Assembly: GCA_024280395.1 (NCBI GenBank)
Contig: JAJRQG010000109.1
Span: 1-64,000, forward strand
Length of the DNA: 64,000 nucleotides
Reading direction: 5' to 3'
Source of the DNA: Gammaproteobacteria bacterium
Lineage (GTDB): Bacteria > Pseudomonadota > Gammaproteobacteria > Xanthomonadales > Marinicellaceae
Position numbers and translations under genes: made by a program. This document shows positions 1-64,000 of this stretch, piece by piece. The notes under the pieces are model-generated. The model had not been told where the DNA came from. It did no database searches and worked only from the letters and a program-made list of their open reading frames with translations. Within the stretch, counting starts at the first letter, position 1; each line of letters opens with the position of its first letter.

Positions 1-2
1 AA

Positions 3-341
3 TCTTTTGGGCATTCTTGTATTGATATTTCTGATGGTTTGTTGGCAGATTTAGGCCATATTTGTAAAGCCAGTATGCTTGGGGCAAAAATATCATTGGA
101 GCAAATACCTGTTAATCAACAGGTCAAAGACTCATCTCCAGAGTGGTCAAATTTTGTACTTTGTGGTGGTGATGATTACCAATTGTGTTTTACCTTCTCG
201 GCTGAAGATTTAGATCAGTTGCCCGCCAATTGTACTGTTGTTGGGCAAATGGGATGTGGTGAAGGTGTAAAGGTGTTTGCCAATAATCAGGAAGTCAAGG
301 TTGCCAACAAAGGCTTTATACATTTTAATCAGACAGAATAA
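3..341 (+). CDS. thiL: Thiamine-monophosphate kinase, C-terminal part (5' truncated by window edge)
   Basis: Frame 3 is open from the window edge: SFGHSCIDISDGLLADLGHI...LCGGDDYQLCFTF, typical ThiL motifs. Confidence 0.85.
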   Translation, partial: SFGHSCIDISDGLLADLGHICKASMLGAKISLEQIPVNQQVKDSSPEWSNFVLCGGDDYQLCFTFSAEDLDQLPANCTVVGQMGCGEGVKVFANNQEVKVANKGFIHFNQTE

Positions 342-361
342 TCTTAGGCGAATTGTGGTTC

Positions 362-817
362 TTACTTCTTAAATGCCTTTTCATAAGTCGCAATATAATC
401 CTCGACTGATATTTTGGCCATTAACTCACCAACCAACTCAAATGGAATCGCATCAATCTTTTTAAAACGAATACAACTCTTGCCCATGTTCAGCTTGTAT
501 TTACTGTGCTTTGGATATTGTTCTTCAAACCAATCCAGTAACACAGAATCCATATAAATACCCATGTGATACAGGGCCATAAAATTCTTCTGACAAGCTA
601 TGCTGACAAAAGGCAAAGGTGTATCGTCGGTACAGTGATAGCCATCGGGATAAGTGGATAAGGGAATTTGATAGGCGAGCATTTTACCGCTAATGACTTC
701 ATCAAAACCGTTGGGAATATTGTCAACAATGGTTTGTCTCAACTGTTTGAAAATACTTTGCTTGTCATCTGGCAGTTGGGCCATGAAGTTTTTTATATCA
801 GAAGTTTCAAGTTTCAT
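362..817 (-). CDS. DUF1801/YdhG-like domain protein
   Basis: 151 aa ORF with PNGFDEVISGKMLAYQIPLSTYP and FMALYHMGIYMD, typical of DUF1801. Confidence 0.7.
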   Translation of the reverse strand: MKLETSDIKNFMAQLPDDKQSIFKQLRQTIVDNIPNGFDEVISGKMLAYQIPLSTYPDGYHCTDDTPLPFVSIACQKNFMALYHMGIYMDSVLLDWFEEQYPKHSKYKLNMGKSCIRFKKIDAIPFELVGELMAKISVEDYIATYEKAFKK

Positions 818-845
818 TGTAAAATTCCATGTTAAATTTCTAAAG

Positions 846-1496
846 TTAGGTTTCTAAAAAATATCCATCATCATCTAATTCAGGATAAGGCTGGTTTTTT
901 TCGCGGTACATTCTGGCAATTCGAGGGTAACTCCATTCAAACAACAATTTATCATAGCGTTTATCTGGCATAGAACGGGTATTATACATGCCTGCTTTTA
1001 GTCTTTGTTTCTGAGCTTCAAACAATATGACCGCTGAGGCTACTGATACATTGAGTGAAGCAACCATACCTTGCATGGGGACGACAATATGCTTGTCCAC
1101 AATTTTTGCTGTTTGGTCACTAATGCCTTTGAGCTCTGTGCCCATTACTATGGCTGTTGGTTTCGTGTAATCAACTTTTCGGTAGTCGATGGCTTGATCC
1201 GAAAAATGTGCAGCCAATAATTGGTAACCTTGGTCTTGAAAAGTTTTGGCACAGCTTGGAAAATCTTCAAACTTATGGGCTTCTACCCACTTTTGTGAAC
1301 CTTTAGCATAATAGTTCAATTGACGATAACCCTTGGTAACAGGAATGTATTGTATATCCTGAACACCGACTGCATCACAGGTGCGAACAATGGCATTGAA
1401 GTTGTGCGGTTTGTGTATGTTGTCCAAAATAACCGTTAAGTCCATTTGTCGTTTAAACAGCACTTCTTTTATCTTTTGGAATCTTTCTGGTGTCAT
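846..1496 (-). CDS. trmH: tRNA (guanosine-2'-O-)-methyltransferase TrmH (SpoU family)
   Basis: LDNIHKPHNFNAIVRTCDAVGV, AIVMGTELKGIS, VPMQGMVASLNVSVASAVILFEA SpoU motifs. Confidence 0.88.
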   Translation of the reverse strand: MTPERFQKIKEVLFKRQMDLTVILDNIHKPHNFNAIVRTCDAVGVQDIQYIPVTKGYRQLNYYAKGSQKWVEAHKFEDFPSCAKTFQDQGYQLLAAHFSDQAIDYRKVDYTKPTAIVMGTELKGISDQTAKIVDKHIVVPMQGMVASLNVSVASAVILFEAQKQRLKAGMYNTRSMPDKRYDKLLFEWSYPRIARMYREKNQPYPELDDDGYFLET

Positions 1497-1591
1497 TTTG
1501 CTGTATTTGCCTTATATTTCAAATTGTTTTAATTAATTACTTGCTTTAAGAAATCATCGTATGTTATTGTTATTGCAAGTTAAAGATGCCC

Positions 1592-1609
1592 TTAACTTAA
1601 TTAAGTTAA
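1592..1609. repeat. Perfect 18-bp AT-rich palindrome TTAACTTAATTAAGTTAA upstream of trmH
   Basis: Sequence equals its own reverse complement; a TATAAT hexamer follows at 1612-1617. Confidence 0.6.
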
Positions 1610-1644
1610 ATTATAATAATAAAAAATGAAAATTACCTCAATTC

Positions 1645-1670
1645 AAAGCCAAACTCCGCAGTTTGGCTTT
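1645..1670 (+). terminator. Intrinsic terminator-like hairpin
   Basis: AAAGCCAAACT-CCGC-AGTTTGGCTTT followed by a T-rich tract. Confidence 0.7.
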
Positions 1671-1825
1671 TTTCTTTTCTGGAGTATTTCTCTTTATCAA
1701 TTTTTGTTTTTCTACCCTGAAGAACAGGAAGGACATGAAGGTTTTTAAAATTAATAACAAAGCCTTATTCCAATTGCCTTTTTTACTTCATATTCTTCAA
1801 TATCTTCATGGTAAATTCCTTGTTT

Positions 1826-4321
1826 TTAATCCAATTCAGTTTTCTTAATAAGCGATGAAAAATAAACGGCATTGATTAGCCACCTTTGTGTGCCTAGCCA
1901 AAAGCCTCTGAATGTTGGGTTGAAATTAAACTTTATAATGGTTCCTTTGCCCATTTTATCGGCAATGATTAGCGGGCTGTTATTAATTTTCTCCAGCTTT
2001 TCATCCGAAATATACCCAGCAGCTCGTGTATTTTTTGTTGCAATCAATGGCGTTGAATATTGATTGTTGGATGGGGTCAGAAGACTGTTGCCTTTGAGTA
2101 GTGCATATTGTACAGTTTGTTGCATGCCAAAACCTAAAGGGTGTGTTAGGTCGGCATGTGCGGAAATAATTGCTCCACCAATGGTATTTTTTGCTTGGTC
2201 ACTCTCAAATTCTGCATAACTCTTGTTGGGTTCTTGGTTCTCAATTTTGGTGTCCTCCCTATCGTCTTTTTTAATTCCTTGAACAATTTTCTCAGTCCAC
2301 ATTGCTGATTTTTGCAAACTGATTAAGGTTCCTCCTTGTTTAACCCAGGTTTTTATTTTATCGGTTTCTTTGTCTGACAATGAGTGGAATTTACCAGAAG
2401 GGAAAATGAGGTGTGAATAATTATTGAGTTCAATTTTATTTAATTGAAGTTTGGTAATTTTGGTTAACGCCAATCCAACTTGGGTATCAAATAAATGCCA
2501 AATACTGCCAGCTTGGTAGGCATTGATGCTTGTTCCTTTGACCAGTAGAACTTTAGGTTGGTTAAGTGTGGTGATTGAGGGTGAGCCCAAATCTACACCA
2601 ATTTCATTTAAACCTTGGGTCAATGCATAACTAGAAATTTGAAAAAATTCAGAAATATTGGACAGTGCTGAAAGGACTTTATTTTCATTGTCTTTATTTA
2701 CAGGAACAATAATTGTACCGGGTTTAAACTCTATAGTTTTGCCTTGTGCTTTAATGGAAAAAGACTTGCTTGTAGCCTTGGAGAGTATGTCTTTTTGTTG
2801 AAGATAGTTCAAAGCAGCAGGAGCATTGCCATCTGACCAATTGAAGGCATAAGCGATGGCATTTTTGGCATATGAATTTTGCGCAGGTGCAAATTCAAAG
2901 TTTTTTCTGCTGGGTTCAGTCTTGCTCTTGGCATAATCAATTCCCCAAGCCATGGCGATATTCCACGCGGATACATCATAGAAAGTATTGTCTTTAAAAC
3001 TTTTCTGGGTACTAAAAAGTGATTTTATCAACGTATACTGTTCTTGATTGATGGGAATATACAGAGAAACAAAGGCTTCAAACTTATGTTTGTCAATGGT
3101 TAATGACTTGTCCAACATGCTTACTTTTATGTTGTGAATGGATAAATAATCCACCATTTTTTGCGCCTTAATTAAATTGTTTTTAAAGTCTAGTACGTAG
3201 CCTTTAAAGTTTTGCTTGCGGGCCTCCTCTTTAGCTTGGATAAAAAAATCTTTTTTATAATTGATTAGTTCAGGCTTTAGTGAATATGCCCCTGTTAATG
3301 TTGATAAAGCTGTTCTAAATTGATTGTCAATGCCTTCTGTTAAAGTGCGCAATCCTTCTTCGGTTTGTAATTTTCCACTTCTGGCACTGGCTTGCTCAAA
3401 TAAAATGCCAACGCTGCCCTGTAAATCGGGATAAGTTGAGCCTTTGCCAGGGTAGAAGTCATCATAGCTTTCTTGGGTATAAAAACTCATGCCTTTTTCG
3501 CTCAATGTTTTGGCGTGAAATTTACCGAGCTTATTGGTTAATTCAATGTTTTTGGCGGGAATCAAAGGATTGGCCCGTTCTGGAACACCGGGTTGAAAAA
3601 AGAAAGTTTTGTTACTGCCCATTTCGTGGTGGTCATCCAGTACATGCGGTTTCCATTGATGAAACTGTTTTAAACGGGCACGGGATTCAGGCTGAGTCAA
3701 CAATAACCAATCTCGATTTAAATCAAACCAATAATGGTTGGTTCGGCCATTTGGGTTTTGTTCATTGTGTGAACTGTCGTATTCATCTGGGTTATCAATC
3801 ATGCCACGATTCGAGTTAACATCGGTAACAAACCTATCGTAACCATCTGGGTTGATGGTAGGGTCAATGATAATTAAAGTTTCGTTCAATATTTTGTCTA
3901 TTTTCTCAGAATGCCCTGCTATTAAATGATAAGCATATAAGACACTGGCATTGGCACCGCTGGCTTCATTGCCGTGCACACTAAAGCCATTCCAAACACG
4001 CAAAATATCATCGCGCTTGGCAAGATTCTCTAGGTTTTCCATGTTCTTATCAGAACTGATAAGCAGTAACACCAAACGGCGGCCTTCATGCGTCATGCCA
4101 TAATCCATTAACCGTGCCCTGGCAGAAGAGGCACCAAGAATGCTTAAATATTGAACAATTTGATCATGGCGGTAATGTCTATAGCCTACCTCAATACCTG
4201 TAACGGCTTTGGGAGTGGGGATAGAAGTATCATAGCGAGTATCTTGTGGTAAATAATCTTCAAGTATTAACGCGTTGGCGCTAAAACACATCAAAATCAA
4301 TAAAATAATATTTTTAATCAT
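1826..4321 (-). CDS. Secreted M14-family zinc carboxypeptidase with C-terminal glutamine-amidotransferase-like region
   Basis: Signal peptide; VHGNEASG (HxxE) and DPTINPDGYDRF motifs; 831 aa. Confidence 0.85.
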   Translation of the reverse strand: MIKNIILLILMCFSANALILEDYLPQDTRYDTSIPTPKAVTGIEVGYRHYRHDQIVQYLSILGASSARARLMDYGMTHEGRRLVLLLISSDKNMENLENLAKRDDILRVWNGFSVHGNEASGANASVLYAYHLIAGHSEKIDKILNETLIIIDPTINPDGYDRFVTDVNSNRGMIDNPDEYDSSHNEQNPNGRTNHYWFDLNRDWLLLTQPESRARLKQFHQWKPHVLDDHHEMGSNKTFFFQPGVPERANPLIPAKNIELTNKLGKFHAKTLSEKGMSFYTQESYDDFYPGKGSTYPDLQGSVGILFEQASARSGKLQTEEGLRTLTEGIDNQFRTALSTLTGAYSLKPELINYKKDFFIQAKEEARKQNFKGYVLDFKNNLIKAQKMVDYLSIHNIKVSMLDKSLTIDKHKFEAFVSLYIPINQEQYTLIKSLFSTQKSFKDNTFYDVSAWNIAMAWGIDYAKSKTEPSRKNFEFAPAQNSYAKNAIAYAFNWSDGNAPAALNYLQQKDILSKATSKSFSIKAQGKTIEFKPGTIIVPVNKDNENKVLSALSNISEFFQISSYALTQGLNEIGVDLGSPSITTLNQPKVLLVKGTSINAYQAGSIWHLFDTQVGLALTKITKLQLNKIELNNYSHLIFPSGKFHSLSDKETDKIKTWVKQGGTLISLQKSAMWTEKIVQGIKKDDREDTKIENQEPNKSYAEFESDQAKNTIGGAIISAHADLTHPLGFGMQQTVQYALLKGNSLLTPSNNQYSTPLIATKNTRAAGYISDEKLEKINNSPLIIADKMGKGTIIKFNFNPTFRGFWLGTQRWLINAVYFSSLIKKTELD

Positions 4322-4330
4322 AAATCGGTC

Positions 4331-5104
4331 CTAATAATCAAATTCAGCAATCACAGGGGTGTGATCAGATGGGCGTTCCCAAGTTCTGGGTTGTTTGTCA
4401 ATATAAGCAGAAGTCAGCATCTCACTCATGGGTTCGTTGGTTAAAATCAAATCAATTCTCAAACCTAAATTTCTTGGGAATCCGCCCATGCGGTAATCCC
4501 ACCAGGAATAATGTCCAGCATCGTCGTGCAACAATCTAAAGCTATCATCGAAACCCAAATCCAAAATACCATCGAGTTTGGCACGTTCTTTATCCGTACA
4601 CAAAATCTTACGACGCCAATATTCAGGATCATAAACATCTCGATCATCGGGTGCAATATTAAAATCTCCCAACACCACGACATTTTCGTATTCTTCAATT
4701 TGTTGTTCAATAAAAAGAGTAACCTGTTCTAACCAATGCATTTTGTATTCATATTTTTCAGAATTTGGTTCAGAACCATTGACCACATACAAATTAATAA
4801 CCCTTACATCATCAATAGTTGCCGCCAATATCCGGCGTTGTGGGTCATCTAAGCCTTCAATATCGGTAATCACATCGGTAGCAGGAGAGGAGCTGATAAT
4901 GGCCACACCATTGTAAGTAGGCTGCCCCGCATAAACCACATGCCAGCCAGCTTCTTTTATCTCAGCTTCGGGGAAATTTTCATCGGTGAGTTTGGTCTCT
5001 TGAATCGCCAACACATCAGGCTGGTTATCCTTGCACCAAGTAAGAACATGCTCTAATCTAACTTTTAAGGAATTAACATTCCAACTGACTATTTTCATTT
5101 GCAT
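4331..5104 (-). CDS. xthA: Exodeoxyribonuclease III
   Basis: MKIVSWNVNSLKVRLEHV, AIQETKL, GDFNIAPDDRDVYDP, PSDHTPVIAEF. Confidence 0.93.
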   Translation of the reverse strand: MQMKIVSWNVNSLKVRLEHVLTWCKDNQPDVLAIQETKLTDENFPEAEIKEAGWHVVYAGQPTYNGVAIISSSPATDVITDIEGLDDPQRRILAATIDDVRVINLYVVNGSEPNSEKYEYKMHWLEQVTLFIEQQIEEYENVVVLGDFNIAPDDRDVYDPEYWRRKILCTDKERAKLDGILDLGFDDSFRLLHDDAGHYSWWDYRMGGFPRNLGLRIDLILTNEPMSEMLTSAYIDKQPRTWERPSDHTPVIAEFDY

Positions 5105-5204
5105 TGCAATAATTTAAACAAGCATTAACTTTATCATAATTTTTATGATTACCATAGCCACAATTAATGAGTGTACAAATTATAAAAGAAAATTTAATTA
5201 TATG

Positions 5205-6071
5205 TCACGTATTTTTATCGATGCTTACCAATACAACTTTTATTGGAACAACAGGTTCTTCTTCTAGGTCTTTCGACAATAATTTCAGGCTTAGGTTGAC
5301 TCCAAACCTTGATAGGACTAAATGGCCCCATTTATTAAATGAAATAGAATCAACAATACTGTTAGTGTCGTATTTCCTGATAAGATTATTTTTGTCAAGA
5401 GAATAATCGAGACATGATTTTGTATCAGTATCATATCTAGAAATAATGCAAATTTTATTTTTAGATATAATGTAAATATCATTCAACAAGCCATAAGGAG
5501 GGAGCTCGTTTCTTGGCATGTTGTCATATTTATTAACCTCCCAAACTCCTATGATTTTTTTATCTAAAGTTAAATGATTATAATTTTCTTCATCATATTT
5601 GATATCTAGCATATAAATTTGCTTATTGTTCTGATTCCCTATTAGAACTTCTATACTTATGGGTTCGAAATCTTGAGAAATGCATTGAAAATAATTGCGA
5701 GTAAATGTTTGATAAGTTGTTCTATCTCCAAATAACATGCTTTGTTGTGTAATAGAGGTTTTAAGATAATCATTCTCAATCGAAATAATTTTTAAAGTGA
5801 AAACAGGTTTGTTGTCTTTAGAAAAGACAATTTGATTTTCTTGGCAATTATAGTCAACAATATTTTTTGAATCAATATCATGGAGATGTGCTTTTAAGTT
5901 AATAGAATCAAAGAACCATTTACTATTTATGGTTCCTTGCGGATTGCTATTGTCTATAGAAACAGGGGTCTTTTCTGTTAAAACCCAAGTCCCATCAATT
6001 TGACCACAGTAATCATTTTCTGAAAATACTAAAGTACTTGCAAAAATCGTTAATAAAATCATTTTTTTCAT
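5205..6071 (-). CDS. Hypothetical secreted protein
   Basis: 288 aa ORF with signal peptide MKKMILLTIFASTLVFS; no family recognised. Confidence 0.6.
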   Translation of the reverse strand: MKKMILLTIFASTLVFSENDYCGQIDGTWVLTEKTPVSIDNSNPQGTINSKWFFDSINLKAHLHDIDSKNIVDYNCQENQIVFSKDNKPVFTLKIISIENDYLKTSITQQSMLFGDRTTYQTFTRNYFQCISQDFEPISIEVLIGNQNNKQIYMLDIKYDEENYNHLTLDKKIIGVWEVNKYDNMPRNELPPYGLLNDIYIISKNKICIISRYDTDTKSCLDYSLDKNNLIRKYDTNSIVDSISFNKWGHLVLSRFGVNLSLKLLSKDLEEEPVVPIKVVLVSIDKNT

Positions 6072-6133
6072 TGGGATCTAAGATTAATTGAATAAAACTA
6101 ACTTTAGCATAAATCAAAAGAAATGAAGCAAAA

Positions 6134-6164
6134 AAAAGAGCAAAGAAGAAATCTTTGCTCTTTT
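6134..6164. terminator. Bidirectional intrinsic terminator
   Basis: AAAAGAGCAAAG-AAGAAAT-CTTTGCTCTTTT, perfect 12-bp arms, directly downstream of the fadE-like gene on the minus strand. Confidence 0.8.
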
Positions 6165-6186
6165 CAAACAGACTAAATATATTGCT

Positions 6187-8658
6187 TTAAGCCGCTTTTA
6201 TCTTGGTGATTTTAGCGGATTTCTTAGCGGTTCTATCAAAAGCATCAAATGGGAAGTCGTCAACAGCAACCACTTCTGCTACTTCTGCTCTGACTATAGT
6301 GAGTTTGTCAAACTCGCTTTGGCCAATGATTTTTCTATCCAAAGCCTGTTGTAATTGGTCGGCTGGTGCGATAGCATCAATTTCACCGGCTTTTAGGGCT
6401 TTTAAAATGCGGCGTTCTAGAGGTTCTGCATCAATGACTTTTTTCAAGGTTTCGTTCATTTGCAATACCACGTTGTTTTCGGTGACATCTTTGTCAATGC
6501 CATCGGTTAAACGGGCTCTGGTTTCGTTTGGATTAAGGATTAAACTGGCGGCTTTATGACCCAATCTATCGCCAGCTGGCAATTCATGTGTGCCCAATGG
6601 CAAGACCAATCTGCGTAGAATGAAACCAACCACTTTGCTTGGGAAGTTGTAAGTTAACATTTTAAAGGCTTGTTCTATCTTGTAGAAATGTTCATGCAAT
6701 GCCCATGCAACGATTGCTTGATCGGCATGGTTGGAACCTTGGTCACGGTATCTTTTCAATACGGCTGATGCCATATACAAGTGACTTAATACATCACCTA
6801 AACGTGCGGAGGTTTTTTCTTTGCGTTTTAAAGCGCCACCCAGTGTTAACATGGATACATCTGCTGCCAAACCAAATGCTGCGCTATAACGGCTAATTTT
6901 TGCATAAAATTTCTTGGTGAATTTATCGTGTGGTGCTTTTTCTAAACGCCACAACCCTAATCCCATAAAGAAAGAGCGAACCGCATTACTAAAACTGTAA
7001 CCAATGTGGTTGAATAAAAGCTTATCAAATTTTTCTAAACGTTCGTCTTTATTTTCAATACTGGCTGCTTCCATCTCTTTTAACACATAAGGATGGCAAC
7101 GAATTGCTCCTTGTCCAAAGATAATCATGCTGCGGGTTAGTATGTTGGCGCCTTCTACGGTGATCCAAATGGGTAAACCCTGCCAACCTTTGCCTAGGTA
7201 GTTTTTTGGCCCCATGATAATGCCTTTGCCGCCATGAATGTCCATCGCGTGAGAAATGATGGTTCGAGACATATCGGTTGCGTGCATCTTTGCAATCGCG
7301 GAAGGTACGGCTGGAATTTCACCTTGATCAACTGCCAATGCAGTCATGGTAGAAGTTGCAGCACAAGTATATGTAAGGCCGGCTATTTCACACAGTTTTT
7401 CTTCCACACCTTCAAAACGCCCAATTGGCATATTGAATTGTTTGCGGATACGGGCATAGGCACCAGTGGCAAATGCCACCATTTTTGCACCACCTGTTGA
7501 ACAAGATGGTAATGAAATTGCGCGACCAACCGACAAACATTCAACCAGCATCATCCAACCTTTTCCGATCATTTTTTCCTCGCCAATCAAATAACTCATG
7601 GGGATGAAAACATCTTTGCCCCGTACCGGGCCATTCATAAACATGACATCTAATGGATTGTGTCTTCTGCCTATATCCATGCCTTTGGTTTCTCTTGGAA
7701 TCAAAGCCAATGTAATGCCTAAATGCTCCTTGTCTCCGATTAAACCATCTGGATCTGACATTTGAAATGCCAATCCTACAACAGTTGCGACAGGTGCCAA
7801 GGTGATGTATCTCTTGTCAAAATTTAACAGTACACCCAATTGTTTTTTACCTTTAAATGTTTTTTTGCAAACCACTCCTGTATCTGGAATAGATGTCGCA
7901 TCTGAACCTGCACTTGGGCCGGTTAATGCAAAGCAAGGAATGTCTTTGCCTGCTGCTAAGCGAGGTAAGTAATGTTCTTTTTGAGCTTCGGTTCCATATT
8001 GGTGCAATAACTCAGCAGGTCCTAATGAGTTGGGCACGGCAACAGATGCCGCAACTGCTACGCTGCGTGATGCTAATTTTTGTAATACCATTGAATGGCC
8101 GAGAGCTGAGAATCCTAATCCGCCATGTTTTTTAGAAATAATCATGCCAATGAAACCATTGTCACGAATAAACTGCCACACATCTTCGGGCATATCGCCT
8201 TTGACATGATTGATTTCATATTCATCAATCATGCTGCACAATTCAGCAACAGGGCCATCGATAAAATTTTGTTCATCGGTGGTTAATTGTGGAGGTGGAA
8301 TATCGTGTAATTTCTTAAAATTGGGTTTGCCGCTGAATAATTCACCATCCCAACTCACTGTTCCTGATTCAAGAGCTGTTTTTTCAGTTTCGGATAGATT
8401 GGGTAAAGCTTTTTTATAAAACCCCAAAAAAGGAGCCGTGACCAATTGTTGGCGAATATTTTTTACATTCAAGATAACGGCTAAAGCTACAAAAATTGCC
8501 CAAACGAGTCCAACTGAAAACCAGCCATTTGTGAAGTTCATGGTAGTTAGCACCATAATTATTGATGTAACACCTGTCCAAATTTTTAAATTAGTTTTTA
8601 GGTACGAGCAGGCAAAAGAAGCGGCCAAAAATGCACCAAAAAGAATAAGAAAGTTCAT
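6187..8658 (-). CDS. fadE: Acyl-CoA dehydrogenase FadE-type (start reassigned from 8691 to the ATG at 8658)
   Basis: ACAD core plus C-terminal DUF1974-like region; ATG at 8656-8658 is preceded by GGAGAAAA; the upstream ATG at 8691 lies inside an inverted repeat. Confidence 0.88.
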   Translation of the reverse strand: MNFLILFGAFLAASFACSYLKTNLKIWTGVTSIIMVLTTMNFTNGWFSVGLVWAIFVALAVILNVKNIRQQLVTAPFLGFYKKALPNLSETEKTALESGTVSWDGELFSGKPNFKKLHDIPPPQLTTDEQNFIDGPVAELCSMIDEYEINHVKGDMPEDVWQFIRDNGFIGMIISKKHGGLGFSALGHSMVLQKLASRSVAVAASVAVPNSLGPAELLHQYGTEAQKEHYLPRLAAGKDIPCFALTGPSAGSDATSIPDTGVVCKKTFKGKKQLGVLLNFDKRYITLAPVATVVGLAFQMSDPDGLIGDKEHLGITLALIPRETKGMDIGRRHNPLDVMFMNGPVRGKDVFIPMSYLIGEEKMIGKGWMMLVECLSVGRAISLPSCSTGGAKMVAFATGAYARIRKQFNMPIGRFEGVEEKLCEIAGLTYTCAATSTMTALAVDQGEIPAVPSAIAKMHATDMSRTIISHAMDIHGGKGIIMGPKNYLGKGWQGLPIWITVEGANILTRSMIIFGQGAIRCHPYVLKEMEAASIENKDERLEKFDKLLFNHIGYSFSNAVRSFFMGLGLWRLEKAPHDKFTKKFYAKISRYSAAFGLAADVSMLTLGGALKRKEKTSARLGDVLSHLYMASAVLKRYRDQGSNHADQAIVAWALHEHFYKIEQAFKMLTYNFPSKVVGFILRRLVLPLGTHELPAGDRLGHKAASLILNPNETRARLTDGIDKDVTENNVVLQMNETLKKVIDAEPLERRILKALKAGEIDAIAPADQLQQALDRKIIGQSEFDKLTIVRAEVAEVVAVDDFPFDAFDRTAKKSAKITKIKAA

Positions 8659-8680
8659 GGGTTTTCTCCAAAAATTAATA

Positions 8681-8698
8681 CCATACGCCATAGTATGG
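8681..8698. promoter_or_regulatory. TetR-type operator, site 1
   Basis: CCATAC-GCCATA-GTATGG inverted repeat in the fadE/tetR divergent region. Confidence 0.65.
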
Positions 8699-8717
8699 TG
8701 GCAAACAATACTATTGT

Positions 8718-8735
8718 CAATACGCTAGCGTATGG
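8718..8735. promoter_or_regulatory. TetR-type operator, site 2
   Basis: CAATACGCTAGCGTATGG containing perfect palindrome ATACGCTAGCGTAT; 14/18 identical to site 1. Confidence 0.65.
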
Positions 8736-8799
8736 ATAAGATCAAAAAATACAGTTTTTCCTTTCAATCAACAATTTTCTAGTGTTTAATAGAGTCATC

Positions 8800-9372
8800 A
8801 TGAGCGAACTAGCCAAGAAAAAATCACTGACTGCCAAAGATTGGCAAGAAGCCGCATTGAATGTCATTGCACATCAAGGTGTGGGCGCTGTTGCTGTGGA
8901 GCCTTTGGCACGTGCATTGGGTGTAACTAAGGGCAGTTTTTATTGGCATTTTAGTAATCGCATGGATTTGGTCAAACAGGCATTAAAGCGCTGGCGAGAG
9001 AATGACAATCAGCTCATCGAACAGAATATTTTGCCAATTAAAAATCCAAAGAAACGTTTGTTGGCTTGGTTTAAACTCAGTGCAGAACCCATTCAGTCAC
9101 ATCTGATTTACAGCACCTTATTGGCCGATAGGTCACATGCCATGATTTCGAAGATACTTAAAGAAATTACTTTGGAAAGGTTGGCTCATTTACAAAAATC
9201 TTACAAAGAGATGGGCTATGATAATGCCCGAGCTAAATCGCAATCACTGCTGGCTTATTCAGTCTATGTGGGTTTTTTGCACATGGCAAAAACTTTGTAT
9301 GGTGCTTTGCCAGGTAGCACTGAGGCCGAAGACTATGCACAGTTTGTGGCCAAGCAATTAATTCCTTCATAG
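8800..9372 (+). CDS. TetR/AcrR family regulator (ORF can extend to GTG 8782)
   Basis: N-terminal HTH: LNVIAHQGVGAVAVEPLARALGVTKGSFYWHFSNRMDLVKQAL. Confidence 0.88.
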   Translation: MSELAKKKSLTAKDWQEAALNVIAHQGVGAVAVEPLARALGVTKGSFYWHFSNRMDLVKQALKRWRENDNQLIEQNILPIKNPKKRLLAWFKLSAEPIQSHLIYSTLLADRSHAMISKILKEITLERLAHLQKSYKEMGYDNARAKSQSLLAYSVYVGFLHMAKTLYGALPGSTEAEDYAQFVAKQLIPS

Positions 9373-9876
9373 GTTTTTATAATAAAACCACTTATCAGCA
9401 TCCATCAAATGAAAGGTTTTAGGCAACTCATTTTTTTCTAATCGACTGAACCCATTCTTTTCATAAAACCGATGTGCAGCATAGTAGGTAGGCACGGTGC
9501 CGAGAAATATTTGTTTGATTGAATGCTCATTACACCAGTTAAAAGTAGTGTCCATTAATTTTTGCCCAATGTTTAAAGGTTTTCCCCGATAGCCATTTTT
9601 GACGAACATTTTGCGTAATCCCACTTGTGCATTGCCAATGTCAGTTAAGGAAATTGTTCCCAATACTTCATTGTCTTGTAAGGCAATCCAAAAGTTGCCA
9701 GAGCCCTTTTGATAAAACTCCGGGATGATTTTAAGGTCAGGTTGATCAGCAGCAGAGATATTTACCCCAAATTCTCCACTTTGAATGCCAACTATCAAAT
9801 CTATAACTTGTTGCTCATACTCTTTTGTAAAGGGTGTAATGCGAAAACCAGTCATTTTAGAAATAGAGAAATCCAA
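9367..9876 (-). CDS. GNAT family N-acetyltransferase
   Basis: LGTISLTDIGNAQVGLRKMFVKNGYRGKPLNIGQKLM...AHRFYEKNGF. Confidence 0.85.
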   Translation of the reverse strand: MDFSISKMTGFRITPFTKEYEQQVIDLIVGIQSGEFGVNISAADQPDLKIIPEFYQKGSGNFWIALQDNEVLGTISLTDIGNAQVGLRKMFVKNGYRGKPLNIGQKLMDTTFNWCNEHSIKQIFLGTVPTYYAAHRFYEKNGFSRLEKNELPKTFHLMDADKWFYYKNL

Positions 9877-10256
9877 TAAATGGCAATAGCCAGTTGAGCA
9901 AGAAACAAACTCAACCTTAGATAAACAAAAAATACATTCTTCGAAATTAAATGAACAACGCCTTGAGCAATTCTAAGCCCTAAAAAGGCATAGGCCAACG
10001 GGTTGGTAATGTGACTCATATCCAACAACAAAGCCAATAACAATAGACCGCCAAAAATTGGAAAATTTTCAAAACAATTGGCATGTACGCGACTTAATCT
10101 TTCCATAAAAGGAGAGACATCTGAACCATTAACTTAAAAGCTGTTGGCTGCCCTTTGACCCGATAATACCCAATAGCTTCTGATGCTGATAATAGTAACA
10201 ATCAACACGATTATCCACGCGATATATGCAATTAATGTGAGGCTAGTTTCATTCAT
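9852..10256 (-). pseudogene. MAPEG-family membrane protein interrupted by an in-frame TAA (10134-10136)
   Basis: Same-frame conceptual translation MNETSLTLIAYIAWIIVLIVTIISIRSYWVLSGQRAANSF*VNGSDVSPFMERLSRVHANCFENFPIFGGLLLLALL...; the ORF track shows only the 3' part (9852..10106). Confidence 0.75.
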
Positions 10257-10273
10257 AATTATTTTTCCACAGT

Positions 10274-10558
10274 TTATCTAGATTCGTTATCTTCTATGAC
10301 CTGAATAAAAGTTTCGTCTTGTTTTATCATTCCCATTTCTGAGCGGGCCCTTTCTTCAATCGCTTCTAATCCTTTTTTTAGATCTTCTACTTCAGCAATT
10401 AGTTTTTCGTTACGAGCTAGTAGTTCTTTGTTCCTTTCGATTTGTAAGTTATATAAAATATCCTTTTCTTTAAGTTCATCAGAACCGCCCGTGCCAAACC
10501 AATGCATCCACAACATGATGGCCAATAAAAACAATAAAATGGAGTTGACAGTTTTCAT
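10274..10558 (-). CDS. ftsB: Septum formation initiator / cell division protein FtsB
   Basis: Short N-terminal TM then coiled coil NKELLARNEKLIAEVEDLKKGLEAIEERARSEMGMIKQDETF. Confidence 0.85.
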   Translation of the reverse strand: MKTVNSILLFLLAIMLWMHWFGTGGSDELKEKDILYNLQIERNKELLARNEKLIAEVEDLKKGLEAIEERARSEMGMIKQDETFIQVIEDNESR

Positions 10559-10623
10559 GAATCGGATAAAATTTATAAGTAGTGCTTAATTCTAAGCCAT
10601 ATGCTGAATATTTGTAATAAAAA

Positions 10624-11433
10624 CTATAATAGACCAGCCTCTTTTGTCGCAGATAAATATTTTTTTGAAACTGATATTTCAATGTCGTTGTCCATGATTA
10701 GCAGGGTTTTTCTAGAGAATTTTTTAACGCGTTTGACCTTGTCAATTGCTATCCAACTGGATCTATGCACCTGCATACCTGGGTAGTTCTTTAATTCAAT
10801 TAAGGCATCTTTCATTCTCATCAGTAACATGTGTTTACCTTTTTCGGTAGAAACCACCATATAATGGTCTTCCATCACCAAGCAAATTAAATCTTCGCCC
10901 AATTCTTTGGGTAATCTTTTGATAAAGGTTTGTCCAGGGTTTGCAATATTGCTCAGTTTTGGATCAGAAGAGTCGCGTTGGATAAATCTCATGAGATAAT
11001 CTATGGCAAACCCCAAAACTAATACTTGCGGCAATACCTCAAATGCTAAAGGCATTAAACCTATGTCAATGTCAATTAGATGTTGAGTAGCAAATGCCAC
11101 AAGAAAGGACAAAGGAACTGAAGTCAATAGAGTGGGTGCTATGAATAGAAGTATTTTATCGGATTGACTCTTGGGTTGTTTGTTTCTATATAACCAATAG
11201 GTTGCTTGATGTGCGATATGATAGATAAAATACCCCATATTAAACAATACCATCCAATAGGTTAATCTTGGCAATAATGGCATAGCATAGCTGCCAAATG
11301 GCCCCAATAGACCCAAAACCAGCCCTAAGGAACTGCTTACAAATAGTGTTTTTAAGCTCGGCAAATTTATTTTATAAGATTTATTGATGTCGATTTTACG
11401 ATTCGTCAACGGGTTTGTGGCTCCAATATGCAT
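10624..11433 (-). CDS. Membrane-anchored LytTR DNA-binding regulator
   Basis: Four hydrophobic segments then a LytTR domain: HYMVVSTEKGKHMLLMRMKDALIEL...GMQVHRSSWIAIDKVKRV. Confidence 0.85.
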   Translation of the reverse strand: MHIGATNPLTNRKIDINKSYKINLPSLKTLFVSSSLGLVLGLLGPFGSYAMPLLPRLTYWMVLFNMGYFIYHIAHQATYWLYRNKQPKSQSDKILLFIAPTLLTSVPLSFLVAFATQHLIDIDIGLMPLAFEVLPQVLVLGFAIDYLMRFIQRDSSDPKLSNIANPGQTFIKRLPKELGEDLICLVMEDHYMVVSTEKGKHMLLMRMKDALIELKNYPGMQVHRSSWIAIDKVKRVKKFSRKTLLIMDNDIEISVSKKYLSATKEAGLL

Positions 11434-11437
11434 ATTC

Positions 11438-11464
11438 TACGAATCCAGTATATCACTTTACGAA
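11438..11464. promoter_or_regulatory. Candidate LytTR operator (direct repeat)
   Basis: TACGAA at 11438 and 11459, exactly 21 bp apart, in the LytTR/ABC divergent region. Confidence 0.4.
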
Positions 11465-11567
11465 GTTGTAATTGAAGTGCATCACCATTTTAGTTAAGCT
11501 AAGTACATAAATTTTAAAATATGGGTGCTGCCGAATCAGGCTCTCCAATTAAACAGAGAATAAAATT

Positions 11568-12497
11568 ATGATTGAAGTAGAAAAGCTAAGTAAATCCTTT
11601 GGTGATTTGAATGCGGTAGATGACATTAGTTTTGTTGCAAAACCAGGTGAAATATTTGGTTTGCTTGGCCCCAATGGCGCAGGCAAGTCCACTGCCATTA
11701 ATTGTATCAGTGGTTTGGTCTCGTCAGATGATGGGCGAATTGATATCAATGGTTATAACATTAACAATCAAGCGGTTAAAGCAAAACAATCATTGGGGCT
11801 GGTCCCACAAGAATTAGCGCTGTATGATGATCTGTCGGCCCATGAAAATTTAGTATTTTGGGGTTCGGCCTATGGTCTGGGCGGCAAGCAATTGGAGAAT
11901 CGCATTCAGGAGGTGCTCAAGGATGTGGGTCTTAATACCAGACAAAAAGAACCAGTAAAACAATTCAGCGGAGGCATGAAACGTCGATTAAATTTTGCCT
12001 GTGCGATTTTACACAAACCTGCGGCATTATTATTGGATGAGCCAACCGTCGGTGTTGATCCCCAATCCCGTGAGCATTTGTTACAAGCCACCCTAAAACT
12101 CAAAGAAGAAGGTACGGCGGTTATCTATACCACGCATTATATGGAAGAAGCAGAGAGGTTATGTGACCATTTGGTAATTATGGATCAAGGCAAAGTCATA
12201 GCGTCAGGGAGTATTGAACAGTTGCGACAGCAAGTGGGTGAGCGAGATTTGATTACTTTATTGGGTCATTATTCACAACTAGACAAACAAGAAAACATTG
12301 AAGCATTGGGTGCTGAAGTATTGGAGTATTGCGACAATGAAATAAGGATTCTAATCCCTGAAGCTTCAAAATGTTTAACCTCGGTATTGGAAGTAGCCAA
12401 TCAATTGGGCAAGGTCAATCAAGTCAATATTCAACAGGCCAACTTAGAAAGTTTGTTTATAAAGTTAACGGGCAGAGCTTTAAGAGATGCAGCATGA
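11568..12497 (+). CDS. ABC transporter ATP-binding protein
   Basis: Walker [10 protein letters not shown], signature FSGGMKRRL, Walker [14 protein letters not shown]. Confidence 0.95.
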
Positions 12498-13738
12498 AAT
12501 CTAACTTTACTGTAACGGTATTACTCAATACGTTTAAAAAGCTATTCACTGAAAAATGGCAATTAGCACAATGGATACTGATACCAGTGATGATAGGAGG
12601 TCTGTTTTCATTGATATCAGAATCTGATGGCAATGCCAAGCCGATTGGTACCTTATTGGTTACAGACAATGATGACAGCTTTTTGTCCCAATTGTTTGTT
12701 GGCAGCTTTAATCAAGGTCCTTTGGCTGAGATGTTTATTGTTAAAAAAGTTTCAGGTGAACAAGCCAAAAAAATCATGGATAAAGGCGATGCCAGTGTGT
12801 GGCTTGAGATTGAAAAGGATTTTACTCAAAATTTTATCGATGAAAAACCGACTACACTAAAACTGGTGAAAAACCCCAGTCAAAATATATTGCCACAAAT
12901 TGCTGAAACCATGGTGGGAACCTTGGCCGACGGTGGACATTATATTCAAGTCTTGTTTTCAAAAGAATTGCAACAGTTCAACCAATTATTAACAGGAGCC
13001 AACATCAGTGATGCGCAGATTGCATTGATGAGTGTACAAATTAAGAATACGGTTGACTCTATAGAACAACAATTATTTCCTCCCATGATTAAGGCCACAA
13101 AAAAGGTGCAAAAATCAAAGAAGAAAACGACTTCCAAAACATTCATGATACTTATGTTCCCTGGCATTATGTTCATGGCTTTGTTGTTTTCATCGCAAGG
13201 CATGGCACAGGACTTTTGGAAGGACAAAACTCAAGGCATAGTCAATCGATTGTTGTCTTCTCCTGCTGGTTTGCATAAATACTTGAATGGCAAAATGATG
13301 TCTGCTGCTTTGGTTTTCGTATTTATTGCAGTATTTGTCGGCTTATTGGGCTTGTTTTTGTTTAACATTGAGGTTCAAAAAATCTTTGTTATAGTTTTGT
13401 GGTTGATGATTTCAGGCGTTGTGTTGTGGAGTATGATGCTTTTTTTAAGCCTGTCATTGCCTTCAGAAAAATCAGCCAATCTAGTGACTCAAGGTATGGT
13501 ATTTCCATTAATGATGCTGGGTGGAAGTTTCTTTCCTTTTGAAGCCATGCCAAAATGGATGGTCATGATTGGTGAAAAATTGCCCAATGGCTATTTATTA
13601 CAGAGTTTTAACAGTTGGTTTATTAAAGACAATTCTTTGTCTGTATTAACTACACCAGCCATAATTGCCTTGTTGTTTATTGTAATTATGTGGTTCGTTA
13701 ATAATGCCAAGTTATCAAATTTCGCGAGGAAGAAATAA
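12494..13738 (+). CDS. ABC-2 type transporter permease
   Basis: ATGA overlap with the ATPase gene; ABC-2 membrane topology with large N-terminal extracytoplasmic region. Confidence 0.88.
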   Translation: MKSNFTVTVLLNTFKKLFTEKWQLAQWILIPVMIGGLFSLISESDGNAKPIGTLLVTDNDDSFLSQLFVGSFNQGPLAEMFIVKKVSGEQAKKIMDKGDASVWLEIEKDFTQNFIDEKPTTLKLVKNPSQNILPQIAETMVGTLADGGHYIQVLFSKELQQFNQLLTGANISDAQIALMSVQIKNTVDSIEQQLFPPMIKATKKVQKSKKKTTSKTFMILMFPGIMFMALLFSSQGMAQDFWKDKTQGIVNRLLSSPAGLHKYLNGKMMSAALVFVFIAVFVGLLGLFLFNIEVQKIFVIVLWLMISGVVLWSMMLFLSLSLPSEKSANLVTQGMVFPLMMLGGSFFPFEAMPKWMVMIGEKLPNGYLLQSFNSWFIKDNSLSVLTTPAIIALLFIVIMWFVNNAKLSNFARKK

Positions 13739-14907
13739 TGATTAAGCAAGTATTATTTATAGCTAAGAAAGATTTCTTCTACTCATTAAAAGACAAGTCT
13801 TTATTGGTTTGGATGTTTATCATGCCATTGGTTTTCTTTGGATTCATTGGCTCAACAACCGGCGGCTTGGCAGGTTCAAGTGGGCCATCCAATATTGCTA
13901 TATGGGAAAGTGTTCAGGGCATGAGCGAAAGTGATGAACTGGCGAAACAAATTATTTATCGTTTAAAGCAGGAAAATTATAATACAGTCATTTTCAATAA
14001 GGTCAGTGATTTAGAAGAAAGAAAGTATCATTTCAAAAACTATACGCGAAGATTGTGGTTGCCCGGAAATATGCAAAAAAGCATCAACAAAGGTGAACAA
14101 GTTGAAATTAAATATGCCAGTAAAGCAACAGGTTTGGGCAACGATAAAGACCAATTTTCCATTGAAAAAGCCATTTATCAAACACTGGGAGATATTCTAG
14201 TATTCAAAAAACTCAATCAAACCATTGGTAATATTGATTTTGATGAGGTGAATAATTTATCCAAAAATATTAAAGTTGATGTCAGCAGTGCGGGTGAGAA
14301 GCTGAATATCCCCTCGGGTTTTAATCAAGCTGTACCAGGGATTTTGGTGATGTTCATCATGATGATTGCATTAAGTAGCGGCAGCATAAGTTTGTTCTTA
14401 GAACGTCAATCAGGTGTTTTAAAAAGATTAGCAGCCACGCCATTAACCCGCAAAGAAATTGTCTATGGTAAATGGTTGGGCAAGTGGTACATGACATTGT
14501 TACAATTGGTTTATGGAATGTTCATGGGATGGTTGTTGTTCAAGATTCATTGGGGCAATCATATTGTTTCAATCGTGGTGGTCTTGATGTTGTGGGCTGC
14601 TTTTAATGCCGCACTTGCTGTATTGTTGGGCAGTTTTGCCAAATCTGAAGGACAAGTAAGTTTAATTGCAACCGTTTCATCATTGTTGTTGGCCGCTTTG
14701 GGTGGTTGTTGGTGGCCGATCGAAATAACACCTGAGTGGATGCAGAAATTGGCCAGTTTTTTGCCCACAGGATGGATCATGGATATCTTACATAAGCTGA
14801 TGTATTTTGGTGCGCATTTATCAGAGATTACTGTACAAGTGGCTTTAATGGTAGTTTTGGCATTTTTGGCATTGAACTTAGCATTTAAGAAGTTTAAATT
14901 TGATTGA
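13738..14907 (+). CDS. ABC-2 type transporter permease
   Basis: TAATG overlap with preceding permease; LFLERQSGVLKRLAATPLTRKEIVYGKW typical of ABC-2 permeases. Confidence 0.9.
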   Translation: MIKQVLFIAKKDFFYSLKDKSLLVWMFIMPLVFFGFIGSTTGGLAGSSGPSNIAIWESVQGMSESDELAKQIIYRLKQENYNTVIFNKVSDLEERKYHFKNYTRRLWLPGNMQKSINKGEQVEIKYASKATGLGNDKDQFSIEKAIYQTLGDILVFKKLNQTIGNIDFDEVNNLSKNIKVDVSSAGEKLNIPSGFNQAVPGILVMFIMMIALSSGSISLFLERQSGVLKRLAATPLTRKEIVYGKWLGKWYMTLLQLVYGMFMGWLLFKIHWGNHIVSIVVVLMLWAAFNAALAVLLGSFAKSEGQVSLIATVSSLLLAALGGCWWPIEITPEWMQKLASFLPTGWIMDILHKLMYFGAHLSEITVQVALMVVLAFLALNLAFKKFKFD

Positions 14908-15291
14908 GGAACTTCAAAAATAGAGAATTAATAAGCAAGCCTTAAAGTATTTGATACCAGTTTAGATTTGTAAGATTATGGCCAGTCTATTTCAAAAATT
15001 TTTCTGGAAAGAATTTTCACGTTAGCCTGAGAATGCAGGTAAGTATCATAGAAGATACGCATAAAATAATTCAGAGAAGAAAATAGATATCATTGAAAGC
15101 CTGACTCCGCTTTAAAAATCATTGTTATTAGGGTTGGTTTTGAAGTATCATAGCTAAGTGTGTAAAAACCAAAGACTCTTTACCAGAGGTCAATAACTAG
15201 TGATGTCGTCAGAGTATAAGAAAAATAATCGAGATCTGATTCCCACATAATACCTGTATTTCAATAATATTTTGATATTATAAAAATAATA

Positions 15292-16368
15292 ATGAGTAAA
15301 AATTCTAAAACACCAATCAACTTTGTAAGTTATGATGAATATCAGTTAAAACGTCTACGAAAGACCATATATATAATAATGAGTTTTGGGATAATGGCTT
15401 TTTTGGTGTTTGCCTATTTTGACGTTAAGAAAACACCCGGATTGACTGAAACTATTCTTCTTCTCAGGGGGTTATCCTGTATTCCGCTAATTGTGATTGT
15501 GTATTTTTTATATACAAATAAGTGTGATAAATACATTCGTAATTGTATTTTGTTAATGGGGTCTATTCCTATGTTTATCATAATGTATATGCACACTATT
15601 ATTGAAGGGGAAATATATTTTGTTCCGCTAACATCAAGTTATTTTTTGTTGGTGATTTTTTCGCTTTCTGCTCTGTATTCAAAATTACAGTTATTTCTTT
15701 CAATTTCACTTGGGTTGATTTTATCAAACACGGTTGTATTTTACTTTGCTTCAGATGCTAAATTATTTTTAATAGAATTGTTCTATAAATCTATTGGGAT
15801 ATATATATTTTCTTTAGTTGTTACTTTTAAAATAAGAGACATAGAACTCGAAAGTTATCTTTTGGCTAAGGAACTGCATAATAAATCTTTAGTTGACCCG
15901 TTAACTCAGACATATAACCGTTTAGGTTTAGGTGCTTGGTTTGAGTCTGTCAATCAGGACAGAGGGTTAAGAATTAGCCTTTTCATGTTAGATATAGACA
16001 ATTTTAAATTGGTCAATGATGTACATGGTCATCAAACAGGTGATTTAGTTATCAAAGACTTTGCAAAAATACTCAAGAAAAAAACACCCAACTCATCATG
16101 TATAGTAAGGTATGGTGGTGAAGAATTTGTTGTGGTTATTAAAAATTTAAACTCTAGTGAAACTTTAAATTGGGCTAATTCAATACTTAATCAGATTCAA
16201 AAGTTTGAATTTTGTAGTACCCAGAATGTAATATTTAATGTAACAACCAGCATTGGTGTTGCGCATAACAAACTGAGTATAGAAGGTGGTTTTGAAAAAT
16301 TAATTCACGTTGCAGATAAAAACTTATACAAAGCCAAACAATCAGGCAGGAATAAAGTGGTATTTTGA
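15292..16368 (+). CDS. Membrane-bound GGDEF diguanylate cyclase
   Basis: Six hydrophobic segments then DPLTQTYNRLG...VRYGGEEFVVV. Confidence 0.9.
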   Translation: MSKNSKTPINFVSYDEYQLKRLRKTIYIIMSFGIMAFLVFAYFDVKKTPGLTETILLLRGLSCIPLIVIVYFLYTNKCDKYIRNCILLMGSIPMFIIMYMHTIIEGEIYFVPLTSSYFLLVIFSLSALYSKLQLFLSISLGLILSNTVVFYFASDAKLFLIELFYKSIGIYIFSLVVTFKIRDIELESYLLAKELHNKSLVDPLTQTYNRLGLGAWFESVNQDRGLRISLFMLDIDNFKLVNDVHGHQTGDLVIKDFAKILKKKTPNSSCIVRYGGEEFVVVIKNLNSSETLNWANSILNQIQKFEFCSTQNVIFNVTTSIGVAHNKLSIEGGFEKLIHVADKNLYKAKQSGRNKVVF

Positions 16369-16429
16369 TAAATAACAGTTATCCAATGAAATGCACAAGC
16401 ACTCAAAGCAATATTATTGAGGGTGTAAT

Positions 16430-16860
16430 GAAATCTTTTTCAAATTTAAATTTTTGACCGCTTATACTCATGCGCGAATGACCAATACTATCAAAATCAA
16501 TTCTAACAGGGATACATTCTCCCACTCTTGGTAGCGCAAAATCAACTTGGACTTAATAATCTGTATTGTTTATTGTAATTATAGCACAATTAAAAATGTG
16601 AGTAACATTGCCAAAATGTCTATCTTTATAATTACCAGGGTTCTGAGAACTGTGTCGGCCAAACCAATAATGAAAGTGTAGATAAGGGATTTTTTCAATG
16701 GTAATGACTTTATTCCAGGTATCGATTTTTTCTGGAATTATCTGATTGCTGATCACAGCAGAATCATCTCGATAGGTATTTCTGGTAGTAAGCATATAAA
16801 TGACATAGAGAATAAAAAAGTAATATAAATATTCTTAAACATGAAAGTTGAGTGTCATTA
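16430..16860 (-). pseudogene. Decayed tandem paralogue of the 16944..17318 gene
   Basis: ORF 16553..16795 stops at an in-frame TAA, but the same frame continues as VQVDFALPRVGECIPVRI, matching TVGPPPKTGDCIPII of the neighbour; a plausible start MFKNIYITFLFSMSF lies in another frame upstream. Boundaries approximate. Confidence 0.6.
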
Positions 16861-16943
16861 ATAATCAAATTTCAACTGTAAACAACACTTTCAATTGAAG
16901 TTGTAATAATTTGTAACCAGAAATTTAACAGGAAATGAATGGC

Positions 16944-17318
16944 TTAGTCGCAACTACCAAATTCAGTGCCATAACGCCATTCAGCATCATCGATGGAAAC
17001 AATAATATTACCATTGGATAACTCATTGGCAATAATAGGAATGCAATCTCCAGTTTTTGGCGGAGGCCCAACTGTCAAATTGAGTTTGGGTGTTTTATTT
17101 TTAACTTTAACAGCAATTAACCATGAAGTTGAATAGCCAATGTCGCCGACACCCCTAACACTCATCTTGGTTTTAGACTCTTTAATAAACAAAACTTTTG
17201 CCCATTGTTTGTAACGTGAAACTACTTCAGCATCCATTTCGAATAATTTAAAAAATGACTGGCTTAGAATATAAAACAAGTAAATTGAAAGTAGAGCAAT
17301 GGTAATTTTTCTAATCAT
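16944..17318 (-). CDS. Small hypothetical protein with N-terminal TM
   Basis: 124 aa ORF, MIRKITIALLSIYLFYILSQ..., no family recognised. Confidence 0.6.
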   Translation of the reverse strand: MIRKITIALLSIYLFYILSQSFFKLFEMDAEVVSRYKQWAKVLFIKESKTKMSVRGVGDIGYSTSWLIAVKVKNKTPKLNLTVGPPPKTGDCIPIIANELSNGNIIVSIDDAEWRYGTEFGSCD

Positions 17319-17417
17319 GTTGGTAATGTAAACAATTGAAATAAGCCTATTTAAGCATTTTTGTTAGCAATTGTATCATGTTATACTCGCAACATTAAAT
17401 TTTAAAGCGAGTCAAAA

Positions 17418-18260
17418 ATGCGTTGGAAAGGACAAAGAAAGAGTACAAATGTAGAATATAGCCGTGGTGGCCGCATGGCAAAAGGTGGTGCAAAGATGAG
17501 CATCTGGACTATCTTGATTGTGGTTGTGATATCGGTAATTACGGGCAAAAACCCATTGACACTGATGCAAATGGTTGGAGGTGGTCAACAAAATGCAACT
17601 GTGCAGAATAGCAATGCGCCAGTTTCTGCAGCACAAAAAGAGTTGGAATCTTTTGCTGTTACTATATTGGCTTCAACTGAAGATGCTTGGAGTGTTGAGT
17701 TTAAACGCAGAGGGTCAAACTATCCAGTGCCCAGAATGAAATTATTTTCAGGCCCCGTGCAATCCGCTTGCGGAATGAATTCTGAAAAAACAGGCCCTTT
17801 TTATTGTCCTGGAGACAACAAGATTTATTTGGCTGTTAGTTTCTTTAATCAACTAAAACGCATGGGTGCTCCTGGCGACTTTGCTCAAGCCTATGTAATT
17901 GCCCATGAAGTAGGGCACCACATTCAAAACATCCTAGGGACCGAAAAAAAAATGCGCCAAATGCAACAACGTGATCCACGCAATAAAAACAAATATCTAG
18001 TGATGTTGGAATTACAAGCAGATTGTTACGCTGGTGTTTGGGCAAATCTTGCACAAAAACAAAAAAATTGGTTGGAAGATGGCGATGTAGAAGAGGGTTT
18101 GCGAGCAGCGGCTTCTATTGGTGATGATACTTTACAAAAAAATGCTGGGCGTAGAGTCAATGTTGAATCTTTTACTCATGGAACATCGAAGCAAAGGCAA
18201 CAGTGGTTAAGAACAGGCATGAGTAGCGGAGATTTGAGTCAATGTGATACGTTTAGATAA
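17418..18260 (+). CDS. ypfJ: Neutral zinc metallopeptidase, YpfJ family
   Basis: MRWKGQRKSTNVEYSRG..., VIAHEVGHHIQ (HExxH), LELQADCYAGVWA. Confidence 0.92.
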   Translation: MRWKGQRKSTNVEYSRGGRMAKGGAKMSIWTILIVVVISVITGKNPLTLMQMVGGGQQNATVQNSNAPVSAAQKELESFAVTILASTEDAWSVEFKRRGSNYPVPRMKLFSGPVQSACGMNSEKTGPFYCPGDNKIYLAVSFFNQLKRMGAPGDFAQAYVIAHEVGHHIQNILGTEKKMRQMQQRDPRNKNKYLVMLELQADCYAGVWANLAQKQKNWLEDGDVEEGLRAAASIGDDTLQKNAGRRVNVESFTHGTSKQRQQWLRTGMSSGDLSQCDTFR

Positions 18261-18711
18261 GATCGCATTTTCTATTGAAAATATTGTCATTTTTAGAGTT
18301 TTTTAACACCGTTGCTAGTTGTGTCAATTGCAGAAAAGGTACTGGATATATATAGGTGATGTCTAACTTGGCGTCTTTTTTCTTGTTGGACAAGCGATTA
18401 TATCGTTTTAACCTCAATCCAAAGTTGGAATCAATAGCTGTGAAATTAATAGAGAAGAGCTCATTGTTATTCTAGGTAATTTATCACTCAATATAGAAGG
18501 CTAATTCTACAATACATGGGAATTATAGAGCTAGTTTTGACATGATTGATAGCTCTCTTAATTCTGCTTTTCTATTCCTGAGCTCTTTTTCAGAATGTTC
18601 GTAATTAGGTTTTTTCATTACAATGTAGCCGCACATAATATGTGATGGCCATCGCAAAATAACACTTTGGAATCGTTTAATGTTCATTGTCCATCTAAGG
18701 AGGGTAAGCAC

Positions 18712-19674
18712 ATGAGTTTTAACGCTTCAGTAGTATCTAAATTGTTATTTATGGTTTTTACAGTAACTCTATCTAGTCAAATGAATGTTTTCGCTCAGGA
18801 TTTAATATTTGATTCCTTTGAATCAAGAGATATGAGTACAACTAGTGTTGATGGATTTTTATGGGGGAGCAATAACAGCACATCAATCGTGACACAAGAT
18901 TCGGTTGATGGGCCTGTTGCAGTCTACAATAATGGTTCTATTTATAATGTAGCTAGTCCTATAATGGCCGATGGATCTGTCCGTGATTGGAGTGTAATTG
19001 AAGGCGGTTATGGGTTGAGGTTTCGTTATGGTTCTGGCTTGCATTGGGCAGAGCAACGCTTTGATTTGGGTGTAGGTTATCCAGAAATCTGGATACGTTT
19101 TTGGTTGCGCGTGCCTTTAAACTTTAAGCACAATACCGGAAATACCAACAATAAATTATTGGCAATTTGGATGGATGATTACGAATTTCAAGGATTTGGC
19201 CCAACGGTTGTATGGCAATACAGAAATGATGGGAATAATGGCAGTACCACAATGTATTATAAAATTCGCAATACAGGTTATTTGAACAACAATAATGGTC
19301 AACGACACTCTGGGGAATTACAATCCCACGCATTCATTACTTACCCAAGTGATCAAGGGCGTTGGATGCAGGTAGTGTTTCATATAAAATCAAGTTCGTC
19401 CGTTTTAGCAGCTGATGGAATTGTTGAGATGTATAGACGATGGCAATCTGAAAATTCATTTACGTTACTACACCAAGAGCTAAATGTACCTCTGTTACAT
19501 GTAGCGGGTTCAGGTTTGAATGGGTTTAAACAAGGCTACTTGATGGGGTGGGCTAATGCGCCTTATGAAAATGACACCGAGTGGTTGTTAGATGGTTTTA
19601 GTGTTTCGGAGAATTCATTGCTTTCATTAACAACAGATCTTATATTCATCAATGGATTTGATGCCAATAATTAA
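18712..19674 (+). CDS. Secreted polysaccharide-lyase-like / concanavalin-like jelly-roll protein
   Basis: Strong SD AAGGAGGG before ATG 18712; signal peptide; PEIWIRFWLRVPL...RWMQVVFHIK fold signature; C-terminus DLIFINGFDANN. Confidence 0.65.
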   Translation: MSFNASVVSKLLFMVFTVTLSSQMNVFAQDLIFDSFESRDMSTTSVDGFLWGSNNSTSIVTQDSVDGPVAVYNNGSIYNVASPIMADGSVRDWSVIEGGYGLRFRYGSGLHWAEQRFDLGVGYPEIWIRFWLRVPLNFKHNTGNTNNKLLAIWMDDYEFQGFGPTVVWQYRNDGNNGSTTMYYKIRNTGYLNNNNGQRHSGELQSHAFITYPSDQGRWMQVVFHIKSSSSVLAADGIVEMYRRWQSENSFTLLHQELNVPLLHVAGSGLNGFKQGYLMGWANAPYENDTEWLLDGFSVSENSLLSLTTDLIFINGFDANN

Positions 19675-19689
19675 AACTAAGGAAAAAAA

Positions 19690-22422
19690 ATGATAAAGCT
19701 TATTCTGACATCTGCTGCACTTCTGTTATTTAACATTCAATATCTTAGCTCCAAAACCATTGAGACAAGTGGCAATATAATTGTTCCAGTAACGATGGGT
19801 GTGGATGTGATATTTGGAAATAGTTTTGAAGAAAATGATTTTATTCCTCTGGTGAATTTATCATTAGAAGATAGGGTTGGTGTAGCAAGAAATAATTGGC
19901 CAATTTCAGGAGGTGTTGGATTTTCTAAAGGCGAAGTAAGCAACCCGTTGCAATTAAGTATTTTAGGTTACTCAACCCAAGTGCGTGTGCTGTCTCGTTG
20001 GAGTGATGGCTCGATTCGATTTGCCTTATTTGACTTCATTGTTAATTTCATTCCCGCCTATGCCACAACAGAGGTGACGGTTATCAAATGGAACCAAGCA
20101 CAAAATCTTGTGGCAGGTAATGTCTTAAATGAAGACAGTAACTTTATTGAGGTTGATAATGGCATCATAAAAGTAAAAATACCCAAATCTGGTTTTGCTT
20201 ATCTTGGCGAAATTTATTTTGACAGCAATAACAATGGTACTTATGAGACTGGTGAATTACTTGCCAATACAGGCAGTCAGTTTTATGATAATCAAGCCAA
20301 TTCACCTCCGCGCCCTAATTTCACTTATCAGGCTCGAAGTCTGAGCTATGATTGGAATAACAACAGTTATACTGTCGATCAAAGTCACGCTGTAAATGCT
20401 GGCTCACCAGTATTAAACCAGGGTCCTGCTTGGATAAGAGGACAAGGTGGTGGTGTGGAAACCAGAGTCTTTGGAAATGATAATTATTCTGTAGAAGTCA
20501 TTGAACATGGCCCGATTAAAACGGTGATAGGTTTAAAAGGCAATTTTGGACCGGGTGTTGATGAATCTGAATTTTCTATCTGGATACATCTTTACAATCA
20601 AGAACCTTCTTTAAGAGTTCAGCACAATTTTGAAATTCACGGCAATCCACAATTACTCAACATCAGAAGAATGGCATTAAGTATGCCGCTGGATATGGGA
20701 GCCAATCCTGGATTCAATGCATCTGGTATGGCAACACCTATTGTATTAAATAACAATCAAAAAGCCCACCATTGGCGTGAAGGACCGGCCAATGTATCCA
20801 ATCTGTACCATCAAGGTTTTCCACTGCCATGGCAAAGTGGCGTAAGTGGTGACAATCCAACCCAAGGAACCGATGCCAGTGTTGGTTGGATAGAGGTCAA
20901 TGATGGCAATGTCGCAGTGACTATGTCTATGCGAGATATGGCTTATAAATACCCCAAAGAATTGTCATATGACATGGAAAATGGGACACTTAATGCCTGG
21001 ATTTGGCCTGATTTTGGCGGAAAAGTGTTGGATCTTGCTGGGTCTTATGATTCTGATGGAATGGAAGGCGTCAGTTTTACACATGATATAAGTTACCATT
21101 TCCACAACAACAACACTTTGGACAATGAGCAATGGGCTGCGGCTATGGACGATCCACCACAACCCACTGCTCCGCCTGAGTGGTATGCCTATTATGGAAC
21201 TCAGGCAGCTGGGATGATTATGCCCTTTGAGCCCGATAGATTTCCTAAAACTGAAGCTTTTATGGCGACCCGAGGTACTGCCATGATGCGATCACAAATC
21301 GAATATGGCATGTTGGGCATGTTGAATTATGGAGATATGTTGTGGGGTTATCGTGCATGGCAATTGAATGGCAATTGGGACTCACAAAGCCTTGGTACAT
21401 GGGGGTTCCATCAGCGTCAAGATGATTATGATGGCTGGAGACGTGGCAATTCAATGCTTAGTACGCGCATGTTGATGCAGTATTTGCGTACTGGCCACAC
21501 GCCTTTTTGGCGACATGCCGAAGCGCATTTAAAACACGTTAGAGATGCTTTGGTTAAACATTATAATTCAACCAGGGCCAATGGAATTGGTATAGGGCGC
21601 CGACATTCTGGCTATTTTGGTGCAGTTTCCAGTGACAGGCAAGGAGGCATAGCCAATGAAGGGTATGGTTCAAATTGGCTTGGGCATTATTTGCATTGGA
21701 ACTTAACCGGTGATTGGCGCACTTTAGATTCCTTAAAAGACATCCGCTCAGCGTGGTTAGAAAATCCATGGGATACTTCCCATGTCCGTAAAAGTGCATT
21801 TGTGGGTCTAAAAATGATGGGAACAATCCCTGGATTTGAGAACGATTGGATTTTGGCTGAACAAAACAATCGTCCCAATAGTTCAGGCGTTTTTAGTAGC
21901 GATAGTACTCAACATTGGCGAGATTGTGCCTGGTTTTTTGCCTATCCTCTTTATTTGGCTGATGTGGGCTCTGGAGACAATGGACAAGGAGCCAGTTTGA
22001 TCGCTAAATTACAAAGCATCGGTGCAAGCCCTGCACCGGATGGCAGTTTAAATTGGCAGCGGGATGTATTGTCTGCGGTTTATTGGGCTTCTGTCGATAA
22101 CTCTACTATTCAACAAGCAGTTTACAATCGATTGATAGATTCTGGTAGTACTGAAACATTTTATGGAGGGCATACCAATAACTTGGAAATAAACGCGATG
22201 CAAGATTATTTTAATGCTTATGGATTGGAAGGGTTGTGGGGTTTAGATTTTGAGGCAAAGCTTGCAGGGCAAAATGTACCCTTTGTTCCCGCGATATTAA
22301 CTATCGATTGGCGAGGCAAAGATGATTTGTTACAAATTCAATGGGATGAACCATTAAGCATGGCAGTTATTCATGATTGGGAATGTAAAAATAATTTGAG
22401 TGCTGCTATGAATTGTCTATAA
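19690..22422 (+). CDS. Secreted PcRGLX/YetA-like protein (exo-rhamnogalacturonan lyase-like)
   Basis: RVGVARNNWPISGGVGFSKGEV...LGYSTQVRVLSRWSDGSIRFALFDF matches the N-terminal beta domain style of this family. Confidence 0.65.
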   Translation: MIKLILTSAALLLFNIQYLSSKTIETSGNIIVPVTMGVDVIFGNSFEENDFIPLVNLSLEDRVGVARNNWPISGGVGFSKGEVSNPLQLSILGYSTQVRVLSRWSDGSIRFALFDFIVNFIPAYATTEVTVIKWNQAQNLVAGNVLNEDSNFIEVDNGIIKVKIPKSGFAYLGEIYFDSNNNGTYETGELLANTGSQFYDNQANSPPRPNFTYQARSLSYDWNNNSYTVDQSHAVNAGSPVLNQGPAWIRGQGGGVETRVFGNDNYSVEVIEHGPIKTVIGLKGNFGPGVDESEFSIWIHLYNQEPSLRVQHNFEIHGNPQLLNIRRMALSMPLDMGANPGFNASGMATPIVLNNNQKAHHWREGPANVSNLYHQGFPLPWQSGVSGDNPTQGTDASVGWIEVNDGNVAVTMSMRDMAYKYPKELSYDMENGTLNAWIWPDFGGKVLDLAGSYDSDGMEGVSFTHDISYHFHNNNTLDNEQWAAAMDDPPQPTAPPEWYAYYGTQAAGMIMPFEPDRFPKTEAFMATRGTAMMRSQIEYGMLGMLNYGDMLWGYRAWQLNGNWDSQSLGTWGFHQRQDDYDGWRRGNSMLSTRMLMQYLRTGHTPFWRHAEAHLKHVRDALVKHYNSTRANGIGIGRRHSGYFGAVSSDRQGGIANEGYGSNWLGHYLHWNLTGDWRTLDSLKDIRSAWLENPWDTSHVRKSAFVGLKMMGTIPGFENDWILAEQNNRPNSSGVFSSDSTQHWRDCAWFFAYPLYLADVGSGDNGQGASLIAKLQSIGASPAPDGSLNWQRDVLSAVYWASVDNSTIQQAVYNRLIDSGSTETFYGGHTNNLEINAMQDYFNAYGLEGLWGLDFEAKLAGQNVPFVPAILTIDWRGKDDLLQIQWDEPLSMAVIHDWECKNNLSAAMNCL

Positions 22423-22656
22423 CTATTTTTTAGAGTGTCATTAAAGTTACCCAATATTCCTCAGAAGATTATGCAATGAGACAACAAAAGAGAGGCTTGT
22501 TTTTTCAAAGAACTAGATTGTACTTGTATATATAGAAAAGCTTAAAGATGATAGCCAGAAATATTAAGGTAGCCGTTTGCAATTGTGTTTACAACCTCTT
22601 CGAGACTGTAAAATCATTCAATATCTTCACCTTTAAGAGTTTATCGGCTCTATGTG

Positions 22657-25200
22657 CTATTCAAAACTGTTGAAAAACACCATTTCATTTGAGCCTGTAC
22701 AAGCACTTGGGTCTAATACTTTAATGTCATCAATAAACCAATCTCCCGCAGCAGTGTTGGTATCTGCAGCGAACCGCCATCTGATTTTTGCACTGGTTCC
22801 TGCATAAGCTGACAAATTAACCTCGACTTTAGCATAGTTAGTTAATGTCCCGCCCCATCCAGCTTGGTTTGACAAAGGGTTGCCACTTGCTAATGTAGCG
22901 TTATAGCCGCCATTGGTGATCTCTGAACCCAAATCTTGCCAACTACTTCCACCATTGGTTGATATTTCTAACACGGCCCCATCATAAAATGTCGTATTCC
23001 CTTCAAAGCTGTATTTGTGCCAAAACTCTAAGCTGCTATCAGCAGTTAATGCCATTGATGGGCTAATTAACCATTTGTCCGTGGTTACACCTGCATCGTG
23101 AGTTTTAAATGCGCGTTGGTTAATATTGCCAGCATTTAGATCGATAGACCAATCATCAACTCCTTGTCCAGCTGCGTGAGTCCATCCAGCAACCACTGCA
23201 TCGCTAATTGAGTTAAATGTTTCTGTATTTTCATCCAATAGAGGGCAAATGGGTTGCAGGAATATATTTTGGATTGTTGTTTGTTGTCCAGTTATTGAGA
23301 CACTGTTAATAGTTGTAGGTGCATATCCTGGTTTGTTAATGTTCAATTCATAAGTGCCTGATAAAACAGAAAAATCATATTGACCGAAAGCATTAGATTG
23401 AGTTTGTTGGTTATTGAAATATAAATTGACAGTTGTGATAGGCAGGTTGCTGATTGCATCTTTTACTGTACCCGACAATGTTCCAAGGTCTGCTGCACTA
23501 ACAATATTGAAAAATTTTGAATAAGGCACTCCAGTGACACCATTGGTATCAGTTGTTTGGAGATAGATAACATGCTGACCAGTATTCATGCCATTGGTAT
23601 CAATTTGGCCAGTAAATGATTCATTACTGGAATTATAATTCCCATCAGATGCAGACATCATTAATGGTGTTGAAGTGTTGCCCCAGGGCAGTTCATCTAC
23701 ATACATCTCAACGGATGAGATGTTTTGTGTGGATTCAGTGCCATTGATGTTGTTAAAGTGTGCATCATTAGCTATACCAGAAACAGAAATTGGTGTGCCA
23801 GCTACAACATCGCCAATTGACAGAGCCAAATTTTCTATATCTGGGCCCTGAGCTGTAACGTAGGGCGCATCAGAAACTTTTGCTGCGTAAATCAGCGCTT
23901 TTAAATTATTAGGTACAATTATTCCATCAACAAATCCACAAGTAGGTCTAAAAAGTTGTGAGTCACCATTTAGCTCAAATGTATACGCAGCAACACCAAG
24001 TTGACCATAAGCATTGTCATCGGCAGCACCATCTGCCCCATATAATTCATTTGAAGTCTGAGGAAAGTAATTGTTGTACCAAGCAAATTTACGTCCCAAG
24101 GTTCTTAATTGATTGTGATTGGGGGCAAGAGGTATAGCGCTGGGATCATCGAAACCATAAGGCCATAATATCAAAGCTGCTTCGCTGTGAATATCTATAT
24201 AGATACCAGATGTATCTGAAGGTGCAAGATCTGTTAAATTTGGGCCACGTGCATCAATGAAAATATTTTTCAAGTGGTTATCTATGGCTTGATTTTCAAG
24301 CTCTGAACCAGCGCTTGGGCCTCTATAAATTTGCTGAGTATTGCAAGGAATGCCACTTGATCCAGAACCTTGATCCCACATCCAAGGGAAGTTTCGATTC
24401 ATATCAACTCCTCTGAGATTGCCGCCAGGGCAATGGTTATTATTTTGATTTTTCCTTTTGTTAATATCCGCACTTTCAGCTCTTTTTCGGCCATCTGGAT
24501 TGGCCTGTAATAACAAGTGGACTTCGCGGTAATCAACAATCCATGTGGCATCAGCGTCTGTACCGTAATTATTCAATAAATACTCTGCAAAACGGGTATT
24601 TAATTCAGCAGGAGCAAGTTCCCTAGCATGCATAGAGCTTGTCACATATAAAATTGGTTTAGGTCCAGATATATTAGAGTTGGTGATTTTAATAACCCGC
24701 ATATCGTACCCACTAGACTGTCCACCACTATTTTGTTTTTCCCATGTGTCTCCAATATCAATGTTTGAAGCCAAAGTAGGATAAATTGAAACCAAGTTAT
24801 CAATAGTTGCAAATGTTTCTTCTACGGTTCTTTCACATGCAAAACTGGGAATTGTTTTGTTATTTAAGTGAAGTTTTAAATCATTTTGAATTTTAATCTT
24901 GTTTTCTGTTCGGTATTGCATCTGTTTTTGATTAATTTCAACTCTAAAGCCATAGCTAAATAACTCTTGGTATTCAAACAAATTATCGACAGATAGAATG
25001 AAGTACTTTTGTTCACGATTTACCTTCCAAGGTTGGTTTTTTTGAGCATAATTTTTGAGTTGATTCAGATCATCGTAATATACATCCACTATCCAAGGTC
25101 CATCGTCTTGGGATGGCAATATCTTGTTAGGTATTGCATGAACCGATGTAATAAATATTAAACTTATAAGTAATAAGTGAGTGGTCTTATAAAAGCTCAT
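22657..25200 (-). CDS. Secreted M14 zinc carboxypeptidase with carboxypeptidase-regulatory-like and C-terminal jelly-roll domains (start set to MSFYKTTHLLL)
   Basis: SSMHARELAPAE (HxxE), GVDMNRNFPWMWD, TYEFELNGDS-like region; C-terminus MVFFNSFE; ORF could extend to 25269. Confidence 0.85.
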   Translation of the reverse strand: MSFYKTTHLLLISLIFITSVHAIPNKILPSQDDGPWIVDVYYDDLNQLKNYAQKNQPWKVNREQKYFILSVDNLFEYQELFSYGFRVEINQKQMQYRTENKIKIQNDLKLHLNNKTIPSFACERTVEETFATIDNLVSIYPTLASNIDIGDTWEKQNSGGQSSGYDMRVIKITNSNISGPKPILYVTSSMHARELAPAELNTRFAEYLLNNYGTDADATWIVDYREVHLLLQANPDGRKRAESADINKRKNQNNNHCPGGNLRGVDMNRNFPWMWDQGSGSSGIPCNTQQIYRGPSAGSELENQAIDNHLKNIFIDARGPNLTDLAPSDTSGIYIDIHSEAALILWPYGFDDPSAIPLAPNHNQLRTLGRKFAWYNNYFPQTSNELYGADGAADDNAYGQLGVAAYTFELNGDSQLFRPTCGFVDGIIVPNNLKALIYAAKVSDAPYVTAQGPDIENLALSIGDVVAGTPISVSGIANDAHFNNINGTESTQNISSVEMYVDELPWGNTSTPLMMSASDGNYNSSNESFTGQIDTNGMNTGQHVIYLQTTDTNGVTGVPYSKFFNIVSAADLGTLSGTVKDAISNLPITTVNLYFNNQQTQSNAFGQYDFSVLSGTYELNINKPGYAPTTINSVSITGQQTTIQNIFLQPICPLLDENTETFNSISDAVVAGWTHAAGQGVDDWSIDLNAGNINQRAFKTHDAGVTTDKWLISPSMALTADSSLEFWHKYSFEGNTTFYDGAVLEISTNGGSSWQDLGSEITNGGYNATLASGNPLSNQAGWGGTLTNYAKVEVNLSAYAGTSAKIRWRFAADTNTAAGDWFIDDIKVLDPSACTGSNEMVFFNSFE

Positions 25201-25252
25201 TTTGAAAATGGATGTAAACTCAATATGAAATATTGGCTTTACCGAGATTAAT

Positions 25253-27712
25253 TTAATGGTTTCGTTCATCTTTGTTTTGATGATTAATAGATTTATTGTT
25301 TGGTTCTAATAAGTTCAAAACACTGTGACGTATTCGGCGAGAGAGTAAGCGTTTTGCGCCTAAATAGAAGGTTTTCAAACTATCGGTAAATATGATTTTT
25401 CCAGATTTATCTGTTTCAATAACTTTCTCTGATTTTAAGTTGGCAATAAAGTTTTTAAACAATGATTTGTCAAAAAAATCGGGAGAGTTAAAGCCATAAA
25501 GTAAGTTCAATTTGCTGGCAGTTTTGTGACACAATGTCTCAAGTTGAGGAACGGTTAATTGCTCGCTACCACTTTTACTTAATACAGCTACAACGATAAA
25601 AAACCGTTCATAAGTTTGCATCAAAGCATTGGCTAATACTCGCATCTTACCCGCTTCAATAGTGCCTCCGGGGTAACGTTCTACAGTTCTATTGGCGGTT
25701 TTTAAGACTTCTAATTGTTTGAGTACTTCAATGGTTTTACGGCCATGAGCAATAAACTCTTCGCGGCTCCAATGCAAATACAGCTCATTTTTAACATAGG
25801 GATAAACAACTCCCAATAAACGTAAAATTTCTCTTCGTTGTAATTGTCTTTGGTTCACCAAGCTCATCGCTATGAATGAGCTAACAGCAAACAAATGCAG
25901 GATGTTGTTGCGGTAATAGGTCATCAATATGCCTTGCTCTTTCTTGACCCGAATCACATCTCCTAGCTCATGAGGGACTACCTCTATAAAACCCAGTTTA
26001 ACACCTAAGTCGAATATTTCTTGGCTATCAAGTTTGGTCATTGTAACCTTTGATGAATAAGGTAAGCTGGCCAATAGTTCCTTGTAGAAATTTATTTGTT
26101 GAGAGAGGTTGTCAACACCTGCGGAATGGTTAGGGGTAGACAGCAGGGTTATGGCTAATAGGTTTATGGGGTTAACGTGTGCGGCGGAATTGATGCGTTG
26201 CATTATCTCTTGCCCACAATCGTTGACCAATGATTTGAACCATTCGGGTTTCTTTTTATGGGTGAGGGTGATTTCTCGCCAATTAGGCTTGTACTTATCT
26301 AACATGTCATCGAGCATAATTGGATCAGAAAAATTGACTGTTAAACGTCCGAATTCTTGCTTTAGTAACTTTCTGGCTTTAATCAATCCTCTTAGGCTTT
26401 CACCTTTCTTCGATTTGCCTCCCAACTCATTTTGGTAAGAGTTACCTTCCATCAACTTTTCATAATTGACGTGAGCAGGTTGAAACATCAAGGGTTTGTT
26501 GCGCTCATTCAGGTAGCTTTTGATGGTCATCGCCAACATTCCTGCTTTAGGTTGTAACAATCTGCCTGTTCTGCTACGCGTGCCTTCGATAAAGTATTCA
26601 ATGGATACGCCGTGTGCCAATAAAGCACTTAAATATTCTGAAAAAATGGTGGAATAAAGTGCAGAATTAAAGGATCGACGAATAAAAAAAGCACCACTTC
26701 TTCTTAGAATAGAACCCATGACAGGCATGTTAAGGTTAATACCGGCAGCGATATGTGGTGGCACAACACCTCTTTCATGTAAGGCATAAGACATAATTAA
26801 ATAATCAATATGACTGCGGTGGCATGGTGCATAGACGACTTCGTATTTTTGAGACCTTGTACGAAATTCTTCAAAGTGATTAAACACTACTCCATTATAG
26901 ACTTTGGTCCAAAATTTAGTCAAAACCTTGGCAAACAAGCTCACTATTGAATAAGAATAATCAGATGCAATTTCCTTGATGATTTTTCTGGCTTCTTTTT
27001 CTGATTTTGCTAAAGATATTTTCTTGCGTTTTGCATAATTCTCAATTTCTTGATGAACTTTTGGGCGTTTTAAGATGTTTTTAGCTACGGTTCTGCGATG
27101 AGATAGGTCAGGTCCTACTACCGAAGTTTTAACCCGGTAGAAATGTACTCGCAATACCCTTGATATTTTTTTTGATAATGCTTGTACGGATTCTGAGGCA
27201 TCTAATTCTCGATTCAATAATATAGGTTGGCTAAACCTAAGTAGTGTGTTTTTTCCATGAAACAATATAGAGAAGAACTTTCTTAAACGTCCGCCAATTG
27301 ACCACTGCTCGGAAAATAAAATTTTAAAAATACCAGCATTTTTGTTGGGAGCCATGCCCAGGAACACCGAAACCGGCACCAATTGCACTTTTTCTTTGGG
27401 GTTTTGTTTTAAAAAGGTAAGAATGGTTTTTAGATTTTCTTGGAATACAACATAGTTGGCTTTTCTATTCCAGAACCCCCTTAGTTGTTTGTTGGCCATA
27501 ACGCTGGGTAAATTTGGCCAGTGTTCAGGTAGATTTTTATAGCTCAGTTGATTCATCTCGCACTCGGTTTTTAATACAACCCTAGAGATCAATGAATCTG
27601 TATCGAGTACATAAATTATGGGTTTGTTAAAATCAATGCCGAGCTTTAGCAAGTCATCTGGAATGATTTTTACTTTAACCCGTAAAGACAGTATTTTTGA
27701 GAGAATGCTCAT
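25253..27712 (-). CDS. plsB: Glycerol-3-phosphate 1-O-acyltransferase
   Basis: VVYAPCHRSHIDYLIMSYAL (HX4D), FIEGTRSRTGRLLQPKAGML, PAHVNYEKLMEGNSY. Confidence 0.95.
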   Translation of the reverse strand: MSILSKILSLRVKVKIIPDDLLKLGIDFNKPIIYVLDTDSLISRVVLKTECEMNQLSYKNLPEHWPNLPSVMANKQLRGFWNRKANYVVFQENLKTILTFLKQNPKEKVQLVPVSVFLGMAPNKNAGIFKILFSEQWSIGGRLRKFFSILFHGKNTLLRFSQPILLNRELDASESVQALSKKISRVLRVHFYRVKTSVVGPDLSHRRTVAKNILKRPKVHQEIENYAKRKKISLAKSEKEARKIIKEIASDYSYSIVSLFAKVLTKFWTKVYNGVVFNHFEEFRTRSQKYEVVYAPCHRSHIDYLIMSYALHERGVVPPHIAAGINLNMPVMGSILRRSGAFFIRRSFNSALYSTIFSEYLSALLAHGVSIEYFIEGTRSRTGRLLQPKAGMLAMTIKSYLNERNKPLMFQPAHVNYEKLMEGNSYQNELGGKSKKGESLRGLIKARKLLKQEFGRLTVNFSDPIMLDDMLDKYKPNWREITLTHKKKPEWFKSLVNDCGQEIMQRINSAAHVNPINLLAITLLSTPNHSAGVDNLSQQINFYKELLASLPYSSKVTMTKLDSQEIFDLGVKLGFIEVVPHELGDVIRVKKEQGILMTYYRNNILHLFAVSSFIAMSLVNQRQLQRREILRLLGVVYPYVKNELYLHWSREEFIAHGRKTIEVLKQLEVLKTANRTVERYPGGTIEAGKMRVLANALMQTYERFFIVVAVLSKSGSEQLTVPQLETLCHKTASKLNLLYGFNSPDFFDKSLFKNFIANLKSEKVIETDKSGKIIFTDSLKTFYLGAKRLLSRRIRHSVLNLLEPNNKSINHQNKDERNH

Positions 27713-27716
27713 TTAT

Positions 27717-27772
27717 AAAAAAGGGCTAAGTTTTTAAGTTTAATTAAGGTTTAGAAGCTTAAAAACTTAGCC
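27717..27772 (-). terminator. Intrinsic terminator after the lipoprotein gene, abutting plsB
   Basis: Perfect 15-bp arms GGCTAAGTTTTTAAG (27724-27738) / CTTAAAAACTTAGCC (27758-27772); on the minus strand followed by a T6 tract. Confidence 0.8.
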
Positions 27773-27791
27773 ATTAATTGTTTTTAAAGAA

Positions 27792-28619
27792 CTACTTATC
27801 AGCAACCCATTTGCCATCTTTCTTAAGCATTTTCACATCTTGGCTGAATGTTTCTCCTAAAAATTTATAAGCCATTTTCATATTGGCACTATCGCCATTA
27901 TCTGAAACATCAGAAACTTCGATTGAACTCAAAACGTCATCCAGTGAAATGCCATAAGCACCCAGAATATTCTTGGCACCACCCATAACAATAGAGGCCT
28001 TGCCCATTGCATCATCAAAAGACATGTTTTGTAAATCATCGAGCGATGTCATATTCAAGCTTTTGGCTGTTTCTACTGCTGCAGTGATGGCCTTTCTTGT
28101 TACTTCTTCACTTAAAATATCATTTTCACTAACAAAATCCATTAAAGCATTGACCGCTTTTGTCGCAGTTTCTTTTTGCTCTGCAGGAATGTCTCCACTG
28201 GCTTGAATAGCAGAAGATGCCATGCCTTTACCCATCATTAACATCATAGGTAATTGTGCGCGCATTTGCTCTAATTGTGGGGTAGCCATTGCCATTAACT
28301 GATCAACAGCACCATCGTTTGTCAACATTCCCATCATTTGTAGGAACTGGGCTTTGTCAGATTCAGAAGGAGAAGATTTAACTTTTTCAAACTCAGTTAC
28401 GGCTCTGTTGTAGTCTTCTTTGCTCATGCTGGCTTGCATCAATGATTTTATGTCGTTTGCTTTTAAGGCTTGAACAACTGCCATCATTGCGCCATCAGGC
28501 GTATTGGTGTCCAATTTCGCAATGGCTTTAGCTGCTGAACCCGAGCCAGAATCACCGCCACAGGCTTGTAGTAATGCCATTAACATTATGACTAAAATTA
28601 ATTGTAGTTGTTTTCTCAT
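27792..28619 (-). CDS. Hypothetical lipoprotein (DUF-type)
   Basis: Lipobox signal MRKQLQLILVIMLMALLQACGGDSGSG. Confidence 0.75.
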   Translation of the reverse strand: MRKQLQLILVIMLMALLQACGGDSGSGSAAKAIAKLDTNTPDGAMMAVVQALKANDIKSLMQASMSKEDYNRAVTEFEKVKSSPSESDKAQFLQMMGMLTNDGAVDQLMAMATPQLEQMRAQLPMMLMMGKGMASSAIQASGDIPAEQKETATKAVNALMDFVSENDILSEEVTRKAITAAVETAKSLNMTSLDDLQNMSFDDAMGKASIVMGGAKNILGAYGISLDDVLSSIEVSDVSDNGDSANMKMAYKFLGETFSQDVKMLKKDGKWVADK

Positions 28620-28697
28620 TTTGATTTTCCCATCTTAAATTGTGTAATAGCGTATTATCTCTTAAATCTTAGGTTGAACTCAATAATATTGTTGAAA

Positions 28698-30023
28698 TCA
28701 TAAGATATATCGGGATAAATCTTCATCCTGAGCTAGCTCAGATAAGTTTTCATCAACATGTTTGGCATCGATGGTGTACTTTTCTCCTGATTTATCAGAA
28801 CTGACAAAGGATATTTCATCCAATAATCTTTCTAGTACAGTGTGTAGTCTTCTGGCACCAATGTTTTCGGTTTTTTCATTGACAGCAAATGATACTTCGG
28901 CAATTTTTTGGATGCCGTCTTTGTTAAACTCTAGTTCTACGCCTTCTGTACCCATTAATGCAGTGTATTGTTCAGTTAAAGATGCTTCGGGTTCTACTAA
29001 AATTCTGGCAAAATCATTGGCAGTTAATGCCCGTAATTCGACGCGTATGGGCAATCGGCCCTGTAGTTCAGGGATTAAATCTGAAGGCTTTGCCAAATGA
29101 AAAGCACCTGAGGCGATAAATAACATGTGATCAGTTTTAATCATGCCATAACGGGTATTGACTGTTGAACCTTCTATTAAAGGCAATAAGTCACGTTGTA
29201 CTCCTTCGCGAGAAACTTCGCCGCCAGAGTTTCCTGACTTGGCCACTTTGTCAATTTCGTCAATAAACACTATGCCATTCTGTTCAGCATTATTGATAGC
29301 GGTTTGCCTGATTTCATCTTCATTAACCATCTTGGCGGCCTCTTCTTCTTTGAGAATAGGCAAAGCCTTTTTTATGGTGAATTTTTTCTTGTGTTTCTTT
29401 TTCTTGCCCATGTTTTCAAACATGCCTTGTAATTGGTCGGTCATTTCTTCCATTCCTGGAGGTGCCATAATTTCAACACCGATATTGGCGGTCATATCAA
29501 TTTCTATTTCTTTGTCGTCCAATTGTCCATTACGCAATTTATCTAGAAATTTCTGTCTGGTTGATGTGTTGATAGATTCGACCTCTTCGCCAGGAATAGG
29601 AGAAGGCGCTTTGGGCAACAAATAATCTAGAACCCGTTGTTCTGCGGCACTTTCTGCGCGTGCCTGCACTTTTGTAACGGCTTGTTCGCGGGTCATCTTT
29701 ATCGAGCTTTCGACCAAATCACGAATAATAGAATCAACATCTTTTCCTACATAGCCTACCTCTGTGAATTTTGTGGCTTCAATTTTAATAAACGGTGCAT
29801 CAGCCAATATCGCTAATCTTCTGGCGATTTCAGTTTTCCCCACACCTGTAGGGCCGATCATTAAAATATTTTTTGGCGTGATTTCATTGCGCATGGCTTC
29901 GGGCAATTGCATGCGCCTCCATCGATTTCGCAAGGCAATAGCAACTGCTCTTTTGGCAGCATTTTGTCCTATGATGTGTTTGTCGAGTTCTTGTACAATT
30001 TCTCTTGGTGTCATGTTTGACAT
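28698..30023 (-). CDS. hslU: ATP-dependent protease ATPase subunit HslU
   Basis: [50 protein letters not shown]-terminus LSRYIL. Confidence 0.97.
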
Positions 30024-30026
30024 ATT

Positions 30027-30584
30027 TTATCCTTGTTTATTTAATTCTTCTATGGTTTGATTTTTATTGGTATAGATGCAAATATCTGCGGCAATATCCA
30101 ATGATTTTTCTACAATCTCACGTGCGGTTAAATCGGTGTTTCTCATCAAGGCCATGGCAGCAGACTGGGCAAAAGCTCCACCAGAACCAATGGCAATTAA
30201 CCCATGTTCAGGCTCAATCACATCACCGTTTCCAGAAATAATCAAAGAAGTTTCTTTATCAGCAACAGCCAATAGTGCTTCTAAACGACCCAAACTTCTA
30301 TTGGTTCGCCATTCTTTGGCCATTTCTACTGCTGAACGCACCAAATTACCAGAGTGTTTTTCAAGTTTTGCTTCAAATATTTCAAACAAAGTAAAAGCAT
30401 CAGCAGTGGCGCCGGCAAACCCAGCTATTACTTCATTTCGATAAAGTCGCCTAACTTTGCGTGCATTGCTTTTCATGACTGTATTGCCCAAAGTGACTTG
30501 TCCATCACCACCAATGACCACTTGGTCGCCTTTTCTAAATCCAACAATGGTAGTTCCTCTGTATCCATGCATGCTTTGTGACAT
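30027..30584 (-). CDS. hslV: ATP-dependent protease peptidase subunit HslV
   Basis: [38 protein letters not shown]; adjacent to hslU. Confidence 0.96.
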
Positions 30585-30615
30585 TGTGTTCTCTTTGTTT
30601 TTGAATTAATGGTTG

Positions 30616-30643
30616 ATTTTGGGTTTGATAATTTATTTTCAAG
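30616..30643 (-). promoter_or_regulatory. Sigma-32-like heat-shock promoter for hslVU
   Basis: Minus strand CTTGAAA-N13-CCCAAAAT, close to CTTGAAA-N13/14-CCCCATNT. Confidence 0.5.
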
Positions 30644-30711
30644 TTAAATATTGCTAGAAAATAGTGTGGTAATTTGATATAACTCTATTAACTCATACCG
30701 ATACCCATAAC

Positions 30712-33700
30712 TTGTTCAAATTTTTCATCTTGTTTTTTTTGTCCATTTTGCTTTGTCAAAGCCCCTTGGCGGTGGCAAATGAAAACAATTTTCTTTTGAT
30801 TCCAGTAACTACTTATACCACTAGAGATGGTTTGTTGAGTAAGAATATCCAGGACATTGTGCAAGATGAAGAAGGTTTTATTTGGCTGGGTACTCAAGAA
30901 GGCTTAAGCCGTTTTGATTCTTCAAAATTTATAAATTTCACTAAGGATAAATCTGACAATTATTCATTGCCAGATATTTTAGTTGAAGATTTGATTTTAA
31001 TGCCTGATGGACAATTGTGGATGTCAATTTATGAGATAGGTATAACTGTTTTTGATAAATTTACCCACAAATCGAGTAGCATTAAAAATACCCAGTCTAA
31101 TTTGTTCCAGCTGCCCAATAGTAATTTGTTAGGAATTGCAAAAGATAGAAACAATGATATTTGGTTTTCATTGTATGGCAAAGGAATTTATCAATGGCGA
31201 GTTAAAGAGCAGAAGTTTTATAAACATCTGCCATCAGATAAAAATGCATGGTTAACATCAAATGCCACTTTTGAAATCATGGTTGATTCTAAAAATAGAC
31301 TGTGGGTATGCACCATTGATTCTAAAGTTTATTACTATAATATTGATTCAGGGGAATCCAAGGTTTTTGATTTTTCTTCAGACCCCAATGATTCTTTATC
31401 CAGTCCCATTTATGGTTTTACAGAATCAGCCAATGGAGAAATCTACGCCGGGGGATTTTCTGGTGTATTTAAGTACAATGAAAATAACGCGTCTTTTGAT
31501 AACATTGTTTCAAAATCTTTTTTGTCTAGTTATTACGGTGGTCAAAGGACGTCGGTTCGGCGCTTGATGGTTGATTCTAACGATAATCTATGGATAGGAA
31601 CGAACAATTCTCTATTGCTTTACTCCAATAATAGATTAAATAGAATTCAGTTCTATGAGAATGGAGAGATGATTGAAACGCCAAAATTAACTATTCACTC
31701 CATCATTGAAGGATTTGATGGAAATATATGGATTGGCACCGAAGGCATTGGTTTGGTCAAAATTGCCGCAGACTGGAATCGATACAATATATACATTTCC
31801 AAAGACAAAGAGCCCATTGATATTAGGAGTTCATTTCTGTTTGAAGATAAAATTTGGATTGTTCATACTTCTTCTAAAATAGATTTGCTAGAATTGAAAG
31901 ACGAGCAATTACTGCTGAAAACAAGTTTAGATCCAAATTTGAGTGACGACTCTATTCGGATTTACAATATATTTCAAGATAAGCCCAATGTTCTTTGGTT
32001 AAGTTCGGTCAATGGCATCAATAAAGTCAATATTAATACTGGTGAAACCACCATGGTGGCTGATGAACAGAACAAAATGCTGGGCAGTGTGCGTTTGTTT
32101 CATAAGGCCCAAAATGGCCAGTTTTATTTCAACTTTTTTGGACAAAATACCATTGGTTACTTTAATGAGAAACAAATGGTTGCTCAAGTGATAGAAAATA
32201 CTGATGACAACCATTTTAATGGGAATTTAGTCAATCAAATTGTAGAAGGATTGGATGGTAAAATTTGGTTTGTGTCAGATTTTGGGATTGAAAGCTTAGA
32301 TCTAGACAATCACCAATTTGGAGTGGTTTTTAAAATGTCCAATGAGATAACTACTTCTAATGTTTTCTTTGCGAACAATAACAGTGTTTGGATGATTGCA
32401 GATGGTGGCTTGTATCATTTACTTTGGGACGGAAATAAACTTCAATTACTAGAAAATAAATATCAACATATATTGCCTTTGGTTAAATTTGGGAAAATTA
32501 AAAGCCTTGAAGATGGTTTGATGTTAATAACAACCGAAGACCATGGATTGGTGGAGATTAATGTGGATACATTGGCATATAACGTTTATACAAAAGAAAA
32601 CGGTTTGCCATCAGATGTTATTCAAGATGTGATTTTCCCCAATAATATCCCATTGGTCATTACTGAAAGTGGTGCAGCATTGTACAACACAAATTATTTA
32701 CCAGTAACACATGAAAAACCGAGAATAGTTTTTGATGAAATTAAGTTAGGTGAAGAAAAATTATTACCAGAAGTGAATAATTTAATTTTAAATCACGATC
32801 ACGAAGTTTTAAAATTTGATATGGCACTGCTTTCCTATTCTAACTCGTCGTCCTTTGAGTACCAATATATGTTAAAGGGTGCGAATGATGAATGGCTTAG
32901 TACAGGTGATGGAGATAAGTATTCGTTTTTTAATTTAAGCGCGGGGAAATATCAATTTAAAGTCAAAGGACGCAGTAACTACGGCTTGTGGTCAGATGTT
33001 CAAAAGTTTTCGTTTGTTGTGAAGCCAGCGCCATGGAAAACTTGGTGGGCTTATGCCATATATGCTCTGGGTGTTTTTGGTGTTTTCTATTGGCTCTTGT
33101 ATATTTACAAAAGAAAGATTCTATATGAACATGAAATAACCAAACAACAGGCCCAAAAGCACATTGCCAATGCGGCCAGTAAAGCCAAAAGTGACTTTTT
33201 GGCCCGTGTTAGTCATGAAGTGCGTACACCTTTGAATGGGGTTTTGGGTATGGGGGAGCTACTATTAGATACAAAAATGGATGAAGAGCAGCAAATTTAT
33301 GCAGACTCTATCATGGCCTCGGGCAAACATTTGCTGGATATAATCAATGATATATTGGATTTGTCAAAAATTGAAGCTGGAAAAATGGAGCTGGAGAGTG
33401 AGCCTTTTAATTTATTGGAGTTGGTTGATGAAGTAGTGGCAACATTTGCTTCCCAATCAAGACAGAAAGAATTATTATTTACCTGTATCTTTGATTCGAA
33501 ATTAGCGATTAATCGGATAGGTGATGCCATTCGAATCAAACAAATACTGTTTAACTTGTTAAGTAATTCCTTCAAGTTCACCAAACAGGGCCAAATTGTA
33601 TTGCGCGTATATGGTACCAAAAACAATCATGATAGTGTGGTGTTTAAAATCCAAGATACGGGCATTGGCATTGATGAAAAAACCATTGAAGATTTGTTCA

Positions 33701-34629
33701 AGCCTTTTGTTCAAGCAGATTCAGCGATTACAAGAAAGTACGGAGGCACAGGTTTGGGCCTAGCCATTGTTAAGCAATTAACCGAACAGATGCAGGGCAA
33801 CATTCAAGTAAAGGCGGCATTGAACCAGGGCAGTGTTTTTGAAGTTTGTTTGCATTTGGATAGGGATTCAACAGAGCAAGAAAAAATCTTTGATATTCTA
33901 GAATCAAAACAATTTTGTGTTCTGCTACACCAAGAAAGTTTAAAAGTCAGTTTAGTTGAACATTTGCAGAGGTTGGGATGCAGTTTGGTTGATAATATTA
34001 ACAGCTCTACACAATGCTTGTTTATAGATGTTTTAGGAAAAATCACTAAAAAACAACACCAAGCAATAAATAAGGCGATGGCAGAACAAGTGGACATTGT
34101 GTTATTCGGATTTGATTTCAATAAATTCAATGATGCGGTTGTGCTAGAAGAAGCTTCGGTAAGAATAATTACTCCGCCAATCACATACAAGAAAATAGAA
34201 TCCATTTGTAGCGATAGACCCGAAGAAAATATAGTCGAGAATTTGCTTGTTCCTAGAACCTCAAATATACGTTCTTTAAATTTACTGGTGATTGAGGACA
34301 ATAGTATCAATCAACAGGTTAGCATAGAGATGCTTGAAAAAATGGGACATTGGGTAGACATCGTAGACAGTGCAGAAGAAGCATTAATCATGCTAAGCCG
34401 CAGTAAATATGAATTATTGCTAGTCGATTATCATTTGCCGGGAATGGACGGATTGAGCATGTTAAAGGTGTGGGAAAACAAAAACCAAATTCCAGTCATA
34501 GTAGTTACAGCCGATTTAACCGATGATTTGTATTCTCAATGCAGTAAGTTGGGCATTGATAACATTGTTGCAAAGCCTTTTTCACAACATGTATTGTCAG
34601 AGGCTATTGATAAAGCCTTTGATAAATGA
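30712..34629 (+). CDS. Hybrid two-component sensor kinase/response regulator with periplasmic beta-propeller (Reg_prop/Y_Y_Y)
   Basis: Signal peptide; repeated WLGT-type propeller motifs; VSHEVRTPLNGVLGMGELL HisKA; GTGLGLAIVKQL HATPase; LLLVDYHLPGMDGLSML receiver. Confidence 0.92.
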   Translation: MFKFFILFFLSILLCQSPLAVANENNFLLIPVTTYTTRDGLLSKNIQDIVQDEEGFIWLGTQEGLSRFDSSKFINFTKDKSDNYSLPDILVEDLILMPDGQLWMSIYEIGITVFDKFTHKSSSIKNTQSNLFQLPNSNLLGIAKDRNNDIWFSLYGKGIYQWRVKEQKFYKHLPSDKNAWLTSNATFEIMVDSKNRLWVCTIDSKVYYYNIDSGESKVFDFSSDPNDSLSSPIYGFTESANGEIYAGGFSGVFKYNENNASFDNIVSKSFLSSYYGGQRTSVRRLMVDSNDNLWIGTNNSLLLYSNNRLNRIQFYENGEMIETPKLTIHSIIEGFDGNIWIGTEGIGLVKIAADWNRYNIYISKDKEPIDIRSSFLFEDKIWIVHTSSKIDLLELKDEQLLLKTSLDPNLSDDSIRIYNIFQDKPNVLWLSSVNGINKVNINTGETTMVADEQNKMLGSVRLFHKAQNGQFYFNFFGQNTIGYFNEKQMVAQVIENTDDNHFNGNLVNQIVEGLDGKIWFVSDFGIESLDLDNHQFGVVFKMSNEITTSNVFFANNNSVWMIADGGLYHLLWDGNKLQLLENKYQHILPLVKFGKIKSLEDGLMLITTEDHGLVEINVDTLAYNVYTKENGLPSDVIQDVIFPNNIPLVITESGAALYNTNYLPVTHEKPRIVFDEIKLGEEKLLPEVNNLILNHDHEVLKFDMALLSYSNSSSFEYQYMLKGANDEWLSTGDGDKYSFFNLSAGKYQFKVKGRSNYGLWSDVQKFSFVVKPAPWKTWWAYAIYALGVFGVFYWLLYIYKRKILYEHEITKQQAQKHIANAASKAKSDFLARVSHEVRTPLNGVLGMGELLLDTKMDEEQQIYADSIMASGKHLLDIINDILDLSKIEAGKMELESEPFNLLELVDEVVATFASQSRQKELLFTCIFDSKLAINRIGDAIRIKQILFNLLSNSFKFTKQGQIVLRVYGTKNNHDSVVFKIQDTGIGIDEKTIEDLFKPFVQADSAITRKYGGTGLGLAIVKQLTEQMQGNIQVKAALNQGSVFEVCLHLDRDSTEQEKIFDILESKQFCVLLHQESLKVSLVEHLQRLGCSLVDNINSSTQCLFIDVLGKITKKQHQAINKAMAEQVDIVLFGFDFNKFNDAVVLEEASVRIITPPITYKKIESICSDRPEENIVENLLVPRTSNIRSLNLLVIEDNSINQQVSIEMLEKMGHWVDIVDSAEEALIMLSRSKYELLLVDYHLPGMDGLSMLKVWENKNQIPVIVVTADLTDDLYSQCSKLGIDNIVAKPFSQHVLSEAIDKAFDK

Positions 34630-34676
34630 AGGGTTATTTGTTAACCTAAAACGCATTAACTAAACTTGGAATTTAT

Positions 34677-35909
34677 ATGTCATTATTTGATATGGTCGCT
34701 ATATTAATTACATTAGCGGCTCTTTTTTCACTCATTAACTACAAAACCATCAAATTACCCAATGGCATTGGCATCATGTTAATTGGTTTACTTATGTCTA
34801 TTGCTTTAATTGTTTTACATAAAATTGGTTGGTTTTCCACAGAAAGTATCCAGCATATATTCAAAGGTATAGATTTTAACCAAGCCGTACTCAATGGTAT
34901 GTTAAGTTTCTTGCTATTTGCGGGTGCTTTGCACGTCAATATCAATAAATTGGCAGAATTGGCTGATACCATTGCCATACTTGCGACTATTGGCGTGGCA
35001 ATATCGGCAGGTATTGTTTCAGTTGTGGTCTATTATATTTTTGTCTGGTTGGGAATTGATGTTTCCTACATGTATTGTTTGCTATTTGGTGTGTTGATTT
35101 CACCAACTGATCCCATTGCAGTAATGGGTATACTCAAAAAAATTGGTGCACCGAAATCCATAGAAGTAAAAATTACGGGTGAATCTTTATTTAATGACGG
35201 CGTTGCAGTGGTGTTTTTTATCGTGGTATTAGAGATCGCTATAGATCCAACGTCTGCATCTCTTCAACATATTAGTATGTTGTTCTTAAAAGAAGCCATA
35301 GGTGGAGCTGTTTATGGATTCGTCATTGGTTATATTGCTTATTACATGTTAAAAGCAGTAGATGACTATCAAGTGGAAGTGTTGATCACTCTGGCATTGG
35401 TAATGGGTGGGTATTCTTTGGCACAATATTTGCATCTATCAGGCCCCATTGCGATTGTGGTGGCTGGTTTAATGATAGGTAATAAAGGTCGAAAATTGGC
35501 CATGAGTGATAATACTCGACAAAGGTTGGATGATTTTTGGGAGTTGATAGACGAAGTATTAAATGCTTTGTTGTTCTTGTTGATAGGGGTTGAATTGTTA
35601 ATTATTGAAATAACGCAAAACTATATCATAGCTGCTTTGTTGATTATTCCTACGGTATTAATTGCAAGATTTATCAGTGTAGGCTTGCCCGTTTCGTTAT
35701 TGAAGTTTAAGAATTCGTATTCCCCTCATGCTGTGAAAATACTCACATGGGGTGGTTTACGCGGAGGAATATCGGTAGCTCTTGCCTTGTCGATACCCGA
35801 AGGACCATGGCGGGATCCATTGTTGACGGCAACCTATGGAGTGGTCATCTTCAGTATCTTGGTACAAGGGCTAACTATTGGAAAAGTGGCTGCAATGGCA
35901 AAAAAATAG
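34677..35909 (+). CDS. CPA1-family Na+/H+ antiporter (NhaP-like)
   Basis: ISPTDPIAVMGIL, GESLFNDGVAVVFF, TWGGLRGGISVALALSIP. Confidence 0.92.
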   Translation: MSLFDMVAILITLAALFSLINYKTIKLPNGIGIMLIGLLMSIALIVLHKIGWFSTESIQHIFKGIDFNQAVLNGMLSFLLFAGALHVNINKLAELADTIAILATIGVAISAGIVSVVVYYIFVWLGIDVSYMYCLLFGVLISPTDPIAVMGILKKIGAPKSIEVKITGESLFNDGVAVVFFIVVLEIAIDPTSASLQHISMLFLKEAIGGAVYGFVIGYIAYYMLKAVDDYQVEVLITLALVMGGYSLAQYLHLSGPIAIVVAGLMIGNKGRKLAMSDNTRQRLDDFWELIDEVLNALLFLLIGVELLIIEITQNYIIAALLIIPTVLIARFISVGLPVSLLKFKNSYSPHAVKILTWGGLRGGISVALALSIPEGPWRDPLLTATYGVVIFSILVQGLTIGKVAAMAKK

Positions 35910-35981
35910 ATTTAACTTCAACTTGTTAAAATTAATGGTTGCAATTTAAAAACTTGGTGTTAAAATCCTCAAACTTAATGA

Positions 35982-36058
<77 letters not shown>

Positions 36059-36095
36059 ACTAATTATAAGGATAGTTGCCAACTATTCTTGATTT

Positions 36096-36120
36096 AAAGG
36101 CTCCTTTAGGGGCCTTTTTT
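36096..36120 (+). terminator. Intrinsic terminator-like hairpin between tRNA-fMet and rimP
   Basis: AAAGGCTCCTTTAGGGGCCTTTTTT. Confidence 0.75.
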
Positions 36121-36166
36121 GATGGTGAAATAGAATGTCTGTTTCACTTTAAAAGATAGAAGAATT

Positions 36167-36625
36167 ATGAAGCAAGATAAATTATCAGAGTTATTGTCAC
36201 CAATTGTAGAAGACTTAGGATATCGTTTTTGGGGGCTGGAATACCAAGTACGCAAAGCAGATGCTTTGTTGCGAATTTACATTGACCATGAAAATGGCAT
36301 CAGTGTAGATGACTGTGCAAAAGTCAGTCATGAAGTTGCTGGAATATTGGATGTTGAAGAGCCAATTACCATGGCTTATATATTAGAAGTATCGTCACCT
36401 GGTATGGACAGAATATTGTTCAGTGCCAATCAATTTTCTGAATTTATCGGAGAAGATGTTAAGATGAAGCTTAACCAGATGGTCGATAAGAGAAGAAAAA
36501 TTAAAGGTAAAATCGTTTCAGTAGAAGGCGAACAAATTACAATTGAATCAGAACAAGAACAAATAACCATAACATTTGATCAAATTATGAGGGCCAGAAT
36601 TAATCCTGGTTTTGATGGAGTTTAA
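36167..36625 (+). CDS. rimP: Ribosome maturation factor RimP
   Basis: LGYRFWGLEYQ..LLRIYIDHENGISVDDCAKVSHEVAGILDVEEPI..YILEVSSPGMDR. Confidence 0.95.
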   Translation: MKQDKLSELLSPIVEDLGYRFWGLEYQVRKADALLRIYIDHENGISVDDCAKVSHEVAGILDVEEPITMAYILEVSSPGMDRILFSANQFSEFIGEDVKMKLNQMVDKRRKIKGKIVSVEGEQITIESEQEQITITFDQIMRARINPGFDGV

Positions 36626-36627
36626 GA

Positions 36628-38115
36628 ATGAGTAAAGAAATCCTATATGTTGCAGAAGCATTATCTAACGAAAAAAACGTTAGCAAAGAAGTCATCTTTG
36701 AAGCCGTTGAACTGGCTTTGGCTTCGGCAACCAGAAAAAAGCACCGCAAAGATATGGATGTCAAAGTAATTATTGACACAGAGACTGGTGATTACCGCAG
36801 TTTCAGGCGTTGGGAAGTTGTCAGCGATGAAGATTTTGAGTTCGAGGACAAACAAATCACATTAGAAGATGCCCACAAAGAGGATCCAGAACTTGCGATT
36901 GGCGACATCATTGAAGAAGAAATGGATTCTATTGAATTTGGACGAATTGCTGCACAAACTGCTAAACAAGTCATTTTGCAAAAAGTGCGTGAAGCAGAAC
37001 GCATGCAAGTCGTTGAACGTTTTGAGGACCGTGTTGGTGAGGTGCTGAATGGAATAGTTAAGCGTGCTGATAGAGGACATATATTTTTAGATTTAGGCAA
37101 CAAGGTAGAAGCCATCATTCCTAGAAATCACGGCATTCCAAGAGAAATGGTCAGACGTGGCGATAGGTTGCGTGGCATGTTAATAGAAGTCAATACAGAA
37201 AGCAGGGGGCCATTGTTAACATTGTCTCGTGGGGCTTCAGAATTTTTGGTAGAACTATTTAAAGTAGAAGTGCCTGAAATTGACCAAAATTTAATCGAAA
37301 TTAAAGGAGCTGCAAGAGACCCTGGTTTTCGTGCTAAAATTGCAGTATTTTCAGCCGATTCCAAATTAGACCCGATTGGGGCTTGTGTTGGAATGCGTGG
37401 CTCTAGAGTAATGTCAGTATCCAATGAATTGGGTGGTGAGCGAATTGATATTATATTGTGGGATGAAGATCCGGCCGTTTTTGTTATCAATGCCATGGCT
37501 CCAGCTGAAATAGAATCAATTGTTGTCGATGAAGAAAGACACAGTATAGATGTGGCTGTAGCCGAAGATAAGTTATCTCAAGCCATTGGCCGCGGTGGTC
37601 AAAATGTTCGATTAGCCAGTGAGTTAACAGGTTGGAATATCAATGTAATGACAGCCGAACAAGCCAGTGAAAAGAGTCAAGAAGAAGCCATGAAGTTTGT
37701 TGAAGTGTTCATGGTGAAGCTCGATATAGATGAAGACATGTCCGTGCTGTTGGTACAAGAAGGATTTAGTTCGGTCGATGAAATTGCTTATGTTGATGAA
37801 AATGAATTATTGGCAGTTGAAGGGTTTGATGAAGATATTGTTGCTGAATTGCGACAAAGAGCAAGAGATTCATTGTTGACTCAATTGATACTTGCGGAAG
37901 AAAAATTAGAAGAGTCAAAGCCAGCAGATGATCTTTTGAAATTAAAAGGCATGACTGACAAACTGGCTTTTGGTTTGGCAGGAAAAGAGATAGTCACAAG
38001 AGATGACTTGGCAGATTTGGCAACAGATGAGTTAATGGAAATTACCGATTTAACAGAAGAACAAGCAGGCGAAATGATTATGGAAGCCCGCAAATATTGG
38101 TTCGAAGAAGAGTAA
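36628..38115 (+). CDS. nusA: Transcription termination/antitermination protein NusA
   Basis: S1/KH core ...GACVGMRGSRVMSVSNELGGERIDIILWDEDPAVFVINAMAPAE..., two C-terminal repeats. Confidence 0.97.
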   Translation: MSKEILYVAEALSNEKNVSKEVIFEAVELALASATRKKHRKDMDVKVIIDTETGDYRSFRRWEVVSDEDFEFEDKQITLEDAHKEDPELAIGDIIEEEMDSIEFGRIAAQTAKQVILQKVREAERMQVVERFEDRVGEVLNGIVKRADRGHIFLDLGNKVEAIIPRNHGIPREMVRRGDRLRGMLIEVNTESRGPLLTLSRGASEFLVELFKVEVPEIDQNLIEIKGAARDPGFRAKIAVFSADSKLDPIGACVGMRGSRVMSVSNELGGERIDIILWDEDPAVFVINAMAPAEIESIVVDEERHSIDVAVAEDKLSQAIGRGGQNVRLASELTGWNINVMTAEQASEKSQEEAMKFVEVFMVKLDIDEDMSVLLVQEGFSSVDEIAYVDENELLAVEGFDEDIVAELRQRARDSLLTQLILAEEKLEESKPADDLLKLKGMTDKLAFGLAGKEIVTRDDLADLATDELMEITDLTEEQAGEMIMEARKYWFEEE

Positions 38116-38149
38116 TTTTTAGCTAAAAGATAAAGAATAGAGGTTCAGA

Positions 38150-40819
38150 ATGTCTGAAGTAACAGTAAAACAATTAGCAGAAGTATTGGGTATATCACTT
38201 GATCAATTAATGGATCAATTGAAGGATGCGAATATTTCAGCAAAAAGCGCAGATGATGCAATTAGTAACGAAGATAAAAGGCAATTGTTGGCCTATTTGC
38301 GCAGCTCACATGGCAAAGATAAAAAAGAACAGTCTCCAAGAAAAAAAGTGGTTCTTAAGCGCAAATCAACAGGTACTTTAAAAGTATCAAGTGGAACAGG
38401 TATACGTTCAAAAACTAAAACCGTTAATATTGAAGTTAGAAAGAAAAGAACCTTCAATAAACCCAATAAAGCTGAATTGGATGATATTGCGAAAGACAGG
38501 TTGGAAGCACAAAAAGCTTTAGAGGAAAGAAAAGAACAATTGGCAGAAGAAGCTGGCTTGAAGCAAAAAATTGAAGAGCAGAAAGAGCAAGAAAGGCTAG
38601 CCCAAGAGCAGGTCATTGCTGAGCAAAAGGCCCAAGAACAGGCTGAGCTTGAAAAAAACAAAGAACCTGAAGAGAAATCTCCACAGGAAAGTGATAAAGA
38701 AGTTTCAGAGCAAGAAACTTCAGAGCAAGAAACTAAAGTACCAGCCGAAGAAAAAATAGTAAAGGATCCAGAAACCTTGGCTAAAGAAAAAGCTGCCCAG
38801 CAAAGGGAAGAGCAAGTTCAAAGACAAGTGATGGCAGCGGTTGAAAAGCGCAAACGCGAAAAAGAAAAGAAGAACGAAAAGCAAGCAAGTAAGCCAGCGA
38901 CTACAGCAGGTAGAGCCAATGCAGGTGGTAGAGCTCAAAACAAATATGGTAGAAAGCAGTTACATGTTAAAGGCGGCAGAGGCAGACATCAAATTAAGCC
39001 GACATTCAAAAAAGCAGAAAAGCATGGTTTTACCAAGCCAGTTGCTGACCAAGTTAAAACAGTTCAGCTTGAAGAAAGTATTTCGGTAGCAGATTTGGCG
39101 AAAGCTCTGACTATAAAATCTGGTGATATTATCAAAGAATTAATGACCATGGGAATGATGGTTACTATTAATCAAATGCTTGATCAAGATACAGCTACGT
39201 TGGTTGTTGAAGAACTAGGTCACCAGGTCGAATTGGTAGAAAGTCAAACTATTGCTGAAGAGTTGCACTCTCAGTCAGATGATGAAACAGATGATGAAAA
39301 CGCCGTGACTAGACCACCAGTGGTTACTGTTATGGGACATGTAGATCACGGTAAAACATCGTTACTTGATTATATTCGAAAAACCAAAGTTACTGATAAA
39401 GAAGCTGGTGGAATTACCCAGCATATTGGCGCTTATCATGTGACAACTGATCATGGTGTTATATCATTTATTGATACACCAGGTCATGCAGCATTTACCT
39501 CTATGCGTCAACGTGGTGCAAAAGCAACCGATATTGTAATTTTAGTGGTAGCTGCCAATGATGGAGTTATGCCACAAACTATTGAAGCGGTGAAACACTC
39601 TAAAGCAGCAGGCGTGCCGATAATTGTTGCGGTAAACAAAATGGATTTAGAGGGTGCGAGCATAGACAAAGCCAAGCAAGATTTATCCAATCACGATGTT
39701 ATTTCTGAGGAGTGGGGCGGGGATGTTCAATTTATTCCTGTATCTGCTTTAACTGGTCTTGGCATTGACGATTTACTAGAAGCCATAAACCTACAAGCAG
39801 AGGTGATGGAATTAAAAGCAGTAGTTGATAAACCTGCCAAAGGTTTAGTGGTTGAATCCAGTCTAGATAAAGGCCGTGGACCTGTGGCAACCGTATTGGT
39901 TAAATCAGGGACTTTGAAAAAAGGTGACATGGTTCTAAGTGGCGAACAGTTTGGACGTATTCGCATGATGTTAGATGAAACAGGCAATCAGGTTTCTGAA
40001 GCGGGTCCTTCTATACCTGTAGTTATACAAGGTCTGTCCGGAGTGCCTGTAGCTGGTGAAGATTTCTTGGTCGTGAAAAATGAAAAACGCGCAAAATCGG
40101 CCGCATCTGAGCATAAAGTTCACCTCCGTGATACCCGTTTGAAAGCACAGCAAGCAGCCAAACTGGAAAGTTTAATGGCGAGCATGGGCAAAACAGAAGC
40201 CAAGTTGGTGGTTAATCTATTGATCAAAGCAGATGTACAAGGCAGTGTTGAAGCACTGGCCGAATCATTGACCTCTTTGGGCAATGATGATGTGGAAATT
40301 AGAGCGATTTCAACAGGTGTTGGTGGTATTACCAATGCTGATGCGCAATTGGCATTGAGTGCCAAAGCGATTATTATTGGTTTCAATGTTCGTGCCGATA
40401 AAGCAGCACGTGAAGTGATCAAACAAAATGATTTGGATCTGCACTATTTTAGTATTATTTATGAAGCAATCGACAACATCAAAGCAGCCATCACTGGTTA
40501 CTTGGGTACAGAAACCAAAGAAGTTATTATTGGTAATGCCGAAGTAAAAGATGTATTCCGTTCATCACAGTTTGGTTCAATAGCTGGTTGTATTGTATTA
40601 GAAGGAACGGTTAAACGCGACAATCCAATACGTGTATTGCGTGACAATGTTGTTATATTTGAAGGCGAACTTGAGTCATTGCGTCGCCACAAAGATGATG
40701 TCAAAGAAGTCAAGTCAGGTACTGAATGTGGCATCGGCGTTAAAGGTTACAATGATATAGAACCTGGTGATGAAATCGAATGTTATGAACGCGTTGAAGT
40801 AAAGAAAACACTGGATTAA
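38150..40819 (+). CDS. infB: Translation initiation factor IF-2
   Basis: [46 protein letters not shown]; long charged N-terminal linker. Confidence 0.97.
38704..38733 (+). repeat. 15-bp perfect tandem duplication in the infB linker
   Basis: (TTCAGAGCAAGAAAC)x2, encoding SEQET twice. Confidence 0.85.
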
Positions 40820-40829
40820 GGATTAGAAA

Positions 40830-41207
40830 ATGGCATTTCGTGAATTTACCCGATCAGATCGCATGTCCGCACAAATACTGCGCGTTGTCGCAGTAGCTGT
40901 GCGGGAAGAGTTCGAGTACGACGATGAGTTGAAACATGTTGCTATATCGGATGTAGATGTGACCAAAGACTTGTCTATTGCAACGGTTTATTTTAATACC
41001 TTGTTTCCAGAACAGGCCAAACAGGCCGCTGCTATACTCAAAGAAAATGCACCATTTATTCGTTCAATCGTTGCGGGTAAAATCCGTGCAAGGCGTGTTC
41101 CTGAATTGCGTTTTGTTTATGATGCCTCACTAGAACGCGGTGCAAATTTGGAATCCTTAATCAGTAAAGCACGTGACAGCGACCCAGGTTTTGAAGAAGA
41201 AGAGTAA
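40830..41207 (+). CDS. rbfA: Ribosome-binding factor A
   Basis: FTRSDRMSAQILRVVAVAVREEF...VRSIVAGKIRARRVPELRFVYD-like. Confidence 0.94.
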   Translation: MAFREFTRSDRMSAQILRVVAVAVREEFEYDDELKHVAISDVDVTKDLSIATVYFNTLFPEQAKQAAAILKENAPFIRSIVAGKIRARRVPELRFVYDASLERGANLESLISKARDSDPGFEEEE

Positions 41208-42126
41208 TTCCAAAGGGCAATACAAATCATCGTGGCAAGATGTCCATGGATTGTTTCTGCTAAATAAACCTACTGGTATCACATCAAATCAAGCCTTGCA
41301 AAAAGTCAGACGAGTTTTCAATGCAAAAAAAGCAGGCCATACTGGATCACTGGATCCAATGGCAACGGGATTATTGCCTTGTTGTTTTGGTGATGCCACC
41401 AAAGTTGCAGGACTAATGCTCAATGCCGACAAGGTGTATATTGCAGAATGTGAAATTGGCAGTCAAACCGACACGGGTGATGCCACGGGCACAGTGGTAA
41501 AAACTTCGGACAAAGTTAGTCTAACTGAGCAAGAAATAAAAATCGCAACAGAAAAACTAACTGGCGACATCAAACAAATTCCCCCCATGTATTCAGCCTT
41601 GCACCACAATGGCAAACGGTTGTATGAATTGGCAAGAGCAGGGATAGAAGTAGATCGACCGGCACGAGAAATCACTATTCATCAATTTAAAGTTCTAGAA
41701 ATTGGAAGCAATTCACCACAAACCATCAAATTTGAAATTAAAGTATCCAAAGGCACATATATACGTACCTTGCTCGAAGACTTTGCCAAAATCAATGGTA
41801 CGGTTGCACACATGACCAGTTTGCATCGCACACAACTGGGTATTCTAAAAGGCAATATGTTGACTATCGAAGACCTAGAACAAGCCGAAAATTCTTTTGA
41901 CTTATTTCAATCAATGGACACCGCTCTGATTGAATACGAGAGAGTACAACTCAACCCAGAACAGATTCAAAACCTCATACATGGCAAACGCTTCAACTGC
42001 GATTATCAACCCGCCATCTACAGAATCTACGATGAAAACAGCAAATTCATAGGCCTAGGCGAAGCCCAGCACAACGGCCAATTTAAAGTTAAAAATCTAT
42101 TTTTGAAATCTTATCAAGATAAGTAG
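41173..42126 (+). CDS. truB: tRNA pseudouridine(55) synthase TruB (start uncertain)
   Basis: GLFLLNKPTGITSNQALQKVRR, AGHTGSLDPMATGLLP; GTG start overlaps rbfA by 35 nt. Confidence 0.94.
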   Translation: MTATQVLKKKSNSKGQYKSSWQDVHGLFLLNKPTGITSNQALQKVRRVFNAKKAGHTGSLDPMATGLLPCCFGDATKVAGLMLNADKVYIAECEIGSQTDTGDATGTVVKTSDKVSLTEQEIKIATEKLTGDIKQIPPMYSALHHNGKRLYELARAGIEVDRPAREITIHQFKVLEIGSNSPQTIKFEIKVSKGTYIRTLLEDFAKINGTVAHMTSLHRTQLGILKGNMLTIEDLEQAENSFDLFQSMDTALIEYERVQLNPEQIQNLIHGKRFNCDYQPAIYRIYDENSKFIGLGEAQHNGQFKVKNLFLKSYQDK

Positions 42127-42183
42127 TGTGATTTTAATAAATTGTGAAATTATAAATTAATACAAATATAGATTTGTAATATT

Positions 42184-42273
42184 ACTCATATCGGGTAGTT
42201 GGCTTCAGTCAACACTTTTATGATATGGCCAAGGTTTTATGGGTTGACTGAAGCCAACTACTCAAATATGAGT
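42184..42273. repeat. REPIN-like element: two inverted GTAG-palindrome units inside a longer inverted repeat
   Basis: GTAGTTGGCTTCAGTCAAC (42195-42213) / GTTGACTGAAGCCAACTAC (42243-42261), perfect 19-bp arms; outer arms ACTCATAT / ATATGAGT. Confidence 0.75.
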
Positions 42274-42397
42274 CTTTTAATGTTCATAGTTGAGTTTTGA
42301 ATATGTAGACTTCCCTTAAATGTAAAAAAATCATTTAACAATAGATATTCTGTCGCATGTGGGTTTTAATACGTTAATTACATTATAAATTTGCGGG

Positions 42398-42784
42398 ATG
42401 AAAAACACACCAATCAAAATCACTTTATTCTTCATTATCTTCTCATTGTATTCTTGTACAAAATTTGGACCTGAGCACGAAAAAGCTTGGGAGTTAATAG
42501 ACAAAGGTGCTTTGTTGATCGATGTTAGAACCAAAGAAGAGTTCCGAGGTGGACATTTGGCCAGTGCACTCAATATTGAATACGAAAATATTGCCCAAAT
42601 TAGCCAAGCAATTGGGCAAGATAAAAACCGCTCCGTGGTTTTGTATTGTCGCTCTGGTAATCGCGCATCGGTGGTTTTAAGTGAATTGTCAAAATTGGGT
42701 TATAACAATATTTACAATGCAGGTGGTTTGAGTGCCATGCAAGCAGCTTTAGAAAGTCTTAACTCGATTAATAAAGACAATTAA
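42398..42784 (+). CDS. Rhodanese-like domain lipoprotein
   Basis: Lipobox LYSC; LIDVRTKEEFRGGHLASALNI; YCRSGNRASVV. Confidence 0.88.
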   Translation: MKNTPIKITLFFIIFSLYSCTKFGPEHEKAWELIDKGALLIDVRTKEEFRGGHLASALNIEYENIAQISQAIGQDKNRSVVLYCRSGNRASVVLSELSKLGYNNIYNAGGLSAMQAALESLNSINKDN

Positions 42785-43380
42785 TGATTTTCAAAACACT
42801 CACAATTTCTATTTTATTTAGTTTGTTGATTTCATGTTCGGAGCCTGAAGATAGAACCATAACAATTTCTGCATGTGCTAAAAGTCTAAGTAATGGAGAA
42901 GTTGTCGAGTGTGATGAAAATGCAGAATCAAGTTTAGACATTACCATAAAATTTTTTAATAATTTAGATAAAATCAATCCAGGCCCAAAAATTCCAGCAC
43001 TTCATGAGTATCATACCGCTGTAAATGTAAATGAGAAAGGAGTGATTGAATTAAAAAATGGTCAGAAAATAGCTTTTGCAGGTATGCAATGTAACTACAT
43101 TGACTTGAAGAAGTATATAGATGGGTTTATGATTAAAGACAAGGATGCCAGAATTGTATATTTGCCAACTGGATACACAAAAGAAAATATTGTGTTTGCA
43201 TATATTTGGGAAGTATTTCCCGATGTTGAAAGGGAATATAAACAACGAGGTTGGGGAAACTATGGAAACCCAACCCATGAAACTGTTTTAGTCAGCAAGT
43301 GGTGCAAACCAGTAGAGCAAGAAGGGCACAAGTTCCACAAAAGATTCACCAAGATAAACACCTTTGCAGAGACACGATAA
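42784..43380 (+). CDS. Hypothetical lipoprotein
   Basis: Lipobox LLISCSEPED; ATG overlaps upstream stop. Confidence 0.65.
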   Translation: MIFKTLTISILFSLLISCSEPEDRTITISACAKSLSNGEVVECDENAESSLDITIKFFNNLDKINPGPKIPALHEYHTAVNVNEKGVIELKNGQKIAFAGMQCNYIDLKKYIDGFMIKDKDARIVYLPTGYTKENIVFAYIWEVFPDVEREYKQRGWGNYGNPTHETVLVSKWCKPVEQEGHKFHKRFTKINTFAETR

Positions 43381-43424
43381 TTAATATTTGGAATACACAT
43401 TTCAGACGATGAAAGGCACAACTA

Positions 43425-43844
43425 ATGGCAAAAGTTACACTATTGAAACCCGAAATATCAAAACTTGATTTAACGTTGTATCAATCCAAAGTTCCAGCGG
43501 GATTTCCTTCTCCTGCTACCGAATATTTGGGTGATACTTTGGACTTGAATGACTATCTAATCAACAATCCAACGGCTTCATTTTTTGCCAAAGTGGAGGG
43601 AGACAGCATGATTGGTGCGGGTATTTTTGAAGGGGATTTATTGGTTATTGATAAATCTTTAAATGCCAAGCACAAGGACATTGTGATTGCTTCGGTGAAT
43701 GATGAGTTTACTGTGAAGCGTTTAGATACCAGAGATGGGATCCAATTAATTGCCGAAAACACCGCATACAAGCCAATAAAATTAACGGGTGAAATGGAAT
43801 TTTCTATTTGGGGAGTGGTCACTGGCGTGGTTCGCAAGTTTTGA
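43425..43844 (+). CDS. umuD: UmuD-like SOS mutagenesis protein (LexA/S24 family)
   Basis: PAGFPSPATEYLGDTLDLNDYLI cleavage-site region, VEGDSMIGAGIFEGDLLVID catalytic Ser, TVKRL. Confidence 0.93.
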   Translation: MAKVTLLKPEISKLDLTLYQSKVPAGFPSPATEYLGDTLDLNDYLINNPTASFFAKVEGDSMIGAGIFEGDLLVIDKSLNAKHKDIVIASVNDEFTVKRLDTRDGIQLIAENTAYKPIKLTGEMEFSIWGVVTGVVRKF

Positions 43845-43869
43845 TAAAGCCCATGATTAAACTACGAAC

Positions 43870-45126
43870 ATGATAGCTATTTGTGATGTTAATAATTTTT
43901 ATGTGTCTTGTGAGCGGGCGTTTAATCCTGCGATTTGGCACAAGCCCGTTATTGTGTTGTCTAACAACGATGGTTGTGCGGTGGCACGTTCCAATCAGGT
44001 AAAAAAACTGGGCATAAAAACAGGCGACCCCGTGTTTAAAATCAGACATTTAATTGCCAAGCACAAAATTCAGGTATTTTCTTCCAACTATATACTCTAT
44101 GGCGATATGTCGCATCGGGTCGATGATATTATTGCCCAATATTCGGATCAGGTTGAAAATTACAGCATTGATGAGTCTTTTCTTCGCTTTGATGGCTTTG
44201 AACACTTGGACTTAACCGAGCATTGCCAAAAAATGGTCAAACAAATTTGGCAATGGCTAAGTCTACCTGTTTGTGTTGGTATTGCTCCCACAAAAACATT
44301 GGCGAAAGTCGCAGGATATTATGCCAAGAAGATGAAAATATCAGGCGGTGTATTGGAATTATCACATGATTGGCAAATTCAAAAAGCCTTAAAAAAATTC
44401 CCTGTAGGCAAGCTTTGGGGCGTGGGTCGCAGAGGCAAAGAGCAGCTAAATAACATGGGGATTTATAGCGCATTAGAATTAAGAAACGCCGATCTTAAAA
44501 CCATGCGAAAAACCTTTTCGGTGGTGATGGAACGCACCATCATGGAATTGCGCGGTATCAGTTGTATTGCCTTTGATGCCGATCCCGAAAAGAAAAAACA
44601 AATCGTTTGTACCCGTTCGTTTGGCAACAAAATCCAAGAACTAAAACCCTTGCAAGAAGCCATTGCCTATCATGTTACTAGAGCTTGCGTCACTTTGCGC
44701 GAACAAGGTTCGGTTGCCAAATCCATTAATGTCGGACTCACCACCAGTCATCACAATATTCAATACCAACAGCACACACAATCACGAACCATACCACTGC
44801 CACAAGCCAGCGATTACACGGCTGATTTTTTACATGCGGCAAGTCTCGCTTTGCAACAGTTGTTTAAATCAGATCAACGTTATAAAAAGGCTGGCATTAT
44901 GTTGGCTGATATCAGTGATACAAATACCGTTCAATTGGATATGTTTAACCAGTCATCAGGCAGAAGCAACGATTTAATGAAGACATTGGATTCAATAAAT
45001 ACAAAGTTTGGCAAAGGCTCTTTGCGCAGTGCCCAAGAAGGTTTTAGCCAAAAATGGGCCATGCGCGCCAATACCAAATCGCCAGAATGCACGACCAACT
45101 GGAACCAGTTGATCACTGTGTCATAA
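43870..45126 (+). CDS. umuC: DNA polymerase V catalytic subunit UmuC
   Basis: AICDVNNFYVSCERAFNP, VVLSNNDGCAVARS-type, YSIDESFL. Confidence 0.95.
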   Translation: MIAICDVNNFYVSCERAFNPAIWHKPVIVLSNNDGCAVARSNQVKKLGIKTGDPVFKIRHLIAKHKIQVFSSNYILYGDMSHRVDDIIAQYSDQVENYSIDESFLRFDGFEHLDLTEHCQKMVKQIWQWLSLPVCVGIAPTKTLAKVAGYYAKKMKISGGVLELSHDWQIQKALKKFPVGKLWGVGRRGKEQLNNMGIYSALELRNADLKTMRKTFSVVMERTIMELRGISCIAFDADPEKKKQIVCTRSFGNKIQELKPLQEAIAYHVTRACVTLREQGSVAKSINVGLTTSHHNIQYQQHTQSRTIPLPQASDYTADFLHAASLALQQLFKSDQRYKKAGIMLADISDTNTVQLDMFNQSSGRSNDLMKTLDSINTKFGKGSLRSAQEGFSQKWAMRANTKSPECTTNWNQLITVS

Positions 45127-45128
45127 AA

Positions 45129-46352
45129 TTAACCGGCTTTTTTTAAAATATTGAATTTCAGGGATAAGTTATTCAGTGCTTGGTCTAAATCAGCAATAAT
45201 ATCGTCCACATCTTCCAGTCCAACCGATAAGCGCAACAAAGTTGGGCTAATCAAGTGTTCGGCTAGCTCTTCTTCGGTATAGGTTGAATGGGTCATGGAT
45301 GCTGGATGCTGGATTAAGGTTTCGGTATCGCCCAAGCTTACGGCACACAATATCATTTGCAACTGATTGATAAATTCAGCACCTGTTTCTCGATCTCCGA
45401 TAACTTCAAAAGCAATCATACCGCCTGATTGGTCCATTTGCTTTTGAGCCAAATCATATTGTTCAAAATCGGGTAGTCCAGGATAATAAACTTTACTAAC
45501 CAAATCATGTGCATCTAGATACTTAGCAACTTTCATGGCATTCTCACAATGTCTATCCATGCGCACATGTAAGGTTTTCAAACCACGTAATATTAATGCA
45601 ATGTCCATTGCAGAAATGACCGAACCAGTCATGTCTTTTAAGCCATAATAACGAATGGTTTCTAAGGTTTCGGCATCGCCAATCACGAATCCAGCGATTA
45701 AATCGCCGTGGCCTCCTAAATATTTGGTCGCAGAATGTACAACTAGATCTGCGCCCATTTCAATCGGTCTTTGCAGATAAGGCGAGCAATAGGTGTTATC
45801 AATGATTAATTTTGCATCGGTATCTTGGGTGATGTCTGCCAGTGCTTGAATGTCAATTAAACGCATATTGGGATTGGCAGGAGATTCTGCGTAAACAATT
45901 TTTGTTTTATCCGAAATAATATTCTTTAGATTTTCTACATCAGTCAAATCACAATAAGTAATGGTTATGCCAAACTTCTTTAAGCCATGTTCAAGAAAAC
46001 TAAAAGTACAACCATATAAAGTGGTATCGGCGATGATTTCATCACCTGGTGCGACTATAGACCAAAAAGCCGAAGTAATCGCACCCATGCCAGAGGCCGT
46101 AGCCAATGCCGCTTCGCCACCTTCTAAATTGGCCATTCTTTGTTCCAATAAAGACTGAGAAGGGGTGCCCAATCTTGAATAAATATAATGATTGTTTTCA
46201 CCTTCAAAAGCATCGGCCCCTTGTTGAACATTGTCAAAGGCAAAGGTCGAAGTCATGTAAATAGGTGGATTTAATGAACCGTGAAATTGTTTGGCATCGT
46301 ATCCATGGTGAATGGCTCGGGTTTGGAATTTGGTATTCTTATTCATTGTCAT
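45129..46352 (-). CDS. megL: Cys/Met metabolism PLP-dependent enzyme, probable methionine gamma-lyase
   Basis: AIHHGYDAKQFHGSLNPPIYMTSTFAF, YIYSRLGTPSQSLLEQRMANLEGGEAALATASGMGAI, VVHSATKYLGGHGDLIAG. Confidence 0.85.
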   Translation of the reverse strand: MTMNKNTKFQTRAIHHGYDAKQFHGSLNPPIYMTSTFAFDNVQQGADAFEGENNHYIYSRLGTPSQSLLEQRMANLEGGEAALATASGMGAITSAFWSIVAPGDEIIADTTLYGCTFSFLEHGLKKFGITITYCDLTDVENLKNIISDKTKIVYAESPANPNMRLIDIQALADITQDTDAKLIIDNTYCSPYLQRPIEMGADLVVHSATKYLGGHGDLIAGFVIGDAETLETIRYYGLKDMTGSVISAMDIALILRGLKTLHVRMDRHCENAMKVAKYLDAHDLVSKVYYPGLPDFEQYDLAQKQMDQSGGMIAFEVIGDRETGAEFINQLQMILCAVSLGDTETLIQHPASMTHSTYTEEELAEHLISPTLLRLSVGLEDVDDIIADLDQALNNLSLKFNILKKAG

Positions 46353-46413
46353 TGTTCTTTATTAAATTTGTACCCATTTTATCTTTAGCAGGGTAATTAA
46401 AATAACATTATTG

Positions 46414-46431
46414 TGTAATTTAATCTTTACA
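46414..46431. promoter_or_regulatory. TyrR-box-like site 1
   Basis: TGTAAT-TTAATC-TTTACA against consensus TGTAAA-N6-TTTACA. Confidence 0.65.
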
Positions 46432-46479
46432 ACTAGATTGAACAATTTCCTAACAGATTAGTTTTAAAGCTTTTTTTAC

Positions 46480-46497
46480 TGTACACAATTCATTACA
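46480..46497. promoter_or_regulatory. TyrR-box-like site 2 (weaker)
   Basis: TGTACA-CAATTC-ATTACA (TGTA-N10-TACA), 8 bp before the regulator ATG. Confidence 0.45.
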
Positions 46498-46505
46498 ATA
46501 CAAAC

Positions 46506-48002
46506 ATGAAAATAAAATTAACCACAGAAAACAAGTTGGGATTGTCCAAAGAGATATTGGCAGTGCTGGCAAAGAATGACATAGATGTTAAAAAAGTTGA
46601 GGTAGAAACAGGCTTGATGTTTGTTGAAACCGAAGCCATAGGCAAGCAACAAGAAGCAAAAATGGCATCGTTGTTGATGCAAATAGCCGGAGTTAAATGG
46701 GTGGAAACCATTGGCAATATGCCAGCACACGAGAAAAATTTATTTTTGACTTCGTTGCTCAATGCGGTACCTGACCCAGTGATTGGAATTAACAATAAGG
46801 GAAAAATCATTTATCGAAACGATAAGGCGAGAAAAAGCTTCAGACTCGAAAAATCCAAACGGTATTCAATTAAAGATGTGTTTTCGCAAAGTGATTGGGC
46901 GGGTAAGATTGATGTTGCCGCATCTGGAAATTTACCTGTACATATTAATACCATTGCAGGAGCCATGTTGGTGGAGGTGCGTGCCATTACTGAAAGTGAA
47001 AAAAAAGCCATCGGAGCCGTTTTGATTTTTCATAAATTAGAAAACATTGCCGCTCGATCCCATGTCATTGCGGGTGCAGGCATCAAAGGGTTTGACAGTT
47101 TGATTGCTAAAAATCCAAAAATGCAAGACATCATTAATCGAGCCAAACACATGTGCAATACCCAGGTACCCTTGGTGATTTATGGAGAAGGCGGCGTGGG
47201 AAAGAAAACCATTGCTCAAGCCATTCACCATACAGGTGAACGCAAAAATAAATTATTTTCCACGATTGATTGTTCTACCATCAAACCATCACAGATAAAA
47301 ACAGATTTATTTGGTTTGGCCAATCCTGTGGATGGTAAGGCGGGGTTGTTAGAAATTTCTGATGGCGGCACTATATATTTACAATCCATTCAGGATATGT
47401 CCCTAGAGTGCCAAGAATTGTTGTTGGGTTTCATAGAAACAAAATCCTTCAAACGCATCGGTGGTAAAATCACTCGAGAATCAGACATAAAAATTATTGC
47501 CTCCAGTCCAGAGCCTCTAAAAACATATGTCCAATCGCATGCGTTTAATAGCGGTTTGTTTTATGCCTTGGACATTACGCAACTAAATATTCCTCCCTTG
47601 CGAGAAAGGCAAGATGAGGTTGAGAGTTATATTGCTACTTTCTTGCAACAATTTAAGCAACAGTCGGGCAAAGATGTATCAGAGCTTACTTTTGATGCAT
47701 TAAATAAAATAAAATCTTATTTTTGGCCAGGCAATAATGCTCAACTCAAAGATGTTTTGTATAAGGCTAGCATGGTTACTGATAGCAATACCATTGATGC
47801 TGAGCACATAGAAATTGAAGGTCATGTGCAGATAGAAAGTAATCTAGATAATCGATCATTGCCACAGGCGGTTGCAGAGTTTGAAAAGCATTTCTTGCAA
47901 CACTGGTATCAAAAATATTCTTCTACACGTAAATTGGCACAACAGTTGGGCGTATCACACACAACCATTGCACAAAAGTTGAATAAGTATGAAATCAATT
48001 AA
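46506..48002 (+). CDS. tyrR: TyrR-like transcriptional regulator (ACT, PAS, AAA+, HTH)
   Basis: N-terminal ACT-like LTTENKLGLSKEILAVLAKNDIDVKKVEVE; no GAFTGA motif; C-terminal HTH STRKLAQQLGVSHTTIAQKLNKY. Confidence 0.8.
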   Translation: MKIKLTTENKLGLSKEILAVLAKNDIDVKKVEVETGLMFVETEAIGKQQEAKMASLLMQIAGVKWVETIGNMPAHEKNLFLTSLLNAVPDPVIGINNKGKIIYRNDKARKSFRLEKSKRYSIKDVFSQSDWAGKIDVAASGNLPVHINTIAGAMLVEVRAITESEKKAIGAVLIFHKLENIAARSHVIAGAGIKGFDSLIAKNPKMQDIINRAKHMCNTQVPLVIYGEGGVGKKTIAQAIHHTGERKNKLFSTIDCSTIKPSQIKTDLFGLANPVDGKAGLLEISDGGTIYLQSIQDMSLECQELLLGFIETKSFKRIGGKITRESDIKIIASSPEPLKTYVQSHAFNSGLFYALDITQLNIPPLRERQDEVESYIATFLQQFKQQSGKDVSELTFDALNKIKSYFWPGNNAQLKDVLYKASMVTDSNTIDAEHIEIEGHVQIESNLDNRSLPQAVAEFEKHFLQHWYQKYSSTRKLAQQLGVSHTTIAQKLNKYEIN

Positions 48003-48056
48003 TATGTTTGTTAAAATGCAAGTCCTAATTCTAGAACGGTTCTTGGAGAATCATTA

Positions 48057-49766
48057 ATGCCTTTGAATACACCACACGGCGGAAAATTAACCAATCTGAT
48101 TCCTGAGCAAATGCAGATAGACGCGTTAAAGCAAGCTAGCATGAATATGCCGAGTTGGAATTTAACCGATAGGCAATTGTGTGATTTGGAATTGTTGCTC
48201 AATGGCGGATTTTCACCATTAACAGGCTTTATGAGTAGGTTGGATTTTGATTCCGTTTTGAAAAACATGAGACTAACCGACGGAACGTTGTGGTCAATGC
48301 CAATAACATTGGACGTGACAGCAGAGCTGGCCGAGCAATTGAAACAAGGCGATAAACTGGCATTAAGAGATGTTGAAGGCGTGGCTATTGCTGTGATTAC
48401 CATTGCGGATATTTGGAAGGTTGATAAAGATACTGAGGCACAACAGGTTTATGGTACTACCGATGAAAAACATCCTGCAGTTAAATATCTAAATGACAAT
48501 ATCCATGAGTTTTATATTGGGGGAAAAATTGAAGGATTGCAGTTGCCCATTCATTATGACTATCGCAAACACCGCCATACGCCATTGGAATTAAGACAAA
48601 AGTTTGAACGCTTAACTTGGAACAAAGTGGTTGCATTTCAAACCCGCAATCCGATGCATCGAGCGCACCAAGAAATCACCATGCATGCAGCAAAAAATAT
48701 TCAAGCCAACTTATTGATTCATCCCGTTGTGGGCATGACAAAACCGGGTGACATTGATCATTTTACTCGGGTAAAATGTTATGAAGAATTGCTTAAAAAA
48801 TTCCCTGAGAAAACCACCACTTTGTCCTTGTTGCCCTTGGCGATGAGAATGGGAGGGCCCAGAGAGGCTTTGTGGCACGCCATAATACGCAAAAATTTTG
48901 GTTGTTCTCATTTGATAGTAGGACGTGATCATGCTGGCCCTGGAAATGATTCGAATGACAATCCCTTTTATGGGCCTTATGAGGCACAAGAATTATTAAT
49001 GCAACATCAAGAAGAGTTGGGAATCGAAATGGTGCCTTTTGAAATGATGTTGTATTCATCAGATCGTTCTGAATATATTCCTGCATCAGAAGTCAGCAAA
49101 GATGAGAATATTCTCAATATATCAGGAACAGAGTTGCGCAGAAGGCTGCAACTTGGATTGGATATACCGGCTTGGTTTTCTTATCCTGAAGTGGTGAAAA
49201 TTTTACAAAAAAGTTATCCTCCGCGGAACAAACAAGGCTTTACAATTTTCTTCACAGGTTTGTCAGGTTCGGGAAAATCCACGATTGCCAATGCTTTAAT
49301 GACGACCTTGATGGAAATGGTGGAGCGCCCAATTACATTATTGGATGGGGACATTGTGCGAAAAAACCTGTCATCAGAGTTAGGATTTTCGCAAGAACAC
49401 AGGAACTTAAATGTACTAAGAATTGGTTATGTTGCCAGTGAGATCACTAAAAATCGAGGCATTGCTATCTGTGCTCCGATTGCTCCGTATTCGAAGACCC
49501 GTGATCAAGTGCGTCAAGAAATAGAGCCATTGGGTGGATTTCTAGAGGTTCATGTCTCGACTTCAATTGAAGTTTGTGAGGGCAGAGACCGCAAAGGCTT
49601 GTATGCAAAAGCCAGAGCTGGAATCATCAAAGAATTCACTGGTATTAGTGACCCATATGAAAGTCCAGTTAATCCAGAAGTGGTGATTGATACCGAATAC
49701 TGTCAACCAGCAGAAGCGGCACAAAAAATCATATTGAAACTTGAAGCCATGGGATTGATTAAGTAA
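48057..49766 (+). CDS. Bifunctional sulfate adenylyltransferase / adenylylsulfate kinase
   Basis: Sat: QTRNPMHRAHQEITMHAA, GRDHAGPGND; APS kinase: FFTGLSGSGKSTIANAL, LLDGDIVRKNLSSELGFS. Confidence 0.93.
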   Translation: MPLNTPHGGKLTNLIPEQMQIDALKQASMNMPSWNLTDRQLCDLELLLNGGFSPLTGFMSRLDFDSVLKNMRLTDGTLWSMPITLDVTAELAEQLKQGDKLALRDVEGVAIAVITIADIWKVDKDTEAQQVYGTTDEKHPAVKYLNDNIHEFYIGGKIEGLQLPIHYDYRKHRHTPLELRQKFERLTWNKVVAFQTRNPMHRAHQEITMHAAKNIQANLLIHPVVGMTKPGDIDHFTRVKCYEELLKKFPEKTTTLSLLPLAMRMGGPREALWHAIIRKNFGCSHLIVGRDHAGPGNDSNDNPFYGPYEAQELLMQHQEELGIEMVPFEMMLYSSDRSEYIPASEVSKDENILNISGTELRRRLQLGLDIPAWFSYPEVVKILQKSYPPRNKQGFTIFFTGLSGSGKSTIANALMTTLMEMVERPITLLDGDIVRKNLSSELGFSQEHRNLNVLRIGYVASEITKNRGIAICAPIAPYSKTRDQVRQEIEPLGGFLEVHVSTSIEVCEGRDRKGLYAKARAGIIKEFTGISDPYESPVNPEVVIDTEYCQPAEAAQKIILKLEAMGLIK

Positions 49767-50753
49767 ATGTCTCAAAATGAACCTAAAGTTGGCGTATTGA
49801 TCTGTAATCTGGGCTCGCCTGATGCGCCCGAGAAAAACGCAGTAAGACGTTACTTAAAACAGTTTTTAAGTGATCCACGTGTTATTCAGCCCGTTGTTGC
49901 TAAGTGGGTTTGGTGGTTGATATTGAATGTTATCATACTCAATACCCGTCCTAAAAAATCGGCCAAACTGTATCAATCTATCTGGAATAAGTTTGGCAAA
50001 GGTGCGCCATTGGTAGCGATTACTGAAAAACAATTACTGGCTTTGCAGAAGAAATTCGCCAACACCAATATTCATGTTGAAATGGCGATGCGTTATGGTA
50101 ACCCATCGATACAATCGGGCATGGATAAATTGCTGAAGAAAAATATTGATAAATTGATTGTGTTGCCACTTTATCCTCAATACTCAAGAACAACCACAGA
50201 GTCAACATTTGATGAAATCCATCAAATAAAGACAGCAACAAATAACTTTCCATCGTTGCAATTAATCAGCAGTTACCATACTCATCCACGTTACATTAAA
50301 GCGTTGAAACAAAGCATAGAAAAACATTGGCAACAACATGGGAAACCACAAAAATTGATTATCTCCTTTCATGGGATTCCTAAGATATATGTTGAAAATG
50401 GTGATGTATATCCACGACACTGTGATGAAACTGCTGATTTGCTGATTAAAGCCCTGGAGTTAAAATCTGAAGATTACTTGGTCTGTTATCAATCCAGGTT
50501 TGGTAAACTCGAATGGTTGCAGCCTTATTTGGATAAAACCTTACAATCTTTGCCTGCTCAAGGGATTACTGATGTGCAGGTTATTTGCCCAGGGTTTGCG
50601 GCAGATTGTTTGGAAACTTTAGAAGAAATTGAGCAAGAGAACAGAGGTTATTTTTTACAAGCGGGTGGAAAAAAATACAGTTATATTTCTGCATTAAATG
50701 AAACTGATTCACATATCGCGCTTCTAGAAAGCGTTATTACAAAACAGCTTTAA
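49767..50753 (+). CDS. hemH: Ferrochelatase
   Basis: VGVLICNLGSPDAPEKNAVRRYLKQFLSDPRVI, IISFHGIPKIYVENGDVYPRHC, VICPGFAADCLETLEEI. Confidence 0.95.
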   Translation: MSQNEPKVGVLICNLGSPDAPEKNAVRRYLKQFLSDPRVIQPVVAKWVWWLILNVIILNTRPKKSAKLYQSIWNKFGKGAPLVAITEKQLLALQKKFANTNIHVEMAMRYGNPSIQSGMDKLLKKNIDKLIVLPLYPQYSRTTTESTFDEIHQIKTATNNFPSLQLISSYHTHPRYIKALKQSIEKHWQQHGKPQKLIISFHGIPKIYVENGDVYPRHCDETADLLIKALELKSEDYLVCYQSRFGKLEWLQPYLDKTLQSLPAQGITDVQVICPGFAADCLETLEEIEQENRGYFLQAGGKKYSYISALNETDSHIALLESVITKQL

Positions 50754-50756
50754 CCA

Positions 50757-51227
50757 ATGATTTGTCGGTTAAATAATCAAGACATTGATGTCGCTACAAA
50801 CATGCAAAAGGTATTTTATGCTTCTTATTCTGTAGAAGCAAAGATACTGAAAGCAGCAAACTTTCCTCCATTAACCAGAAGCATTGATCAATACAAGTTC
50901 ACTGACACTGATTTTTATGGGTTAAAAACTAATAAAGAATTGGCTGGTATTGTAGAAGTCAGAAGAAAGGAGTTCGCCACTCATATCCAAAGCTTGGTTG
51001 TTCATCCCAAGTATTTCAAGCAAGGGATTGCCTCCCAGCTGATGAAGTATGTTATCAAACAGTATGACTCACAATTGATCTTTGTAGAAACGGGAATAGA
51101 CAATATTCCCGCAATCAAACTATATGAAAAATTTGGTTTCAAACAAACCAAGCAATGGGATGCTGATTGTGAAATCAGAAAGGTTAGGCTAGAAATGCTC
51201 TCACTGTCTTCATTGTTATTGAGCTAG
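50757..51227 (+). CDS. GNAT family N-acetyltransferase
   Basis: IQSLVVHPKYFKQGIASQLMKYVI...AIKLYEKFGFKQT. Confidence 0.87.
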   Translation: MICRLNNQDIDVATNMQKVFYASYSVEAKILKAANFPPLTRSIDQYKFTDTDFYGLKTNKELAGIVEVRRKEFATHIQSLVVHPKYFKQGIASQLMKYVIKQYDSQLIFVETGIDNIPAIKLYEKFGFKQTKQWDADCEIRKVRLEMLSLSSLLLS

Positions 51228-52298
51228 GGCTTTTTTTCTTGGAAATGAATAAGTATAAATTCTACGTAATACCGTTCCATATTGCTTAATAAATGATCCT
51301 GAATTATAGGGTATCTGATATTTGCCTGCTAACTCTTCAACTTTTTTAGATATTTCTATATACCGATGTGCAGGAATATCTGGAAATAAATGGTGTTCAA
51401 TTTGACAACTTAAATGGCCGGTTAATATGTGAAACCAACGACGCCCCGTAAAATTTGATGAACCCAGCATTTGACGATAGTACCATTGGCCACGATTTTC
51501 ATCTTGGCATTCTTCTTGACTGAAAGTATGTGCATCCTCGGTAAAGTGTCCGCAAAATATTATTGTTGAGGTCCATAAATTTCTGATAAAATTTGCAGTA
51601 AGATTTCCTAACAGTACCGGTAAAAACATAGGTCCTGCAATCAGAGGGAAAAAGACATAGTCTTTAAATATTTGTCTAAAAGCTTTGCTAAAAAATTTCT
51701 TCTTCAATTCTTTGTCACTAACCTGTTGGTTGCTGTTGGGCTTCTTTCTACCAAAGAACACTCTTGCACCAGCCAATTCGTGGTAGGCAATTCCCCACTC
51801 GAAAAACAGACTAAGATTAACATAGGTAAATAACTGCCATGAATTTTTCTTTTTCCATGGAATATCATCACTTAAACGCAATAATCCGTAGCCGTAATCC
51901 CTGTCTTTGCCAATTATATTGGTGTAAGTATGGTGCTCAAAATTATGTACCCGTTTCCATGATCCTGCATCACTGGCGATGTCCCATTCGTAAGTTCGGG
52001 AGTTAATGTTGGCATCGTTCATCCAGTCGTATTGCCCGTGTAGAACATTGTGACCGATTTCCATATTATCTAAAATTTTAGATAGCGACAACAACATCAC
52101 GCCCAATAACCAAAATAGAGGGTGTATAAAACCAAGCACCATAGTGATGCGGCCAAAAATTTCTGCCAGTCTTTGAATGCGTATAATTTTGCGTATATAT
52201 TTGGCATCCTTCTCCCCAACTTGGCTTAAAGCCTCGTCTCGAATGGCATCTAAATCTTTTGCCAGTTCAATATACTGTTGTTCATTTAATTTTTTCAT
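51216..52298 (-). CDS. Membrane fatty acid desaturase
   Basis: Histidine boxes HNVLHG, HNFEHH, QIEHHLFP. Confidence 0.9.
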   Translation of the reverse strand: MKKLNEQQYIELAKDLDAIRDEALSQVGEKDAKYIRKIIRIQRLAEIFGRITMVLGFIHPLFWLLGVMLLSLSKILDNMEIGHNVLHGQYDWMNDANINSRTYEWDIASDAGSWKRVHNFEHHTYTNIIGKDRDYGYGLLRLSDDIPWKKKNSWQLFTYVNLSLFFEWGIAYHELAGARVFFGRKKPNSNQQVSDKELKKKFFSKAFRQIFKDYVFFPLIAGPMFLPVLLGNLTANFIRNLWTSTIIFCGHFTEDAHTFSQEECQDENRGQWYYRQMLGSSNFTGRRWFHILTGHLSCQIEHHLFPDIPAHRYIEISKKVEELAGKYQIPYNSGSFIKQYGTVLRRIYTYSFPRKKALAQ

Positions 52299-52309
52299 GT
52301 AGTTTGTTC

Positions 52310-53395
52310 CTATAAATTAATATTGACATCGCCAACAGGCAGGGAAACACACAGTTGTATGTCTTCGTTTCCAGTATCGGAAAAGACCTTGGTTAGGGTG
52401 TTGTAAACCACGCCCTGTTTTTTCTCACAAATACATTGGTGACAAATGCCCATACGGCATCCTGTAATGGGTTTCAAGTTAAGAGACTCTGCTATTTCCA
52501 ACAGAGTTTTTGGCATGCCAGGTAAAGTTGCAAAGTTCTTTAATGATTGGGAAAACTGCACAATTCCTTTGGTTTCTACATCGAGTTTTTTGATAGGAGC
52601 TGGCCCAAAATATTCAAAATAAATATTTTCAATATCTACATTGTTCTCTAAGAGCAGTTGTTCGGTTCCTTTAATCATGTTACTTGGACCACAAATATAA
52701 ACATCTCGGTGATTAAAGTTGGCACAATATTTTTGTAAATGATCCAAACAAATCCGTCCAGAAATATTGCTTTGTACAAAAGATATGCTTAGATTTTTAT
52801 GCTTCTCTTTTAGTGAATTGAATTCATCAGCAAACAAAAAATCAGCCTTGTTGCCGTAATACAATAATTTGATGTTGCTTGAATGATGCATGTTCATTAG
52901 TTGCGCTATCATGCTTCTAAAAGGTGTAATGCCACTGCCACCTGCTATCAATAAAAGCGGTTTTGTGGTATTTTTGATGACAAAATCACCCTTAGAAGCT
53001 GAAATGTTGACGAACTCTCCAATTTTCAATGCATTGGGTAGCCACGGTGTGATTCTGCCATTTGATTGTATTCTGATGGTAAGTTCTATTAATCTTTGTT
53101 TTTTGTGTAGATACGGAGGCGATGAAATGCTAAATATGCGTGAAACATTGGCGCCGTTTTGTCGAAAGCTGATTTCAATATGTTGTCCTGCCTTAAAACC
53201 TTTCCAGCGTTTACTGACTTTTAAGGCCAAGCTAAAAACATCGTGAGTCTCTTCTCTAATTTTTACTACTTTGGCTCTGTATCCTGTTGCATTCCAGCCA
53301 GAAAAGAGCAGTTGTATCAGTGGTTCGAAAAAGCCTTTGAAGCTTAAATTGTTGACCAAAGCCATTGATAGCCATCGGTTTATTTTTTTTATCAT
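52310..53395 (-). CDS. Ferredoxin reductase-type flavoprotein with C-terminal 2Fe-2S domain (desaturase electron donor)
   Basis: LLIAGGSGITPFRSMIAQL, VYICGPSNMI, GCRMGICHQCICEKKQG. Confidence 0.88.
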   Translation of the reverse strand: MIKKINRWLSMALVNNLSFKGFFEPLIQLLFSGWNATGYRAKVVKIREETHDVFSLALKVSKRWKGFKAGQHIEISFRQNGANVSRIFSISSPPYLHKKQRLIELTIRIQSNGRITPWLPNALKIGEFVNISASKGDFVIKNTTKPLLLIAGGSGITPFRSMIAQLMNMHHSSNIKLLYYGNKADFLFADEFNSLKEKHKNLSISFVQSNISGRICLDHLQKYCANFNHRDVYICGPSNMIKGTEQLLLENNVDIENIYFEYFGPAPIKKLDVETKGIVQFSQSLKNFATLPGMPKTLLEIAESLNLKPITGCRMGICHQCICEKKQGVVYNTLTKVFSDTGNEDIQLCVSLPVGDVNINL

Positions 53396-53423
53396 GGGTT
53401 TTCCTAGCCTTCTAATAAATATG

Positions 53424-53441
53424 AGCGTACAAGTGTATATT
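53424..53441. promoter_or_regulatory. FabR-like operator 1
   Basis: AGCGTACAAGTGTATATT in the promoter region of the reductase-desaturase genes; AGCGTACA half resembles the E. coli FabR site. Confidence 0.55.
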
Positions 53442-53497
53442 TGAATATTAGAGTAAAATACCTAAATAAGCAATAAATCAATGATAATCGATGATAT

Positions 53498-53519
53498 AAA
53501 ATATACAGGTGTATAGTTT
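53498..53519. promoter_or_regulatory. FabR-like operator 2
   Basis: AAAATATACAGGTGTATAGTTT; perfect TATACA-GG-TGTATA core at 53502-53515. Confidence 0.5.
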
Positions 53520-53562
53520 TAATGTATATAAAGAGAATAGGGCTGCTTAAAACAAGCTGTTG

Positions 53563-54183
53563 CTAGTCTTTGTCTAAATAAGTTACTCTTGCACCCGTGG
53601 CGATTAAACGGAGTTGTTTGATGGCACGCAGTTCTAATTGTTTTCTTTGTGCGGGTTTAGCAGCCAATGATTCAGCTCCTGTACTAAATATGATGGCAAC
53701 CATTGCCTCGGCCTGAATATAGGCAACATCATTGTCATAACCAATTGATTGAATATAATCAGTTAATTCCACAATGAAATACTGAATCTCACGTGAAACA
53801 GCCGTTCTTAAAGCACGGGTTGTGCCAGAACGTTCGTGAAACAGTAGGCGCAATATATTGGCGTTGGTTTCGGTGTATTCCATAAATGTTTTTACCGAAG
53901 TTATAATAACACTGCCATTCTTTTTAAATCTTTGTCGTGCCTTACGCATTAATTGCCGCAAAGCCAAGCCCGATTCATCGACCAGAGTTAACCCAAGTTC
54001 TTCCATGTCTTTGAAGTGTCGATAAAATGAATTGGGAGCAATCCCCGCCTTACGTGCAACTTCGCGCAAACTTAATGTGGCAAAACTTGTATCATCACTG
54101 AGTTCACTGATTGCAGCATCAATGATGGCACGTCGGGTCGCTTCTTTTTGTTGCGAGCGGCTTTTGATTGGTTTTTTTGACAT
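53563..54183 (-). CDS. fabR: TetR-family repressor FabR (fatty acid unsaturation regulator; DesT-like role)
   Basis: [53 protein letters not shown] closely resembles E. coli FabR. Confidence 0.9.
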
Positions 54184-54212
54184 ACAATATTATTTTATAA
54201 ACGTGTTTCTGT

Positions 54213-54225
54213 CTCAAGACTTGAG
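54213..54225. promoter_or_regulatory. Palindrome CTCAAG-A-CTTGAG in the fabR/MBL divergent region
   Basis: Perfect 6-bp arms; adjacent TATAAT at 54226-54231. Confidence 0.45.
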
Positions 54226-54265
54226 TATAATACAATAATTATCTATCTAGGATGCGATATTCAAC

Positions 54266-55078
54266 ATGAAAAGGCCATTATTTGTATTGCTAACACTGTT
54301 AATCATTGGTACCAATAGTCATTCACATGAGCAACAGGCTGTAGCCACCTATTTAGGAAACGAAGGAATAATGGTCGAAAATGCCGATACTAAAATTCTA
54401 TTCGACCCATTCTTTCACAACAGTTATAACCACTATCAATTGGTGCCGGAAGAAATTCGCCAAGCATTGTTTGATAACGAATCTCCTTATAATAATATTG
54501 ATGTTATCTTTATCAGTCACGCCCATGGCGATCACTTTGCCGCTGATGACATGCTGAAATACTTAATGAAATACCCAAAGACCAGGTTAGTGGCACCCAA
54601 ACAAGCAGTTGATAAATTGATGGCATTAGAAAACAGTCAAGCCGTTAAAAAACAAACCACTGCCATAGAATTAAAACGCGGTGACCAACCCAAAACCATC
54701 AAACTCGATAAGCTATTGATCGAAGCAGTACGTATTCCGCATGCAGGATGGCCAGGCCGTGCCGATATTTCAAACTTGGTATTCCGTGTCACTCTAGATA
54801 AAGATGTCACGATCATGCACATGGGCGATGCCGATCCCAATGATGCACACTTCAAACCCTACAAAGACTATTGGCAAAAAAACCTCACCAACACCGCCTT
54901 TCCCCCTTATTGGTTCTTCACCAGTGAAGATGGACAAATTATTTTAGATGAACGCATTAATGCCGAAAAAACAATCGGTGTCCATGTCCCAGTAAGAGTT
55001 CCTTTTGAATTAGAAATGACGGGAGAGGCGTATTTTTCAAAACCCAGTGAGCATAAGAGTGTTGGGCATAAGCATTGA
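54266..55078 (+). CDS. MBL-fold metal-dependent hydrolase, secreted
   Basis: Signal peptide; FISHAHGDHFAADD; HMGDADPND. Confidence 0.88.
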   Translation: MKRPLFVLLTLLIIGTNSHSHEQQAVATYLGNEGIMVENADTKILFDPFFHNSYNHYQLVPEEIRQALFDNESPYNNIDVIFISHAHGDHFAADDMLKYLMKYPKTRLVAPKQAVDKLMALENSQAVKKQTTAIELKRGDQPKTIKLDKLLIEAVRIPHAGWPGRADISNLVFRVTLDKDVTIMHMGDADPNDAHFKPYKDYWQKNLTNTAFPPYWFFTSEDGQIILDERINAEKTIGVHVPVRVPFELEMTGEAYFSKPSEHKSVGHKH

Positions 55079-55136
55079 AAATGAAAATGTGAACTCGTAC
55101 AACGATGTGATGCCCATTACTACTATGTACAATTAG

Positions 55137-55173
55137 CGACAATACTTGTTATAAATTGTCGGTATGTTATAAT
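55137..55173 (+). promoter_or_regulatory. parDE promoter/operator
   Basis: CGACAAT-N11-ATTGTCG inverted repeat (55137-55161); -35-like TTGTTA (55146) and -10 TATAAT (55168) with 16-bp spacer. Confidence 0.55.
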
Positions 55174-55202
55174 TGGTCTACTAAATAATAAAGTATAAAG
55201 CA

Positions 55203-55457
55203 ATGGCAAACACTTTTCACATATCAATACCAGATTCAATGGAGGATTTTGTAAACAATAGAGTTCAAGATAAAAACTTTAAGTCTAAAGGTGGCTATGT
55301 TCAAGACTTGATTCGCCAAGATCAATTGAGAACTGAAAAAGTGAAGTTAACAAACTTGTTACTGGTAGGTTTAGCCTCTAAACATTCGCCCATGAGCAAA
55401 AACAAATGGCAAAACCTTAAAAACAAGACAATTACTGATATTAAAAATAAGCAATAA
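55203..55457 (+). CDS. parD: ParD-like type II antitoxin
   Basis: HISIPDSMEDFVNNRVQDKNFKSKGGYVQDLIRQDQ; ATG of toxin at 55457 overlaps. Confidence 0.85.
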   Translation: MANTFHISIPDSMEDFVNNRVQDKNFKSKGGYVQDLIRQDQLRTEKVKLTNLLLVGLASKHSPMSKNKWQNLKNKTITDIKNKQ

Positions 55458-55822
55458 TGGAAATTATTTTCTCCAAGGAAGCAGAAAATGATGTAGTTGA
55501 AAATGTTCATTATATTGCTCAAAGTAACCCAATTGTTGGAGCTGAAGTTTTTGATAGGGTTTGGGAAACTTGCGAATTACTTGCATCATTACCTACCATG
55601 GGAACACCGATAGAATCTTTGTTTGACATGAGTGAATTGGGTGAGGAAATTCAAGAACTCCTCAATGCGAAACCCTTGCTAACAGATATGCGTAGATTTC
55701 CAGTAAAGAAATTCAATAAACTCATTATCTTCTATACAACTATTGGCAACGAATTACATATTGAAAGAATCTTGCACGGTAAAAGAGATATTCCAGTGAT
55801 TTTTTCGGGGATGTTTGTCTAG
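55457..55822 (+). CDS. parE: ParE/RelE-family toxin
   Basis: MEIIFSKEAENDVVENVHYIAQSNP...MRRFPVKKFNKLIIFYT...LHIERILHGKRDI. Confidence 0.87.
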   Translation: MEIIFSKEAENDVVENVHYIAQSNPIVGAEVFDRVWETCELLASLPTMGTPIESLFDMSELGEEIQELLNAKPLLTDMRRFPVKKFNKLIIFYTTIGNELHIERILHGKRDIPVIFSGMFV

Positions 55823-55915
55823 ATTAGTGGGGCTGGATGTGACTTTTGTCATATTCTACATTTGATTTGGCTATGGTATAATTATGAATAAGTAATAATT
55901 ATAAAGGAGTTGGTT

Positions 55916-56317
55916 GTGCGTAGATATGGCTACAGTTTTATCAAAGGCAGTGGAGCTGATTATAAATTTAGTGGCATAATTGAGGTAGTTATTTTCCTAG
56001 GTCTACTTTTGCTGCCTTTTCTAGGTGCGTTTAATCCAAATTTTGGAAATAGTATAATTATTTCATTTTTTCTTTTAATATTTGTGTATGGTCTATTTGC
56101 TATACTCGCAGAAATGCTTCCTAAAACATCTCTATACTTATCATTAATATTTTCTACAGGGCTTTATGCGGCAGCATTTTATAATACAGTGAAATACGCT
56201 TTCAATAATCTGTTCTATTATAATATTGGGGCGCAAACATTGTATTATTCAGCTATTGCCTTTGTGACCATATATATAATTAGAAAAGAAATAACACTCT
56301 CAAAACTGCTTAAATAA
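55916..56317 (+). CDS. Hypothetical membrane protein (GTG start)
   Basis: SD AAAGGAG upstream of GTG; four hydrophobic segments. Confidence 0.55.
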   Translation: MRRYGYSFIKGSGADYKFSGIIEVVIFLGLLLLPFLGAFNPNFGNSIIISFFLLIFVYGLFAILAEMLPKTSLYLSLIFSTGLYAAAFYNTVKYAFNNLFYYNIGAQTLYYSAIAFVTIYIIRKEITLSKLLK

Positions 56318-56335
56318 CTTGAAAAATTAGAGCGG

Positions 56336-56379
56336 GTAGTTGGCTTTAGTCAACACTATTGAAAAGGTTGGCTGAAGCC
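56336..56379. repeat. Decayed second copy of the REPIN-like repeat
   Basis: GTAGTTGGCTTTAGTCAAC - 12 nt - GTTGGCTGAAGCC; outer part of the right arm lost. Confidence 0.65.
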
Positions 56380-56397
56380 CCATGTCCGTCACGTCTC

Positions 56398-58716
56398 CTA
56401 ATATTCTTTCTTCTTGGCCTTCTTAAACGCATCGGCCAATGAGCCAAAAGGACTGTTGCTGATTTGATTTGACTTCTGGTTAGATTGACGATTGTTATTT
56501 TTAGAATAATTTTTCTTGGCTTGAGGTTTTTTATCGTATTTGCCTTTGGAGTTATTTGAACTCTGCTCTGGTTTCGCACCAGTTTTAGCTGATAATGCGA
56601 TACGTTTCCGTGCAACATCCACTTCCATTACGGTAACTTTTAGGATTTGTCCTGCTTTGACCACATCGCTGGGATCTTTAACATAAACATCTGCCAATTG
56701 TGAAATGTGTACCAAACCATCTTGGTGTACGCCGATATCGACAAAGGCGCCGAATGCGGTGACATTGGTAACCACGCCTTCGAGTTTCATGCCTTCTTTG
56801 AGGTCGGTAATTTTATGAACTGAATCATCAAATGTGGCAGTTTTGAATTCTCCACGGGGATCTCTCCCTGGTTTTTTTAATTCGGCAATCACATCTTTAA
56901 CGGTTTCTAATCCGTATTGTTCATTGGCAAAGTCACGGGCATTGATACTGGACAATTTATCAGACTTGCCAATCACGTCTTGGATTTTGCAATCTAGGCT
57001 ATCAACAATAATTTTAACCAATGGATAGGCTTCTGGATGTACAGCAGAAGCATCCAGTGGTTGTTTGCCATTTCGTATGCGTAAAAACCCAGCACATTGG
57101 GTAAACATTTTTTCACCCAATCTTTTCACTTTTAGTAATTGTTTGCGGTTGTCAAAACGGCCATTTTCATCTCGATAGTTAATGATTTCTTGTGCCACAG
57201 ATTCAGATATGCCTGCTACATATTTCAACAGGGCAGGCGAGGCAGTATTGACATCCACACCCACCGAGTTTACACAATCTTCAACCGTATCGCCTAAAGC
57301 TTTATTAAGCTGTATTTGATTCACATCGTGTTGGTATTGCCCAACACCAATGGCTTTGGGATCAATTTTAACCAGTTCTGCAAGAGGATCTTGTAATCTG
57401 CGTGCTATGGAAACCGAGCCACGATATGTTACATCTAAGTCAGGAAATTCTTTGGCAGCAGATTCTGATGCCGAATAAATTGATGCCCCAGATTCTGATA
57501 CCATGATTTTTTGCGCTTTGATGTCTTTAAAATCATTTAACAATTCAGCACATAATTGGTCGGTTTCACGCGAAGCAGTGCCATTACCAATGCTAAGTAA
57601 TTCAATATTATGTTTCATGCACAAGGCAGCGAGAACATGTTTTGATTTATCCCATTGTTTTTGTGGTGCATGCGGATAAATAACAGCGGTATCGGTCAAC
57701 TTGCCTGTTTTATCGACCACCACAACTTTAACGCCGGTTCTAAAGCCAGGATCTAATCCCAATGTGGCTTTTCCGCCAGCAGGAGCGGCCAATAATATGT
57801 CTTTCATATTGCGAGAAAAGACTTTTATGGCTTCGCCATCTGCACCTTCACGCGCTTGGTTGGTTAGTTGTAATGACAAACGCACATGCAATTTGGCAAT
57901 CCAAGCCAATTGAATGGTGCGCATTAACCACGTAGAATTAGCAACATCCCAGTTTAGGCGATTGATAATTCGACCAACCGCAGGGTGTTGGTCACCATCT
58001 TCAACATTGACATCAATTTTTAAGCTCAAAAAGCCTTCATTGCGGCCACGCAATATTGCCAACAGTCGGTGCGAAGGAATGGTGTTAATCTTCTCCAAAA
58101 AATCAAAATAATCTTTAAATTTAGCGGCTTCATTTTCTTTTGATTCAATCAAACTTGATGAAATCAAAGCGTTATTCCACAACCAATCACGCAACTGCTG
58201 GATTAAATCAGCATCCTCGGCAATGTCTTCCAAGGCAATTTGGCGAGCACCGTCTAGTGCTTCACCGGTAGTTTTAACTTCATCGGTGACAAATTTTTGT
58301 GCCAATTCATCAATATTGGCCGTAGGATTGTTGATTAATTCTTGCAATAAAGGCTCTAGTCCTGCTTTGCGTGCAATTTGTGCTTTGGTTTGGCGTTTCT
58401 TCTTAAATGGTAAATATAAATCTTCCAAACGGGTTTTGGTATCAGCGGTCATAATGGCTAATTTTAATTCTTCGGTGAGTTTGCCTTGTTCCTTAATCAC
58501 GTCCATTACAGTTATACGTCGCTCATCTAACTCACGTAAATAGGTGAGTTTTTCATCCAACAAACGCAACTGCGTATCATCCAATCCACCAGTAACTTCT
58601 TTGCGATAACGTGAAATAAATGGCACAGTATCGCCATCATCCAATAAGCCAATAGCGGCGGTTACTTGTTTGGGTTGTGCATGAATGGTCTGGGCAATAA
58701 TTTGAGCGTGATTCAT
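56398..58716 (-). CDS. tex: Tex-family RNA-binding transcription accessory protein (S1 domain)
   Basis: VPFISRYRKEVTGGLDDTQLR, LGLDPGFRTGVKVVVVD, C-terminal S1 VTNVTAFGAFVDIGVHQDGLVHISQL. Confidence 0.95.
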   Translation of the reverse strand: MNHAQIIAQTIHAQPKQVTAAIGLLDDGDTVPFISRYRKEVTGGLDDTQLRLLDEKLTYLRELDERRITVMDVIKEQGKLTEELKLAIMTADTKTRLEDLYLPFKKKRQTKAQIARKAGLEPLLQELINNPTANIDELAQKFVTDEVKTTGEALDGARQIALEDIAEDADLIQQLRDWLWNNALISSSLIESKENEAAKFKDYFDFLEKINTIPSHRLLAILRGRNEGFLSLKIDVNVEDGDQHPAVGRIINRLNWDVANSTWLMRTIQLAWIAKLHVRLSLQLTNQAREGADGEAIKVFSRNMKDILLAAPAGGKATLGLDPGFRTGVKVVVVDKTGKLTDTAVIYPHAPQKQWDKSKHVLAALCMKHNIELLSIGNGTASRETDQLCAELLNDFKDIKAQKIMVSESGASIYSASESAAKEFPDLDVTYRGSVSIARRLQDPLAELVKIDPKAIGVGQYQHDVNQIQLNKALGDTVEDCVNSVGVDVNTASPALLKYVAGISESVAQEIINYRDENGRFDNRKQLLKVKRLGEKMFTQCAGFLRIRNGKQPLDASAVHPEAYPLVKIIVDSLDCKIQDVIGKSDKLSSINARDFANEQYGLETVKDVIAELKKPGRDPRGEFKTATFDDSVHKITDLKEGMKLEGVVTNVTAFGAFVDIGVHQDGLVHISQLADVYVKDPSDVVKAGQILKVTVMEVDVARKRIALSAKTGAKPEQSSNNSKGKYDKKPQAKKNYSKNNNRQSNQKSNQISNSPFGSLADAFKKAKKKEY

Positions 58717-58942
58717 ATTGTGATTGAAATTTAAAAAGAGGATAGATTATAAATAAGTTGTTGAGCGATTGGTAGAATAAATTTTAATGTGGTTGAAAAT
58801 TTTAAACGGCGGCATAAATCGAGAATGTGCATCGAATAATCTGTGCTTAAGTTTGTTCTTGCACTCTAAACAATTCGAAATAATTATGTGTAAAAATATT
58901 TTTGTTACCTTGAACTTATGCTGAATTTGGCAAGAACCAATT

Positions 58943-59773
58943 TTAAAAGCCACGCAAGTCTTTGACTTCTTCCCAAGCTGCTTGAATGTTTTGGGTCTTG
59001 TTTTTGGCTATTTCTATCATTTCTGGTGGGAGGCCTTTGGCAATAAGTTTGTCGGGATGATGCTGGCTCATGAGTTTTTTGTAGGCGCGGCGAATAACGG
59101 TTTTACTGTCGGTTTTTTGTACACCCAATGTTTGGTAGGGAGAAGTGATTGATGCTCTTTGCCATTGTTGCTGTGAAGATGAGCGGTAATTGGATTGTTG
59201 CTGACGGTATTGTCTTTGCCCTGTGCTTTGGCCATTGACATTAAATCCACGCATGCGAATTAATGTATCAAATATCGGTCTAGGGAATTTAATTTTTTGT
59301 GCAACAGAGTACATAAAATTCATTTCTGCTTGATTAATTTTGTTTTCAGCCGATGCTACTTCAATTAACATTTCCAAAAAAACTTGCTTGACGGAGAAAG
59401 CGCCCAAAGAAATCCGGGTAAATTTTTTCAAATAGAGATCAGTGCTGGTATTGTCCTGTTTGCCTAAGTTGAATAGGCGAATGGCTTCTTTTCTTTTTTG
59501 TGAGTTCAATTGCATGTGATTCATAATGGCTTCACATTTTAGAATTTCACTCTTAGTAATTACCCCATCTACCTTAGCCAGGCGGCCAATGGTGACAAAT
59601 AGGGCTTCAAAATAAGCAGTTTGTACTTGGGTCTGACGATTGGGTTTTCCCAATAAGTTTTCTGATATCCACGATTCGGCCTGCGCACCTAAAATCGCAC
59701 CAAATATTAAGCCAAAAAATCCTCCGAATTTAAATCCAAGGATTGAGCCAATTAATGAGCCTACCATTATCAT
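58943..59773 (-). CDS. djlA: DjlA-like co-chaperone (TerB + DnaJ domain)
   Basis: N-terminal glycine-rich TM, TerB-like middle, C-terminal J domain YQTLGVQKTDSKTVIRRAYKKLMSQHHPDKL. Confidence 0.88.
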   Translation of the reverse strand: MIMVGSLIGSILGFKFGGFFGLIFGAILGAQAESWISENLLGKPNRQTQVQTAYFEALFVTIGRLAKVDGVITKSEILKCEAIMNHMQLNSQKRKEAIRLFNLGKQDNTSTDLYLKKFTRISLGAFSVKQVFLEMLIEVASAENKINQAEMNFMYSVAQKIKFPRPIFDTLIRMRGFNVNGQSTGQRQYRQQQSNYRSSSQQQWQRASITSPYQTLGVQKTDSKTVIRRAYKKLMSQHHPDKLIAKGLPPEMIEIAKNKTQNIQAAWEEVKDLRGF

Positions 59774-59825
59774 CGTTTAAATGTTAAAATCTGCGTTTTG
59801 AAAAAAACTGTATTCTACACGACAC

Positions 59826-60689
59826 ATGATTAAATTACCTCTTATTCATAAAGGAAAAGTTAGGGATGTCTATCAAATAGATGATAACACCTTGTTAATG
59901 GTGGCCAGCGACCGTTTAAGTGCTTTTGATGTGGTTTTGCCCGACAGCATCCCACAAAAAGGTCAACTACTCACCCAGATATCCAATTTTTGGTTTGAAC
60001 AATCTAAGGCTATTATTGCAAATCACTTAACTGAAACACCAGTGCAAGAAGTCATTAGTGGTGCAGATGATGATTTGTGTGCCCGTGCTGTTGTGGTTAA
60101 AAAACTCAAAGCTTTGCCTGTTGAAGCGATTGTTAGGGGTTATATTATTGGTTCGGGTTGGAAAGATTATCAAAATACGGGACAAATCTGCGGGATTGAC
60201 TTACCCAAAGGTTTGCAACAAGCAGAAAAACTGTCACAACCTATCTTCACTCCTTCTTCAAAGGCAAGTGTTGGTGATCACGATGAGAATATTTCATTTG
60301 ATAAAATGATAGAGTTAATCGGAGCAGATCTGGCCAATCAAGTTAGAGATATTTCATTACAACTGTATCAGATGGCTGCCAAGCATGCAGCAAAGAATGG
60401 CATTATCATCGCTGATACTAAGTTTGAATTTGGTTTAGATGAAAATGACAATTTGGTATTGATGGATGAAATACTAACGCCTGATTCATCGAGATTTTGG
60501 AACAAAGAAAAATTCCAAGTGGGTACAAGTCCCGAAAGTTATGATAAGCAATTTGTTCGAGATTATTTAGAAACTTTGGATTGGGATAAATCAGCACCTG
60601 GACCCAAAGTGCCAGAGGATATTATTGCGGCAACTGCAGCTAAATACCATGAAGCCTATCAATTAATTACTGGGGAGAAATTCACATGA
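59826..60689 (+). CDS. purC: Phosphoribosylaminoimidazole-succinocarboxamide synthase
   Basis: [50 protein letters not shown]. Confidence 0.95.
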
Positions 60690-61123
60690 GTCAATCTATC
60701 AATGAATTATTAAACGAATACGCAAGTAGCCACCAAAACAAGACCAATAAATTGATTCATTATATCGCTGTACCGGTTATTTTTTGGACAATTACTGCGA
60801 TGTTGTGGGTAGTTAAGTTGCCATATGTTGAAAATTTGGCCGTTGTTATCACTGTGCTAATCAGTTTTTATTACATCAGTAAGGACCTGATATTGGCAAT
60901 ACAGATGATTGTTATCAGTATTTTATGCTTGGTTTTGAATAACTTTTTAGAATCTCAGGAGTTGCCATTGTTGACCATTGCTTTGGCATTGTTTGTAGTT
61001 GCTTGGATATTTCAATTCATCGGTCATAAAATTGAGGGCAAGAAGCCTTCTTTTTTCAAAGATTTGCAGTTTTTATTAATCGGGCCAGCTTGGATTGTTC
61101 GACAGTTATTTAGCAAGAACTAG
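60686..61123 (+). CDS. Mpo1-like (DUF962) membrane protein
   Basis: [25 protein letters not shown]...[31 protein letters not shown]. Confidence 0.88.
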
Positions 61124-61136
61124 GCATCTTGACTGA

Positions 61137-62150
61137 ATGAAACCAGTTGATTTTTCAACCAAGTTAATTGATTGGTATGACAAAAACGGAAGAAAAAATT
61201 TGCCTTGGCAGGTGTCAGACTCTTACTGTGTGTGGATTTCTGAAATCATGTTGCAACAAACGCAGGTTAACAGTGTTGTTGGTTACTTCAAAAAATTTAT
61301 CGAACGATTTCCTACCTTAACTTCATTAGCAAAAGCTGAAACAGATGATGTTTTAAGCCTTTGGTCTGGACTGGGTTATTACAATCGCGCTAGAAATATT
61401 CATAAAACGGCTATTGTTTGTTTTGAAAATCACAAAGGTATTTTGCCCAATCAGTTGGATGAATTAATGGCATTACCAGGAATTGGCCGCACAACAGCAG
61501 GTGCTATTCTTTCTTTGTCTGATGACTTGTCTTTTCCTATATTAGATGGCAATGTCAAAAGAGTGGTGAGTCGGGTTTTTACTATTGGGGCGGATAAATC
61601 TTCAGAATTGACAAAAAAACTTTGGTTGAAAGTTGAAAAATTGATGCCAGAAAAAAATGCCAGAAAGTATAATCAAGCATTAATGGATTTGGGGTCGATG
61701 GTATGTAAAAGGACGAAGCCGGATTGTCAACAATGCCCTTTCATTCATGAGTGCAAAGCCTTGAAGAGCAATCAAATTAAGCTCTATCCACAGAAAAATA
61801 AAAAGCCAAAACAACTTGAGAAAACCTTGTATGTACTAATGGTCAAGCGGAATAAAAAAATACTTTTGCAAAAAAGAGACAACAGCAGTATATGGCCTGG
61901 CTTGTGGTTTTTGCCCGTATTTTCAACAAATACAGAATTATCAAACACAATATCTTTACAACATGGTAAAATAATAGAGACTTTTTCCGTGCAGCATATA
62001 TTGACTCACAGGAAATTAACCATCGAGGTCACCGTTGTTCAATTTGGTGCTGAGGATTCAATTGAATCTATAAAAGGACAGTGGCAAGATATTGAGAATA
62101 TTTCCAATCTTCCCCATCCAACAGCATTAAATAAAATAGTTGGTTTTTAG
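61137..62150 (+). CDS. mutY: A/G-specific adenine glycosylase
   Basis: WYDKNGRKNLPWQ, EIMLQQTQV, LPGIGRTTAGAILSL, CxxxxxxCxxCxxxxxC cluster. Confidence 0.95.
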   Translation: MKPVDFSTKLIDWYDKNGRKNLPWQVSDSYCVWISEIMLQQTQVNSVVGYFKKFIERFPTLTSLAKAETDDVLSLWSGLGYYNRARNIHKTAIVCFENHKGILPNQLDELMALPGIGRTTAGAILSLSDDLSFPILDGNVKRVVSRVFTIGADKSSELTKKLWLKVEKLMPEKNARKYNQALMDLGSMVCKRTKPDCQQCPFIHECKALKSNQIKLYPQKNKKPKQLEKTLYVLMVKRNKKILLQKRDNSSIWPGLWFLPVFSTNTELSNTISLQHGKIIETFSVQHILTHRKLTIEVTVVQFGAEDSIESIKGQWQDIENISNLPHPTALNKIVGF

Positions 62151-62257
62151 AATTGGTTCATAAATATGTCACTTTTGGCACATGACGAACTGCTTGAAAT
62201 TGAATACAATGTGGCTTAGAGTTTAGAGTTGAACTAATCATTTTAGGAGGAAACACC

Positions 62258-63220
62258 ATGTTAGACAGTCCACAAAATATATTTTTCTTGGTATTGGGTA
62301 TTTTGGCCATTTTAACCATTAAGAATACTTTTAGTTTTGTACCACAAGGCTATCAATATACCATTGAACGGTTTGGTAAATACAAAAAAACATTCGATCC
62401 AGGTTTAGGTATGAAAGTTCCTTGGATTGAAACCATTGGTCGCAAGATAAACATGATGGAACAAGTATTGAACGTTCCTTCTCAAGAAGTGATTACCAAA
62501 GACAATGCAGTTGTAACAGTTGACGGTGTGGTTTTTTATCAAGTATTAAATGCGCCACAAGCCGCTTATGAAGTCAATAATCTAGAATATGCTGTACTGA
62601 ATTTAACCATGACCAATATCCGTACTGTGTTGGGTGGACTGGATTTAGATGAATCCTTGTCCAAACGCGATCAGATTAATCATCGCTTATTGGCGGTGGT
62701 TGATGAAGCGACTTCGCCTTGGGGAATTAAAGTAACACGTATTGAGATTAAAGACATTAAGCCACCACATGATTTGGTACAGTCCATGGCCAGACAAATG
62801 AAAGCAGAGCGTGAAAAACGTGCCGATATTTTGGAAGCAGAAGGCAAAAGACAAGCTGAAATCTTACGCGCAGAAGGTCAGAAAAAAGCACAAGTGCTTT
62901 ATGCGGAAGGCGACAAAGAAGCTGTAATGCTCAATGCTGAAGGCCAGAAAGAAGCGGCTTTTAGAGAAGCCGAAGCCCGCGAAAGATCAGCAGAAGCTGA
63001 AGCTAAAGCGACCCATATGGTATCGAAAGCGATTGATGGTGGTAATATTCAGGCAGTCAATTACTTTGTAGCCACAAAATATTTGGAAGCCTTTGGTAAA
63101 TTTGCTGAGTCTTCCAATACCAAGACCATGATATTGCCGATGGAAGCTACAGGTATTATTGGTTCACTTGCGGGCATCACTGAAATCGCAAAAGATATCA
63201 TGAAAGATGATAAATCTTAG
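62258..63220 (+). CDS. SPFH/Band 7 protein (QmcA-like)
   Basis: [44 protein letters not shown]; strong SD AGGAGG. Confidence 0.92.
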
Positions 63221-63226
63221 GAGTCG

Positions 63227-63673
63227 ATGATGGAATGGTTTGAAATATTAACGCCTTGGCATTGGTTAACAGCTGCCGTTATATTGATTGTTATTGAAAT
63301 GATGATGGGTACTTACTTCCTTTTGTGGGTAGGCTTTGCGGCTGCCGCTACAGCATTGGTTCAATGGATGTTTGGTATTGGTTGGCAGGTACAGATGATG
63401 GTGTTTTTTATTTTGTCATTGGTCTCAATTGTTGGTTGGTATTATTATGCCAAAAACAATCCAGAGATAGATACTATGCCACATTTAAATCGCCGCGGAC
63501 ATCAACACATAGGTAGGACATTTAATTTATCAAGAGCCATAGTTAATGGTGTCGGGAAAATCAATGTTAATGACAGTACATGGAAAGTAGAAGGTGAAGA
63601 CTTGCCTGAGGGTGCAAAAGTAAAGGTTGTGGATATTCAAGGAACGACACTAAAAATAGAAAAAGTCGGTTAA
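63227..63673 (+). CDS. NfeD-family protein
   Basis: Follows SPFH gene; TM segments then OB-fold SRAIVNGVGKINVNDSTWKVEGEDLPEGAKVKVVDIQG. Confidence 0.9.
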   Translation: MMEWFEILTPWHWLTAAVILIVIEMMMGTYFLLWVGFAAAATALVQWMFGIGWQVQMMVFFILSLVSIVGWYYYAKNNPEIDTMPHLNRRGHQHIGRTFNLSRAIVNGVGKINVNDSTWKVEGEDLPEGAKVKVVDIQGTTLKIEKVG

Positions 63674-63724
63674 ATACTTCCAAAATTGACTTGTTAAAAA
63701 ATATAAAAATTTATGAGAAATAAT

Positions 63725-64000
63725 ATGAAAAAAAATAGATTAATAACAGCAATGGCACTGATTTTGTCATTAACTTTGGTATCTTGTAGTGATGATAATA
63801 ATGAATCCAATTCACCAGTTGTGAAAAAAGCTGTTTCTGAAGTAGCCACATCAGTTAGCCAGCAATCAGGGCTATTGGACTATATTCCAGCAGAGACGCC
63901 AATTTTGTTTTATTATGTGAATGATCCAAAGTATCCTATTCCGCAAAAGCTTCAAGATAAAATGGGCAAGATATTTAGCAGTGTAGGCGAAATATTCAAA
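63725..64000 (+). CDS. Lipoprotein, N-terminal part (truncated by window edge)
   Basis: Open frame from ATG 63725: MKKNRLITAMALILSLTLVSCSDDNNESNSPVVKK... Confidence 0.7.
   Translation, partial: MKKNRLITAMALILSLTLVSCSDDNNESNSPVVKKAVSEVATSVSQQSGLLDYIPAETPILFYYVNDPKYPIPQKLQDKMGKIFSSVGEIFK

Follow-up and report, generated by a model that had tools for sequence, protein, structure and literature searches.

Organization of the Locus Downstream of truB

In the window (the whole 64,000-nt stretch of DNA analysed here), a 90-bp repeat element follows truB, the last gene of the rimP-nusA-infB-rbfA-truB operon, in a tandem gene context. The following features are relevant.

41173..42126 (+): truB; its stop codon lies 57 nt upstream of the REPIN
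42184..42273 (unstranded): complete REPIN (90 bp) of the long-spacer class (29 nt), in which outer arms frame two inverted REPs
42184..42191 (+): left outer arm ACTCATAT, belonging to the family consensus ACTCATATCGG-GTAG
42195..42213 (+): left REP; GTAG tag at 42195-42198, imperfect palindrome TTGGCT-TC-AGTCAA at 42199-42212, closing C
42214..42242 (unstranded): spacer of 29 nt separating the two REPs
42243..42261 (-): right REP, exact reverse complement of the left one
42266..42273 (-): right outer arm ATATGAGT, family consensus CTAC-CCGATATGAGT, with CCG altered in this copy
42398..42784 (+): ORF for a rhodanese-like lipoprotein, downstream of the REPIN and in tandem with truB
56336..56379 (unstranded): second, truncated REPIN; intact left REP at 56336-56354, 12-nt spacer at 56355-56366, partial right arm at 56367-56379

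The left REP reads GTAGTTGGCTTCAGTCAAC. As the original prediction had described, the arms are exact reverse complements separated by 29 nt, each unit consists of GTAG and the TTGGCT-TC-AGTCAA palindrome with one G.T pair, and the outer arms bring the element to 90 nt. The inner TAAAACC/GGTTTTA palindrome, present in the spacers of long-class sister REPINs, is degraded in the truB copy. DNA folding of the 90 nt gave -26 kcal/mol against -6.4 for shuffled sequences (z -10.1).

The 19-nt arm motif (up to three mismatches) occurs three times in the window, compared with 0.05 occurrences expected from window shuffles. The inverted pair at truB had been recognised earlier, but the third copy, the intact left REP of the truncated REPIN (partial right arm GTTGGCTGAAGCC), had been missed. 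Neither the third REP family (GTAGTGGCTTCCCTTGTGGGAGC) nor other congeneric REPs were found in the window.

The 3.0-kb stretch at 42127-45128 comprises the REPIN, the rhodanese lipoprotein gene, a gene for another lipoprotein, and UmuD- and UmuC-like genes. It parts truB from a PLP-enzyme gene; the truB/PLP-enzyme gap is only 61-65 nt in the congeners G009 and G007. None of the seven readable relatives carries the REPIN behind truB; this copy is unique to the host genome. An empty-site comparison at truB itself yielded no clean site, since the relatives carry other genes after truB.

The REP Family in the Host Genome

The host assembly (G000; 3.77 Mb, 158 contigs) contains 63 copies of the 19-nt arm at up to two mismatches, and the reversed-pattern control gave none. 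These copies are scattered over about 40 sites, and some of them surround a Y1 gene. Twenty close pairs were found, all of them head-to-head, while about 0.07 close neighbours are expected by chance. The gaps within these pairs are 11 nt (nine pairs), 13 nt (two), 26 nt (three) and 29-31 nt (six). Both the genome-wide count and the inverted pairing at a few fixed spacings therefore came out as had been anticipated, except that the spacing falls into two size classes (11-13 and 26-31 nt). Because the long spacers hold the inner TAAAACC...GGTTTTA palindrome, the family can be said to have a short and a long form. Its full consensus is ACTCATATCGG-GTAG-TTGGCTTYAGTCAAC-spacer-reverse complement.

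GTAG REPs are defined by a GTAG or GTRG tag at the 5' foot of an imperfect palindrome. Among these copies, which were selected at up to two mismatches, both G residues of the GTAG tag are kept in 63/63, and its T and its A each in 62/63. The stem G.T pair is retained in 52 of 63 copies; owing to this pair, one of the two strands folds into the better hairpin, which agrees with the strand choice described for TnpA-REP (PMC8266576). According to a simple ORF caller, all 20 REPINs fall outside ORFs; 15 of them are flanked by tandem genes and three by convergent genes. Two degenerate single REPs are located inside ORFs. A tandem array with a 56-bp unit carrying the REP variant GTAGTTGGGTTTAGCCAAC was observed at C72:19288-19418 (L057).

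Some REPs harbour a 150-bp MITE-like element with CAGACTGTGAAAGTATT termini and an apparent TAAA target duplication. Six copies in the host genome were examined; one further end-like match lies at C19:30040.

C19:22875 (L055): MITE-like copy
C37:18875 (L007): MITE-like copy
C47:24319 (L010): MITE-like copy
C69:4245 (L022): MITE-like copy, orientation opposite
C150:12883 (L046): MITE-like copy
C46:9271 (L039): MITE-like copy

In 6/6 copies examined, the element sits at one fixed REP position (GTTGACTAAA|element|TAAAGCCAAC). It occurs in both orientations, in REPINs that have different spacers. No autonomous partner of the element was identified. REPs are already known as IS targets (PMC1525189).

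The REP-Flanked RAYT Gene

The original prediction was correct that no RAYT gene is present in the window; the gene sits on another contig, where four exact REP copies bracket it.

C131:68606-69115 (-): RAYT gene, 170 aa, NHIH motif, Y148, REP-flanked

The four REPs are at 68524(-), 68575(+), 69140(-) and 69191(+). The gene is enclosed by the head-to-head pair 68575/69140, each member of which has a tail-to-tail partner outside. The finding that was to speak against a REPIN, only two copies in the genome and no RAYT homologue, is thus not what the genome holds.

The protein matches Pfam Y1_Tnp with an E value of 2e-9. Its HUH motif is NHIH, and its Y motif is Y148-I-E-N-N, ending in NNA instead of NNP. 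A profile of the RAYT and its relatives retrieved solved IS200/IS605-type transposases (E 2e-8), and NCBIfam NF047646 (REP_Tyr_transpos) matched with 55.5 bits (E 5.7e-15), which is below the cut-off of 80 bits. Of the two features of TnpA-REP class 2 (Quentin 2018), the HUH motif is present and Y---NP is replaced by YIENNA, with Ala for Pro; the protein was placed in no numbered subclass of that scheme. Basal members of its own clade retain NP in the Y motif.

The RAYT is present in a single copy, as in a REPtron and unlike an IS: only one close match was found in the genome, and the second-best shares 33% identity over 51 residues. At least six Y1_Tnp genes exceed the Pfam cut-off in the host. 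Among the other Y1 genes (C6, C27, C57, C150, C120, C46) are IS200-type genes, two long NHYH forms at C6, one form of 326 aa and one of 237 aa; a form of 169 aa at C27 has CCGTAGGG/GGGCGGAC hairpins on its flanks.

A Y1 gene flanked by the same REPs, the hallmark of a REPtron, is found at C131 of the host and at C55 of the congener G006. With the missing RAYT located on C131 between four exact REPs, the REP set and this gene together form a complete REPtron.

Comparison of Orthologous Sites in Congeners

G006 carries the same REP and a RAYT that is 82-83% identical to that of the host, at another locus. In 20-kb comparisons of the two RAYT loci, only a REP-RAYT-REP block of 650-700 bp was homologous. 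This block (C131:68524-69209 in the host, C55:31938-32572 in G006) has moved, and its RAYT is reversed relative to contig orientation; alternatively, recombination between the inverted REPs of the block could have caused the flip. The congener G010 is collinear with the G006 RAYT locus on both sides and has a solo REP where G006 has REP-REP-RAYT-REP. Either insertion at the REP or loss between flanking REPs would account for this difference.

Between metK and ahcY, the host has 116 nt including a REPIN, against 28 nt without one in G003, G004 and G010; in G009 this gap contains a decayed remnant, and in G006 it is occupied by a REPIN of another family. Similarly, the iadA-cphB gap is 108 nt with a REPIN in the host and 26 nt in G002. 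The third REP family lies between iadA and cphB in G006 and after iadA in G008. Between hmgA and fahA, the host and G010 share the same REPIN, and G006 carries the third family. Each of the three gaps tested has thus been occupied by at least two REP families. The occupation of the same gaps by unrelated REPIN families (L268-L287, L013, L240, L262) suggests that positions just past stop codons may serve as shared landing sites. The presence/absence patterns at orthologous sites support the putative mobility of the REPINs.

The RAYT Clade and Its Variable Tags

GTDB genomes were scanned with the RAYT alignment, and close relatives were found in Lysobacterales, Methylococcales, Thiomicrorhabdus, Sulfurovum, Sulfurimonas and Malaciobacter. 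In the maximum-likelihood tree, 20 relatives form one Gammaproteobacteria/Campylobacterota clade (support 100/99) separate from E. coli RayT and from the classic RAYTs of the order; the host RAYT belongs to this clade. The tags were read from the close-clade flanks and from a near/far count of tagged hairpins. An automatic tag caller based on conservation on the two hairpin sides was abandoned: in tandem REP arrays both sides are conserved, which made its output noisy.

The flanking hairpins of the clade share a common plan, GG-NNNN-6-bp stem-2-nt loop. Their four-base tags are GTAG (host and G006), GTAG/GTTG (G010 C109), GGTT/GGCA, GGCA/GGAA, ATTG or ATCG/TAAG, AGCG/AGCA, AATT, GGCG, ATGT, AGGC and others. 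The GG before the tag is mostly kept; one member (L136) lacks it and a few flanks are unclear. It should be noted that the strand of the tag side was set by this common GG, which makes the tag-side reading partly circular. At the position of Gln95, through which E. coli RayT contacts GTAG, every clade member but one has Glu, Asp, Ala, Ser or Thr; Trp94 and Arg104 are retained.

Across a broader set of 69 RAYT loci, the density of GG[AG]NCG hairpins is 2.37 per kb up to 400 nt from the gene and 0.24 per kb at distances above 1 kb, a tenfold difference, whereas GTRG hairpins are hardly enriched (0.67 versus 0.49). In the classic RAYT set, GTRG hairpins are enriched near the gene (2.03 versus 0.68). 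RAYTs across phyla (L139-L207; Verrucomicrobia, Planctomycetes, Acidobacteria, Chloroflexi and others) are accompanied by hairpins tagged GG[AG]NCG, typically GGAGCG, not GTAG.

RAYT subclasses without GTAG (2.6 and class 3) were already noted by Quentin 2018, so that non-GTAG REPs are not new in themselves. No description of branch-by-branch tag variation inside one RAYT clade was found in the RAYT/REP literature examined. We tentatively propose, at somewhat less than even odds, that the four-base guide of this clade switched repeatedly while the outer GG and the hairpin plan stayed largely fixed. The GTAG of the genus would then be one drifting state, possibly regained by convergence, and not the classic ancestral GTAG; replacement of Gln would allow such drift. 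If this is true, the choice of cleavage site should follow the tag. The proposed guide/cleavage-site rule is known from mutated Marinomonas REPs, and the clade, with natural enzyme/tag pairs whose guide differs between branches, would make it testable with native pairs.

Proposed Origin of the truB Copy

Based on the above results, the element after truB is most probably (probability about 0.93) a non-autonomous REPIN of two inverted GTAG REPs, spread in trans by the single REP-flanked RAYT (TnpA-REP) of the genome. The data directly show dispersed repeats, head-to-head pairs at fixed spacing, extragenic placement, a cognate RAYT bracketed by identical REPs, and presence/absence patterns at orthologous congener sites, for REPINs as well as for the entire REP-RAYT block. 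Points against this reading are a copy number that is low for a REP family, the RAYT score below the NCBIfam cut-off, the NNA ending of the Y motif, and the lack of a clean empty site for the truB copy. The REPIN interpretation of the original prediction is borne out by the genome count, the inverted pairing and the REP-flanked RAYT. Mobilisation by a RAYT is supported as well, but not close kinship of this RAYT with the classic GTAG enzymes, in view of its separate, well-supported clade.

By analogy with systems described in the literature, the RAYT would bind GTAG and the hairpin on single-stranded DNA, nick beside the hairpin strand-specifically with Tyr148, and copy or move the two-hairpin unit. 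The truB copy is most likely a passenger that landed in a tolerated site 57 nt beyond the stop codon. Any effect on the 3' end of the truB mRNA would be secondary and is unproven.

It is improbable that the REPIN was domesticated at truB for a host role (3' mRNA protection, a gyrase or an IHF site). REPs have known roles at mRNA 3' ends in enterobacteria, and the hmgA-fahA REPIN is conserved between the host and G010; however, the truB copy occurs in the host genome only and shows degradation of both the right outer arm and the inner palindrome. It is very improbable that the element is a non-mobile hairpin of the operon, selected in place as a plain transcription terminator or to stabilise the 3' end of the mRNA. 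Its position after the last gene, in tandem context, would suit such a role, as would the strong RNA folding of the 90 nt (-46 kcal/mol, z -8.5) and a single weak terminator-like match formed by the left REP alone (0.3 expected). Against this, the sequence recurs at some 40 sites and around a Y1 gene, the hairpin is missing after truB in the readable relatives, and no T-run follows the long stem, where an intrinsic terminator has a GC-rich stem followed directly by a T-run. The Rfam comparison gave no result. It is hardly credible that general recombination or another element (e.g., the MITE/IS inside some copies) spread the repeat, with the RAYT as a bystander: several REP copies are joined to the MITE-like element and the RAYT family scores are modest, but most copies lack the MITE, and in relatives, too, each RAYT is linked in a family-specific way with the hairpin that flanks it.

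The mobility of REP systems has so far been inferred mostly from their distribution. To this the present data add, for a little-studied lineage, a complete REPtron together with orthologous empty sites.

Comparison with Known Systems

The family described here is a new REP family, while REPINs and REPtrons as a kind are already known. Like the REPINs of Pseudomonas fluorescens SBW25 (Bertels and Rainey 2011, PMC3116915), it has two inverted REPs as a unit, extragenic placement, characteristic spacings, cognate REPs beside the RAYT gene, and singlets that are decayed remnants. The REP sequence is unrelated, the copies are far fewer, and the first-residue spacing is 30-32 and 45-50 (shorter units) rather than the 71 and 110 bp of SBW25.

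With GTAG repeat families 1-24 (Di Nocera 2013, PMC3733652), it shares the terminal GTAG, short stem, 2-nt TY loop, HH dimers, placement downstream of genes and the REPtron. In contrast, its palindrome was assigned to none of the listed families, and its RAYT clade has mostly non-GTAG tags.

E. coli RayT with REPtron Ec and the Marinomonas REPtron Mb (Corneloup 2021, PMC8266576) have the same HUH and Tyr core, the Trp and Arg of the GTAG-contact region, a G.T pair or other stem irregularity, and a strand-specific hairpin. The RAYT studied here differs from E. coli RayT by Glu in place of Gln95, by NNA in the Y motif and by its separate clade in the tree. Finally, IS200/IS605 TnpA elements likewise combine a Y1/HUH enzyme with subterminal hairpins and a guide tetranucleotide, whereas here a single RAYT copy without an adjacent tnpB is accompanied by independently dispersed REPs.
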